Assembly: GCA_963921825.1 (NCBI GenBank)
Contig: OY997589.1
Coordinates: 2,666,001 to 2,730,000, forward strand
Source: Erodium maritimum
Lineage: Eukaryota > Streptophyta > Magnoliopsida > Geraniales > Geraniaceae
Reading direction: 5' to 3'
Length of the DNA: 64,000 nt
Position 1 is the first letter of the stretch. Each line of letters opens with the position of its first letter. A model generated the notes under the pieces. The model was not told where the DNA came from and searched no databases. It was given only the letters and a program-made list of their open reading frames with translations. The position numbers were made by a program, and so were the translations under genes. Of this stretch, positions 1 through 64,000 are shown piece by piece.

Positions 1-1859
1 ATCCGAAAATCCTTCACAGAAAAACCAAGAGGGTCAAATTCAACCGAGACATTATTGACACAAACAAATCGGCGCATATACACTAAATTCTTGACAAGTT
101 TGGGTGAATAGATAACATCATGTAAGGTGTAGTCTGGATGGGTTGGGAATAAAGATGCTCGAACATAACCAGAAATAGGGATTTGATTCCCATCACCCAC
201 AATAATAGAACAAGAATGGCTAGAATTAACATAAGAATGTAGAGTACCTAAGTTCGTTGTCATGTTGGAGGAAGCACCCGAGTCCATATACCACCGACCA
301 TCTGGAATTTGCTCCATTGATAGATTGGCCATATCATTAGAGATATCAGTGGGATAGGCGACATGGGCCTGAGAAGAAGGCTGAGGCCAGGAGCCTAACA
401 GTTCTGGTTGTTCCCGCTGGGCCTGCGGCCTGCGAGCTCATTGTGCCGAACCGGCCTACCCTTGTTGGGTTGGATAGGGACAGGGTGAAGGAGGCTGCAT
501 GTGCCCATTCCAAACGCGTTGTGGCTGCTAAAGAGCCCATGATTGAGAGGGAGGCTGGGCCCAGACCTACGGCCCATACCAGAAGACTTGCTGGCCATTC
601 CAGGCCTAAGGAGGAGCAACCCACTGTTGCTGTTGAGTTTGGCCAGTGGCATTGTTCGATCGAGTGTTATGTCAAGATCCTCCACGGGATCCTTTTGAAT
701 AGAGACCCTTAGACATGGGCCGACCTCGACGACTACCCCGAGATGATGCCTTATCTATGGTATCCTTTGTAGAATAACCAAAAGTGTGAACATGCATGGT
801 TGAGGCGGACGAACCCGAACCCGAGTCTCCTCCAAAACAAGCTTTGAACGCGCTTCATAAAATGGGGGAAGAGAATCACTTTACTGAATAACGATGACTA
901 CATTATCATAGGCATCTGATAATCCCACAACCAATTGTAGAACGAGTTGATTATTAGACATCAGAGCCCCCATATCAGACAATTGATTTGCAATAGTCTT
1001 TAATTCTTGACAGAAGCTAGACACATTAGGAAAATCATCTAATTCTGCAGTAGAGAATTGATGTTCAAGATAAACCGTTTGAGAATGCTTAATATCCTAA
1101 AAAATGAGTCTTAGAGCATCCCAAGCTCGGGCAACAGTACAATCCGGTGTAATGATCGTTTGTTAAAGGCCATTAGAGATCGTACCATAAATCCATTGAA
1201 GGATGGTGGCGTCGAGGAGATCCCATATGTCAACAGGTACTCCCGATCAAGTGTCAGATAGAGCCGGAGAGGAGATGGTCGGTGTTGAGGAATTGACCGG
1301 TGGTGGAGCAGACGCGCCGACAGCAGCATCATCAGTTTCGACATCGGCAACAGCAGTTTGGGTTGCCTCGGTGGATGCAACCGAAGATGATTCCTCCGGC
1401 ACAGGCTGTGGATCAGTGACAACAATAGGGTTGGACGGTGGACATGCTGCAGGAGGAATATGGTGAAGAACACGATAAATCCGACAATGAATCTTGAATA
1501 ACTCGGCCCGTGATGAGTATTTTCCTTTGTCAAGCTTCAAAGTGATTGGAATGGAGCTGCGAATGTTAGACACAGTCAAAACAGGGTAGAGTCTAAAAGA
1601 TCTGGCATGGAAATTACATGAGGAACAAAAATGGAAAGGGGTAGGCGGCGGAAGACGTGTGAAATTAAGGGGAAAAGAAAAAGGAATGGGAAAAAAAAAA
1701 AGAGGTTTAGTTTAGGTAAAACTCTAATACTATTTTGGATTTAAACCTTGTTTGTATTATTCCTTTTCACTTGTATTTGTATATATTTACAAATAAGAAA
1801 ATAATATTCAAAACCTATATAATATATTCTTAGAGTTTGATTGTATTCAAACTCTAACA
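1..1859 (-). mobile_element. Decayed Ty1/Copia retrotransposon, 5' half, cut by the window edge
   Basis: Read on the minus strand, 1-300 encodes the Copia protease start (GRWYMDSGAS, aspartic catalytic site) followed by the segment that precedes integrase (KNLVYMRRF, VEFDPLGFSVKDF). About 880-1580 encodes Gag of the UBN2 type: QLVLQLV..LSDAYDNVV at about 890-955, an AWDALRLIF block at about 1100-1130, and the Gag N-terminus (SIPITLKLDKGKYSS) near 1500-1560. The Gag frame carries several stops (for example after SDAYDNVVIVIQ, inside IYGTISNGL and after ALRLIF), so the copy is dead. Integrase, RT and RNase H would lie left of the window. A probable 5' LTR sits at the right end. It resembles the other Copia in the window only in domain order, not closely in sequence. 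Confidence 0.85.
1705..1859 (-). repeat. Probable 5' LTR of the decayed Copia
   Basis: On the minus strand the segment begins TGTTAGAGTTTGAATAC, the TG start typical of Copia LTRs, and is AT-rich with TATATA motifs. It lies just upstream of the Gag remnant. Its inner boundary is a guess, because the partner LTR is outside the window. Confidence 0.45.
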
Positions 1860-2029
1860 TTTATATGGTTGAAAGCTAGCAAAGTTGGTGCTCAATTTCT
1901 CATTCTCCTATAATTATCAATGCAACGAGTCCACAACCACATGTTTTTTCATGAGATGATCAAGTCAAGTCTTTGATTACTTTTGCGGATGATTGTTCTT
2001 AACAAGTTTGGTTCAAGTTGAATGAATTG

Positions 2030-2038
2030 TATATAAAA
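2030..2038 (+). promoter_or_regulatory. TATA box of receptor kinase gene A
   Basis: TATATAAAA lies 60 bp upstream of the chosen ATG at 2098. The block upstream (about 1955-2020, with motifs GATGATCAAGTCAAGTC and TTAACAAGTTTGG) also occurs upstream of gene B at about 20150-20215, so the two paralogues share proximal promoter sequence by descent. Confidence 0.6.
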
Positions 2039-2097
2039 TGTATCCATACATGTGTTACAGAAATCACACCAAGCCACACCACACCCAAAACTACAAC

Positions 2098-5000
2098 ATG
2101 ACTCTGTTTGGTTCATCTTTTGCCATACTCCATCTTCTTCCCATTTTTTCGCTTTGCTATCCGTCACCAGTTACTGCAAACAACAATGAGACTGATCGGT
2201 TGGCATTACTCGAATTCAAGTCCGGAATAAGTGACCCTTTTGGTGTCATGGCCTCATGGAATGGCTCCATCCATTTTTGCCATTGGAATGGTGTTACTTG
2301 TGGACTAAGGCACCAGAGGGTCATTGGTCTGGACCTAGGCTCGAATAGATTGGTTGGTTCCATATCTCCACACATTGGCAACTTAAGCTTCCTCGTAAAC
2401 CTCGTCCTCGAAAACAATAGCTTCACAGGCCAAATCCCTCCTGAGCTCAGCCGTTTGCATAGGCTTCGGGTTTTGAGTTTGGCGAATAACTCACTGGTGG
2501 AAGGAATCCCATCCAACTTGTCTAGTTGCCTCAACCTCGTTAACATTACTCTGAGTCGCAACCTTCTTTCTGGGATCATTCCTGCTGAGATCGGTTTCTT
2601 GACGAACCTCAAGGAACTATCTTTAGCTCATAACAATCTCACAGGTATTCTCATAAGAATAAGTCATTTTGACTTTGTATTCTGCTTTTCATTGTACTCC
2701 CCTTCATAGTATAATGAAATTTTCCCCTCGTTTATAAAAAAAACAATCTCACAGGTAATATTCCTTCTTCTCTTGGGAATTTGTCGTCTCTACGAAAACT
2801 CTACGTGCCCTCGAATAATCTTGGTGGGAGAATCCCTTACACTCTCGGCCGATTGAAAAACCTCTCGTACGTTGGACTAGGGGATAATAATTTGGAAGGT
2901 ACCATCCCTTCCTCCATTTTCAATCTCTCTTCTATGGAGAGCTTTGGGGTGTTTAAGAACAAACTCTATGGGAAACTTCCCTTAGATTTGGGCATTCTAT
3001 TTCCGAATCTTGAATACTTCGGTATTTTTGACAATCTGTTTACTGGAATTATCCCTCCTTCGATATCCAATGCCTCGAATCTTCAAAGATTAATTCTTGT
3101 TACAAACAAACTCAGTGGACAAGTGCCAAATTTAGATAACCTTCACAAACTTGAGTGGTTGAACATAGGAGCCAACAAGCTAGGAAGTGGAAGGGAAGGG
3201 GACTTGAGATTCATCTGTACTCTAACTAATGCCACCAGTTTAAAGTACTTGATTATAAGAGACAATAATTTAGGGGGTGAATTACCACATTCTTTGGCTA
3301 ACTTGTCATCCACCAAAGTATTAATCATTGGTTCCAATCCAATAAGTGGAAGAATTCCCGACGGGATAACGAATCTCAAAAGCTTGGAAGTACTTTCAGC
3401 AGATAACAACCGATTGTCCGGTAGCATTCCTGAAGATATTGGAAAGCTTGAAAGTCTCCTTTACCTCGAGCTTTACGACAATGAGTTCGTTGGAAATATT
3501 CCAGCTTCCATCGGAAACTTGGGAGGTTTAGTAAGTCTTCTGTTACAAGGAAACAAGCTTCAAGGTATCATCCCATCAAGTCTAGGATACTGCCAATCTT
3601 TGTTGCAATTCAGTATTGCTGATAATAATATCAGTGGATCCATACCGCCAACACTTTTCACCATCTCATCTCTATCAGTAGGACTCGACCTGTCTCGGAA
3701 TAAGTTGTCTGGTTCCCTCCCTGAGGAAATTGGAAATCTAAATAATTTAGGGAGGTTTTATGTTTCTGGAAACTTGTTGACGGGTGTAATCCCCGTTGGT
3801 TTTGGTAGTTGCTCAAGGTTAGAACATCTGGGGCTGGATGGGAACTTCTTTCATGATATCATTCCATTATCTTTCGCTTCTTTGAGAGGTTTGCAATATT
3901 TGAACCTTTCTTATAATAATCTGTCCGGAGAGGTCCCTGGTTTCTTAGTAAGCATCCCCTTTCAAAATTTGGATTTGTCGTTCAATAACTTTTCCGGTTC
4001 ATTACCTAATGGAGGCATTTTCAAGAATGCAAGTGCAGTTTCAGTTCATGGAAACAATATGCTATGCGGTGAAACCCCAAGCCTTCGTCTTCCAGTGTGC
4101 ACATCTGGGGATCGGGATCGAAAGAAGATGAGAATGACCTTGAAGTTGAAGATCATTATCAGTATTGTTTGCTCATTACTTGCTTTGCTTTTGGTTTTCA
4201 TTACTCTCTTGTTTTTGTGGTCAAAGAAGAAAAGTACGAGAACTACACCAAGTTCTTCTGAGAATTCTCTATTGCAAGTATCGTACCAAACTCTTTTTAG
4301 AGCAACTCAGGGGTTCTCTTCCACAAATTTAGTCGGGACAGGAAGTTTCGGTTCTGTATACAAAGGAATTATATCAGACCCTCACAGAATTGTCGCTGTG
4401 AAAGTGTTTCACCTTCAACAAAGAGGTGCTTTTAGGAGTTTTATGGCCGAGTGTGATGCCTTGAGGAATATTAGGCATCGAAATCTTTTGAAAGTAATCA
4501 CTGCATGTTCAAGCATCAATTCTAGTGGGGATGATTTTAAGGCCATCGTTTATGAGTTCATGACTAATGGGAACCTGGATCAATGGTTGCATCCGGCTAC
4601 TGGAGTGGATTGCCAGCACAATCCAACAAGAAAGCTGAATCTTCTCCAGAGGCTAAGCATTGCAATCGACATAGCTTGCGCGTTGGATTATCTACATCTT
4701 CAATATGGTCAATCACCTATCGTCCATTGTGATCTGAAGCCAACCAACATTCTTCTCAACGAGGAAATGACTGCACAAGTTGGTGACTTTGGATTGATGA
4801 AGTTCCTCTCTGGACGTACCGGTAACTTTCCAACAAGCGAAACAAGTACCACAGGACTACGAGGAACAATCGGTTATGCAGCTCCAGGTAACTTGTTAAC
4901 GGTTGTATGATACTGAAATGATCAAACCCGTTACTTGATTTTTTTTTTGATAAGCGCTAAAAATTTTATTCGATGGTCATTCTCCAAGAAGGAGAAGCCA

Positions 5001-5585
5001 AAAAGCAAGCAACCACGATTACAAAAGTCTCCATAAGAGAAACAGGGCTCAAACCCTTAACAAAAAACGACCAGAGTCATCCAGTCAAAACCCGTTACTT
5101 GGTTAATTGTTATGTTGATTGCAGAGTATGGCATTGGAAGTGAGGTTTCAACCTACGGTGATGTGTATAGCTACGGCATCCTCCTACTTGAGATGTTTAC
5201 CGCGAAAAGACCTACAGATGACATGTTTAACAACAACATGAATCTACATAACTATGTCAAGATGGCTTTGCCTGACCAAGTTGATGAAATTGCGGACCCA
5301 ATAATTGTTCAAGATGCACATGTGGATGTTGGTGACAGTGAGAGATACCAGAAGGTTATGGAGTCGTTGGTTTCGATCTTTGGTATTGGAATCGCGTGTT
5401 CAGAGGAATCACCGAGAGAAAGAATGAACATTAGTGATGCTTTGGAACAGTTAATACTCGTGAGGAACAAGCATGTAAGGGTAGTTTGTATCCCTCTTTT
5501 GCTTTGAAGTTTTGAATTCTTGAGGCTTAACGATTTTTGGTTCCGACTGCAGGTCATACCTAGGAGGCGTGCTCGTGAAGTCTGA
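2098..5585 (+). CDS. LRR receptor-like kinase A (subfamily XII, EFR/Xa21 type)
   Basis: Inferred coding exons 2098-2644, 2755-4887, 5125-5474 and 5553-5585 give 1020 aa. The start MTLFGSSF matches paralogue B; an in-frame ATG at 2038 would only add a non-hydrophobic leader. Order: signal peptide, LRR cap (NETDRLALLEFKSG, then CHWNGVTC), about twenty 24-residue LRRs, LRR-end cysteines, a membrane segment (IIISIVCSLLALLLVFITLL) and a Ser/Thr kinase. Visible kinase sites are GTGSFGSVYKG, VAVKVF (lysine), IVHCDLKPTNILL and DFGLMKF. Cys in place of Arg before the catalytic Asp marks a non-RD kinase, the class typical of microbial-pattern receptors. The last two introns match the paralogues. The first (2645-2754) is unique to this copy and coincides with a retroposon insertion; unspliced, the frame stops at 2707-2709. 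The ligand cannot be predicted. It is either a functional surface immune receptor or, if that intron is not removed, a pseudogene. Confidence 0.85.
2648..2741 (+). mobile_element. 94-bp A-tailed retroposon forming an intron in gene A
   Basis: A 16-bp direct repeat AACAATCTCACAGGTA (2632-2647 and 2742-2757) flanks a 94-bp segment that ends in an A-rich tail (TTTATAAAAAAA) directly before the second copy. This is the layout of L1-mediated retroposition. Paralogue B has the uninterrupted site at about 20874-20890. The target contains CAG|GT, so both duplicated copies supply a splice site: donor at 2645, acceptor ending at 2754. Confidence 0.75.
4938..5087 (-). mobile_element. Short retroposon in the kinase intron of gene A
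   Basis: A 14-bp direct repeat AAACCCGTTACTTG (4924-4937 and 5088-5101) flanks about 150 bp that begins with a poly-T run followed by GATAAGCGC. Read on the minus strand it is a 3' end of the form AATAAAATTTTTAGCGC..ATC plus poly-A, like the LINE tail at 9949-9976. It lies in the intron 4888-5124; the same intron in gene B is only 89 bp. It is a 5'-truncated LINE or a SINE. Confidence 0.7.
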
Positions 5586-6180
5586 TCATTCCGGTCATTC
5601 ATTTGGTATTGTCGAAGTGATCAAGATTTGAATTGTACTTCTACTGCTTACTAGTTTCATAAATATTGTTTTTCGGTAATGCAATTATTTTTGAGTATCT
5701 CATATACTTAGTGTGTACGCTTGAAATAAAGTTGTCGGGTTTGGAAATGCCTATGTTGTCAAGGTTCATACGTAGAATGTAAACATACTTAGTATTCTTG
5801 AATTCTCAAGTGGGCACCTTTGTTCATACTTTTTTTGGTCATTATCGGCTTATTTATGTAGAGTTCTTATGTAGTATTTTGTTCTATATGGACAGTAGTA
5901 AATCTAATATTCAAAACTGAACAAAAGATTCACCCCAAAAATCTATGGATTCATAAAAATGAACCGATGCGATTCAGTTTCAAACGAACACCAATATCTT
6001 GATTTTTCAACCCCCGATCTAAGGACCTAGTCGATAAAATTGCGAAATGTATAATAAGAGGAAAATACGGAACAATATTTAAAGTACAGAAAATAAACAA
6101 AGGGCCCAAAATCTTACGTGTTCGGCAATATGCCTACATCCACGGGACAACGAAGAGCTCCTCGTATTAACCGAGAAATA
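5586..6180. other. Intergenic: 3' flank of gene A, no gene seen
   Basis: This is AT-rich sequence after the receptor-kinase stop, presumably including its 3' UTR. No coding frame or recognisable repeat was found. Confidence 0.5.
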
Positions 6181-6188
6181 ATCCGAAG

Positions 6189-9100
6189 ATGAGTGTCATC
6201 CCCTCAGACTTCCTAAGATCTTGTGGTTTGAGCTCTGATTGGTTAATGATCCACACTCCTGCTTCTGGTCTCTCGGGGGTATTATTACTTGCTGGAGAAG
6301 TAACTCTTTTAAGCTGGATAGATCTCTCCCCACTAAAAATGCTCTCTACCGGTGGGGCTCAACCATCAAAAATTCAGTCCCTCTTTGTCTAATTAATGTC
6401 TACGCTCCTTGCTTGGGACCAGCCAAGGCCTCCCTTTGGAAAGACATTGAGAAAGAGCTTATGGGAACCTCTGGTCTTATCATTGCTGGTGGTGATTTCA
6501 ATTCAGTTCTTTCTGTCTCTGAGAAGCGTGGGGCTCAAGCCAACATGGCAGAGGTGCTGTTATTTGAAGACTTCTTGAATCAGAACGCTCTCATTGATAT
6601 TCCTATGCAAGGAGGGGAATTCACTTGGTATGGCCCTAATCAAAAGCTCTCTAAACTTGACAGATTCTTGTTAAATGCAGATATCTTGTCCTCCTTTGGG
6701 GCTCTTTCTCAATTCAATTACCCAAGAGGCTTCTCAGATCATAGGCCTATTCTTCTGAAATCTGCTTGCTTGGACTGGGGGCCAAGACATTTCAAATTCA
6801 TCAATGCCTGGCTAGAGGACGACATATTTCTTCCTCTTGTTAAAGAATCTTGTGAGTCCTTCTCCTTTTCTGGTGCCCCTAGTTATATTCTATGGCAGAA
6901 ATTGAGGGCTCTTAAGCCCATTTTAAAAGAGTGGAACTCTCCAGTTTTTGGCCACCTTGACAAAGGTTGTAATGATCCGAAACTGGATATTGATAGGCTT
7001 GATCTCCTGTCTGAATCAAGGTCTCTCTCAGACTCTGAGATTGCTCTAAGATCTCTCTCTGAAGCCCTGCTTATTCAGAAATCTAAAAGAGCTGTTTCAC
7101 TTTGGAGACAAAAAGCACGATTTCTTAGGCTTAAAGAGGGTGATAAATTTTCTAAACTTTACCACATTCTTACTAACTATAGAGCTGCAAAAAATGCTAT
7201 TGTGGAGATTAAGGTGGGAGACACTTCTTATTCTGAGCCATCCCGGATTAAATTTCAGGCTTCATGCTTCTTTAGCAATCATTTCAGTGCCAAGAGTCAT
7301 GATCTTTGGGAGCTGCCTTCTCTCCCTTTCAAGCAACTTTCTGCCTCTCAAGCCTCATTTCTTGTGACACCATTCACTTGTGAGGAAGTGGTTACTGCAA
7401 TTAATAGATGCAATGGTTCAAAGGCTCCTGGTGCTGATGGGTTTACCCTAAAGTTTTTTCAAGTGTGCTGCGAGATTGTGAAGGTGGACTTCATGAATTT
7501 CATGCTAGCTTTCCATTCCTTCCACACCATTGGAAAAGGTAACAATGCCACTCTCCTTGCTCTCATTCCAAAGACTGATCATACCACTCAATTTTCTGAA
7601 TTTAGACCCATCAGCCTTGTTTCTGCTTCTTATAAGATTCTTGCTAAAGTCCTATCCAAAAGGCTTAAAGAATGCATCAGTTTCATTATAAGTGACAATC
7701 AGTCAGGTTTTATTCAAGGAAGGCAAATTCTTGATGGTATGCTCATAGCCACTGAACTTGTTCATACAATTAAAAAGTCCAAGGAGCAAATCACCATTAT
7801 TAAGCTGGATTTTGAAAAAGCTTTTTACACTCTTAACTGGGATTATCTTGGTCACTGTCTCACTGTGATGGGATTCCCAGAGAAATGGAGGCTTTGGATG
7901 AGAAGCTGCTTTCAGGCCCACATCTCAGTGCTTATCAATGGATCTCAGTCTGATGAATTCAAGATGGGTAGAGGCATAAGGAAAGGTTGTCCTCTCTCCC
8001 CTCTCCTATTTGCTATTGCTGGTGAGGGTCTCCATCAAGTCCTTTGCAAAGGAATCGGGGATGGTAAATTTGCAGGGTACAAATTTGGATCCATTGGTCC
8101 TGAAATCTCCCATCTCCAATTTGCTGATGATACAATCTTGTTCATCAAAGGTGGGCCTTCTGAGTTGAGAATTTTGAAGCTTGTCTTGATTGGTTTTGAA
8201 TTCTGCTCTGGTTTAAGAATCAATTTCTCAAAATCAAGTTCTTGTGTTTTGAATCCCCTTGATCTCTCTGGTGAATCTGTGGCTGATATTCTGGGTTGCT
8301 CCATTTGTGCTCTTCCTATATCTTATCTGGGGTTTAATCTGGGAGCTAACCCTAGAAGGATCAAAACCTGGGATCCAGTTGTTTCAAAGTTCAAGAGGAA
8401 ATTAAATCTTTGGCAAGCTAAACACTTAAGCTTTGGGGGTAGATTGACCTTGATCAAATCCACACTTAATGCCCTTCCCTTATTTTATATGTCCCTCATG
8501 AAAGCACCTGTTGGAGTTATTCAAAAGCTGGAAAAATGGCAAAGGGCCTTCCTCTGGGGGTCATCTGCTACAAAGAGATCCTTGCACAAGGTCAAGTGGA
8601 GTACTGTGTGCCTTCCCAAAGAAGAAGGAGGGCTTGGTGTGAGATCTCTGTCCAAAATGAATGAAGCTCTCCTCTCAAAATGGTGGTGGAGGTTCTGTAC
8701 TGAGCATGACTCTCTTTGGAAGTTGGTGCTATGTGCTAAGTATGGTTGGAATGCTCAAGATTGGAACCTACTCTCTGCAGGGTCCATTGATAAATCCTCT
8801 TGGCTCGGACATCTTCAATCACTTTCCTCTGACCCTCAGTTCAGCTCTCTTCTTGGCCATTCTGGTATATGTTGGTCAATTGGTGATGGTAATAGAATTA
8901 ATTTTTGGTCTGACATTTGGCTTGGCCCTCTTCCTCTGAGAGACATGTTTGGAAGCCTCTACTCCTTGTCTTCTAATAAAAATGGGAAAGCCATTGAGTT
9001 TTGGTCAGGTTCTGATTGGCTCCTCAACCTTACTGGTACCATCTCTGATTGGGATCTTTCTCAAAAACATGCCTTACTCTCATTGATTTCTAGCTCTCCT

Positions 9101-9976
9101 ATAAATCTGGAGTTCAGGGACTCTCCAAGTTGGATTTGCAGCAAGTATGGCTACTCTGTTAGCAATTTCTTTCATTTCCTTGTGCCTCAAGGTACATCTG
9201 TTTCATGGGGATCAGTTCTTTGGGAATTTGGTCTGCCTCCCAAAATTGCTTCATTTACCTGGCTTTGTTGCCTTAATGCTATTCCAACAAAATGTTTCCT
9301 TGAGGAAAGAGGGCTCAGAATTTCCATCCAGCAATCCCAATGTCCTTTCTGCAGATCAGGTTTTGAAGATGCTTCTCATCTCCTGCTCCATTGTCATTTG
9401 GTCTGGATCCTCTAGTGCAGAATTTTCTCTTGGTGGTCTCTCACCTGGGTTATTCCCAGTGATTTTGGATCCCTCCTGTGTTCTTGGAAAGGTCTCCTGC
9501 CAAGCTCAGCATTCAAATATTGGAAGGGAGTTGCAGGCTTCACATTATGGGAAACTTGGCTTGCCATAAATAATTTTGTCTTCAACAATGAAGTGGTTGA
9601 TTGGGGTTCAATCCTTAGGAAAATTCAGATCAACTCATTTCAAGCTCTCAAGGCTAAGGATGGCCTTTTAGTCAATTTCTCAGTAACTGAATGGATTAGG
9701 AATCCATTGGCCTGCATTTTGAAGACTACCAACCATTTCAGAGCTGCTGTCCCTATATAGTGCTGCAAGAGAAGCTCATAACCTGCAGAATCGGCTGTCT
9801 GATGTCTCTTGCTTTGTACCAGCAGCTTTGTTCACGTTTTCATTTCTCATTTGGCTTAGTTTAATTGCTTAGCTTCAAATTGTCTACAATCTCTTGTAAT
9901 TCGGCTGTTTAACAGCATTCTCTTGTTCCATCCTTTGGATCAGTTGAATAAAAACCTCGTTGATCAAAAAAAAAAA
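6189..9976 (+). mobile_element. 5'-truncated L1-type LINE with poly-A end
   Basis: This non-LTR retrotransposon carries endonuclease, reverse transcriptase and zf-RVT regions and ends in ..TTGAATAAAAACCTCG..GATC plus an A-run at 9966-9976. The 5' side starts inside the endonuclease, so ORF1 and the first endonuclease motifs are missing. I looked for a target-site duplication between the two ends and found none that was convincing. Confidence 0.85.
6239..9760 (+). pseudogene. LINE ORF2 (endonuclease-reverse transcriptase), one stop from open
   Basis: The frame runs from 6239, stops at TAG 9413-9415, then stays open in the same phase to TAG 9758-9760. Endonuclease remnant: GGDFNS and the FSDHRPI motif. 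Reverse transcriptase: FRPISLVSASYKILAK, GRGIRKGCPLSPLLF and the catalytic box FADDTILF (FADD for YADD). Near the C-terminus is a zf-RVT segment (WEFGLPPKIASFTW, CPFC..H..C). The LINE resemblance also extends a little upstream in another phase (about 6189-6275), pointing to one frameshift near 6275. Apart from that and the 9413 nonsense codon the frame is clean over about 3.5 kb, so the insertion looks relatively recent. It separates receptor kinase A from truncated copy C. Confidence 0.85.
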
Positions 9977-10024
9977 TCAATTCTCTATTTCTTAATACAA
10001 GACGATAATCCACAAAAAAAAAAC

Positions 10025-10290
10025 TTAATCTTTTGTTACCGGAAATCACCTTGAGTTTTGTATTTTTCTAATTGTTGTTGAAAATTACCAAGAACATCAC
10101 TGTGCTCATGTACCTTTGCCTTGACCGCCATCTCAAGATCTCAACTATTGCAATAAATCACATGGCCATTAGAGAAAGAAATATTAAATCAAGATTATCC
10201 AGCCAATCCATTTCTGTCTCTTCCTTGATTCTAGGTAGTACTTTAGAAGAACTAGTATCCTTGTTTTCAGCAGCACCGCACAAGGAATAA
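10025..10290 (-). pseudogene. Possible exon remnant of an unidentified gene
   Basis: Two coherent minus-strand stretches are visible. The first, about 10280-10170, reads AAENKDTSSSKVLPRI and continues KEETEMDWLDNLDLIF. The second, about 10140-10030, reads DLEMAVKAKVHEHSDVLGNF, then QQQLEKYKTQGDFR and a stop. They are charged, coil-like and in different phases. They could be two decayed exons or chance reading frames. I do not recognise the family. Confidence 0.25.
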
Positions 10291-10310
10291 ATGGCCAAAT
10301 TTTTGATTGA

Positions 10311-10690
10311 AAAACTCCAGATACTAACTATCTCCGACTTGTACATCTCAAGAACTACGGTTGACTTTTTTGTCGATCTGAAACGCACTCCTGACTTAAG
10401 GTAATTACACAAACTAACATTTTCCGTTAGAGATGACGATGAAAGTTAAGAAAAACTCCAAGAACTAACTGCAATATGACTATTGAACTCAAAAACTAAC
10501 CGTAGACTTGTTAGTTTTTTGCAGCTTTTACTAACGTTTTCCGTCATCTCTAACGGAAAATGTTAGTTCATAACTGAAAAAGTTGTTTTTTAGTAAATAC
10601 CTAAATCAACCATGTGTTTCTGATCGGAAAAAAAATCAACCGTAGTTCTTGAGCGATACAACTCGACGATAGTTAGTTTCTGGTTTTACC
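10311..10690. repeat. Foldback MITE-like element, family 4
   Basis: The outer arms are inverted: AAAACTCCAGATACTAAC at the left mirrors GTTAGTTTCTGGTTTT at the right. An inner pair of 26-bp perfect inverted arms lies at 10412-10437 and 10543-10568 (core CATTTTCCGTTAGAGATGAC). A related but rearranged copy is at 49041-49301 in the dioxygenase gene. No coding capacity. Confidence 0.7.
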
Positions 10691-11538
10691 CTTTTTTTGA
10701 TTTCCACGACCACCACACGCCAATAGAAAATCAGCACCTTTAATTTTTCAGCAACACTACACAAAAGCAACTTCAACCACTCTTTCTTCTTTCTTAATGG
10801 TTTTTACACAGCCACCAATCAAAGTTAAACCAATCTTCCCAATTTCTTGTTTTCAATACCCATAACCATAAACCAAAAAAAGAAGAAGACCACACAAGAA
10901 AAAGAAGAACACACACTTTCTCTTTTTTTGATCCCATAGCATTACCACACCAAGAAAGAAAGAAAGAAACAAAAGTCATACAAGACCATACTCTTGTATA
11001 TTAGCTGCAAAAACTCAAAGGGTGAAGAAGAAACCCTATTTGCTAAGTTCTTCATATTGCTTTTCTCTTTCTTTGTTCTCCAATCTCTGCCGCCCCTACA
11101 AAATTGTGCCCTCCTCTTGTATAAAATTCTACTGTTCACTTTAACAACATATGGTAAGTGGGCTTAAAAATCATGGGCCTAGTATCATCGGCCCAAAAAT
11201 AAAAGTTAGTAAATAAAAAAAAATATTTTTTTAATATATAAGTAATAATATTTAATTCAAAATAAAACATATTAATATTAAAAACAGAATTAATAAAATA
11301 TACTAACTTTTATTTTCATTAATGTGTTTTTATATTTATATATTAAGAAGGATAAAAGCAAGAAGAAGTGTTTGAGATGAGAGAAAAGTAGAAGAGATAA
11401 TTTAAGGTGGGAGTTTGGAGTTTGAAGCTTTGTTCGGTTGAAAGGAAATGAGAAAGAGAAAGAGGGGGAGCGATAAGGGCTCGAGTTTAGTTAAGTTAAG
11501 TTAATATATATGAAAGGATAATTATGTTATTTAATAAA
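10691..11538. other. Non-coding, AT- and purine-rich stretch
   Basis: This stretch has long A- and T-rich runs, an AGAAAGAAAGAAAG microsatellite near 10951-10965, and purine-rich tracts near 11400-11470. Short minus-strand frames here are low-complexity and match nothing I recognise. Confidence 0.4.
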
Positions 11539-11625
11539 GGGATAACTTTGTTTCCTAACCTTTACAAACGTTTCATTATCAGATCCTAACCCAGGTCAAC
11601 GTTTAGTCTCAATTCCTAACATGAT
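11539..11625. repeat. Half of a family-3 foldback element
   Basis: It starts GGGATAACTTTGTTTCC and continues with CGTTTCATTATCA and TCAATTCCTAAC, matching the left arm of the complete element at 12627-12900. The right arm is absent. It lies just upstream of the point where truncated kinase C begins. Confidence 0.65.
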
Positions 11626-11690
11626 AGGTTTGAAATTTCTCAAAAACTATAAAAAGTCGTCCAAACCTATTATCCATTTAATAAAAAGTT

Positions 11691-13423
11691 ATTTCGTTCA
11701 ATAACTTTTCTGGCTCACTACCTAAGGGAGGCATCTTCAAGAATGCAAGTGCAGTTTCAGTTGAGGGAAACCATATGCTATGTGAAGGAGAAATCCCTAG
11801 CCTCCGTCTTCCAATATGCACATCTGGTGATCGAAAGAAGATTGAAATGACCTCGAAGTTGAAGATCATTATCGGTGTTGTTTTATCATCGCTAGCAGTA
11901 TTTCTGGTGTTTATTTCTCTCATGTTTTGGTTGTGGAAGAAGAAAAGTAAGAAAGTTATACCGAGTTCTTCTTTCGGGAATTCTCTATTGCAAGTGTCGT
12001 ACCAAACTCTTTTTAGAGCCACTGAAGGGTTCTCTTCCACTAATTTGATCGGGACAGGAGGTTTCGGTTCTGTGTACAAAGGAGTTTTGCTAGATCCTCA
12101 CAGAATGGTTGCTGTGAAAGTGTTTCACCTTCAACAAAGAGGTGCTTCTAGGAGTTTTATGGCTGAGTGCATTGCCTTAAAGAACATTAGGCATCGAAAT
12201 CTTCTAAAAGTAATCACTGCATGTTCAAGCATCGATTCTCGTGGGGATGATTTCAAGGCCATAGTTTACGAGTTTATGGCCAATGGAAACCTTGATCAAT
12301 GGTTGCACTTGGATACTGGATCAGATGGCCCGGACGAGCCAACAAGAAAGCTGGATTTTCTTCAAAGGCTAACCATTGCAATCGACGTAGCTTGCGCGTT
12401 AGACTATCTACATCGTCAATATGGTCAAACACCCATTGTGCATTGTGATCTGAAGCCAACCAACATTCTTCTCAATGATGAAATGACCGCTCAAGTTGGT
12501 GACTTTGGGTTGATGAAGTTTCTTTCCGAGAGCACTGGTAATTTTCCAACAAGCCAAACAAGTACTACAGGGCTAAGAGGAACAATCGGTTATGCTGCTC
12601 CAGGTATATATATTTACCCATCTGTCTAACGTTGTTTCCAAACCTTTTCAAACGTTTCATTATCACATCCTAACCGAGGCAAACGTTTCGTTACAATTCC
12701 TAACTCAAAAGGTTTGTTTTTTACAATTCCTAACTCAAAGGTGGTATTTTTTTACAATTCCTAACTGCAAAAAAACAACTACTTTTTGTAGTACGGTACC
12801 ACCTTTGGGTTAGGAATTGTAAAAAAGAAACCTTTTGAGGTAGGAATTGTAACAAAACGTTTACCTCGGTTAGGATGTGATAATGAAACAACGTTATCCC
12901 TATTGCTATTGCCAAAACTTGTTATTTGATTAATTACAATGTTTGATCGTAGAGTATGGCACTGGAAGTGATGTTTCAACCTACGGTGATATGTATAGCT
13001 ACGGCATCCTCCTACTCGAGATGTTTACTGCAAGAAGGCCTACTGATGACATGTTTAACAATAACTTGAACCTTCACAACTATGTTAAGATGGCTTTGCC
13101 CGACCAAGTTGCTGAGATCGCAGACCCAATACTTGTTCAAGAAGCTCAGGACAATGTTGTTGACAGCGAGAGATACCATAAGGTTATGGAGGCGTTGGCT
13201 CAGATTTTTGGTATCGGAATTGCTTGTTCCGAGGAATCACCAAGACAAAGGATGAACATTAGTGATGCTCTGGCAGAGCTAATTCTCATCAGGGACAAAC
13301 AGGTATTGAAAATTTATGACTTGTATCTCTGTTGTTTTGTAAGTTTTGAATTCATGAGGTTTTAACAATATTCGGATACATTTGCAGATCATACCCGTTG
13401 GGAGGCGTGTTCGTGCTGCATGA
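11691..13423 (+). pseudogene. Receptor kinase C, truncated: LRR ectodomain missing
   Basis: Similarity to A and B starts abruptly inside the last LRR (SFNNFSGSLPKGGIFKNASA). It continues through the LRR-end cysteines, a membrane segment (IIIGVVLSSLAVFLVFISLMF) and a full non-RD kinase: GTGGFGSVYKG, VAVKVF, IVHCDLKPTNILL, DFGLMKF. Exons are 11691-12603, 12953-13302 and 13388-13423, with the same splice phases as A and B and no stop in frame. No signal peptide or LRR cap lies upstream. A start at the ATG at 11775 (MLCEGEIPSLRLP) would give a short membrane-anchored kinase. It is most likely a pseudogene from unequal exchange or deletion, less likely a kinase-only protein. The kinase is closer to B than to A. 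Confidence 0.8.
12627..12900. repeat. Family-3 foldback MITE in the kinase C intron
   Basis: Long inverted arms: the left end TAACGTTGTTTCC and the right end GAAACAACGTTATCCC. Both arms carry CATTATCACATCCTAACCG and repeated ACAATTCCTAAC units. The whole element lies in intron 12604-12952. The same intron is 89 bp in gene B. Confidence 0.8.
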
Positions 13424-14255
13424 TCATTCAAGTCCTTCACATGATCATTATTTGAATATTGATTCCACTACTTATTTGTCTCATGAATTTTTTATTGTGT
13501 GTTCTTCGTAATGCCTATGATAACTCTTTAATACATATTGGGTTTGTAATCTAAATTTTAGCGTTTCTATTTATGTCTAAGTGTGTTTTCAATAAACTAG
13601 TTGGATTTTGGAAATGCTCAGATTGCTTTTGCAGGTTCACATGTCAAACAGATTGTGTTTCCTTGGATGTGGAAGTGGGCACCACTGCTACTTCATTTTG
13701 TTAGTCATTGTCGTTTTATTTATGTTGAGTTCTCTTTCTGTTCAATATGATATTTGTGTAGGTTTTAAACCCTACTTTGATAGAGTTTACTAAAGCTCAA
13801 GGGTAGGAATGGCGCCAACAAGCGAGTATGATATTAGAATATAACTATAATAAGGTTTTCAACTATTTTTGTATGGGCTGGCTGAGTATAAGCCCAAAGG
13901 TTATTCTAAATCCAGTTGATTTGGGTCTTCAAGTCGTTGGGCTTTTAGCAGATCAGTTGTCTCAACTGGTGGTAACTAGCGATCCTACCGAGGAATAACA
14001 TAATAGTCCGTGGAAGGAGGTCTTTCTTAAACAGACTGGAGACTTTGGAAGGGATTCCTCGTTCGACCTTGCTTCCATGTCACCGTTTCTCGATGGGTGA
14101 TGATTGTTGAACCTGGTTGAAGATGCCGCCGCCATGAAACTCGCTTGAAACCCTAACTTTTCAGAGAGAAAAGAATGGAGAGTGTACAGCGGCTTTAGTA
14201 AAGAGTGTTATAGATAGTTTAGGATAGTTATATACAAAAGCGATAACACCATTTT
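13424..14255. other. 3' flank of kinase C, shared with gene B's flank
   Basis: The sequence after the stop (GTGTGTTCTTCGTAATGCC, TTTTCAATAAACTAGTTGG, then GGTTCACATGTCAAACAGA) recurs after gene B at about 23630-23790. The tandem duplication therefore included the 3' flank. No gene was found in the rest. Confidence 0.6.
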
Positions 14256-14450
14256 CTAACCCTTACCTTTTCTTCATTTGTACGTCCTAGCTAAGGTTGA
14301 CCTTTCTTTTATGTCCTAGTATAATTTTTTCTAAATTTATAAGAACTAGCATAAAGGTGAGGGATAAAGTCATATTCTAACCCTCACCTTTACCTCACTT
14401 GCACGTCTTAATTATAGTCGACCTTTTGTTAGATGTCCTACTTGCATCTC
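14256..14450. repeat. Two-copy tandem repeat, about 120 bp
   Basis: TTCTAACCCTTACCTTTTC..TTGACCTTTC..ATGTCCTAG is followed by a diverged second copy TTCTAACCCTCACCTTTAC..TCGACCTTTTG..ATGTCCTAC. It has no coding potential. Confidence 0.5.
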
Positions 14451-14890
14451 AAATTAACGGGTCGGTGGAGTTAGACAAATTTTGCTAGTTTTTGTAAATT
14501 TTGGAAAAGTGTATATCAAAAAGTCGACCGTAGATAATAGTGCAAATGAGTGTGATGGAAACGTTGCATTTAGAAGTTTCTTGCCTCCAATCTGACAAAT
14601 AACAAACGTATGAAGCAAGGACTCTAATTGCGTCTCCACCTGGGCATCCAGTCTCTTGGAAGAACGCAAAACAAGTAGTTGCTATCAGCTGACTAAGTCT
14701 TTGTTGGTATAGACTACTTGAAGTATATTTATTCTGATTATAGTTTGGTTTTGTCTCTAATTGTATCTATTGTTCCAAAATTGCTTTTATTGCTTGCAAT
14801 CTTCTTGTGGATGCAATTTTCTGCATGGCTTTTACATAGCTTCACATGTGTCTTCAACTATATTTGTTTATAGGTTATCATTTGTTTTAA

Positions 14891-15232
14891 GGGATAATTG
14901 TCTAAAACTACCCAAAAATTTCGTTCACAAACAAGTTGATACACAAAGTTTCGTCCACGTTGTATGGCTACCTTGAAGTTTTGTCCATGACTTTTTTAGT
15001 TTTGACGTAATAGGGATGTTCAGAATGATGGCATGGGGCCTCTGAAAAGTGTTTCCCGGATTGAATAGAAGCGTGGACACAACTTCAATGCACCCACAAA
15101 AGTATGGGCAAAACTTCAATGCACCCACAAAAGCGTGGACAAAACTTCAGGGTAACCACAAAGTGTAGACAAAACTTTGTGCATCAACCCATTTGTAGAC
15201 GAAACTTTAAGATTGTTTTGAACAATTATCCC
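14891..15232. repeat. Foldback MITE-like element, family 2
   Basis: The ends GGGATAATTGT and ACAATTATCCC are inverted. Inside are mirrored units of the type CACCCACAAAAG and AAGTTTTGTCCA. A second copy lies at about 41375-41715. Confidence 0.8.
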
Positions 15233-15282
15233 TTGATTTAATTTATTTATCGTATAAGCAGTTCTCCATCAAAAACACTAAG

Positions 15283-15615
15283 TGTTAGAGGACCAACTCA
15301 ACTAAAAGCTTAAGCTGATAGTTGAAGGCCCAATTATAGTTATATATTCTAACACGCGCCCACACGGACAAGCCCGTTTACGGGTTTGGAGATGAAATAT
15401 TTAGAAGAGAGAGATGAGCCCATTGAGAAGAGTGACAAGGGCTAGCCCATTTTGCGTAAATTTGATAAATAGAGAATAAATTAGAAATTTTGTATAGAGT
15501 GGGGTTTGAACCCCTGTCCGTGAGGTACCAGGCTCTGATACCATATTAGAGGACCAACTCAACTAAAAGCTTAAGCTGATAGTTGAAGGCCCAATTATAG
15601 TTATATATTCTAACA
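15283..15615 (-). mobile_element. SMART/TRIM miniature LTR retrotransposon
   Basis: Two 72-bp direct terminal repeats (15283-15354 and 15544-15615) begin TGTTAGA or TATTAGA and end TTCTAACA, and are otherwise nearly identical. Read on the minus strand, the repeat is followed directly by TGGTATCAGAGCC, the primer-binding site for initiator tRNA-Met. A purine-rich GTGTGGGCGCG precedes the other repeat. Total length is 333 bp with no coding capacity, which fits the SMART class of tiny LTR elements. It occupies the place where the neighbouring Copia should have its 5' LTR. Confidence 0.85.
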
Positions 15616-15645
15616 AAGGATCCTCGATACAAACAATGGCGCGAA

Positions 15646-18600
15646 ATGTTCAAAAATTTGTGCGTCAGTCATAAGGTACTTACTCATATTACAGATTCTT
15701 CACCTGCAGTACCTGATGATTTATGGATTCGACTTGATGCTCTCGTGATCACATGGCTTTATGCGACCATCCACGCTGATCTGCTCTCGGACGTCTTCAA
15801 AACAAATGCCACAGCTCTCGAATTATGGATTTCAATCGAGTCCATTTTTCGGGACAACAAAATGTCCCGTGCTTTACAACTGCAACAGCAATTGCGTTCT
15901 CTCCGCAAAGGATCACTCTCGATCACAGAGTACTTTCAGAAGCTCAAGGTTGTTTCTGACTCTCTCGCAGATATAGATCAACCTGTTTCTGATCAAGACC
16001 TGGTACTTCAAGCGCTACATGGTCTCCCAGAATCATTCAACAACACAATAGAAGTCATCCAACATCAGAACCCTATACCAAGCTTCTCTCAGGTTCGTTC
16101 AATGCTTCTTTTGGCTGAAAATCGACACAATCAATCTCACCCAAATACCCAGAACCCTGACTCATCTACACTGCTTTATCATCAATCTACATATTTACCT
16201 CACATGGGCAGAGGCAAAAATAGGGGACGGGGGCGCGGTTACAGCCGTGGCTCCGGTCGCAGCAGCAATTTTAATTACTCTGCAGGCATCCTTGGAGCTC
16301 CACCATCGCACCGCCAACAGCACACATTCCGATCTCCATCGCAAGCACAAGGTCACGCACATCACCAACAATTCTTAATTCAGGCCAGCCCACTTTATCA
16401 ACAACAGCAGCAACTGGGCTTGGCAACGGCCCAACTTCCGCCCCTCCCTCCACAGCCGCTTCAGCTCCTCGCATCTCCACTGCAGCAATCCTCATTCGGC
16501 TTTCCAGTAGCAGCCCAGCCCTTCATTGGCTCGGTCCAGCAAGGTCTCCCGGCCCAACAACAACTCTCGGCCCAACAACTCGCAGCCCAGCATCCATTTC
16601 CGGCCCAGCAGCTTCCTCTTCAGCACCTGTTCGCCTCTCCCAACAGCTACACGGGTCAAAATTCTCCACAGCAGCAAGGATTCAATCCTCCTCCCGCCAA
16701 TGCCTCTCAAGCAACAGACCTCAATCAGTTGTTCTCGACCTTAACGCTCCAACAACCACGGGACGGATGGTACATGGATACCGGTGCTACCGCACACACC
16801 GCCTCTCAATCCGGTAAATTTTCTCACGTTACTCCTTGCTTAAATTCTAGCTCAATTATAGTTGGAAATGGTGTTGTTTTGCCTGTTTACTATACTGGAC
16901 AATCTTCTATTTCATCGTCTTCGAAAGAATTTCAATTACGTAATATTCTTATCAGTCCGCATATTATTAAGAATTTAGTTTCGGTTCGTCAATTTACTAG
17001 AGATAATAACTGCTCTGTTGAATTTGATCCATGTGGATTTACTGTGAAGGACCTTCAGACCGGGACTCCTATTTTCCGTTGTAATAGCTCAGGGGATCTT
17101 TACCCTGTCACTCCATCCGCCACTCCATCATCGTCCTCGCCGTCCACCTCCTTCCTACTCACCACCGACATCACTCCTACCACTTGGCATCGTCGTCTCG
17201 GTCACCCCGGCAATCATATATTTAGATTTCTTTGTTCTAGCAACTTTATTTCTTGTAATAGGAACTCTTTGGATCACACTTGTCATGCATGTCAGTTAGG
17301 CAAACATTTGCGTCTTCCATTTTCTCCTTCTCTTTCTCGCACTAAACATTTATTTGAAATTATTCATTCCGATCTTTGGACTTCTCCTATTCCTAGTTCT
17401 AGTGGTTTTAAATATTATTTATTGCTTTTAGATGATTATTCTCATTACTTGTGGGTTTTTCCCTTACGTGCAAAATCTGAGGTTTTTAACTTGTTTACTC
17501 AATTTCACACTTTCATTCGTACTCAATTCAATCTTCCAATAAAAGCTTTTCAATGCGACAATGGTCGTGAATTCGATAACACCCCATATCATACATTTTT
17601 TAAAACTCAGGGCATTACTTTTCGCTTCTCCTGCCCCCACACATCACAACAAAATGGAAAAGCTGAACGTATGATTCGAACTGTTAACAATATGGTTCGC
17701 TCCTTTCTCTTTCAGGCCCAACTACCTCCCTCTTTTTGGGTTGAAGCTCTTCATATGGCCGTTCACACTATCAACCTCCTTCCTACTAAAACGCTATCTT
17801 TTCGAACACCTTTCGAACTACTACATAACACTTCTCCCACTTATGATCATCTTCGTGTTTTCGGTTGCTTGTGCTACCCAAACCTCTCCTCCACCACTCC
17901 TCACAAACTTGCTCCCCGTTCTGCTGCATGTATCTTTCTCGGATACCCCTCCAACCATCGCGGTTATCGCTGTCTTGACCTATCATCTGGACGCGTCATT
18001 ATCTCCCGACATGTCATCTTTGACGAGACGGTCTTCCCTTATTCCTCGTATCACTCCCTCGACTCTCGTGACTCATTTGACTTCCTAACTTGTCCCTCTG
18101 ATGACCTATCATCCCTCATTTACTCATTTTCTCCGTCCATTCCTGATGATCGCTCGATCCCTACTCAGGGATCTCCTGCCTCTTCGTCGCCTTCTCCTTC
18201 CCCATCCCATCGCATCACCAATTCTCCCTCCACCCCCTCCCCTACTCCGGTCCCGGCTCAGCTACCCGTACCTGCTCCTCCGCCTCGTCCATCCCATCCC
18301 ATGACCACTCGTAGTCAGACCGGCTCTCTTCGTCCTCGGCGTATTCTTGACCTTCATGTTTCGACTTCTAGTCTATCCCCGATCCCTCGATCCTCCTCTC
18401 AAGCTCTTTGTGATCCAAATTGGAAGCTCGCAATGGAGGCCGAAATATCTGCTCTTCGTGCCAATAACACGTGGGAACTAGTGTCTTGCCCTCCCGGTGT
18501 TAATCTCGTTGGTTCCAAATGGATATTCCGTCATAAGTTCCGTTCTGATGGATCGCTTGAGCATTACAAAGCTCGATTGGTTGCTCAGGGATATACACAA

Positions 18601-19932
18601 CAACCTGGCATTGACTACGATGACACTTTCAGTCCGGTAGTCAAGCCGGCAACCATCCGCACCATCCTTAGTCTTTCTCTCTCTCGATCTTGGCCGATTC
18701 ACCAATTAGACGTCAAGAACGCTTTCCTTCATGGCGACCTCCATGAGGTTGTATACATGAAACAACCTCCCGGTTTTCTCAACCCTTCCTTTCCCAACCA
18801 TGTGTGTCGCCTTAAGAAGGCCCTCTATGGCCTCAAGCAAGCACCTCGGGCCTGGTATCAACGTTTTGCCTCTTACCTTATTTCCATTGGTTTTGTCAGC
18901 AGTCGAGCCGACACCTCTTTGTTCATCTATCGTCACGGCACACACACTGCTTATCTTCTTCTCTATGTTGATGACATCATCCTTACTGCTTCCTCTCCTA
19001 CTCTTCTCTCTTTCCTCACTACTCGTCTTAATTCTGAGTTTGCCATGACCAATCTCGGTCCCTTACACTATTTTCTTGGCATATCCGTTACTCGAACCTC
19101 TTCTGGCTTACTCCTCTCTCAAGAAAAGTTCGCCCGAGAAATACTTGCCCGGGCAAATATGTCTTCTTGTAATCCCTGTCTTACTCCCGTTGATACAAAA
19201 TCAAAGCTTTCCTCGACATCTGGTCCGCCTGTCTCCGATCCTACTCTATATCGTAGTCTTGCAGGTGCTCTTCAGTATCTTACTTTCACTCGTCCTGATA
19301 TCTCGTATGCTGTACAACAGGCCTGTCTTGTTATGCATGATCCTCGTGAACCTCATTTCCAAGCTCTCAAACGTATTCTTCGCTACGTTCAAGGCTCTAT
19401 TACTCATGGTCTCCATCTACGTCCTTCCCCTACTCTCTCTCTCACTGCTTACTCTGATGCTGATTGGGCTGGGTGTCCTGACACTCGTCGTTCTACCTCG
19501 GGTTACTGTGTCTTTCTCGGACCTAACCTTATCTCCTGGTCGTCCAAACGACAACATGTTGTGTCTAGGTCTAGTGCCGAGGCTGAATATCGTGGTGTCG
19601 CTAACGCTGTCGCTGAGTCTTGTTGGCTCCGTAACCTCCTACTTGAGTTACACTCTCCCCTCTCCACTGCCACTATTGTCTTCTGTGATAACATTAGCTC
19701 TGTTTACATGTCTAGTAACCCGGTTCAGCATCACCGTTCCAAACATATTGAGTTGGATTTGCATTTTGTACGTGAGAAAGTTACTGCAGGTCAGGTTCGC
19801 GTTCTCCATGTGCCGTCCTCCTACCAGTTTGCGGACATCTTCACCAAAGGCCTTCCATCAGCTCTCTTTGAGGATTTCCGTTCCAGTCTCAGCATCCTTC
19901 CATACCGAGCTTCGACTGCGGGGGCATGTTAG
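15646..19932 (+). CDS. Copia Gag-Pol polyprotein
   Basis: The open frame runs 1428 aa from the ATG at 15646. The reading frame is open back to about 15610, where WREMF-type Gag sequence continues upstream, so the real Gag start has been lost. Order: UBN2 Gag (LRSLRKGSLSITEYFQKL); a Gly/Arg patch (RGRGRGYSRGSG) and a long Gln/Pro-rich linker; protease (GWYMDTGATAH, near 16765); the pre-integrase HHCC region (HRRLGHPG, CHACQLGKH); the integrase core (HSDLWTSPIP, QCDNGREFD); reverse transcriptase (KARLVAQGYTQ, catalytic YVDD near 18967); RNase H (YSDADWAGCPD, SSAEAEYR). The Gag has no CCHC zinc knuckle, and the Gly/Arg patch may take its nucleic-acid-binding role. The frame is intact, so any decay is recent; transcription is doubtful. 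Confidence 0.9.
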   Translation: MFKNLCVSHKVLTHITDSSPAVPDDLWIRLDALVITWLYATIHADLLSDVFKTNATALELWISIESIFRDNKMSRALQLQQQLRSLRKGSLSITEYFQKLKVVSDSLADIDQPVSDQDLVLQALHGLPESFNNTIEVIQHQNPIPSFSQVRSMLLLAENRHNQSHPNTQNPDSSTLLYHQSTYLPHMGRGKNRGRGRGYSRGSGRSSNFNYSAGILGAPPSHRQQHTFRSPSQAQGHAHHQQFLIQASPLYQQQQQLGLATAQLPPLPPQPLQLLASPLQQSSFGFPVAAQPFIGSVQQGLPAQQQLSAQQLAAQHPFPAQQLPLQHLFASPNSYTGQNSPQQQGFNPPPANASQATDLNQLFSTLTLQQPRDGWYMDTGATAHTASQSGKFSHVTPCLNSSSIIVGNGVVLPVYYTGQSSISSSSKEFQLRNILISPHIIKNLVSVRQFTRDNNCSVEFDPCGFTVKDLQTGTPIFRCNSSGDLYPVTPSATPSSSSPSTSFLLTTDITPTTWHRRLGHPGNHIFRFLCSSNFISCNRNSLDHTCHACQLGKHLRLPFSPSLSRTKHLFEIIHSDLWTSPIPSSSGFKYYLLLLDDYSHYLWVFPLRAKSEVFNLFTQFHTFIRTQFNLPIKAFQCDNGREFDNTPYHTFFKTQGITFRFSCPHTSQQNGKAERMIRTVNNMVRSFLFQAQLPPSFWVEALHMAVHTINLLPTKTLSFRTPFELLHNTSPTYDHLRVFGCLCYPNLSSTTPHKLAPRSAACIFLGYPSNHRGYRCLDLSSGRVIISRHVIFDETVFPYSSYHSLDSRDSFDFLTCPSDDLSSLIYSFSPSIPDDRSIPTQGSPASSSPSPSPSHRITNSPSTPSPTPVPAQLPVPAPPPRPSHPMTTRSQTGSLRPRRILDLHVSTSSLSPIPRSSSQALCDPNWKLAMEAEISALRANNTWELVSCPPGVNLVGSKWIFRHKFRSDGSLEHYKARLVAQGYTQQPGIDYDDTFSPVVKPATIRTILSLSLSRSWPIHQLDVKNAFLHGDLHEVVYMKQPPGFLNPSFPNHVCRLKKALYGLKQAPRAWYQRFASYLISIGFVSSRADTSLFIYRHGTHTAYLLLYVDDIILTASSPTLLSFLTTRLNSEFAMTNLGPLHYFLGISVTRTSSGLLLSQEKFAREILARANMSSCNPCLTPVDTKSKLSSTSGPPVSDPTLYRSLAGALQYLTFTRPDISYAVQQACLVMHDPREPHFQALKRILRYVQGSITHGLHLRPSPTLSLTAYSDADWAGCPDTRRSTSGYCVFLGPNLISWSSKRQHVVSRSSAEAEYRGVANAVAESCWLRNLLLELHSPLSTATIVFCDNISSVYMSSNPVQHHRSKHIELDLHFVREKVTAGQVRVLHVPSSYQFADIFTKGLPSALFEDFRSSLSILPYRASTAGAC

Positions 19933-20102
19933 ATAACTACATTTCACACTTATCTGTATACAAATAGAGTTCTACTCATATTGTAATATATCTCATAGTT
20001 AGCATTGTAGTTGGTATAGAACTCTACCATCTCTGTAATCAAGTGTATATATACACGGCTGAATCAATAACAAAGCATTCATTCAAAACCAAAACACTTT
20101 CA
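19927..20102 (+). repeat. 3' LTR of the Copia element
   Basis: It begins TGTTAGATAACTACATTT and ends ACACTTTCA. It contains a TATA-like run (GTGTATATATACACGG at about 20043-20058). The Gag-Pol stop codon overlaps its first bases. A read-through LTR promoter here would point at receptor kinase B. Confidence 0.8.
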
Positions 20103-20276
20103 CTAAGGGCTCCACTCCACTATACCATGTTGGTATATTGACTTAGTCATGATGATCAACTCAAGTCTTTGTCGGGATATGCACATGATTTGTCTTAACA
20201 AGTTTGGCTTGATCACACATGTATCTGTCAAGATGAAGTGTAGCATCTTCTTCCCTTATTCAAGCCGGATGGGTTC

Positions 20277-20285
20277 TATATAAAA
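20277..20285 (+). promoter_or_regulatory. TATA box of receptor kinase gene B
   Basis: TATATAAAA lies 45 bp upstream of the ATG at 20330. Upstream, GATGATCAACTCAAGTCTTTG and TTAACAAGTTTGG match the gene A promoter. The Copia insertion lies further out, so only about 225 bp of native promoter remains next to the gene. Confidence 0.65.
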
Positions 20286-20329
20286 CTGGATCATACATAT
20301 GTTACAGAAATCATACCCAAAACTACAAG

Positions 20330-23300
20330 ATGACTGTGTTTGGTTCATCTTTTGCCTTACTCCATCTTCTTCTTCTTCTTCTTCTTTCCCTCTGCTACCC
20401 GTTGTCAGTTATTGCTAACAACAATGAGACTGATCGGCTAGCTTTGCTCGAATTCAAGTCAGGAATTACTCATGACCCTTCTGGTATCATGGCCTCGTGG
20501 AATAACTCCATCCATTTTTGCCATTGGGATGGTGTTTTTTGCGGTCATCGACACCAAAGGGTTACTGATCTTGACCTACGCTCGAATAGATTGGCAGGAT
20601 CCATATCCCCTCATATTGGAAACTTAAGCTTCATCAGAAGCCTCTCCCTCCAAAACAATAGTTTAACTGGCCAAATCCCTCGCCAGCTCGGCCGTTTGCA
20701 TAGGCTTCAGATTTTGAATTTGGCAAATAACTCACTGGTGGAGGGAATCCCCACCAACTTGTCAAGTTGCCTCAACCTCGTTATCATTAGTTTGAGCCGC
20801 AACTTTCTTTTTGGGATCATTCCTGCTGAGATGGGCCTTTTGGTGAATCTCGAGGTACTATATTTAAATCACAACAATCTTACAGGTAACATTCCTTCTT
20901 CTCTTGGGAATTTGTCGTCTCTTCAAAATCTCTTTATGAGCTCAAATAGGCTTGGTGGGAGAATCCCTTACTCTCTTGGACAACTCACAAATCTCAAGGA
21001 GTTTGTATTAAGTGATAATAGTTTTGAAGGAACCATACCTTCCTCCATTTTCAATCTCTCTTCTATGGAGAGCTTTGGTGTGTATGAGAACCGACTCCAT
21101 GGGAGTTTTCCCTTAGATTTGGGCATCCTATTTCCCAATCTTCAACAGTTCCGTATTTTTTACAATCTGTTTACTGGATTAATCCCTCCTTCAATATCCA
21201 ATGCCTCAAATCTTCAACAGTTATACCTCGTTGGAAACAAACTTACCGGTCAGGTGCCTGATTTAGATAACCTTCAAAAACTTGAGTCGTTGATCACAGC
21301 AGAAAACGAGCTAGGGAGTGGAAGAGAAGGGGACTTGGGATTCCTCTCCTCTTTGACTAATGCCACTAGCTTGAGATTCTTGGATATAAGTGACAACAAT
21401 TTTGGAGGTGTATTACCACATTGTTTGGCCAACTTGTCATCCACCATATTGGACATAGGAATAAGAGTAAATCAAATAGGTGGAAGAATTCCGGCTGGAA
21501 TAACAAACCTCAAAAGCTTGCGAGTTTTTGGAGCACATGACAACTTATTGTCCGGTAGCATTCCCGAAGATATTGGAATTTTTCGAAATCTCCATATATT
21601 ACATCTTCACAACAATGAGTTCATTGGAAATATTCCAGCTTCTCTCGGAAACTTGGGAAATTTGATAAGCCTTCGTTTAGATGGGAACAAGCTTCAAGGT
21701 AACATCCCATCCAGTCTAGGAAAATGCCCGTCTTTGTTGGATTTATTTATTTCTGATAATAGTATCAATGGCACAATACCATCAGAACTTTTCACTAACT
21801 CATCTCAATTGTGGGCACTAGACTTGACAGGGAATAAGCTAACTGGTTCCCTCCCTATAGAAATTGGAAATCTGGATAATTTAGGCCAGTTTGGTGTTTC
21901 TGGGAACTTGTTGACGGGTGTAATCCCTAGTAGTTTGGGTAGCTGCACAAGTTTGGAATTTCTTGCAATGGGTGGTAATTTCTTCTATGGCGCCATTCCA
22001 TCATCTTTAGCCTCCCTAAGAGGTTTGCAATATCTGAACCTTTCTCACAATAATCTGTCCGGAGAGGTTCCTGGTTTCTTAGGAAGCTTTGGCCTTTTAG
22101 GATTAGACTTATCCTACAATAACTTTTCTGGTTCGCTACCTAACAAAGGCATCTTCAAGAATGCAAGTTCGGTTTCAGTTCAGGGAAACCCTTTGCTATG
22201 TGGAGGAGCAACCTCAAGCCTTCATCTTCCAATATGCACATCTAGGGATCGAAAGAAAACGGGAATGACCTTGAAGCTGAAGATCACTATCAGTATTGTT
22301 TTGTCATCACTTGCTGCATTTTTGGTCTTTATTTCTCTCATTTTTTGGCTTTTAAAGAAGAAAAGCAAGAGAGATGTACCGAGTTCTTCTTCTCAGAATT
22401 TGCTATTGCAAGTGTCATACCAAACTCTTTTTAGAGCAACTGAAGGGTTTCATTCCACTAATTTGATCGGGACAGGAGGTTTTGGTTCTGTGTACAAAGG
22501 AATTTTGCTAGATCCACCAGGAATGGTTGCTGTGAAAGTGTTTCACCTTCAACAAAGAGGTGCTTCTAGGAGTTTTATGGCTGAGTGCAATGCCTTAAAG
22601 AACATTAGGCATCGAAATCTTCTAAAAGTAATCACTGCATGTTCAAGCATCGATTCTTGTGGAGATGATTTCAAGGCCATAGTTTACGAGTTCATGGCCA
22701 ATGGAAACCTTGATCAGTGGTTGCACCAATCTATTGGATCGGATGGCACGCACGAGCCAACAAAGAAGTTGAATCTTCTCCAGAGGCTAACCATTGCAAT
22801 CGACATAGCTTGTGCGTTGGATTATCTACATCTTCAATATGGCCAAGCACCCATCGTTCATTGTGATCTGAAGCCAACCAACATTCTTCTCAACGATGAA
22901 ATGATAGCACAAGTTGGTGACTTTGGGTTGATGAAGTTTCTCTCCGAGAGCACCGGTAACTTTCCAACAAGCCAAACAAGTACCACAGGACTAAGAGGAA
23001 CAATCGGTTATGCTGCTCCAGGTATATATAATTTGCACCCTTTGCTAATGACAGTATCATGTTTCCATCATCAAACTCGTTATCTGATTAATTATTATGT
23101 GTGATTGTAGAATATGGCACTGGAAGTGAGGTTTCAACCTACGGTGATATGTATAGCTACGGCATCCTCCTACTCGAGATGTTTACTGCAAGAAGGCCTA
23201 CTGATGACATGTTTCACAATGACTTGAACCTCCGCAACTATGTTAAGATGGCTTTGCCCAACCAAATTGATAGAATCGCAGACCCAATACTTGTTCAAGA

Positions 23301-23578
23301 AGCACACGACAATGTTGTTGACAGTGAGAGATACCATAATGTTATGGAGGCGCTGGCTCTGATATTTGGTATCGGAATTGCTTGTTCGGAGGAATCACCA
23401 AGAGAAAGGATGAACATTAGTGATGCTCTGACAGAGCTAATTCTCATCAGGGACAAACAGGTATTGAAAATTTATGATTTGTATCTCTATTGTTTTGTAA
23501 GTTTTAAATTCGTGAGGTTTTAACTATATACGGATACATTTGCAGATCATACCAAGGAGGCGTGTTCGCGGTGCATGA
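20330..23578 (+). CDS. LRR receptor-like kinase B (subfamily XII, EFR/Xa21 type)
   Basis: Exons 20330-23021, 23111-23460 and 23546-23578 give 1024 aa. A strongly hydrophobic signal peptide (LLHLLLLLLLSLCYP) is followed by the LRR cap (NETDRLALLEFKSG, CHWDGVFC) and roughly twenty LRRs. The typical LRR consensus GNIPSSLGNLSSLQNL is uninterrupted where gene A has its insertion. Then come the LRR-end cysteines, a membrane helix (ITISIVLSSLAAFLVFISLIF) and a kinase with GTGGFGSVYKG, VAVKVF, IVHCDLKPTNILL (non-RD, Cys before Asp) and DFGLMKF. The first intron splits the APE motif codon (APG|E), the usual intron of this subfamily. The family perceives bacterial peptides or other ligands at the plasma membrane; this copy's ligand is unknown. 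It is the best-preserved member of the cluster. Confidence 0.92.
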
Positions 23579-24082
23579 TCATTACTTAAATATCGATTCC
23601 ACTACTTATTTGTTTCATGAATATTTGATTGTGTGTTCTTCGTAATGCCTAGGATAACTATTCAATACATATTGGGTTTGTAATCTAAATTTTAGCGTTT
23701 CAATTTATATCTAAGTGTGTTTTCAATAAACTAGTTGGATTTTGGAAATGCTTAGACTGTTTTTGCAGGTTCACATGTCAAACAGATTGCTACTTCATTT
23801 TGTTAGTCATTATTGCTTTATTTATGTTGAGTTCTCTTTTTGTTCGGTATGATATTTGGGTGTGATGGTACATTTGTGTAGGTTTTAAACCCGACTTGGT
23901 AGCACATCTCTCCTTCGGTAGCGACCCTCCCAAACGCCATCCCAACGTTGGCAATACTTTGATAGAGTTTACTAAAGCTCAAGGATAGGAATGGCGCAAC
24001 ATGCGAGCATGGAGCGGGGAACAGGGATTTCCCAAACCCGCCTCACTTGTTCTCGTGGCTACTTTTAGTTCTTGGTCAAATC
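23579..24082. other. 3' flank of gene B, no independent gene
   Basis: It contains the same downstream block as kinase C (TTTTCAATAAACTAGTTGG; AAAGCTCAAGGATAGGAATGG near 23973), which marks the duplicated unit. Confidence 0.6.
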
Positions 24083-24290
24083 CACTGCTGACATTGGAAT
24101 TGCATATTCGGAGTTCACCAAGAGAAAGGATGAGCGTTAGTGATGCTTTGGCGGAGTTAATTCTCGTGAGGGGAAAAAAGGTGCGAACAATTTCTAATTC
24201 GCAACTTTTTTGGAATTTTGGAGGTTTCAACAATTTATGATTACCAATGCATATCATATTTCGTGAGACATTTTCGTATTACATGACCAT
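24083..24290 (+). pseudogene. Receptor kinase D, tail fragment only
   Basis: The coding trace GIAYSE..SPRERMSVSDALAELILVRGKK corresponds to the end of the second kinase exon of A, B and C. A donor-like GGTGCGAAC follows, and then a decayed match of the last mini-exon (CATATCATATTTCGTGAGACAT). The rest of the kinase is missing and the frame breaks after SE. This is the fourth, mostly deleted unit of the tandem array. Confidence 0.7.
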
Positions 24291-25111
24291 TAAGTCCTTC
24301 ACATGGTCATGATCTAAATATTTGTGTTTTTTTATGTAATGCCTAGGATAACTATTCCATGATTATCGGGTTTCAAATGTATGTGTGTACTTTTAATTCT
24401 AAGTGCATGTTTTAAATAAACTTGTCGGGGAAATTCCAGACGAAGAACGATGGGGAGGAAGGAGAATCCTTGCATTGTAATTGCCTAATGAGGGTAAAGC
24501 ATCTCTACCTCGACAAAGTTCATATTCCTTCAATACGTCATATTGGATACTATAATGGTATGTTCCGTTTCGTATTCTATTAGTTCTTTAAATCCGTAAT
24601 ACAAAACAAATTTTTCTATATACATTCCCTTCGTACTTAGTCTCGAACATTAGCATACTAGTCTATAATATTATCGGACTCTAATTTATAATAATGTAAT
24701 AATGATTAAAGACTAAACAACTATTTAAATAATCTTAAGCTCAATATCTATAACACTAGCTCAAGGAGTTTGTTAAAAACTTCAAATACTTTATAAAATA
24801 CACATAAGGGGCAATTCAGTCAATTCATAGTAGAACCCGACAACGTGCACAAAATGTGACCGTTGGAAGCCCCTACAAATCTAGTCGTTTCCTTTTTCGA
24901 ATTTATTATTATTTTAATTAAGCAAAAAAACGGCTAAAATTATATCCTAAGCGATTCCACGAATCCGATCAAAGGCTTCACACGACGAAACCCACCAAAG
25001 CCCTCACTGCGAAGCAACCAATTTTCTTCCTTTTTCTCGCGTTTTCTCTCTCTCTAACATGCTTGGGATCCAAATTAGGAAAGGAGAAGAGTCGATAGTT
25101 TCGGTGCATTG
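24291..25111. other. Intergenic, upstream of the lipase gene
   Basis: AT-rich, no coding frame. The last 200 bp probably hold the promoter and 5' UTR of the lipase-like gene (CT-rich TTTTCTCTCTCTCTAACATG near 25045). Confidence 0.45.
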
Positions 25112-27983
25112 ATGGCGAAGCGTGCGGCGGAGGAGGAGATATCGAAGGAGGCTGTGGCGGCGGAGGAGGAAGCTCACCCGTATGCGTTTCATGTGTCTGG
25201 TCCTCGCAATGTGTGCTCTCCGAATTGGAGAGATCTCATCAGTTCCAGCTGGTTGGTGCCCATTTCGTTTTAGCTCTTTTTTCTCCGAGTTTCGATCGAT
25301 TCATGGTGTTTTAGTGTGTTGAAATTGAAATTATTGTGATTTTTTTGGGTTTTTGATTGAACCCATTTGCTACTGAGTTCACTACTGCAGGTTATTGCCT
25401 GATAATAGGAGAAAATGGGAGATTTTGCTTTTGGGTTTTGACTGATATTGAAGATCTGGGTGAATGTTGAATTGGGGTTTGGGGATTTGAGGGATAGAGT
25501 TGTGGGTTTATTTGGAAATCAAAGAGATGGTAATGAATGATGTTGATTGAGCAGAAAAAAAGGAAATTTTGTTTGGGTTTTGATTGTACATTGAAGATCT
25601 GGGTGAATGTTGAATTGGGGTTTTGGGATTTGAGGGATAGAGTTGTGGGTTTATTTGGAAATCAAAGAGATGGTAATAAATGATGTTGATTGAGCAGAAA
25701 AAAGGAAATTTTGTTTGGGTTTTGATTGAACATTGAAGATCTGGGTGAATGTTGAATTGGGGTTTTGGGATTTGAGGGATGGAGTTGTGGGTTTATTTGG
25801 AAATCAAAGAGATGGTAATAAATGATGTTGATTGAGCAGAAAAAAAAAAGGAATTTTTGTTGGGGTTTTGATTGAACATTGAAGATCTAGGAAAATGTTG
25901 GATTGGGGTTTTGGATTTGAGGGATAAATTTGTGGGATAAATTTGTGGGTTTATTTGGAGATCAAAGAGATGGTTATGAAAGATATTGATTGAAGAGAAA
26001 AGCCCTAAGATAATAGGTGAAAAATGGAAAGTTTGCTTTGGGTTTTGATTGAACATTGAAGATCCAGGAAAATGTTGGATTGAGGTTTTGGGATTTGTGG
26101 GTTTATTTGGAAATCAGAGAGATGGTAATAAATGATGTTGATTTAACAGAAAAGTCCCAAGTTAATGGGTGAAAATGGAAATTTTTGCTTTGAGTTTTGA
26201 TTGAACATTGAAGATGTAAGAAAATGTTGGATTGGGGTTTGCGGATTTGAGGGATAGATTTGTGGGTTTATTTGGAAATCAAAGAGATGGTCATAAAAGA
26301 TATTGATTGAACTGAAAAGTCCTAAGATAATAGGTGAAAATGGAGAATTTTGCTTTGGGTTTTGATTGAACATTGAAGATCTAGGCAAAATGTTGAATTG
26401 GTGTTTTGGTATTTGAGTGATAAATTTGTGGGTTTGTTTGGAAACCAAAGAGATAGTAATAAATGATATTTTTTTTTGAGAGGAGTAATAAATGAATTGT
26501 ACAGAAAAGTCCTGTGATTTATGCTAATGGTTTTGTGTCTGTTTTTTTTTTTTTTGCTATTTGGTTTATGGTTTTTGGAGATGATTAAATGCTTCATTTA
26601 TTGTTGAACTCTATTTGTTTCCTTCTAAGGTGTCTTGGGATTTAGCCATAGATTTAGATCTATATATGTTATTGGATCTTCTTTGTTGATAGGTTTGTTG
26701 ACTTATTGTTTCCTTAAACAGTGATAATGTTCCTTAATTTTGGGGAAGTTCCCGTTTCTCCAATGGTTGATTGGATATTATTAACTTGCATTAATGATGG
26801 GTGTTTTTTTTTCAATCTAAATGGTGAACTTTATTGCAATTATCAGAGAAGAGGGCTACTAGTTGTAAAAATGAATACCTCAGGGTACTTTTTTGTAATT
26901 ATGCACAGAAATCGGAATTGGTTTCTTTTGTAATTACAATGTTTCAATTGGTTTTTTGTGTTATGCAGGAAGGACGGGAACTACAAAAGAACGGTGATCG
27001 CCTGTTTCATACAAGCAGTATACTTACTAGAACTCGATAGACAAGAGAACAAAAAAGACGAAGACGCCCTAGCCCCAAAATGGTGGACCCCCTTCAAGTA
27101 CAAACTCGTACAAACCCTCATAGACCAAAGAGACGGATCAATCTTCGGTGCAATACTAGAATGGGATCGAACAGCAGCACTATCCGACCTAGTCCTCATC
27201 AGACCCAGCGGTGCACCAAGAGCCGTCCTAGCACTCAGAGGAACACTACTCAAAAGCCCAACAATACGAAGAGACATCGAAGACGACCTCCGCTTCCTCA
27301 CTTGGGAAAGCCTAAAGGGCTCGGTGAGATACAACGTTGCTCTAGAGGCATTGAAGACAGTTGCAGAGAGATACGGCAGCAGCAATGTCTGTATTGCAGG
27401 CCATTCCTTAGGAGCCGGATTTGCCCTCCAAGTTGGGAAGATGTTGGCTAAAGAAGGTTTGTATATCGAAACCCATTTGTTTAATCCACCTTCGGTTTCC
27501 ATAGCCATGAGCTTGAGGAGTATAGGGGAGAAAGCAGGTTTTGCTTGGAAGAGGCTGAAGTCAATGCTTCCATCGAGAACTGAAACTGAGGCCATTGATG
27601 CTGCAACAGAGGAAACACCTGGTTTTGGATTGAAGAAATTCATACCTCAATTCTATGGCAACAACAATGGTGGATTGGGATTGAGGAAATGGGTACCTCA
27701 CTTATACGTTAACAATAGCGATTATATCTGTTGTTCATACACCGATCCTGACTCTAAAGAAGGAGGCGATGATGCTGATAAGGAGAACGTGGGCCCGCGA
27801 AAAGGCGGGCAAGTTGCTGCAAAACTGTTTGTGCTGTCGAAGGGGAAGCAGAAGTTTCTCGAGGCTCATGGGTTGGAGCAATGGTGGTCTGAGGATTTGG
27901 AGCTGAGGATGGCTCTGAGTGATAGTAAGCTTATCAGCAGACAGCTCAAGTCATTGCACAGTCTTCCTGCAATGAAGCTTTGA
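25112..27983 (+). CDS. Class 3 (alpha/beta-hydrolase) lipase-like protein
   Basis: Two exons, 25112-25251 and 26969-27983, joined by a 1717-bp intron, give 384 aa. The codon for the Trp of SSSW is split by the intron (SSSW|KDGNYKRTV). The N-terminus (HPYAFHVSGPRNV..PNWRDLISSSW) and QAVYLLELDRQE, followed by APKWWTPF, belong to a plant group of lipase class 3 proteins. The nucleophile elbow is CIAGHSLGAGFALQ (Ser in GHSLG). The likely substrate is a triacylglycerol or other acyl ester, but specificity cannot be read from sequence. There is no signal peptide or obvious plastid leader, so it is probably cytosolic. The intron holds a minisatellite and a MITE fragment. The ATG is supported by an acidic leader (MAKRAAEEE) and the absence of any upstream frame. 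Confidence 0.88.
25425..26460. repeat. Intronic minisatellite, about seven copies of a 140-175 bp unit
   Basis: The block TTTTGATTGAACATTGAAGA recurs (with small changes) near 25435, 25573, 25715, 25868, 26045, 26196 and 26361. Each copy is followed by AATGTTG.ATTGGGGTTTT, GGGTTTATTTGGAAATCAAA and GAGATGGT.ATAAA. The copies diverge progressively to the right. It lies wholly inside the lipase intron. Confidence 0.85.
26834..26903. repeat. Family-1 MITE fragment in the lipase intron
   Basis: The arm TTGCAATTATC..GAAGAGGGCTAC..GAATACCTCAGGGTAC..GTAATTAT is one end of the family-1 foldback element. Confidence 0.65.
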
Positions 27984-28855
27984 TGGTAATACAAGGTTTT
28001 AAGAACCTTAAACACATCAAAATTGTTGCCCTTCTGGTGATGCTGATACAAGGTTTTAACTTTTAAGAACCTTAAACACATCTAAATTGTTGCACTTCTG
28101 GTGATGCTGATATATGTATTTGTGTTCTTCTCCTCCTTTCTTATGGTGTTGTCCATATGTAAAAATGGCAGCGAGAGGGAGAAGAAGAAGATTGTAAAAC
28201 CATTTTACAAGTATAAATAACATGCCATTTGTTAAATAATTTATTTATTTTGTGTACTAGCTTTGCATTTGGACTTGAATATATTTTGCAAATTTATTGT
28301 TTTGGTAAACCAAAAGTTGTCTTGTATGAGTTTATAATTAAAAAAATTTTAAAAGTTAAAAAAAATTCACTTCACTCTACTCTAGTAATAAATCGCTAAA
28401 ACGTCCTCGGTTAATTTTAAGATTTTAAAAAAATATATCGATTTTGCCATGAATTTCTGCCCGAGTTTCTAACATTATTGTAGGGATATTTTTGTTTTTT
28501 ACTATCAAAAAAATAATAATAGAAGTTTAGATTTTCGAAAAACCTGTCACGTTTACATTGAATTTTGCCCAACTTTCCTAATAAGTGGTTGTAGGGGTAT
28601 TTTTGTTATTTCTTATTAATATAAAACAAAATGAGAAAAATTTAAAACCAATATAGTTAAATGAGAAAGAGGACATTGACAAAATTAGTGTAGTTTTCAC
28701 AGAATTACCCTTGTTATATTCCAACTAATGATTATAAGTCAAATATTATCTTGTTCGGTTTCTTTTACAAAAAAAACTTTATTCGTGTTCGTTAAACTAA
28801 CATGACAAAGCTTGAAGCTTTCGAGAAACATTCCATTCCTAGGACATATCGATCC
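27984..28855. other. Intergenic, 3' flank of lipase gene
   Basis: AT-rich. A short direct duplication (TACAAGGTTTTAA..GAACCTTAAACACATC, about 27991-28019 and 28050-28082) lies in the presumed 3' UTR. No gene seen. Confidence 0.5.
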
Positions 28856-29032
28856 AAAAACAATGACAATACAACCCAAAAGTAGTTAGGAGGAACCTAC
28901 CATGAAACTAACCGTTATATAACAGTTACCATATAGCTAAAAACAATGACAATACCAAACCAAAAGTAGTTAGAAGGAACCTAGATTCTAACAACAAAAC
29001 TAACCGTTATATAACAGTTAACTTATTGCTAA
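28856..29032. repeat. Two-copy direct repeat, about 90 bp, upstream of SAUR
   Basis: Each copy carries AAAACAATGACAATAC, then CCAAAAGTAGTTAG, then AACTAACCGTTATATAACAG. The last motif is a near-palindrome containing two MYB-type AACCGTTA/AACAGTTA sites. The copies lie about 380-550 bp upstream of the SAUR start. Confidence 0.65.
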
Positions 29033-29316
29033 AACCAATGACAAGTGACAGGTAAGTTAGTTAGGAATCCTAGAAAACCTACTTTGTCCTTTAACTTGTA
29101 CTTTAACTGTTCTCCTAGTTTTCTCCAAACCTTTCTCCAACACCAAGGGAAGAAGAACCACACCACTAACCAACTTTGTCACTCAAATTTTCTCCTCTTT
29201 TGTCTTTTCCACACCATTTTTCTTGTTCAGCACTCCACCTAGAACAATGATTCCAATCTGTAACGGTCAATAACTATGCGATTTAAGAAAGTGATTCGAG
29301 ATCTGAAAATCGTACA

Positions 29317-29324
29317 TATAAATA
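29317..29324 (+). promoter_or_regulatory. TATA box of the SAUR gene
   Basis: TATAAATA lies 85 bp upstream of the ATG at 29410, a normal plant spacing. Confidence 0.6.
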
Positions 29325-29409
29325 CCCAGTTCGCATCACCAACATTAAACCCACCAAAAAAAACCCTCAACAAATCCTGAAAAGAAGACTCAAATCTTAA
29401 ATATCCAAC

Positions 29410-29781
29410 ATGAGTACCAAGAACCTCTTCAACATGACCAAGATCATCAACAAACTTGCCAGATTCGTCCAGAAACAGGACGGTACGGACAAGGGTCACT
29501 TCCCCGTCTACACGACCGGCATGAGGAGGTTCATGGTACCTCTGGCGTGCCTCGAGAACGAGATCTTCAGGGAGCTTCTCAAGCTGTCCGAGGATGAGTT
29601 TGGCCTTCCGTGTGAAGGCCCGATAATGCTTCCGTGCGACGCATTCTTTGTCGAGTATGTGATCTCATTGATTAACCAAGGCTCCGCCGGAGATCTCGAG
29701 AAGGCTCTGATCCTCTCGATCGTCACTAACCGTTGCTCTTCGCTGGCCAGTTCTGATCTCCAACGGCAATTCGTTTGTTAG
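29410..29781 (+). CDS. SAUR family small auxin-up RNA protein
   Basis: Intronless, 123 aa, as usual for SAURs. The conserved core is KGHFPVYT..RRFMVPLACL, then IFRELLKLSEDEFG and GPIMLPCDAFFVEYVISLI. The N-terminus (TKNLFNMTKIINKLARF) is the short basic/hydrophobic leader of the clade near Arabidopsis SAUR61-68, inferred from memory of that group. Family members inhibit PP2C.D phosphatases at the plasma membrane, which activates H+-ATPase and promotes cell expansion; that role is inferred here. No neighbouring SAUR copies are seen, although the family often occurs in tandem. Auxin-response elements were not scored. Confidence 0.93.
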   Translation: MSTKNLFNMTKIINKLARFVQKQDGTDKGHFPVYTTGMRRFMVPLACLENEIFRELLKLSEDEFGLPCEGPIMLPCDAFFVEYVISLINQGSAGDLEKALILSIVTNRCSSLASSDLQRQFVC

Positions 29782-29817
29782 CGTGTGACACAAGTTTCAA
29801 AATTTTGATTAAGAATG

Positions 29818-30258
29818 GGGATAATTGCAAAAAAATACCCTAGGTATGCTCTTTTTCCAACTTGTAGTCATCTTCTTTGATAATTGCAAAAAAAAAATGT
29901 TCTGAAATTGTCTTTTTGTTGAATTTTGTATAAATTTAGTTCGAAATGACAATTTTTACCCATGGAATTTTAAATTTGAAAATAATAATTAAAGAACATG
30001 AATATCCAAACTTTCATATCCTTTAAATGTACAAAGAGAAAGAAAATAAAAGGATGTGAAAATTTGGGGTTTTACTTGATATTTTTTAAATCTCAATTCC
30101 AAGGGTAAAATCATCATTTTATACAAATTGCAAAATCATCTCTTTATACAAATTGCAACAACAAAAAGACAAGTTTAAGTACTTTTTTGCGATTACTAAA
30201 GAAGAGAGCTACAAGTTACAGAAAATGAATACCTCCGGGTAACTTTTTGCAATTATCC
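29818..30258. repeat. Family-1 MITE, complete foldback copy
   Basis: The left end GGGATAATTGCAAAAAA and right end TTTTTGCAATTATCC are inverted. The arms also share TCTTCTTTGATAATTGC and TGTCTTTTTGTTG. The centre is AT-rich. It lies between the SAUR gene and the 3' end of the JASON-like gene. Confidence 0.85.
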
Positions 30259-30645
30259 TTTAGAAAAACATGTCCTTTGTAAGTTCCTCATATCGCCATT
30301 GCAACGAGGAAAATTTGTATACATTCTCATCTGGTTTGTACATTGCACAAAAAATAAACACAGTTGAAACTTCAATCTTGCCAAACAAAATGCTAAAACT
30401 CAAGAACAGGGCTCTCTGATTTGTTCTTTAACCAATGCAAATATACTATATGTACATTACAATGCCTGAGCAGCTCTCATGCTGCACAAAAGAGTATAAT
30501 TTCTAGGATTCAGTTCGTAACTATTGTCCCCTGATGCAAAACCATGATATGTTTCATTGTACGAGACAAGAAAAGATGTAATAACATATCGGATCGAAGA
30601 CAAAATCATGATTGAATGATAAACCAATGCTGCCTCTGTTCTTCA

Positions 30646-33600
30646 TCAGAATGATACAACGGATTTGGAATGAGTTGAGGCTTGGAACTGTGAGAGTGCA
30701 GTGTCAGTCTCCTCATTCTCATCAAAAGTTATCGGTTTTCCACTGATTAGGTTCCTGCATATTATTCAAGAATGTGATCAGAATCCATAAGAAAAAAGGT
30801 GGGATAGAACGAGTTGGCACAATTCCTAAGCTTGGATGTAAACAATGATTCCAAACATTTTTTTTTCTTTTTCAGGTTTGTGCTCTTTTCTTTACCAAAC
30901 AACAAGCTTTTATGGATTAAACATGGGAATAATTGCAAAAAAAAAAACTATCATGAGCTATTCACTTTTTGCAACTTGTAGCCCTCTTCTTTGATAATTG
31001 CAAAAACAGGCCCAGAACTTGTCTTTTTGTTGCACTTTGTATAAATTTGTTTCAAAATGATGAATTGACTCTTGGCTCTTTGTACTACTAGGAATTTAGC
31101 TTCCAGATAATTGTAGTGATCTAAACAAAGCTTTTTCTGAAAGTACTCATTTCATCAGTATCATAAGCTGTTCTTGTCATAATAAGCAGATTCAGCATAA
31201 CATCATGCAAGATATAACATGTTCTTAACATACGGATATACTAATTTGTTTCCTATTGTATGGTATCATAACCTTGCAGAAAACATAATTATGGGAAGGA
31301 ATAAGTGTAAAATCATCATTTTATGCAAATTGCAACAAATGGATAAGTTCACGGTTCTTTTTTGCCATTATCAAAGAGGAAGGCTACAAGTTGCAAAGAA
31401 TGAATACACAGGGTACTTTTTTGCAATTACCCCTTGTAGGAACAAGAAGACATACCTCTGTGGAAGGGAACTTTCCTCAGACAGTGCCTTCTCCAACCTC
31501 TCCTCAAACGGTGTTGCATGCCAACTCACTTTCTGATCCTGCAGCCAAAACCAACATTCCTTAAGTATATACGTATGCAAGCAAAAAAAAAAAGACAAGT
31601 GCTATGATCCGATACCTCCTTGTACTTATTAGTCGAGTTCGGGATTCCATTCCCATCCCACCATTTGGGAGAGACATGAGAAGTTTCTTCTTCATTCCAA
31701 TGTGCAGCAACCATCCCAATGATAGGCCTATCCCCAGGAGTCCTACCAAAAGCTGGGTTTTTTCTTGCAACAGCTTCAGTGGAAGATAACTCTTTGCTAG
31801 CGGGAGTTTCTTCTTCCTCTTCTTCTTCATTCGAAACCTCTTGCTGAGAGACATTCTCAACAGGGTTTGAAACAGAATACACATACTGTGACCGGATCCT
31901 ACCATTACCATTCGCTAAATCCTTAATGTTTGAGGCAAAATCAGTTCCGGGTGTCTGCATTTCTTCAGATAGCTTCAGTGGGGTCGGTTTTGGTGAGACT
32001 TGGTCAGATGAACTCTTGGAAGAGGAAGACTTGTCAAAGTCACATTCGAACCTGACAGACTTGTTCTTGCATCGCTCAACCTTACTGGTCTCATCAACAT
32101 TACCATCAACCGATATGCAGCTACAGACAAAATAAATGTAACACTTTAAAAACAGGGAAGGGATAATTTTGAGCATGCATTGAATTTGAAGGGCACTGTC
32201 CATTGAGTCTCAACCTGCTGGGAGTGTGTTCGGAAGATGCAGTCCCTTGTTGTTTCCATTCTTCAGAAATCTTGACCGGAGTTGGAGGCTGATCGGGTTG
32301 TTGTTCCAACTGAAGTTTCCCAATTGATGAATGTATCGGTGATGCTTTGAACTTTTGGGATGCTTTTCGAATTTCAGAGGGAGTCTCTGTTATGGTACCG
32401 CAAGCCTTGAGGAACTTGGCCTGTGATACAGATTTTACAGTCATTGAAACTTAGAGATGGATTGACCAAAGTGACAATCTCAGAATTGACAATAGTGAGT
32501 GACTACTGATTATACAAATGAAACTCATATATTGATCGACAAATAGGTTTGAACACAGAAAAGGATACACAAAAAAGTGATCATTTTGATATATCCACTG
32601 ATAATTCAAAGGGATAATGGAAGAAAAGTACCCTGAAGTATTCATTTTGAAACAAATTATCACAAAGTGCAATAAAAAGACAAGTTCATGATACTTTTTG
32701 CAACTACCAAAAAAGAGGGCTACAAGTTGCAAAAAGTGAATACATCAAGGTACTTTTTTGCAACTATCCCTAATTCTAACTTTGTTATGAAGAAAGAGAT
32801 GACTAAGAAGTTCGTTTAAGTGGCAATTGGCAAATAAGTGAAGGCAAAGCCATGGTCATGAAAACAAAATGAAGAAAGATCTGAAATTAAAGCCAAGTAC
32901 ACAAGTAAAGCTATTCTCGATCCAAGGCTACACATTAAGCATAATTTCGGTAGACAATCTGAAATTAACTAAACACTTTTTACCTTGAACACAACTTTAA
33001 AGTCACACACCATTTCAAGTAGACAAACTTTAAAGTCACTGACCATTTCAAGTTACTTATATTCATCAGAATCTATGAAAAAGTAACCAATGTACATCAA
33101 GAGAGTGAAAAGTACCTCCTCCCTAAGCTCTTTGTTAATACTTGGAGACCCCGAATTAGACTTCCCTCCACTCTTGCTCGGAGATTCATCTTCCCCTTTT
33201 GAAAGAAAAGCATACAAACACATATCAGGGAATGAAAACATCAACAGTGACATAACCATAAAAGCTAGATTCAAAAGCCAACATTTACATAACCCACTTT
33301 TACAAAACAAAAGTATATACCTTCAGTTAGAAATAAAGCTGACAGACGATTCTGTGACAAAATGGCCTCCTGATAAAGAAAACACATAAAATCAGCCACC
33401 CATTTTGGAACAAAATGCAAAACAAAATGAAAAAAACACAATAAATCCAATCTCAATATCCTCAATTTCAGTCTTTTTACCCAATTTCCCCAACACCCTG
33501 TTTGGTTACTCAGAAAATCCCCCAACTAAGAACAAAACCCATCAAATTGAGCAAGAAAACAAGAAAATCCCCACTCTTCACCAACCAAACCCCAAAATCC

Positions 33601-33878
33601 CCTAAACCCCACACGAAAACTACAATCAAAACAAAACCCCATTTCACCAATCGACTCCCCCGAGCTTCAATTCCACCAAAAGACAAGATCTTTAAATCAC
33701 CCATCAACAGAAACCCCAGATCCCAACTTCACAAACCCACAAACAGTGCTGAAGATTCGACCCAGAAGAGAACAAATCAAATTACGCGGGAATCGACGGG
33801 TCTGGGACGGTGGCGGCGGCGGCGGCGATGGTCGTCGTCGGGGTCTCTGATGCGGAAGCAGCCGATGAAGCAGCCCAT
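30646..33878 (-). CDS. JASON-like protein
   Basis: Seven exons on the minus strand: 33878-33786, 33369-33321, 33195-33116, 32420-32215, 32120-31616, 31538-31456 and 30754-30646, giving 374 aa with all junctions in phase. It starts MGCFIGCFRIRDPDDD, then QNRLSALFLTEGEDESPSKS, REEAKFLKACGTITETPSEIR, a Ser/Pro-rich middle, an acidic EEEEEE patch, and AAHWNEEE..WWDGNGIPNST. It ends SWHATPFEERLEKALSEE..TFDENEE. The short cysteine-containing N-terminus and the conserved WHATPFEERLEKAL tail match plant JASON-like proteins. In Arabidopsis JASON organises the organelle band and spindle orientation in male meiosis II; whether this copy does so is inference. No enzymatic domain is visible. Introns 3 and 6 hold family-1 MITEs. 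Confidence 0.82.
30925..31433. repeat. Family-1 MITE split by unrelated sequence (JASON-like intron 6)
   Basis: The left half (30925-31071) starts GGGAATAATTGCAAAA. The right half (about 31290-31433) ends TTTTTTGCAATTACCCC. About 220 bp of unrelated sequence lies between. This is either a nested insertion or two separate halves. Confidence 0.6.
32611..32770. repeat. Family-1 MITE, short form (JASON-like intron 3)
   Basis: A compact 160-bp copy: GGGATAATGGAAG..AAGTACCC at the left, GGTACTTTTTTGCAACTATCCC at the right. The centre is deleted relative to 29818-30258. Confidence 0.75.
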
Positions 33879-36800
33879 GGCGGAGGAGACGGAGACGTCG
33901 AGGAAGGTGAGGAGAGCTGAGAAGGAGGAAGCGAAGGCTAAGCGATCACACCAGGAGCATCTCATTTCAGGCACCAAGGACACGGAATCGCGGCGATGTA
34001 ATGCATCACCCGATTTTAATCACCGATTTTTATGAGACTGGGCCGAGAGGAGGTGCTAGGTCGCTTTTGAAATTTGAACTCGCGAGACGAGGGAAGGGTG
34101 GGTTTTGGTCTGGTGTTTGCGGTTCTAGGGAAGGGTTTTGTGCAACCTCCTCTTGATTTTGGGAATATGGGCCGGGTCTCGGCCCAGGCCCAATTCTCCT
34201 TCACAAAGTTGAAAATGATTAGTCAAGTGAATTTAGACGAATTGTCACGCGTCGTATGGTAAGTGTCTACAAGGGAACGAATTGAGCGTCTTTGAAAATG
34301 AAGCGGGCCGATGATTTCTTCGACCGAGGTTGTTGATTCGCCAGTTGAATTTGTCCCAGTTTCACCCTGTATTATAGGTGCTCTAATGAAAACTCCACTA
34401 AAACAAATCTTTAATATCAATATTACGGAGGAACTATTGCATGTTACCGTGTTCAATTACCAAATCATGATCCAGACGTATGTCGATTATTATATAGTAA
34501 CATGTTTTATCAATTAAATCTCAAAATGTATCAAAATCTATTAAGTGTGGCTAACGTCGTGAAATACCAGTCATATGTTTGGCACGTTCTCTAAAACTTT
34601 CCTAAAATGACATGCAAAAACTTGATGTCATAACGTAGACCTTTCGTTTATTTTCAAATCATAACTCTAACCTATCAACTTTTCCTGTTATCCACTAAAC
34701 GGCCGTTAACTTTGTGGACGGAAAATGCAATAGGTTGAGTCAACGTTACAACATGAAAATAAACGTTTGCTTGGATTATGATTTAGGAATAAACGGAAGG
34801 TGGGGGCAGGACATGGAGTAACCCCTATCACAAAATAACTAGAAAAAATTCACAATTTCTCAAAATCTGTAAATTTGTGGCAAAAGGCTAAAATGCCCCT
34901 ATTTGAGTTTGAAATTTCCAATGTAATGTCATTTGGTTCATTAGCAGCTTAATTTTTCTGATGACGAACACGAGTTTCTTAACGATCTAGACAAACTCCG
35001 AACGAACTCGGCACAATTTTCCTTTTCAATTTTTTTTTATATCCAAATGAAAATTATGCTATGTTGGAAATTTGGGACCTTCTTCCTTATTTGTTTTTAT
35101 ATTAAATTATTTTACTGCTAATACCCAAATAAAAAGGGTATATAGTCAAAGATTAGGTAGTGGAGTTTATCTCTGAATTAAATACAGATTCATGTATTTA
35201 AATAGTTGCTTATACCCTTGGGCATAATGTGCATTGAAACCCCTTTATTACAAGGTAATGTTCATATAATAAATTATAAATTAACTTGAATGTGTCAACA
35301 CCATCACTTTCCATTTTTGAGGACCACACACACTTGAAACAATAGAGCCTCATTCATATTTCAAGAGCATCAAAGTACCTTTTATGGTTTGTGCCAATTT
35401 TGAGGACCAAGGTCATGGTTGGAGAGATCACATCACTTGCACTTTTGTTATTTTTGCTCTCAAGTTTTGAGTCTCCTTGTGACCACATGAAGAGCACAAA
35501 CCCTAATTTTTCACCTCAAAGAGCAATTGTCACACCCACATGCCTTTCTTACATCAAGTGACCATGCCCATATGACCCACTAGGGCTTTGGACTTTCCAT
35601 TGGCACCAACTTGGTGTGATCTTGTCTTGAAGGTGATGCCAAGAAGCTACACATGCTTGATTTACATCCCTTAGGTTCCCTTGGTACTGATGGTCGTAAC
35701 GTATTTCGTTTTGTATCGTTCGGACGATTACACGTTTTATGTTATTTTAAAGTCGTACGAGTCTTTCTTATCACTTGTAATCACGGAATTTCACCACAAT
35801 AATAGTTTATATGATTATGTGATCACGTATTGTTCAAATTTCAGTTTTGCTGACGATATTGTTCACCACAATAATAACTTTTATGGTTCAGATGCACGGG
35901 TCAAGATCCAAACTTTCATAGATGGTTAGTATGGATTTGCCCCCAAAATATGACCCGTTGGACGGATTGCGAGTCCTAAATTCACGTGGACGGGTAGAAT
36001 ATCAGTCTGTGAACACCCCTACTATGATGTGTACCAGTTTTGTTTTTCTTGTTACACTTAATTTGTGGGTCTTACTTTGGAGAACATCCATGTTTAATAC
36101 ATGATTGAGTAACAACCTGTTCATTCAAATGAGCAGAGCAACACACTATGGGAAAAAAAAAAAACTATATGGATTGTATTCAGTTGGGATAAGTAGGAAG
36201 AGGGGGATTGAATTGCGTTATTGTCGCTCGAGAAAAGATTTTCTTCTTCAAATAACCGATACATTAGAAAATGAAAGAGAACCGTAATTTCTTATATATT
36301 ATATACGTGTTTGGGAGTTACAAAAATTCATCATTAAAAATTATTTGAGTATATAATATGTTTTAAAATAACAAATTGACGTCACTATAATATTATAAAA
36401 ACATTACAAATGAATATTTTGAATATATAACCCAAGATTAAAACCGAAATTTGATTCACAATTCACTGTTTTGTCACGAAAAATATAACATATTTACCTT
36501 TTAAATAAGAGTAAAGAGTCCATTAGTTAGTGATACACGTAATTACAAAAAAGTACCCGGAGTTAATCACTTTTTGTAACTTCTTTCTTCTTTAATAATC
36601 GTAGAAAAAATGTCATAAATTTAATTTTTTTTTGTCATGTTTCCCATGTTTTTCTTAATGGTCATTTTATCTTTGAAAAAACAAATCTTTAAAAGAAAAT
36701 CAGACTGAGTCATTAAAGTACATAAAAACTTAGGACATGACTTTTTTTATCACTTTAATTGATTGGAAAAAACCCAACCTCTCATTTCTAAGTAACTAAA

Positions 36801-37135
36801 ATCCTAAAACCCTTTTCCTCTAAAAGATAGCCCATTAAGATAAGATTCAGTTTTGTGTCTGTGAAGTGTCAAACAATAGAGAGAAGCTGTCCCATTGGTT
36901 GAAGAAGGGTATGGTCTCCAGTGGCTCACAAACAACTGTGTCCACTCATTATCACCATACTCTGGTAATGAAGAAAAGGGGTTTTGAAGAAGAAACAACT
37001 CTTTCAATAAATAGTGGGAACCAAAAAGTTCACACAAATCAATTTTGCCAAACCAAACCCAAAACCAAAACCCTTTTCTCAGAGCAATAGAGCCACTTTC
37101 AGGGTGTGGAGTTAGTCTCTGTTGTTTCTGAAAGC
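33879..37135. other. Intergenic between JASON-like gene and phytoene synthase
   Basis: Both genes point away from this 3.2-kb gap. 33879-34250 is GC-richer and probably holds the JASON-like 5' UTR and promoter. 34500-36500 is AT-rich with no supported frame. A family-1 MITE fragment (TTACAAAAAAGTACCCGGAG) starts near 36540. The last few hundred bases should hold the phytoene synthase promoter and 5' leader, but I could not pick a certain TATA box. Confidence 0.45.
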
Positions 37136-40100
37136 ATGCCTAGTACTAGTGTTCATGTTCTTTGGGTTGTTGGTCCCAAGGAAAATGGGGCTTCTCTGGT
37201 CAGAATCATACCCAGAAACATTGTGAGGCACAAGAGGAGTCAAAGGGTGTGTTCAAGTTTCAATCTTTCAAATAGGGTCTCAGCCTTTTCAGGTGCTGCT
37301 GCTGTGGCAAACCCATCTAGGTCTTCTGAGGAGAGGGTCTATGAGGTGGTGCTAAAGCAGGCAGCTTTGGTGAGGAAGCTCGGAAAGGAGAGAGATTTGG
37401 GTTTGAAGAGACCTGTTGAGAGTGATGCTGGCCTCACCAATTGGGACCTCCTCAATGAGTCCTATGATAGGTGTGGTGAGGTCTGTGCTGAGTATGCCAA
37501 GACCTTCTATTTGGGTAATAATTGTTCTTGACATTGATGATTAGTTTTGGGTTGTTTTTTGAAATGGGTTTTTGTTGTTTCTTAGGATTAGTGTCTAGAT
37601 TTTGATTCCTGGGTTGTGTGTCTTGCTCATTTGATTGCTGATATAGAAATGACATGCCTTTTGGGGGGGATTTGAGGTCCTGAAGTGATGCAATTCTCTT
37701 AGTTTGAGTTTAGTTCTGTTTGATTGAGCTTGTGGTTTGATTTCAGGCACCTTGCTCATGACACCTGAGAGGAGAAGAGCTGTGTGGGCAATTTATGGTA
37801 TGCTTTGTCCTCTCTTGTATCATTCAACTTTGAGATTCATTTTTGATGTGATAATCCTTGCGAAAAAGCATCTCCAATGGTGTGTGAATTTTGATTTTGA
37901 CTTAAATTGTCTAAGCGAATAGCTTTGGGCGAATTGGCCCAGCAAAATAAGTAATAACCAGGGCGAAGGATTCATCGCTTGGGCGAAAGTCCAATAAATA
38001 TTTTCGTCCAGCGAATCCGTTTACACCATGTGTGACCCTTGAACTTGTCTTTTTCTTACAATTTATACAAAACGGACTATTTGCTCTTATAATTTAGATT
38101 AAAAAAAATAATAAGTAAAAAAACAAAAAATACAAATTTTTCTTATCTCTTAATTTTTCCCTCTTTGTACCGTACTAAGAGTAACAAATTTAAGGGGCTT
38201 GAAAATTTGGATTTTTTGTTATGTAATTATTGTTTTTAAGTTTAGTTTTACAAGGATAACATTGTTATTTTGAAATAAAATTGTACAAAGTGCAATAAAA
38301 AGATATGTTCATGCACTTTTTTGCAATTATAAAGCAATGTGCTACAAGTTGCAAAAAGTGGATACCTCAGTGTGATTTTTTGCAATTACTCCTATAATAA
38401 ATCCAAAATCGCTATTTACCTGGGCTAATATCATTATGGCTCGGTTCCTATTAATTCGATTTTTTCAGTCCTTTTTTTCCTCTAAAATCACTATTCACAT
38501 GGACGAATACGTGTTGAGACGCTTTTAAGGAACAATTGCATGATAGACTGATATGTTCACGGGTTAATACTTAATGGTATGTAAAGTCCTTAACTTTTTT
38601 GTGTTTCAATGTTGTGATGATGATGGTGTACTTGTTTAATCCTAGTAAACCACACTAAATGGAGTGAAGTTACAGTAATCAATGAGTAATCTCCATAACA
38701 AGCATTGAAACATGGCCTCAGTTATGCATTTTCTTTGAGGCATGAGTTGAACTTCATGAAGCCATGATTTGGAGTTTTGAACAAAACATCTCAACATAGT
38801 TCTTGGCTTTTGCAGTATGGTGTAGGAGAACCGATGAACTAGTCGACGGGCCAAATGCATCCCACATCACTCCCAAGGCTCTTGACCGATGGGAGAATAG
38901 GCTAAGCGATCTCTTCGAGGGTCGCCCGTATGATATGTACGATGCTGCTCTATCTGATACCGTCAAAAGATACCCGGTTGATATCCAGGTACAACCCTAA
39001 CGACCCGTTTACCTTAAAAGGCTATAAAGTCAGTGTCTTAACATTGGTTTTTTCAATGAACAGCCTTTCAATGACATGATAGAAGGAATGAGATTGGACT
39101 TGAGAAAATCAAGGTACATGAACTTTGACGAGCTCTACCTTTACTGCTACTATGTTGCTGGAACTGTTGGGCTCATGAGTGTGCCGGTAATGGGGATAGC
39201 TCCAGAATCAAAGGCCTCGACAGAGAGTGTTTACAATGCTGCATTGGCTCTTGGGATTGCTAATCAGCTCACTAACATCCTCAGAGACGTTGGTGAAGAG
39301 TAAGCTTCTCTTAACTCTATCAAGGGTTAATTATAGATAGTTGCACATAACTATCGCTAATTTTAAAATGTTATCCACATTTATCTAAACTTTAAAAAAG
39401 GAAATTGCAGATTGCCTTTCTTTTTACAAAAAAGAAGTGATGAAAATGCCCTTGATCCTGATCCACAAAAATACAATTTTTTGCCAACTTGGGTTGGTTG
39501 CTCTCTCACTTTTTTGAGGTTAGAGGTTTGAATCCCATTTGGGTACATTGGCTTGAGTGCAGGTGTGGGTCGATGTTAGGTTAGAGTAGGATTTCCCCGC
39601 TTCTTATTGCTAAAATAAAAACAATATACATTTTTTCATCTTTTTATTAGTTTCATCGTGGGGAAATTACAGTTCACTACCCTGTACTTTAGAGTATTAT
39701 CGATTCACTATCTTGTACTTTAAATCGTATCAATTCACCTCAAACAACTTTGTTTTTGTTTTAATCATCAGAATTTGAGCTTTAGTAACAAAAATTCCCC
39801 TCATATAAAAAAATAAAACCTGAAAAAAAAATTCTGAGAAAAAATTAACTTAAATGAATAAGACTATCGTATTCATCTTTTATAAGTCTTACTCTTTGAG
39901 ATTTTTTCAATTGATTTTGTCTTTTACATGTAAGAGGCATTTTAGTCACTAAACCTCACATTGGAGTATATTGAAACAAACACAAAGTTCATCAGGACGA
40001 ATCAAAATAGGATTTAAACTACAAGATAGTGAGTTTATAATAGTTCAAAGTACAAGGTAGGGGAATGTAATTTCTCCTTTTATCTTTTAAGGAGTCTTTT

Positions 40101-40671
40101 TATATCGACTCAACCATTTTCTACATCTAAGAAGTATTTGCATTGTAGTCATTTTCCGGCAAAAAGAATACCCATCTGCATTTTTTTACAAAGTTTAGGT
40201 AGCTATCTGCAATTAACCCCTCTATAAACAGAAACATTTATCAAATTCAAAAACCTCAGCTTTGTGCTAACACTAACTCTAATACAACCCGATTTGCACA
40301 GTGCTCGGAGGGGAAGAGTATATCTCCCACAAGACGAGCTTGCAAGCGCAGGCCTCTCAGACGAAGACATCTTCCGGGGCCAAGTCACAGACAAGTGGAG
40401 GAGCTTCATGAAGGGACAGATAAAGCGAGCAAGAACGTTCTTCGATGAAGCTGAGAAAGGCGTTACAGAGCTGAACGCAGCGAGCAGATGGCCGGTCTGG
40501 GCTTCATTGATGCTGTACAGGCAGATACTGGACGCCATTGAAGCAAACGACTACGACAACTTCACGAAGAGGGCTTACGTGGGGAAGGCGAAGAAGCTAC
40601 TGTCTCTGCCTGCAGCTTATGGTAGAGCTCTCATGGGGCCTAACCAGCTTGGGAAGCTTGCAAGGCCTTGA
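37136..40671 (+). CDS. PSY: Phytoene synthase
   Basis: Exons 37136-37514, 37747-37797, 38816-38988, 39064-39299 and 40302-40671 give 402 aa; all phases close. The ATG at 37136 ([12 protein letters not shown]) is chosen because the frame upstream has no ATG before a stop. The basic, Ser-rich first 60-70 residues look like a plastid transit peptide. The enzyme condenses two geranylgeranyl diphosphates to phytoene, the first committed carotenoid step. Both Asp-rich diphosphate/Mg sites are present: [11 protein letters not shown] in exon 3 and ILRDVGED spanning exons 4-5. So are [12 protein letters not shown] and the C-terminal [19 protein letters not shown]. The last exon is undivided, as I read it, where many PSY genes have a sixth exon. 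Introns 2 and 4 are inflated by MITE insertions. It sits between unrelated genes. Confidence 0.95.
38035..38392. repeat. Family-1 MITE in PSY intron 2, left end truncated
   Basis: It starts inside the element at CCTTGAACTTGTCTTTTTC and ends GATTTTTTGCAATTACTCC. It accounts for much of the 1.0-kb intron. Confidence 0.65.
39480..39605 (+). mobile_element. Possible tRNA-derived SINE in PSY intron 4
   Basis: A B-box-like GGTTTGAATCCC lies at about 39526-39537 with a GGGTTGGTTGCTCTC stretch about 40 bp upstream that could be an A-box region. The context AGAGGTTTGAATCCCATTTG is typical of plant Au-like SINEs. Ends and target duplication are unresolved. Confidence 0.35.
39660..40077. repeat. Foldback MITE nested in PSY intron 4
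   Basis: The left arm GGGGAAATTACAGTTCACTA then CCCTGTACTTT mirrors the right arm AAAGTACAAGGTAGGGGAAT then GTAATTTCTCC. There is no coding capacity. Confidence 0.75.
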
Positions 40672-41374
40672 ATTTGATGTTATTTTTTTGGTTGTAAATT
40701 GATTTGTAGCACAATGAGCGTTAAGTATGTAGATTTCGCTGGTTATACGGTCGAAGGATTGGTGTAAAAAAAAGACGGTTCAGTACACGAGACTCGAATA
40801 ATCCCGGGTGTGGTACTGAATATGATGACCATTAGTCAGAATCTGTATCGTGTGAAGTTGGTAATTCGAAAGTGAAAAGAAAGAAACAATCTTTTTTGAT
40901 GGGGCAAAAGCTCATTCCAACCCAAATGCTCGAATTAATGGGTGAAGGAACAAATATGTTTATCAAGTGATCTATTTGTCTATGCATTTTTAATGTGAGA
41001 CATATGTATTGACACTCTCCCTTACGTGTAGAATTGGACATCGTCATAATAAGACTGGACATCTATCATATGGACCAGAGAGCACAAGCTGGAGATGATA
41101 AACGGGTCGTAGTCGAACCAGTTTCCGATATCATGTTAAAACTCAATCCAATCCAAAAGCTCGAGTATATATCCCACATTAGTGTTTCTACCCATAAGTT
41201 CGAGTTTTGTGTTGGAATGAGCTTTAACAGATAGAAATGTATGTTTGATTTTTCTTTACTGAAAAATCAGGTCTTTCCTCGTGTTGATTAGAAAATAAAT
41301 GGTATTGAAGACACCTTTTAGGAGTGGCGGAACTAGTTTTCTCGATGAGAGAGAACACTAATATGTTTTTAATA
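40672..41374. other. 3' flank of PSY, no gene seen
   Basis: The presumed PSY 3' UTR is followed by AT-rich sequence. No coding frame I can support. Confidence 0.5.
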
Positions 41375-41715
41375 GGCAATTGTCCAAAACTACCCTAAAG
41401 TTTCGTCCACAAATGAGTTGATGCACAAAGTTTTGTCCACGTTGTATGGCTACCCTGATGTTTTGTTCATGCTTTTGTGGGTGCATTGAAGTTTTTCTCA
41501 CGCTTTTGTGGGTGCATTGAAGTTTTTCTCACGCTTTTGTGGGTGCATTGAAGTTTTGTCCACGCTTCTATTCAATTCGGGAAGCATTGTCCAGAGGCCC
41601 CAGACCATTATTCTGAACATCTCTATCACGTCAAAACTAAAAAAGTCGTAGACAAAATTTCAGGATAGCTACACAACGTGGACGAAACTTTGTGCATCAA
41701 CTCCTTTTGGATGAT
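41375..41715. repeat. Foldback MITE-like element, family 2, second copy
   Basis: It matches 14891-15232: CAATTGTCCAAAACTACCC, CACAAAGTTTTGTCCACG, and the repeated CTTTTGTGGGTGCATTGAAG, which here is present in three tandem units. The right end is degenerate. Confidence 0.7.
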
Positions 41716-42068
41716 GAAGATACTCTTAATACAATATAAAATTTTAGGATATTATATTAAAAGTATACTATTTTAAGATACTGTTTTAGAGAACAAAAGT
41801 ATAGTCCTTTCCTAACTTTTTTTAGATCGACAAAATAATATATTAAAAACCTTGTTAGAGTTTGAAAAGACAACAAAAATCATTCAATCCTAACCACTAC
41901 AAACCAAAGTTCTTTCCTAACTTAATCTATCTAATACAATATCATCTTCATAAGATAATGTTAAATATATCCTTATTGTCAAGATCAATCATATCAAGAT
42001 TTCTAAGCAAAATTAAATAGAAAACTAGAGACCTATTTATAGATAATCCAGATAGAATTAAAAATATT
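41716..42068. other. AT-rich spacer, nothing recognised
   Basis: No coding frame or clear repeat structure was seen. It ends at the poly-T that marks the LINE tail. Confidence 0.4.
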
Positions 42069-45000
42069 AATTTTTTTTTTTGAGATAATATGATATTTTA
42101 TTTAGAGATCGGCAAATATGATATTTTGAAGAGGTTCGGGGACATGACCCCCTTGCCAATTCCAGACAGGGTTAGAACAAGCCGCCCTGGCAAGCCAATG
42201 AGCTGCTTTGTTCGCTGACCGTTTTACAAATTCGAGCTGCACGCACTCGAGTGTAGATAAAAGAGAAGTACAATCTGTAACGATCGTTCCCAAGGGAGAT
42301 AGCAGATTCCCCCCTCGTCTGATCATATCCACTATGACCTTGCAGTCGCTCCGAACCACTGCCCTCTGGCGAGGGTACTGCTGGAGCCACGTTAATGCTT
42401 CCCGGATCGCAAAGGCTTCCACTAGTCCCGGGTTTTGGGCTCCATGAAATGATGTGGACCGAGCATCCTGGAGATGACCCCTATCGTCCCTACAGATCCA
42501 TCATGTTCCCACCTTGTCTGCCGCCGCAAACAAGGCCTCATCTGTGTTAATGGCCCACTCGCCCTGACCGGGGTGTTCCCACACTTCTGAGGCCTGTACC
42601 CTGGCCTGATGGGGAGCCGTCTGTGCCTGTAGCTTCCGCTTCCTGGCTTCCATCCACCCTGTCTGTAGGTGGAATGTTGTCTGATAAATACTGGCTGCAG
42701 GTTGAGCTACATTGTCCCAGACCACTTTGTTCCTCGCCTTCCACACTTCCCACAGAAGACATCCTATCAGACCCCCACTTGCCGGGGGGTTTATGGTCAG
42801 CACCCCATGCACCCATTCGACCATTGTATGGGCCTTCTGAGGTAGCTTTAACCCCGACTTCGCCCAACACTCTGCAGCCATTGGGCATTGAACCAGAAGG
42901 TGGAGAGACGATTCCTCCGCCCCAGAGCAAACCGGACAGGTTACTGCCATATCCACATGCCTACGCCTTAGGTTAACTGCCACCTGCAAACATCCTGAGC
43001 AAGTACGCCATAGGAAGGATTTGACCTTTGGCATTGCCTCCAACTTCCAAATAGCCGACCAAATTTCTGGCTGGGCTTGGGAGGTTGCCTGATACTTTTG
43101 ACTCATACCATATGCCGACCTGACCGTATATTGCCCCAGGTAGTCCCCTGCCCAATACCAGGAGTCCCTCGCCGTCGTTCTACTTATCGGAACCGCCAGT
43201 ATAGCCCTCTGATCATCCTGACTAAACAAAGTACCGATCCGCTCTGCATCCCAACGCCTCTCATTCGGCCTCATCAGATCCGACACCAATTTCCCCTCCA
43301 CGCCGGGTCCCGACGAGTGCACCCTTGCGGCCACCCCTGTGAGCCAAGGATGATCACAAACTGACGTGCCCGTTCCTGGCCCAATCGATCTCCGAGCCCC
43401 ACTCCTGACCATCTCTTGGGCAGACAGGATACTTTTCCAGACATAGCTCTGATTCTGTTTCCCGACTGCTTCCAATACAGAGGATCTCGGGTAGTATTTA
43501 GCCTTCAGTACCCGAGCCACTAAACTGTCTTCTTCTGTCACCAGTTTCCACAACTGCTTACCCAACAAAGCGGAATTGAAATCATGCAGGTTCTTGAACC
43601 CCAACCCACCCTCCTCCTTTGGGCGCGACATATTTGTCCAAGACTACCAGATAACCCCTTTCCCCTCCGGTCCAGCCGACTTCCACTAGAACCGAGCCAG
43701 TGCCCCGTTCATTTTGTCCAGTATCCCCTGAGGTATTCTCATCACACTCATCGTGTAGGTGGGAATTGCCTGTAGGGCTGACTTGACTAATACCTCCTTC
43801 CCAGCACCGTTTAGAAGCTTCCCGTCTATCTCTGGATCCGCCGAAGGACCCTATCCAGCACGTATTGCATGGCTTGCTTCCGATTCCTTCCCATCATGTT
43901 CGGAACACCCAAATATGTGGATGGGGAGTCCAGCTCTGGTATCCCCAGGATCTGCACCCCTTCCTCCCGCCTATGTCCCGGCGTATTATGGCTAAAGAAC
44001 AGGGATGATTTAGTCTGGTTCACTTCCTGTCCAGACGCCTCCTCAAACATCCGGAGTAGGTTCCTCATGCGCGTCATCTCCTCCGGTGTCACCTTGCAGT
44101 AGACATAGCAATCATCAGCAAAGAAAAGGTGTGTCAATGTTGGCGCTCCGTTAGCCACCCTCACCCCATGGAGCTCCCCTGCCCCTTCCGCACTCTTGAG
44201 TAGACGGGAGAAACCTTCCATACAAAATAGGAACAAGTAGGGGGATAACGGGTCCCCTTGCCTAATACCTCGCTCTGGTTGAACAAACCCCGCCTGCTGT
44301 CCACCTGCAACAATATTATAAGTCACCGAGTATGTGCATCGGCGAACGAGAGAGATCCATTCTTCGCCGAATCCAAAGCCCCTCATGATGTCCCATAGAA
44401 AGCCCCACTCCACCCTATCATACGCCTTACTCATATCAAGTTTCAACGCCACCCACCCCTCCTTCCCTTGTCGTTTATTCTTGAGATAGTGTAATGTTTC
44501 ATAGGACAAGATTATATTATCCTGTATGGAGCGACCAGGCACAAACGCCCCTTGGGACTCCGAAATCAGGCCATCCAAAAGCCCCTTAAGCCTATTAGCA
44601 GCCACCTTCGAGACCACTTCAAACACCACGTTACATAGCGCTATAGGTCGAAGATCCTTTAGGGACATCGGGCACTCTACCTTCGGAATCAGGACAAGCG
44701 TCGTCTTATTCAGCTCCCTTGTAATTTCCTCCCCTGAAAAGATCTGACGAACCCAGCGAGTCACGTCCTCTCCCACCGTTCCCCAGTACTTCTGGTAAAA
44801 GAAAGGATTAAGTCCATCCGGGCCCGGTGACTTATTAGGCCCCATAGAAAAAGTCGCTTCCCGCACCTCATCCGATGTAACTTCCCCCATCAATGCTCGG
44901 TTTTGCGCTTCCGACAGTTGTTGACGGAACCTCGGGAAATTTACCCCATCCCCCCTTGTTCGTCGAGACAATGTCTTATAGAACTCCAAGATGTGATCCC

Positions 45001-45585
45001 CCAACCCCAACTCCCAGGTTAGGACGTTTCCATCCCCATCCGCAGCTCGGACACCTTGTTAATACTCTTTCGCTGAGACGCCGATGCCTGAAAGAACTTC
45101 GTGTTCTGATCGCTATCTGTAAGCCAGTGTTGCTTAGCACGTTGTCTCCAGAACTCGCCCTTCTGCTCCAGCGCCTTTACATAAAGTTTCTGCAGGGCCC
45201 GACGTCGTCGGATACTCGTTCGATCCTCCCTACCATTCAACCACAGCATATCCTTCTCATACCGTGCTATCTTCCGGGCTAACGCATTGTACACCTCCTT
45301 ACCCCAGACCTCTAACTCAGAGCCCGTCTCCCGTATTTTTGGACCAATATCCCTGTCCCCCGGGGCCCCCCAAGTATTCTGAATCAGGTGACCACATTCC
45401 GGGTCCTCCGCCCAGATGTTCTCAAACCGAAAATGCCGCGACCCCACCGGGTCCACGCGCCTATTTGAATCCACCAGGATAGGTAAATGGTCAGACGTTA
45501 AGATTCCCAAGTTGGCCAGATGTGCCTCCGGCCACATAAATGAATGGTAAATATACGACATTAAAATTATTTTTATCATTAAAAT
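42069..45585 (-). mobile_element. Decayed, 5'-truncated LINE (L1 type with RNase H), minus strand
   Basis: A poly-T run at 42069-42081 is the inverted poly-A tail. It is preceded, reading the element, by AAATATCATATTATCTC. The order read on the minus strand is the end of the endonuclease, then RT, zf-RVT and RNase H. It is more GC-rich and of a different lineage from the LINE at 6.2-10 kb, which has no RNase H. I could not resolve a clean target duplication. Confidence 0.85.
42102..45579 (-). pseudogene. LINE ORF2 remnant: endonuclease end, RT, zf-RVT, RNase H
   Basis: 45579-45019 holds the last endonuclease motif (SDHLPI) and the linker. 45010-43826, in another phase, holds the RT: GPNKSPGPDGLNPFFYQKYW, IALCNVVFEVVSKVAANRLK, GIRQGDPLSPYLFLF and the catalytic FADDCYVYC. 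43631-42501, again in another phase, holds the zf-RVT region (PKVKSFLWRTCSG, CPVCSGAEESSLHLL) and runs into the RNase H start (INTDEALFA). After a stop, the same phase resumes at about 42498 with EAFAIREALTWLQQ and ANKAAHWLARAA, the RNase H end. At least two frameshifts and one nonsense codon make it inactive. Confidence 0.85.
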
Positions 45586-45733
45586 CCTCTCAAAATACGG
45601 GATTGTGGATCGACATGATTTAATGGCTTATAATAATCTTTATCCTATATTACAAGGATGATTTTTATTAGATAACAACTTTATATATATTTTTTTAGAG
45701 GAATGACAATGTTATTAAGATGGTAAAGTAGAC

Positions 45734-46806
45734 GCAACTCTTCCTTTTCCTCTTTTAGGGTTAAGGTTTGAGTTTTGTGAACAATCTTCTCGTATTTCCA
45801 TGGCTTTATCGCAAGAGATAGAGGGCGGGGAGGATGTCTTCAACAGCGGGCTGTCTCAGGGACTGCGTCTGTCGTAGCAAGGAGACCAGGTAACGGAGTA
45901 CGACTCGGGGTCGAGGACGGCGGCGGTGGAAGCGAATGTGGACGCCGGGTTCGTGATCTCCGATGGCGTTGCGACGGAGAGGGACGGAAACACATCCCTA
46001 ATGCGTTTCTTGGCCCAACGTACGGAGGAGGAAGGATGGGTTGCAGGGGGCGACTTCAATCGGGACCGGGATGTCTTCGCCGAACTCCGGCGACTGGACC
46101 AAGGCCGAGGCGTCCGGGGAGGAGCTCGGCTCTGAGAATACTGGCTAGCGGTGGTGGGGGAAGAGAGACTCTCTCCTTTTCCGCCGTTTTCCACGGGGGA
46201 GGAATAATCCCCGATCGTGGTGTCCTCAGACTCGGCTGTCATGCCGGAGGAGACGCCGGAAGCCGTTGCGTGGAGGAGAAGCACGAGAAAGGGTCCGGCG
46301 GCGCGGGAGGACGCTAGGTCTTCGGTGGGATGGCCTGAGGAGCAGTTGGGCCTGGGCCGAGGGATGACGAAGTCGGATGGGGCGTCACATGTAGCGACGG
46401 GGGGGGGGGGCTTCAAGCACCCTCGCCTCCAGGAATGAATACAGAAGGGGACAGGGAGGGATTGGTCGACTGTACCTTCTCTCTGGCGTATAGGTGGCAT
46501 TGGTACCACCAACAGTTGATGAGTTACTTCTCTACCACTTCGGAGTCAACAATCCCGCGTTCAGGAGCCCTACCATTATCAGTCAAGGGAGGGTGACGCA
46601 CGCTGACTTACCGGGGGAGTAATCGGTCCACCATTGCTTGTTTATCCTCTGATATGCTCGATCAGTATCTTATGGTTGAAGTATACTGTATCGGTGTCCC
46701 TGGATGCTACCGTAGTCCCACCCCTCCGACCGCCCTTATGCCTAAGAGCGCAGACACCAGAATGCTTTTATAGTTATAATATCATCGTTTCTACCTCAAA
46801 AAAAAA
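45734..46806 (+). mobile_element. Second retroposon of the same family, inserted in the outer copy
   Basis: A 15-bp imperfect target duplication (GATGGTAAAGTAGAC at 45719-45733, GATAGTAAAGTAAAC at 46807-46821; 13 of 15 match) flanks a segment ending CTACCTC plus an A-run. The 3' region matches the outer copy: CAGTCAAGGGAGGGTGACGC, GTAATCGGTCCACCATTGC, GATGCTACCGTAGTC. The 5' two thirds differ from the outer copy. Confidence 0.7.
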
Positions 46807-46849
46807 GATAGTAAAGTAAACAGGTGTTCGTCTGACGACAAACCCCTTA

Positions 46850-47100
46850 CAAGCTAGTAAACTAAAGATAAATAAACTGAGACATAAATACTGAGAAATA
46901 AATTGTGCTCATATGCATAAAGGCGGTCGGGGGGGTTGACTACGGTAGCATCCATGGATACCGATACAGTATGCTCCAACCATAAACGCTGATCGAGCAG
47001 ACCAGGTGAAAACTGAACAGTGGTGGACCGATATCTCCCCCGGTAAGTCAACGTGCGTCGTCCTCCCTTAAATAATAAGTGTATGGCTCCTGAACGCGGG
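46850..47100 (-). mobile_element. Antisense 3' fragment of the same retroposon family
   Basis: On the minus strand it reads CCGCGTTCAGGAGCC, ACGACGCACGTTGAC, ATCGGTCCACCACTG and GGATGCTACCGTAGTC, the order of the family's 3' third. The poly-A is not obvious at its outer end. Confidence 0.65.
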
Positions 47101-48648
47101 ATAAAAACTTTATAATAGTAATATTCTGATAAGTAAGAGTTCTAGTCTGATAACACGCAACAGCTCTCTTTTAAGGTTTCTCTCGAAATCAAGGCAGGCT
47201 TTGCGATTATGGCGGCGGCGGCCGGTTCAAACTTGATGAACACCGACGACAACCATGGCTCGAGCGATAGAGAAGGAACCACTACGGTGAGTGGGTCCCG
47301 TCCGGGGTCGCCTCTATCGTTGTCTTGTGACGGTTCACGGTCCCCTGGCTCGTCATCACCAGTGAAGGGTGGTGTGTTGTTGCAGGGAGGGTCGGAATAG
47401 GTTTTCTCAGCCAATAGGGCGGCAGAGCAATTACGCCAGGGTGGTAGGATCACTGGTGGAAGAAGGTCGCATGGGCTGAATCACGCACGAGTGAGGAGGA
47501 CGCTTGCAACAGGCCCTCGACCGAGCGTGAGGAGGCTGATGCGGCGGCGGGGACTGTTTGGGGTAGGTCAGTTTCGGCCTCATCTCCTCGGGAGCTGCTG
47601 TAGAGGCTTGAATCCATGGAAGGACTTCATCGGATGGCAATGGCCATGGTGGAGGTAGAGCTGGAAGAGGAGTCGGAACCGGTGTCTTGGACGAGGAGGC
47701 TGGGCAAGGAGGTCGTGTCGGCTAGGGCTTCGGAAGTGGAGGAGACACATGCACTAGGCCTGGGCCGAGGATGCGGCTTGATGGTGAGTGCGAGAAGAAC
47801 GGGTCGGGATGGCCTGAGTGGGTGCGGGCCGCGGGAGGAGCAGGGCGTGGCCGGGTGATGGGCCAGCCCAAGACCGGCCTGGATCGGGGTGGAACCCGAC
47901 AGGTTTTAGAGCCTGGATCGGGTATGGTAGGTACCCGACAGGATATGGAGCCTGGATCGGGTATGGTACATGGGTCGGTTCCTGGTATTGACCTGAAATA
48001 TGTGGGTCGACCATGCTGGGCCGTATCCAATCACACAGCGGCGGGGGCCCCAAGCACCCCCGCCTCACGGAATGAGTCCAAGGGGGTTCAGAGGGGGGTC
48101 AGTCGGCTGTATCGCCCCTCTGGACGTAAGGTGGCAATGGTTCCACCAAAAGCCGACAAGGTTCTCCCCTGCTAGTTCGGGGTCAACAATTCGCGTTTAG
48201 GAGCCCTACTAGTATCAGTCAAGGGAGGACGACGCACGCTGACATTCGGGGGGGGGGGGGAGGTTATCGGTCCACCGCTGCAAAAATCCACTATAAATCT
48301 ACTCGATCAGTGCCCTTTTGGTTGGCTTATGTTGTATCAGTGTCATCAGATGCTACCGCAATTCTCCTTCCCAATCAACCTCTAGGTCTAAAAGAAGATT
48401 TTATATTCGGTTCTTGTTGTAATTTCATTTCGATACTCATATGTTGACATTTTGCGAATATTTTTAAAATTATAATATCTTCTATTTTCGCTCAAAAAAA
48501 ATATAACAACTTTATATACCGTATTTATATTGTTACGGCGCAAGCGCACACCACGATGTGATTGGTTGCGTAAAATGATTGGCACAACATTTATCTAGTT
48601 TGATCGATAATAAATGAAAATGTGGACACATTGTCTGACTCTCATTGT

Positions 48649-48657
48649 TATATAAAT
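48649..48657 (+). promoter_or_regulatory. TATA box of the dioxygenase gene
   Basis: TATATAAAT lies 63 bp upstream of the ATG at 48720. The retroposon nest ends only about 150 bp further upstream, so the native promoter is short or includes transposon sequence. Confidence 0.55.
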
Positions 48658-48719
48658 GCATCTATACATGTGTTTTACGAAGTACATCGAGAAAGCGAAA
48701 TATATTTGCCAATTTAGTC

Positions 48720-51700
48720 ATGGAAGCTTCGGCAAAGACCAACGTTGTCAACCACGAATCTTCTTGTCCGAATAAGAATGTGATGCCCATCATCGACTAC
48801 TCAATGCTCGTCTCCGGTGATCGGAACCGGCAGTCCGAGGCCGTCCGTGATCTTGGTATTGCATGCATGGAATATGGATACTTCATGGTACGTACCTAGC
48901 TACCATATAACTTATATATTTGATAACTAATATATTTGAGTGTGGAGCTAAAAAAAAAAAATTCCTGATATTTGATAACTATGAGCGGAACACCCTGAAA
49001 TATAATTCTGGTTCCGCCCTTGAATGTAAGTATAAAAAAGGATAAAATCAGGAACTAATTATCGATAATTTATACCGTTCAAAAACTGACTGTTGATTTA
49101 TTAGTCGATCAGATCAAGTCTATAAACTTAAGGTAATTCTACAAACTAACATTTTTCGTTAGAAATGACAGAAAACGTTACGAAAAACTCCAAAAAGTAA
49201 CAAGTCTATAGTTAGTTTTTGAGTTCAATAGTCATGTGACAGTTAGTTCTTGATGTTTTTTCTAACGTTATCTGTCATTTCTAATGGAAAATGTTAGTTT
49301 TAAAAGGGTTAACTACATTCATTTATTCCGAACTATACACGTTTAACAGATACTTACCCAAAATAACGTATAGATACTCCGAACTAACAGTTTAACAATA
49401 TCCTCCATTTCATCCATTTTTTCGTTTATTTACTGTTCGTTTTTTCAGACATTCCGAAACTACTCGTAGTGTTACAATTCTAATACCAACTTCAACTCTA
49501 AATCTCTCTCCACACTTAAATCTAACCCTAAAAATGGATGGAAAAATAGATGAAATGTGGATGTTGTTACAAACTGTTAGTTCGTGGTATTTATCCGTTA
49601 ACGTGTATAATACGGGGTAGATGAGCGTAATTAACCCTTTTTAAAATTTTGTATCGATCGTTTTACTATTAAAAAAATAACGATAAAAATTTGGTGTAAA
49701 TTTAAAGCTAGCGTTAAGAAATGAAAAATCTTTTTATCTCGAACATAAGTCGAAATACTTGTAAATTTTATTCAAAAAATAGACCAAATTATAGTTTCCC
49801 TTCAGCCTAAAGTTATTTATGTGACTTAACGTTTCGGTGTGAAATCTAGGTGATAAACCATGGAGTGCCGGAAGAGTTGATCCGTGGAGTCACCGATGCA
49901 TTTTTCGAGTTCTTCGATCTTCCAGAAAAGGAAAAGAAGCTATATGAAACGAATGATGCGACCGATATGATCCGTTGGGGCAAAGGAGACAGCAAAATAG
50001 TGAGCCGGGAGTTTATCAAGTTTGCTTCCCATCCTACCTTCTACTGCCCTTCCAAACCACCAACTCTAAGGTGCGTGTATATTCACGTATACACGTACTG
50101 ATTCGTTTTATAAATCATTATCGTTATTTATAGGGAAACCCTCAAAAAATAATCAATTAATGACTTTTCTTTTCAAAAAATCACTCGATATTACCTTGTA
50201 GAAGGTCAATATACCACATACTTGAGGTATCGTTTATTTTGAACGTCCCTGAATAAGTGATATTTCTAAGGAACAAACCATCTTCACCTTCACTCCCCAG
50301 CGTTTCATGTCCCCAAATCGAAAGTATGTGCAATGTTACGGATTTTGATCATCATACTATTTTTTTGATCATTATACTATTTCAAACATAGGTAATAACA
50401 AAAGTGAGGACGAATGAGTTTTTGAGAAGAAAGATCATCGACTTACCCCTTGTTTGTGAAATGTTACGGATTTTGATCATTATACTGTTTCATTTTTTTT
50501 GTTAGCGAGCTCATGAAAGAGTACAACAAAAAATTGAGAGAAGTGGGCATAGAACTACTCAGAGGGGTTTCCAAAACCCTAGGGCTGGACAAAACATACA
50601 TAGAGAAGGCGATGATGCTCGACGAGGGCTACGATTTTTACACCGCGAACGACTATCCATCGCGCATGGAGTCCGAGAAACCGATCGGCCAGTTGGCTCA
50701 TACGGATCCGGGTCTCTTGATCCTCCTCGTGCAAAATGTAACCGGTGGGATCCAAATGGAGCATAGTGGCAAGTGGGTCGATGCTAATGTGCAGCCTTAC
50801 TCTTTGATCGTTAACATTGCCGATCAATTCGAGGTAATTTGTTTTTTTGAACATGTAATATTTCATGTGGTGGAACACCAGGTAGGTTTTAGTTATGTGT
50901 AGTAAATAAGACCAAGGGCGAAAAACGGTATTTCGAACATGGGATACCAATAAAAAATATAAAAAATTACTAGTAATGAAAAAGCAAAAAATACTAATAT
51001 TACATAAACATGTAACTATAGTATTTCCAATGATAGATTGTTGGTGCTGGCTGATGCAATAAAAGTAAGAGAGAGAATACCAAAAATAATAATTAAATGA
51101 TCTCATCAGCTGCGACGCGTTGCGCTAGTGGTAAGCTTAGCATCGGGGTGAACCGCTGGTGTTTTGAAAATTGTGAAGAACTTGGTTACCATCCGTCGGC
51201 GCGAACAGTCTACCACCGGAGGTTGCTAACTGATGGTCCTCGCTAATAGAATATTTTAATATTTTTTATTCGAACAACCAGTACCAACAGACTACCATTA
51301 GAGATAAGAGAGAGAAGACCAAAAATAATAATTAAATGATCTCATAATTAAATGATCTCATCAGGCGCGACGCATTGCGCTAGCGGTAAGCTTAGCATCG
51401 GCGTGAACCGCTGGCGTTTAGAAAATTATGAAGAACTTGTAACCACCCGTCGGCGCGAACAGTCTACCATTGGAGGTTGCTGACTGATGGTGCTAGCTTC
51501 AATCATTTTTTTGATGATACTATAATGAGAGAATACATTTTTAATAGTTGTAGTAAATTGAGGTTTTGACCGACTCAAAAATAAACACTTGAACTCGATT
51601 TCGGTTCACTTCGTTTATTTTTTCCATAATAAACTTTTAACACAACAAAAAAGGTTTTGATTTATTAAACAAATTATGTATTTATTTACATATCTAACAA

Positions 51701-52330
51701 GATGGCTCACTCGACTTGTTTATTAGACAAGTCTAATAGCGAATTCAAATTCAACACGAGTTTAATATTTTAGAGTCGAGGTTGCATCAAGTCGTTTGTC
51801 ACTTAACTATCAATGTTTTAAATCTAACAACACTTTCTCATATCAAATCAAAAATGATAAATGATAATTTTTTTAAAGATAATAATTAATAATTAAACAC
51901 GATACAATTTCGAGGGAGGCACGTGTCTCTAGTAGAATTTGCGTTCACTCTTGAACCATTATTATTTGTATTAAAAAAATTGTAAATGTGGAGGGGGTAG
52001 CTACACATTATTATTTTCGATCCAAATTTATTATCTTCACCTTATGTATTTAACTTGTTTTGTTGACATATATTTCTTATATGATAGATTCTAACCAATG
52101 GCAAGTACAAGAGTAAAGTACATCGCGTGTTGGTGAACAACGAAACAAGGAGGTTCACATTACCTCTATTCCTTGGCCCGGCGCTCGACGCTGTCGTAGA
52201 GCCGGCGCCAGAGTTTGTCGACAAGTTTCATCCACCGGCGTATCGTGGAATGACTTACAAAGAATATTTAGAAGCTAACGAGTCCCACGTAATTGATGGA
52301 AAATCATGCCTCGATCAAATTCGACTTTGA
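48720..52330 (+). CDS. 2-oxoglutarate/Fe(II)-dependent dioxygenase
   Basis: Exons 48720-48887, 49850-50070, 50506-50833 and 52088-52330 give 319 aa with phases closing. The N-terminal DIOX_N domain (MPIIDYSMLVSG, GYFMVINHGVPEEL) is followed by the 2OG-FeII_Oxy fold. Iron ligands are the His and Asp of AHTDPGLLILL and the distal His of SKVHRVLVNN. The co-substrate site is RFT in ETRRFTLPLFLGP (an RxT variant of the usual RxS). NDYP sits in the expected position ahead of the first His. It resembles plant 2-ODD proteins labelled dioxygenase 19-like or DMR6-like. Substrates of that group range from salicylate and flavonoids to alkaloids and cannot be decided here. It is presumably cytosolic. Introns 1 and 3 carry transposon-derived repeats. 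Confidence 0.9.
49041..49301. repeat. Family-4 foldback element, rearranged copy (dioxygenase intron 1)
   Basis: It shares ACAAACTAACATTTTTCGTTAG and the mirrored ATTTCTAATGGAAAATGTTAG with 10311-10690. The inner block (AGTTTTTGAGTTCAATAGTC) is in the opposite orientation and the right outer arm is missing. Confidence 0.7.
49306..49637. repeat. Foldback MITE in dioxygenase intron 1
   Basis: The left end GGGTTAACTACATTCATTTA mirrors the right end GAGCGTAATTAACCC. The arms also share CGAACTATACACG against CGTGTATAATACG, and CATTTCATCCATTTTT against its complement. Confidence 0.75.
51107..51490 (+). repeat. Tandemly duplicated SINE-like segment (dioxygenase intron 3)
   Basis: Two copies (about 51107-51240 and 51355-51490) of GCGACGCGTTGCGCTAGTGG then TAAGCTTAGCATCGG..GTGAACCGCTGG.. 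GTCGGCGCGAACAGTCTACC. The CGCTAGTGGTAAG stretch resembles a polymerase III A-box; a B-box is not clear. Both copies are preceded by AATAATAATTAAATGATCTC. Confidence 0.5.
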
Positions 52331-52779
52331 AGACTACACGACCAGTGTGTCCACTATAGATAATATGAATAAAATGTACGGGGGGTCACTTCTTCGTATG
52401 GAGATTGGAGAATATATGTTGTTATGGAGTAATTGTACTGCTCTTACTTATTTCTATCATCAACTTTGATTGTATGAATAAAAATTTAAAGTTAATATAT
52501 TAATATAGCTAAATTGAGTTGTATTACTTTTGTTTTTCTTATTGATCGGTCTTTTTGGTCGCTTCAAACTCAATTTGGCGATGTCCTTTCCCAACTGAAT
52601 GTTTATAATTCCTTATTTTCTTTACCGTTGATCGGTGAGTGGACAAATGAGAGTATTACCCACACGATGACGAGGATAAATCTTTTTAAGAATAACGAAG
52701 GGATGTTATAAATAAAGAGTGATTACAATCAAAAGTAGCAATAAAACACTGAAATGACATAAATTAAAAGAGTTCCCAA

Positions 52780-53160
52780 CAATGGAGGACCTCAACAAAA
52801 GCATAAAGAGCTCAAATCACAAAACCGCCTCACTGAGATGTCTGAAAGGGAATATTGCAGTAGCGTCTGATGACACTGATACATCGTGTCCAGACTGAAA
52901 GCTAGAGAGTTGTGCAGACCCATTGCCGGATAAAAACAATGGTGGACTGAGTACTCTCCCAGATTGCTAGCATGCGTCGTCCTCCTTGAAATGATAATGG
53001 TAGAGCTCCAAAACGCGGGATTGCTGACCTCCGAGTAGGTAGCAAAGTACGTTGCCAGTTCTTGGTGGAACCTTTGCCACCTTACGTCCAGAGGGACGAT
53101 GAATCCGGCCGACCCCCTCTGGACCACCTCAACTCATTCGACAAGACGAACATGTTACGG
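52780..53160 (-). mobile_element. Antisense retroposon remnant of the 45.7-48.5 kb family
   Basis: On the minus strand it has AGGGGGTCGGCC, GGACGTAAGGTGGCAAAGG, GTCAGCAATCCCGCGTTTTG and TGTCATCAGACGCTACTGC, matching the family's 3' part. No intact end is visible. Confidence 0.65.
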
Positions 53161-53277
53161 ATAATGCTCTACTATGGAGATTGGAGAATATATGTTGTCA
53201 TGGGAGTAATTGTACTACTCTTGTTTATTTCTATCATCAACTTTTATTGTATGAATAAAAATTTAAAGTTAATATAT

Positions 53278-53660
53278 GGGATAATTCTATTTTAGTACCC
53301 TAAAACTTTCGGATTTCGTTTTTAGTACCCTAAATGTTTTTTGTGCCACTTCAGTACCCTAAATCTTCGTTTATTCCAGTTTAGTACCCAACGTCTGATT
53401 TTTTATCTATAAAAAAACATTTTTATTTTTCAAAAATTCAATTTGTTTAAACTACCGAAGGGTAGTTTTGGTATTATTATAAAAGATAGGGTCATGTGCA
53501 AGGCACATGACGTTTTTCCATCAAAAAATGGATGGAAAATCAGACATTGGGTACTAAACTGGAATAAACAAAGATTTAGGGTACTGAAGTGACACAAAAA
53601 ACATTTAGGGTACTAAAAACGAAATCCGAAAGTTTTAGGGTACTAAAATGGAATTATCCC
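53278..53660. mobile_element. Non-autonomous Mutator-like foldback element with 9-bp target duplication
   Basis: Long, nearly perfect inverted arms: the left end GGGATAATTCTATTTTAGTA, then CCCTAAAACTTTCGGATTTC; the right end is its complement, ending GAATTATCCC. It is flanked by TTAATATAT on both sides (53269-53277, 53661-53669). The unoccupied site TTAATATATTAATATAG survives in the paralogous duplicate at 52492-52508, which directly confirms the insertion and the 9-bp duplication. A 9-bp duplication with long inverted arms fits Mutator-like elements. Confidence 0.8.
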
Positions 53661-53889
53661 TTAATATATTAATATAGTTAAATTGAGTTGTATTACACTT
53701 GTTTTTCTTCTTGATCGGTCTTCGCACTCAATTTGGCGATGTCTTTTCCCAACTGAAGGCTCATGTGGGTAATGCTCTCACTTGTACATGAGTTAATATT
53801 GTAATTAAATCTTTATAACCTTTAATATAACGATAAATATCATTTTTTTCAGACTGGACGATTGTATGTTATAAATAACGAATGTTTAT

Positions 53890-54110
53890 AGAGCAAAAAA
53901 GTAATAAAACACTGAAGAAGAAATAACATAAATGAAATGAATTCCCACGAAGGAGGATACCCGGACAATGAATTAAAAAGCTCAAGGCACCAACTACCTC
54001 CTGAAAGCGCCTAAAAAGTGATATTGCGGTAACGTCTGACGACAGTGATACAGAGAATCCAGGAGAAAGGGCACCAACAGGCTCCAACCGATCTAAAAGC
54101 AAGGAGAAAC
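53890..54110 (-). mobile_element. Second antisense retroposon remnant in duplicated unit 2
   Basis: TGTCGTCAGACGTTACCGCAATATCAC on the minus strand falls at the position matching 52860-52880 in unit 1. It is more decayed and shorter than the unit 1 copy. Confidence 0.5.
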
Positions 54111-54332
54111 AAGAAAGAAATAAGGACAAGGAACTCCAACAGGCTTAGAAAGCACAACCGTTGACGACACCAACAAAAAAACTAGGAGAAGGGGCTCGCC
54201 CGTCTGCCCTGAATCAAACGCTCCGAACCGGCTACCCTAAACAAATTGGCGACACGTTGCTCCTGATGCAATTATTCGCTTAATCATAATCAGTTCATTT
54301 GCAGATCATCATAGGCTTGCAAATTCTAGGCC

Positions 54333-57083
54333 TCAAAATTGCAGCAAATGGTTAAGCAAGTTTGGACTCCCAAGCTTGAAGCTCTCATGCTGCTCTTCAC
54401 CAATCCTAAAGTTGAAAATCACTGTTGGGACATGCTTAACCTTCCAAGCATCTTGATCTTCATCATCAGACAACATTCTCAGACAGAACTCTTTTGCCAT
54501 GTCAAAGAACACAACAGTTTTGAGGTTCCTCAGGTGTTGGATCCCACCAGGAACCTCATCAAGCCGCGGGCTAGGACCGATCTGCAGCTCCTCAAGCAAA
54601 GTTGCTCCTCCTCTGTCCACAACCAGAGTTCTCAATCCATGCATCTTCTTCAGACTCAGCAGCTTCAGCCTCCTGAACCCACCTTCCTTGACGCGCAAGC
54701 TTTCTCCTTCGTATGCTTCACAGAGGTACACATTGGCCAGGTTAGGCAGATCCTGGAGGGCTTGGAGGGGATCCTGGCACAATCCAGATGAGAACAGGCC
54801 TATTGTCACAAGGGTTTCGAGTTTCATCACCCAACTGGGAAGCTTCTGCAACTTGCCTTTCAGGAAGAGGTCTTGCAGCTGTGGAGGAGAAGAAATGGAG
54901 TCAAGATGTAGAGTCTCGTCTGATGTTGAAGAAGCTACTTCAAGAGCTGAGAGCTTGCTCATCTTCTCAATGGCAGAACATAGAGCTCTTCGGCCGTGTT
55001 CTTGCTTTGGATTCAGTATTGCCAGAACATTTAGCTGCTTCAGCTTCTCTAGCTCTTCGGTTACTGCATCCACAAAAACCAGTGTCTGTAACCTCTGTAG
55101 ACACCCGAAACCCTCCTGAATCTTCACACTTTGATCTGCATCAAGATTGCGAGCAAGGAGATGGCGTAACTTGCACAGACTGTTGATCTCACCAGGAAGC
55201 ACAGTGATGAGAGTGCCTGAGATGTTCAGAGATTCAAGATTGCGTAGCTTGCCTATCGATCTTGGCAATTTCTTCAGCTTTGTGTTCCTCAGATTCAAGT
55301 AGCTTAGATGGAACAAGTTCCCAACTTCAGAGGGAAGGTGCTCCAATGGAGCATCTTCCAAATCTAAGAGCTTCAGCAGCTTGAAACAATCAAACACCTT
55401 AGCCAAGAACGAGTTAGAGATCTTCTCAGTAGCCTTGAAAACCAGAACAGATCGAACCCCAGAAACAGAGTCATCGCCTTTAGTCTCAAGAACCTTGTAT
55501 GCATCGTTCTGGAGAGACAAACATCTAGTTTTTCTGTCGAAGGCCGTGTCTTTCTCCTCCAAGACATGACAGAACCTCGAGTCTGAGATCCTCGAAGAAA
55601 TGATCTCTCTCCACAAGTCATGGACTTGGCACCATTTGTTCACACCATTGAACTTTCCCCATGAGGCTTGAACTAAGTTCCTGTCAACAAGCTCGGTCAA
55701 GTACTCTTCTGCAACTTGTTCTGGTGTCTTACCCTTCTTTGATTTCACGAAGCCCTGAGCTATCCAGTGCCCGAATAGTCTAGGACGGTTGATGGAATAG
55801 CCCTCCGGGAAGGCACCAAAGTACAAGAAGCAAGGCTTGAGATAGTAAGGCAGATCGAGAAAACTGAGGGACAGGATCTCTGTGATGTTGATAAGATGAG
55901 GATTGGAGGACATCTCAGAACCGAGACTGTCATGTAGTTTTCTCCATTCTGTCACAAGTTTCTCCTTTGTTGACAAGAGACCTCCAATGGTGACTATTGC
56001 TAAAGGCAATCCTCTGCATTTCTCAACAATGCCGAGGGACAGTTCCTTCAGCTCTGTAGGACAGTGACCTTCAAAATCAAACCGAAAAGTCTTTCTGCAG
56101 AGGAGTTCAAATCCATCATTCAGAGACAGAGGTTTCAGCTCATGGACATGAATGAGTGATGATTTCTTGCAGAAACTAGCAATGTTTCTGTTTCGTGTTG
56201 TTATGATTATTCTGCTGCCTCTTTTGTTGTCTGGCAAAGCGTGTTCTATATCCTCCCAAAAGTCCAGCTTCCATACATCATCAAAGACAATTACATACCT
56301 CTTTTGCTGAAGATAGTCTCTGAGCTTCTTAATCAGTGAGACGTGTTCCAAGGCTTCGATTCCATCAGGAGTTGACTCCTTCATTCCTTGGCAAAACAAT
56401 CTGAACATGTTCCTCAGGAGATCCGAGTTTGTGTATGTTTGTGACACTGTGACCCAAGCTTGGCAACAAAAATGCCTCCTGACCTCGTCACTGTCCAAGA
56501 CCGTCTTGGCAAGAGTAGTCTTTCCCAACCCTCCCATACCCACAATTGAAACCACGCATCGATTCGAAGCTCCATTGATCAAGGTTCCTATGAGTTCATC
56601 TTTAGCAGATTCGATTCCCACAACTTCATCTTCCTCCAAGAAAAGGGAAGCCACTCGCGGGTCTTTCTGAGTTTTCATGTCCAAGCTTGACCCATGGTTA
56701 ATGGATCTGAAAGAGTATCTTTCGCTTCTGTTCTTGACTTCTTGGATAGCTGACTTGATTTCTCGAATCTCAGAGACTATCTTGTTCCTCTTCTTCAACC
56801 TCCCAATCGCACAGATGATTCTATGGTGTTGGGCAACATGAATCATGTATTCATCAAGAACATCTTCTATACGATAAGCTATGTTTTGTACCTGTCTGAC
56901 CCAAGTTTTCAAGCCTTCTTCTTTCTCGGCCCTTGTGTCTGCTTCCTTCAGGAAGGACTGAATACTCTCAAGCTCTTCTTTGATGTCTGCAACTTCACCA
57001 TGGACGCTTCCTAAGAGCTTCACTTCTTCGCTCATCAATGAAACCAACCTGTCAATAACTGCACAAACAACTGTCTCAGCCAT
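54333..57083 (-). CDS. CC-NBS-LRR (CNL) disease resistance protein, RPM1-like
   Basis: A single exon encodes 916 aa, a complete length for the RPM1-like group. The Rx-type coiled coil has IEDVLDEY at residues 72-79. NB-ARC motifs: P-loop GMGGLGKTT (182-190), kinase-2 VIVFDDVW (about 264-271), RNBS-B GSRIIITTRN (289-298), GLPLAI (358-363), and the MHD region as VHD in QVHDLWREI (about 486-494). Some LRRs follow (LPSEVGNLFHLSYLNLRNTK, LPRSIGKLRNLESLNIS) to the end at LLQF. It has no signal peptide, so it acts inside the cell, sensing effectors and triggering cell death by family knowledge. The P-loop and DDVW are intact, so ATP binding looks possible. No paralogue or stop is seen nearby. The ATG is the first in frame. 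Confidence 0.95.
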   Translation of the reverse strand: MAETVVCAVIDRLVSLMSEEVKLLGSVHGEVADIKEELESIQSFLKEADTRAEKEEGLKTWVRQVQNIAYRIEDVLDEYMIHVAQHHRIICAIGRLKKRNKIVSEIREIKSAIQEVKNRSERYSFRSINHGSSLDMKTQKDPRVASLFLEEDEVVGIESAKDELIGTLINGASNRCVVSIVGMGGLGKTTLAKTVLDSDEVRRHFCCQAWVTVSQTYTNSDLLRNMFRLFCQGMKESTPDGIEALEHVSLIKKLRDYLQQKRYVIVFDDVWKLDFWEDIEHALPDNKRGSRIIITTRNRNIASFCKKSSLIHVHELKPLSLNDGFELLCRKTFRFDFEGHCPTELKELSLGIVEKCRGLPLAIVTIGGLLSTKEKLVTEWRKLHDSLGSEMSSNPHLINITEILSLSFLDLPYYLKPCFLYFGAFPEGYSINRPRLFGHWIAQGFVKSKKGKTPEQVAEEYLTELVDRNLVQASWGKFNGVNKWCQVHDLWREIISSRISDSRFCHVLEEKDTAFDRKTRCLSLQNDAYKVLETKGDDSVSGVRSVLVFKATEKISNSFLAKVFDCFKLLKLLDLEDAPLEHLPSEVGNLFHLSYLNLRNTKLKKLPRSIGKLRNLESLNISGTLITVLPGEINSLCKLRHLLARNLDADQSVKIQEGFGCLQRLQTLVFVDAVTEELEKLKQLNVLAILNPKQEHGRRALCSAIEKMSKLSALEVASSTSDETLHLDSISSPPQLQDLFLKGKLQKLPSWVMKLETLVTIGLFSSGLCQDPLQALQDLPNLANVYLCEAYEGESLRVKEGGFRRLKLLSLKKMHGLRTLVVDRGGATLLEELQIGPSPRLDEVPGGIQHLRNLKTVVFFDMAKEFCLRMLSDDEDQDAWKVKHVPTVIFNFRIGEEQHESFKLGSPNLLNHLLQF

Positions 57084-57845
57084 CTCTCTCCCCTACCTCT
57101 TCAGAAGCTTGATGTGTGAGGTTGGTCTCTCTGGATCCAAATAATCAGAGATGGCCTCTCATAGCAACTTCTGAGAATATTCCACAGCTGTGTTAGTTCG
57201 ACTGAAAAGAACTAAAAGTCTTGAAGATGTAGGGTTGACTTTTGGAAACTAACCTCTAGTCAATGAGTGTCTCTTTCCATGCTAACCCATCAGCCAATTG
57301 AGAATCCTTTCCCATCCAAATGACATATTGCACCAAAAATAATCACAAAAATAGTGTTTGCATATTGACAAACTCGATATTTCCGCAAGGAGATGAGAGA
57401 GAGCTCCTTGACCACCAAGCCAACACAAGTGGGCACAATCTACAATAATTTGAATATAGCTACAACAACTTGCAAAACATGAACAATATGCTATAAGTAA
57501 TTACATGTACATACTAAAACTGTAGTTTTTTCACATTTCCTGAATCAAAATGGGCAATAGACTTGCTAAATTAAAGCCCTGATATTTATAATTGAAGGAA
57601 ACAAAAATGTGCGTTAGAACATTCATGTCCTTCCTAGAAGGAAGCTTGACATCACATTACCAATGCCTGCATTGGATGATTCATTCCCTCAACCTTTGAT
57701 CTAAACAACAGTTGAAAACTTTCATATCAAACAAGACTCTCTGCATACAATCTCAAGGAAGATGTGTAAACTGATGAACTGAACCACTCCACAACAAAAT
57801 TGTTCTCTATCAGATTCTATATTATGCTTAAAGCTAACATACTGG
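57084..57845. other. Intergenic: CNL promoter side and helicase 3' UTR
   Basis: 57084-57300 should hold the CNL promoter and 5' leader. 57600-57845 likely holds the helicase 3' UTR. No coding frame or repeat was recognised. Confidence 0.5.
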
Positions 57846-60800
57846 TTACCATACTCGGGCGCCAACCCTGCGCTGTCGCTTAGCTGAAGCAGTACCTCCT
57901 CTCAGGCCATAAGGTCCAAATCTGCTCGCACCATACCCAACTAAAGTAGCCGGTTTTGCTGAAGTCTTTTGATCAGGCTTCGAGGCACTAGACTTCGCTC
58001 TCTTACTTGGGTCACCGGCAGGTTCTCCCGGAGAACTCTGACTGGGCATTGAGCCCGACGTTTGAGAAGGTTGACCACTAAGGCTTGTATTCCTCTTCTT
58101 CTTCTTCTTTTTCTTCCCCTTAGGTTCTCCCGGAGAACTCTGACTGGGCATTGAGCCCGACGTTTGAGAAGGTTGACCACTAAGGCTTGTATTCTTCTTC
58201 TTCTTCTTTTTCTTCCCCTTAGGCGTAGCTGGGTTGTTCTCACTTGATCTCTGGAAAGGCTTGATCTCTCCTCTTCCTCTTAAAAGTGATGCAAGATAGT
58301 CACTTGGAGAGTCAACCATAACTTTCTCTGCTGGTGCTGATGAAGACCCATTTACCTCAGTTCCATTCCCAGTTGAATCCTCATTGATCTCAGCTACATT
58401 CCCAGTTGAAATCTCATTGATCTCAGCTACATTCCCAGATGGGTTTGGTGCAGCCACAGGATCCAATGGCTGTAAGGCCCCATTGAGTCCATCACGGGAT
58501 AGAAGGAAGGCTATTGTGGATGCAGCAGCACTAAGAACAGGAGGAAGAAATCGCCCAGGACGCGTTGCCTGAAGGGGAAAAAAAACAAATGTCAAACAAA
58601 AACACAAAACTGTCGAAAAAATGGTCCTTAAACTATCAGAAAAAAAGACAACAGGCTCATCTTCAATACTAAAACTTGGTTTATACTTACTGTGAACAAT
58701 ATTGAAGCATTCAAGTGATCTCTCAAGCAGTAAACCATAGCAATGTCTAGTGCTGTTGACTTGTAAGGTAGCCACCTATCCACATGAACTATAACTGACT
58801 TATCGGCTGAGGACATGATTTTATACTCCTCTTTCTCCATAGCGTCCTCTTGCTTGTCCTTGACTTTCTCTTCGTTCTCCAACCCAGCCTTTGACTCTAC
58901 CTCCATACCCTCCTCTTTCTTGTCCTCAACTTTCTCCCCATCTTTATTGTTCTTGTTTTTCTCCTCGCTCTGCAATCCAATATTCAAATCTACCTCCATA
59001 CCATCTTCTTTATTGTTCTTGATTTTTTCCTCGCTTTGCAATCCAGCCTTCGAATCTACCTCCATACCATCTTCTTTCCTGTTATTGATTTTCTCCTCCT
59101 TTTCCAATCCAGCCTGCGATTCTACCTCCATACCATCTTCTTTATCGTTCTTGATTCTCTCCTCATTCTCCAATCCAGCCTTAGACCGTACGTTCATACC
59201 ATCTTCTTTCTTGCTCTTATCTTCAACACAATCATTATCATCTCCAGGTGCCACAGCCAGTTCATTGGCAAACAAAAGCAACGGGAGTGGGCCAACAGCT
59301 GTACATTTCTTGATAACCGTGCCAGAATCTCCACGGATGATCTCATCAATGACAAAAGTAGGGCAAAACTCACTTTCCCCAATAGTGAGCTTAGCATTCA
59401 TGGACTTAGGGTGCAACCTAACTCTATCTCTATTAGCAATCTCTATATGCCGTCTCGAATTGTTATGCGGAGGGCGCAATCTCCCAACCATTGGATACGA
59501 AATAGCCATAAGAACAGCATGGAGGATACCCGGGTCCCGTGCATTCACGCTATAATCCGATATATCTTCTGGAACAAACCCATGTGCAACTAGCTCTCCC
59601 TGCAGCTTCTTGCGCATGCCAGACAACATCCTCATGGTGTTGAAGGATAAGAAGAATCTAGTACAAAACTCGTGTCCCAAACCTTTTTCCTTTGCAGCCT
59701 TAAAGCAATCGAATGCAGCTACAAGTGCTAGTTGATCACTATGTCCGCCATATAATGCAGCGAGCTCTCTCTTACATTGATCGGCTTTATTTCTTGCATC
59801 TGGATTCATAGGCATAAGAAACGGGTCCTTGAAATCATTGGCGCACGCTAAAGTCAAAGCTGGGTCAAGGCATTTCATCAGCACGGCGAAGAAAAGCATA
59901 CGCCCGACCAACGGATGAACTGATAAAGATCCTAGCTTTTCCCCAAATTCTGTCAGCTTTTCATCGGTTGTCATAGCTCCAACATCTTGAAGAAAGAGTA
60001 TTGCATTACTTATCGTTTTATCAGACGGAGGATCCAGAGTTTTATTAAGGAATTCGATTAAATTGCAATCTGGATCAATCATCTTTATCTGTCAATGTGA
60101 AATGTAAACAAAAACATGCATCAGCAATGCCTTGTAATTTAACGAAATCAGATTTCATGTCATGTTACACTTCTAAGATCCTTCTTGATAAATAATTAAA
60201 TTAAAGAATGGCATAACATATGACAGTGTGTGACACCATGATATGCAATATGGATAATCTCACTCAGCTGCCCTTAAGTATGCACCGTTCTACCTTAAGT
60301 TTAAAAAGTTTTGGACGACCAATCCCCAATCCCCTAAGTTTTTTCAGTCAATTTACCCTAATTCTGTCAACTTTTGGACGTGAAATGACGAAATAGCTTC
60401 ATGTAAAATTAAAAACAAGGGTATTTTCATCTCAAAATGACAAAAATGGTTGTGACCTTAATCTCAAAAACTACCATTTTTAGTCTTTTTAATGGTTTTA
60501 TCTTTGAAGGAGTTTTTTTATATATACTCAACTGTTTTTACATCTGATCAAACTGTTATGGATTGTTATAAAGCCTTTTCTTGGAATACATGTAAACTTA
60601 TGTGAAGCTAACTGCAATTAACCCTCTAAAGAATTCAGATATCAGTATGTCAACAGCAACTAATTTCAACAGTAATTAGGAGGAAAACTTCAATCTTGGG
60701 GGTGTGCAAGAAGCTAGAAAGAACAAAAGATACCTGCAAAAGAAGTTCCTCAACAGGAACTCTCTTAAGTTCAGGAGTTTGGAAATCGAGTAGAGAAGCT

Positions 60801-63800
60801 TCACGCGATTTCGAGTAAAGATGGTAACAGATCCCAGGCTGGCATCGCCCCGCACGTCCTGCTCGTTGTTTAGCACTAGCTTTCGATACCCAAGTCGTTT
60901 GAAGAGTTGCTACATTACACACCGGATCATAACTCTTCTCTTTCATCCTCCCACTGTCTATAACATAAACAATATCATCAATAGTAACAGAAGTTTCCGC
61001 CATATTAGTCGAAAGAACAATTTTTCGGCATCCGCTTTTCTGCCGTTTAAAAACCAGCTTTTGCTCTGCCGCCGGAACCATGGAATGAAGGGGTAATATC
61101 GTAAATTTGGAAGAGTCTTCGAAAAACGAGTCTGCAAGTAGCTTATCCCGGATCTTGGTTATATCTTCCCACCCAGGAAGAAAAATAAGAATGGCCCCTT
61201 CTGATGAAGAATTGCATATTTTCTTTAGTAGCCCCACTATTAGAACAATATCGATGAGTATCGGATTGGTTGATTTTAGATACTCATCGAGCAACTTCTG
61301 TTCTTCCACGGGTCTTTCGATGACATCAGCAGCTACTAACTGGTTCTCACATTCGCTGGAACCTTCCACGGGTCTTTTGATAATATCAGCAGATACTAGC
61401 GGGTTTTCACATCTGTTGGAGCCTGGCATGCGTCTTTTGATGACGTCAGCGGCTCCAAGCTGGTTTTCCCGCTCGGCCAAATCCAACGCCGTTGTTCCAT
61501 CCTTGGCCTTTAATGTGCAGTCTACACCGAAACAGAGAAGCATGCAAATATCGCCGACTCTACCCTTTCCAGCAAATACCATAAGTGGGGTCAGTCCAGT
61601 CAAAGAATGTTGATGGTTGAAAAAATCTGTGGATCCTTCAGAAGAAATTAAATCTAAAAGAGGGCCGAATTCGTCAGTTGACCAAGCCAAATCGATCGCT
61701 TCATCTAAAGCAACCCTATCTTCTTCTGATAACTTTGAGACTTCTGATGATTTCTGGACAGTATGATATGAAACAACCTTATCTTCTGCTAACTTTGAGT
61801 CTTTTGTCGGCACAGTTAATTTAGCAGAATAGAGGTTCTTGTCGTCTGTTGAGTAGTTCAGGATAGAAAGAACATCCTCAAGATAGAAATTTTTAACCTA
61901 CAACACCGCACTGACATTACAACATAGATACAAATAGGGATAAGTGCAAAAACGTACCCTGAGGTATTCACTTTTTTGCAACTTGTAGCCCTCGTCTTTG
62001 ATAATCGCTAAAAAGTACCTTGAGTTGTCTTTTTGTTGCAATTTGTAGAAAATAACGATTTTACCCTAACTTAGATTTCTAAAATAATAAGAAAAGTACA
62101 GAAAAAAACAAATTTTAATGTCCCTTAAATTTCTTATTCTTTGTATGATACAGAGAGTAAGAAATTCAAGGGATGTGAAAATTTGGAATTTTCGTTCTTT
62201 AGTTATTATTTTTAAAATACAAGTTCCCAAGGGTAAAATTGACATTTTGAAACAAATTTATACTAAGCGCAACAAAAAGACAAGTTCAAATCTCTTTTTT
62301 GCAATCATGAAAGAAGAGGGCTACAAGTTGCAAAAAATGAATACCTCGGGGTACATTTTGCAATTGGAAAGTCTTAATTTAGGAGAAAAAATTACAGGAT
62401 AAGTGAACCCAGGAACACGGATAATTGGGCAGCCACCAAAGTATTCCGAAAAACGCTCAGCATCAAGCGTAGCACTCATTAATATCTAACGGATCATAAG
62501 AAAAGGGTCATTAGTTGGTATGAAGCAGCAAATTGAAAAGGCATAGAGGGAACATATAAATTAGCACTTACCAGCCTGAGATGAGGATATAAAGGGAGCA
62601 CGTCTCTGCAAGAAATAGACCAATTTCAGAAAATATGATCTTAAACTCTGAAGTATCATTTATGATTAAATTAACATTGAAGTACCTGAGAATTGCCAGC
62701 ATGAAATCAGAAAAGCGATCCCTTTCATGAATTTCATCCTGCAAAGTGACAATGAAGCCATTAAAAGAGGGTAATATATATACAAGGGATAATGGCAAAA
62801 AAGTACCTTGAGGTATTCACTTTTTGAAACTTGTAGCCCTCTTCTTTGATGATTGCAAAAAAGAACCCTGAACTTGTCTTTTTGTTGCAATTTGTATAAA
62901 AATGACAATTTTTTCCCTTACAATTTACGTTCAAAGAACAATAAGTAAAAAAAAAAAATCCAAATTTTCATATCCTTTAATTTTCTTCCTCTTTGTACCA
63001 TATGAAGACTAAGAAATTTGAGTGATATGAAAATTTGGATTCTTTTATTATATATAAAATTTAAATTTCCAAGGGTAAAATCTTCATTTTGAAACAACAA
63101 AGTGCAAAAAAAAAAAAAACAAGTTCATTCAAGGCACGATTTTGCAATTCACAAAGAAGAGGGCTACGAATTGCAAAGATCGATGTATAGGTTGAGATCA
63201 CATAAATGATGCTAAAGACAGAAGGCCAACATTGAAAGCACCAAACAAGATATAGATGTCATACAAATTAGGGATAATCTCTGAGAATGCACATCTCTCA
63301 ATCAACTATCCCCAAGTTTTAAAAGTTACTGACAACCCCCTAAAAAATTTCAGTCTCAATCTATCCCAATCCGTCAACCTTTGGGTGTGAAGTGACAAAA
63401 ATAACATTATTGTTTTTTCATGAGGGTAGCTTAGTCGTTCAATCTAACAAATGACAATCAACCCTACACAAGGTATCATGGAACCAGACAAGAAAGAGTA
63501 AATCAGAGTCAACCGAGAACCGGTAGCATACCACAATAATGTGAGTTAGGTCCGAAACATCATCCTTAGCATATGGGTTTGAAGGTCCATTACCACCCCT
63601 ATCACTTCCTCTTGAGACTAGCACTTGTAGCAGCACACCGTTGGTGCAAAATACAACTGATGAGTGCTTCCCACCCTTTTTATCCAACCGTATCTAGAAT
63701 TGAACCAAAGATACAAATCAATAATGACAAAAGGAAATGAAATTATAAATGGTAAAAGCATCATAAGGTATTGAAATTACCGTATATCCGATATCTTCCC

Positions 63801-63839
63801 CAATTGGTTCTCCTCTCTCATCAGCGACTCTCTCAGCAA
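57846..63839 (-). CDS. DEIH-box RNA helicase with ankyrin insert (DExH2/DExH6, NIH-like), 5' end outside window
   Basis: Visible exons: 63839-63781, 63693-63532, 62738-62686, 62605-62572, 62485-62396, 61897-60734, 60088-58691 and 58568-57846, all in phase. Motif II is DEIHERD, split from THIIV by an intron; motif III lies in ILMSATLD. Ankyrin-like repeats ([28 protein letters not shown]) separate the two helicase lobes. The second lobe has [22 protein letters not shown] and QRAGRAGR (motif VI). HA2 ([20 protein letters not shown]) and OB ([14 protein letters not shown]) regions follow, then a Lys/Ser-rich tail ending RRVGARVW. An acidic repeat array interrupts the OB region and three 20-residue repeats follow the ankyrin part. 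Motif I and any R3H domain lie to the right. Plant relatives are nuclear and unwind RNA or DNA; the exact role here is unknown. Confidence 0.9.
58021..58222 (-). repeat. Coding duplication, 34 aa, in the helicase tail
   Basis: The unit [23 protein letters not shown] plus a KGKKKKKKK run occurs twice with a 102-bp period and almost identical DNA, which points to a recent duplication. Lys runs may act in nuclear import or nucleic-acid binding. Confidence 0.85.
58834..59212 (-). repeat. Coding minisatellite, 22-aa acidic repeat in the helicase OB region
   Basis: About five and a half units of KEDGMEVxSKAGLxxEEKIK in a 66-bp period, with one irregular 31-residue spacing, replace a loop in the OB region. 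Codon-level similarity is high, so the array probably expands and contracts. Confidence 0.85.
60262..60624. repeat. Foldback element in a helicase intron, related to 39324-40219
   Basis: The right end AGCTAACTGCAATTAACCC and the stretch ATATACTCAACTGTTTTTAC resemble the PSY intron 4 element. The left part shares TTTACCCTAATTCTGTCAAC with a fragment near 63350-63390. Confidence 0.5.
61314..61470 (-). repeat. Coding triplication, 20 aa, after the helicase ankyrin region
   Basis: Three successive units [40 protein letters not shown] and [17 protein letters not shown] arose from a 60-bp tandem repeat. The first unit is the end of an ankyrin repeat, so the array copies ankyrin helix sequence. Confidence 0.8.
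61937..62366. repeat. Family-1 MITE in a helicase intron
   Basis: GGGATAAGTGCAAAAACGTACCC at the left; GAATACCTCGGGGTAC then TTTTGCAATTGG at the right. It fills most of intron 61898-62395, so the element is removed with the intron. Confidence 0.8.
62786..63178. repeat. Family-1 MITE in another helicase intron
   Basis: GGGATAATGGCAAAAAAGTACC at the left; GAAGAGGGCTACGAATTGC at the right, with the final few bases degenerate. It lies in intron 62739-63531. Confidence 0.75.
63271..63475. repeat. Fragment of the foldback family seen at 60262
   Basis: It starts GGGATAATCTCTGAGAATGC and carries TATCCCAATCCGTCAACCTT and GTGAAGTGACAAAAAT, which resemble the 60.3-60.4 kb segment. The second arm is not seen. 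Confidence 0.4.
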
Positions 63840-63935
63840 CTAGCCACCCAAAAAAGTATTATGTACAGATCAGTGTAGAAAAACAACGGAAAGTGATACA
63901 AACATTTTTGGGGGAAATAGAGCAAAAAACAGATA

Positions 63936-64000
63936 GGGATAATTGCAAAAACTGGCGGTAAACTATATGCATTTTGCGAAGACGATACGTGAACTATTTA
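63936..64000. repeat. Left arm of a further foldback element at the window edge
   Basis: GGGATAATTGCAAAAACTGG begins like family 1 but continues CGGTAAACTATATGCATTTT, which is different. It is cut by the window end. Confidence 0.4.

Follow-up and report, generated by a model that had tools for sequence, protein, structure and literature searches.

The closest described route to an intron of the kind considered here is the duplicated-AGGT model of transposon insertion, as set out in the review of Yenerall and Zhou (2012, PMC3443670). The table of that review gives 35 intron gains by transposon insertion in Oryza, Drosophila, Oikopleura, and Zea, on evidence that is indirect, and its text holds that why such elements get spliced is not understood. 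The initial annotation of our locus had stated that clear cases with a dated paralogue are few; with 35 gains tabulated in 2012, the mechanism is less unusual than that wording suggests. For plants, the same review cites maize Dissociation (Giroux 1994) and rice catalase (Iwamoto 1998) as precedents, and a study of rice duplicates describes transposon matches in two of five gained introns, naming a Ty1-copia-like match and Rim2 (PMC1779517). A retrotransposon intron with target-site duplications, Doc1053, is described in the Drosophila sechellia gene GM26034 (PMC3296678). Introners, as treated in a survey that reports none in land plants (Gozashti 2022, PMC9860276), are multi-copy elements able to create an intron by inserting into an exon.

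The locus described here, in a receptor-kinase gene (gene A), shares with the duplicated-AGGT model a duplicated AGGT target, an inserted element flanked on either side by AG|GT, and an unchanged reading frame, as the review describes them (PMC3443670). It differs in that a sense-oriented A-tail puts A ahead of the acceptor, which may lower splicing. Like the Doc1053 intron, it combines a retrotransposon insertion, target-site duplications, and a kept reading frame in what would be a gained intron; however, the second duplication of Doc1053 is reported 15 nt downstream of the intron end, whereas both candidate splice sites of gene A lie inside the duplication (PMC3296678). The Doc1053 intron also stands in the gene annotation, while the gene A candidate is a prediction from sequence. 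In the maize and rice precedents, as cited, a transposable element is likewise tied to a new plant-gene intron, but the elements are Dissociation in maize and Ty1-copia-like or Rim2 in the rice duplicates, compared with a short A-tailed retroposon in gene A. Introners are described as families of many introns (PMC9860276), whereas gene A offers a single candidate. In the open-licence literature, we found no LINE- or SINE-derived intron of this type in a receptor kinase, which is no proof of absence. The gene A case would thus be an unproven addition to a published mechanism, transposon insertion into AGGT.

Results

Gene A and its paralogues

Gene A encodes an LRR receptor-like kinase with LRRNT_2, LRR, and Pkinase domains (Pfam), and we take it to belong to subfamily XII (Xa21-like). 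It lies in a 64,000-nt stretch of Erodium maritimum DNA (the window), which also carries NB-ARC genes. The coding parts of gene A and the paralogous exon used for the empty-site comparison are as follows.

2098..2644, + strand: gene A exon 1 upstream of the insertion, with LRRNT_2 and the first LRRs, ending in CAG at phase 1 (reading frame; Pfam)
2755..4887, + strand: remainder of the large exon of gene A, from LRRs to kinase (reading frame; Pfam LRR, Pkinase)
5125..5474, + strand: next kinase exon of gene A (reading frame)
5553..5585, + strand: final exon of gene A, to the stop codon (reading frame)
20330..23021, + strand: uninterrupted first exon of paralogue B, for the empty-site comparison (sequence comparison)

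Paralogue B lies 18 kb downstream and, as the initial annotation had stated, is uninterrupted: its 1024 codons read through the insertion site without the insert, and the site itself has AACAATCTTACAGGTA, identical to the target of gene A at 15 of 16 positions. With the insert omitted, A and B are 75% identical in amino acids. Across 1018 codons, dS was 0.425 and dN 0.151 by NG86 (0.375 and 0.153 by maximum likelihood), giving a dN/dS of 0.35–0.41. Among the 431 codons common to A, B, and a third copy (fragment C), changes private to A numbered 36, 21, and 65 at codon positions 1, 2, and 3, respectively. Because of this dN/dS and this distribution of A-private changes, we conclude that gene A was constrained for much of its history; the figures cover mostly pre-insertion time, with the periods before and after the insertion not separable in them.

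Of the third copy, fragment C retains just a 3′ portion, and the insertion site falls outside it. It spans 11685–13423 as an open frame of 434 codons in three exons, representing a third receptor kinase; no LRR half like those of A and B was found upstream of it. Its first kinase intron (12654–12889) contains a 104-nt inverted repeat with arms that are 90% complementary and separated by 28 nt. Rfam matched this repeat to MIR2606 and MIR6445 on both strands with sub-gathering scores, and our guess is that it resembles a MITE more closely than it does a miRNA gene. Just downstream of B, a stray copy of a kinase-exon end (24115–24212) is 77% identical to B over 98 nt.

A duplicated target flanks an A-tailed insert

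Exon 1 of gene A contains an exact 16-nt direct repeat, AACAATCTCACAGGTA, at 2632–2647 and 2742–2757 (spacing 110, 16/16 identical), and between the two copies lies a 94-bp insert (2648–2741) that ends in an A run. This is as the initial annotation had described it. The run comprises eight unbroken A (2736–2743), the last two of which are possibly part of the duplication. The features of the site are listed below.

2632..2647, + strand: target-site duplication, upstream copy, AACAATCTCACAGGTA (exact 16-nt repeat; carries the candidate donor CAG|GT)
2742..2757, + strand: target-site duplication, downstream copy (exact repeat; carries the candidate acceptor CAG|GT)
2648..2741, + strand: inserted retroposon, 94 bp including the A-tail, sense orientation (its body has 39 other scored matches across the genome, 84–94% identical)
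2648..2655, + strand: 5′-junction filler of 8 nt (in most copies not covered by the repeat homology, with the match starting at 2656 in 28 of 39)
2645..2754, + strand: candidate intron, 110 nt, phase 1 (predicted from frame restoration; donor and acceptor scores below)
2731..2735, + strand: candidate branch site TTTAT, inferred from the YTNAY pattern (branch A at 2734, 20 nt ahead of the last base of the acceptor)

AG|GT stands within the duplicated target on both flanks of the insert, and excision of 2645–2754 restores the reading frame. The candidate intron, GTATTC...CTCACAG, is 70% A+T and 39% T. Precise splicing from a donor at 2645 to an acceptor ending at 2754 had been proposed on arithmetic grounds, and the arithmetic holds: with 2645–2754 removed, gene A regains a frame of 1020 codons to the stop, with two more introns in its kinase part, and is otherwise intact. 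The converse claim, that gene A ends after 203 codons if the insert is kept, is equally accurate, with the stop falling at codon 204. By contrast, the earlier description of an element that can “splice itself out” is misleading, as we saw no sign of self-splicing and the spliceosome would be required.

The insert belongs to a dispersed repeat family

The segment 2600–2800 was compared with its own genome (763 Mb in 40 contigs), which gave 290 first-look candidates, 40 of which were scored. One of these was the window itself, and the other 39 lay elsewhere on contigs C1–C9, at 84–94% identity (median 91% among the scored matches from the 290 candidates). All 39 were confined to query positions 2653–2751, covering the insert and excluding the upstream exon. 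In 28 of the 39 the match began at 2656, with earlier starts in 2 and later starts in 9. At the other end, every one of the 39 stopped inside the A run (2736–2743) or a few bases past it, and 34 reached the end of the run. The idea that further copies of the insert might exist in the genome was therefore borne out, with at least 39 other places at 84–94% identity. The boundaries of the insert needed qualifying: the 94-bp length stands, while the first 8 nt (2648–2655) are not family sequence in most comparisons. A 7-mer, CTCATAA, is common to 2650–2656 and to 2627–2633, which borders the insertion site on its upstream side. This would agree with filler that reverse transcription copied from adjacent sequence, though a shared 7-mer may be chance.

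Because an exact duplication, an A-tail, and interspersed repeat copies in the genome occur together, we conclude from these sequence features that this is a retroposon insertion with a target-site duplication. That an insertion took place, and that it derives from a mobile repeat, is near certain. A chance repeat was considered and rejected, given the exact 16-nt duplication and the 39 other scored genomic matches. Where the duplication begins, the top-strand junction is T|AA, which presumably fits the cleavage preference of LINE endonucleases.

An origin of the insert from either LINE in the window was also considered. Comparing 2632–2757 with the window by blastn returned itself, the duplication copies, the B site, and short matches (lowest E among these 0.07, for 24 nt at 9955–9978). 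Rfam gave three matches on 2000–5600, all far under gathering scores, and ten on the whole window, none at the gathering score and none on the insert. A collection of plasmids yielded no match to 2632–2757.

The window holds several other mobile elements. A second retroposon-like insert (4924–5104) occupies part of gene A's first kinase intron, in the opposite orientation, with a T run near 4939–4948. It is flanked by 17-nt copies at 4924–4940 and 5088–5104 that agree at 16 of 17 positions and include CCCGTTACTTG; the intron that holds it is 237 nt long vs. 89 nt in B. Between A and fragment C lies a LINE (6239–9980) that encodes reverse transcriptase and zf-RVT domains and has an A-tail at its 3′ end, and between C and B lies a Copia element (15601–19929) with a single 1443-codon frame and gag, integrase, and reverse transcriptase domains. 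The trimmed 3′ end of the exon 1 insert showed weak similarity to the LINE, with 86 of 2000 shuffles scoring as high, and to the retroposon in the kinase intron, with 52 of 2000 shuffles as high. A LINE such as that at 6239–9980, with its 3′ end weakly like the insert, is a possible kind of donor machinery.

The donor is ordinary for the window and the acceptor context is poor

Small splice-site matrices were built on a reference set of 18 donors and 19 acceptors, chosen by eye among the genes of the window without transcripts, so that some may be wrong. The reference sites came from the kinase introns of the three copies, six in all, and from two minus-strand genes. Candidates were scored with the full matrix and references by leave-one-out, meaning that the two sets of scores are not strictly alike.

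The candidate donor, CAG|GTATTC, scored 9.49, above 10 of the 18 reference donors and second among the 146 GT in 2098–4887, a score inflated by two near-identical paralogue donors (CAG|GTATTG) in the reference set. It is one base off these last-intron donors of B and C. By score only, the 5′ splice site appears competent.

The acceptor at 2754 scored −0.83 over its full 20 nt, under 18 of the 19 reference acceptors. Positions −20 to −5 hold 3 T, compared with 6 to 11 in the 19 references, and 6 pyrimidines, compared with 8 to 15. The acceptor core (−7 to +1), on the other hand, scored 5.69, above 9 of 19. The poor context arises because the A-tail of a sense-oriented retroposon abuts the downstream duplication, where a U-rich tract belongs, a point that the initial annotation had not raised. 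Still, a pyrimidine-rich stretch and the candidate branch site TTTAT stand immediately upstream of the A-tail, with no AG between these and 2754, and use of this acceptor is therefore possible. An acceptor at 2657 scored higher (0.76), but an intron joining it to the candidate donor would be 13 nt. In A+T content (70%) and length (110 nt), the candidate intron is within the range shown by the six introns in the kinase parts of the three copies (60–74% and 78–349 nt).

Age of the insertion

That the insertion is later than the A/B split is well supported by the sequence comparison, because the 16-bp duplication is exact, the insert has an A-tail and genomic copies, and B is uninterrupted. Paralogue B is the one relative compared, and the insert is absent from it. 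The initial annotation had treated B as a dated paralogue, and it was right that the insertion is younger than the duplication; as a date, however, this is weak, since an A/B dS of about 0.38–0.43 marks an old duplication. The nearest relatives of the insert, at 94% identity, allow an insertion age from very young to several percent.

Discussion

Our preferred reading, to which we give somewhat better than even chances, is that the retroposon inserted after the A/B split, that the spliceosome removes 2645–2754 from at least a share of transcripts, and that receptor A has been kept in use. In the proposed history, a short A-tailed retroposon, which would be either a LINE 3′ end or a LINE-mobilised SINE, inserted in sense into exon 1 of gene A once A and B had separated, presumably through target-primed reverse transcription. 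Its 16-bp target, with the sole CAGGT of the coding sequence, was duplicated, leaving CAG|GT at either edge of the insert. The spliceosome would then excise 2645–2754 in at least a share of transcripts, so that receptor A stays in use; it is this splicing that we infer. Because the acceptor is U-poor, splicing would be expected to be incomplete, with retention giving a 203-codon product. The most likely state would accordingly be a new intron of low efficiency.

The main alternative is a recent null allele, in which the insertion is not usefully spliced and gene A yields a truncated LRR fragment of 203 codons or a transcript lost to nonsense-mediated decay, the remaining gene looking intact only because the insertion is young or still segregating. 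We regard this as a serious contender, though one that falls short of even. It is favoured by the U-poor acceptor with an A-tail ahead of it, by identical duplication copies and an unbroken A run, and by the nearby presence of intact B and fragment C, which means that loss of A may be tolerated. How long an intact frame would outlast loss of function was modelled for a gene null since the insertion, assuming transitions to transversions of 2:1 and 0.1 indel per substitution, 85% of them frameshifting. Under these assumptions, the probability of finding neither a stop nor a frameshift in 3060 nt is still 0.5 at 0.2% divergence, which leaves room for a young null, and falls to 0.03 at 1% and 0.001 at 2%; for stops alone, it is 0.85, 0.44, and 0.20 at the same divergences. 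The best of the 39 scored relatives is only 94% identical (median 91%), and if a fair share of that divergence fell on the insert, the insertion would be too old for an undecayed null. The landing site also argues against a null allele, as hitting the only coding CAGGT would be a coincidence of ~0.5%, a figure that is post hoc. The coding sequence of gene A (1020 codons) contains exactly one CAGGT, at the insertion, and that of B contains two; in the large exon of A, with the insert omitted, 0.45% of 16-mers contain CAGGT and 4.4% contain AGGT. Because so few 16-mers contain either motif, a random exonic insertion would rarely be spliceable by this route. The coincidence does speak for a past in which survival hinged on splicing, although the 0.45% is post hoc and the case was picked for this feature. 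On balance, we rate splicing, at least in part, as slightly more probable than a recent null allele.

Two further alternatives differ from the preferred reading in which sites are used or in the direction of change. Another acceptor or donor could be used, leaving the insert partly exonised or mis-spliced and the transcripts mostly non-productive. For example, an acceptor at 2709 inside the insert scored −0.76, about equal to 2754, and pyrimidine-rich CATTGTACTCCCCTTCATAG precedes its cut; yet its core (−7 to +1) is poor (−0.52 vs. 5.69 for 2754) and its use would lead to a stop at codon 184, and we consider this outcome unlikely. An old intron lost from B, with the flanking repeat arising by chance, would match the general trend reported for rice duplicates, where 49 introns were lost vs. 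5 gained (PMC1779517). However, the exact 16-bp duplication, the A-tail, and the 39 related scored places elsewhere in the genome mark a mobile-element insertion, and ancient intron loss was rejected as extremely improbable.

A broader possibility, newborn intron in gene A aside, is that the retroposon family of the insert has made several spliced introns and so represents an introner-like source in a land plant. Here, the 3′ part of the insert would carry a usable TTTAT branch site before the A-tail, and the target would supply AG|GT. We hold this to be very unlikely. If true, it would mean a retroposon-driven intron source in a land plant, a group for which the 2022 survey reports no introners.

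If the insert is not spliced, the locus is nothing more unusual than a receptor-kinase family copy knocked out by a transposon. If it is spliced, gene A would represent a clean intron birth, in which the origins of the donor, the acceptor, and the insert are known, a neighbouring paralogue preserves the empty site, and the predicted protein stays the same. With the A-tail of a sense retroposon standing before the acceptor, such introns should begin poorly spliced and later gain T there.
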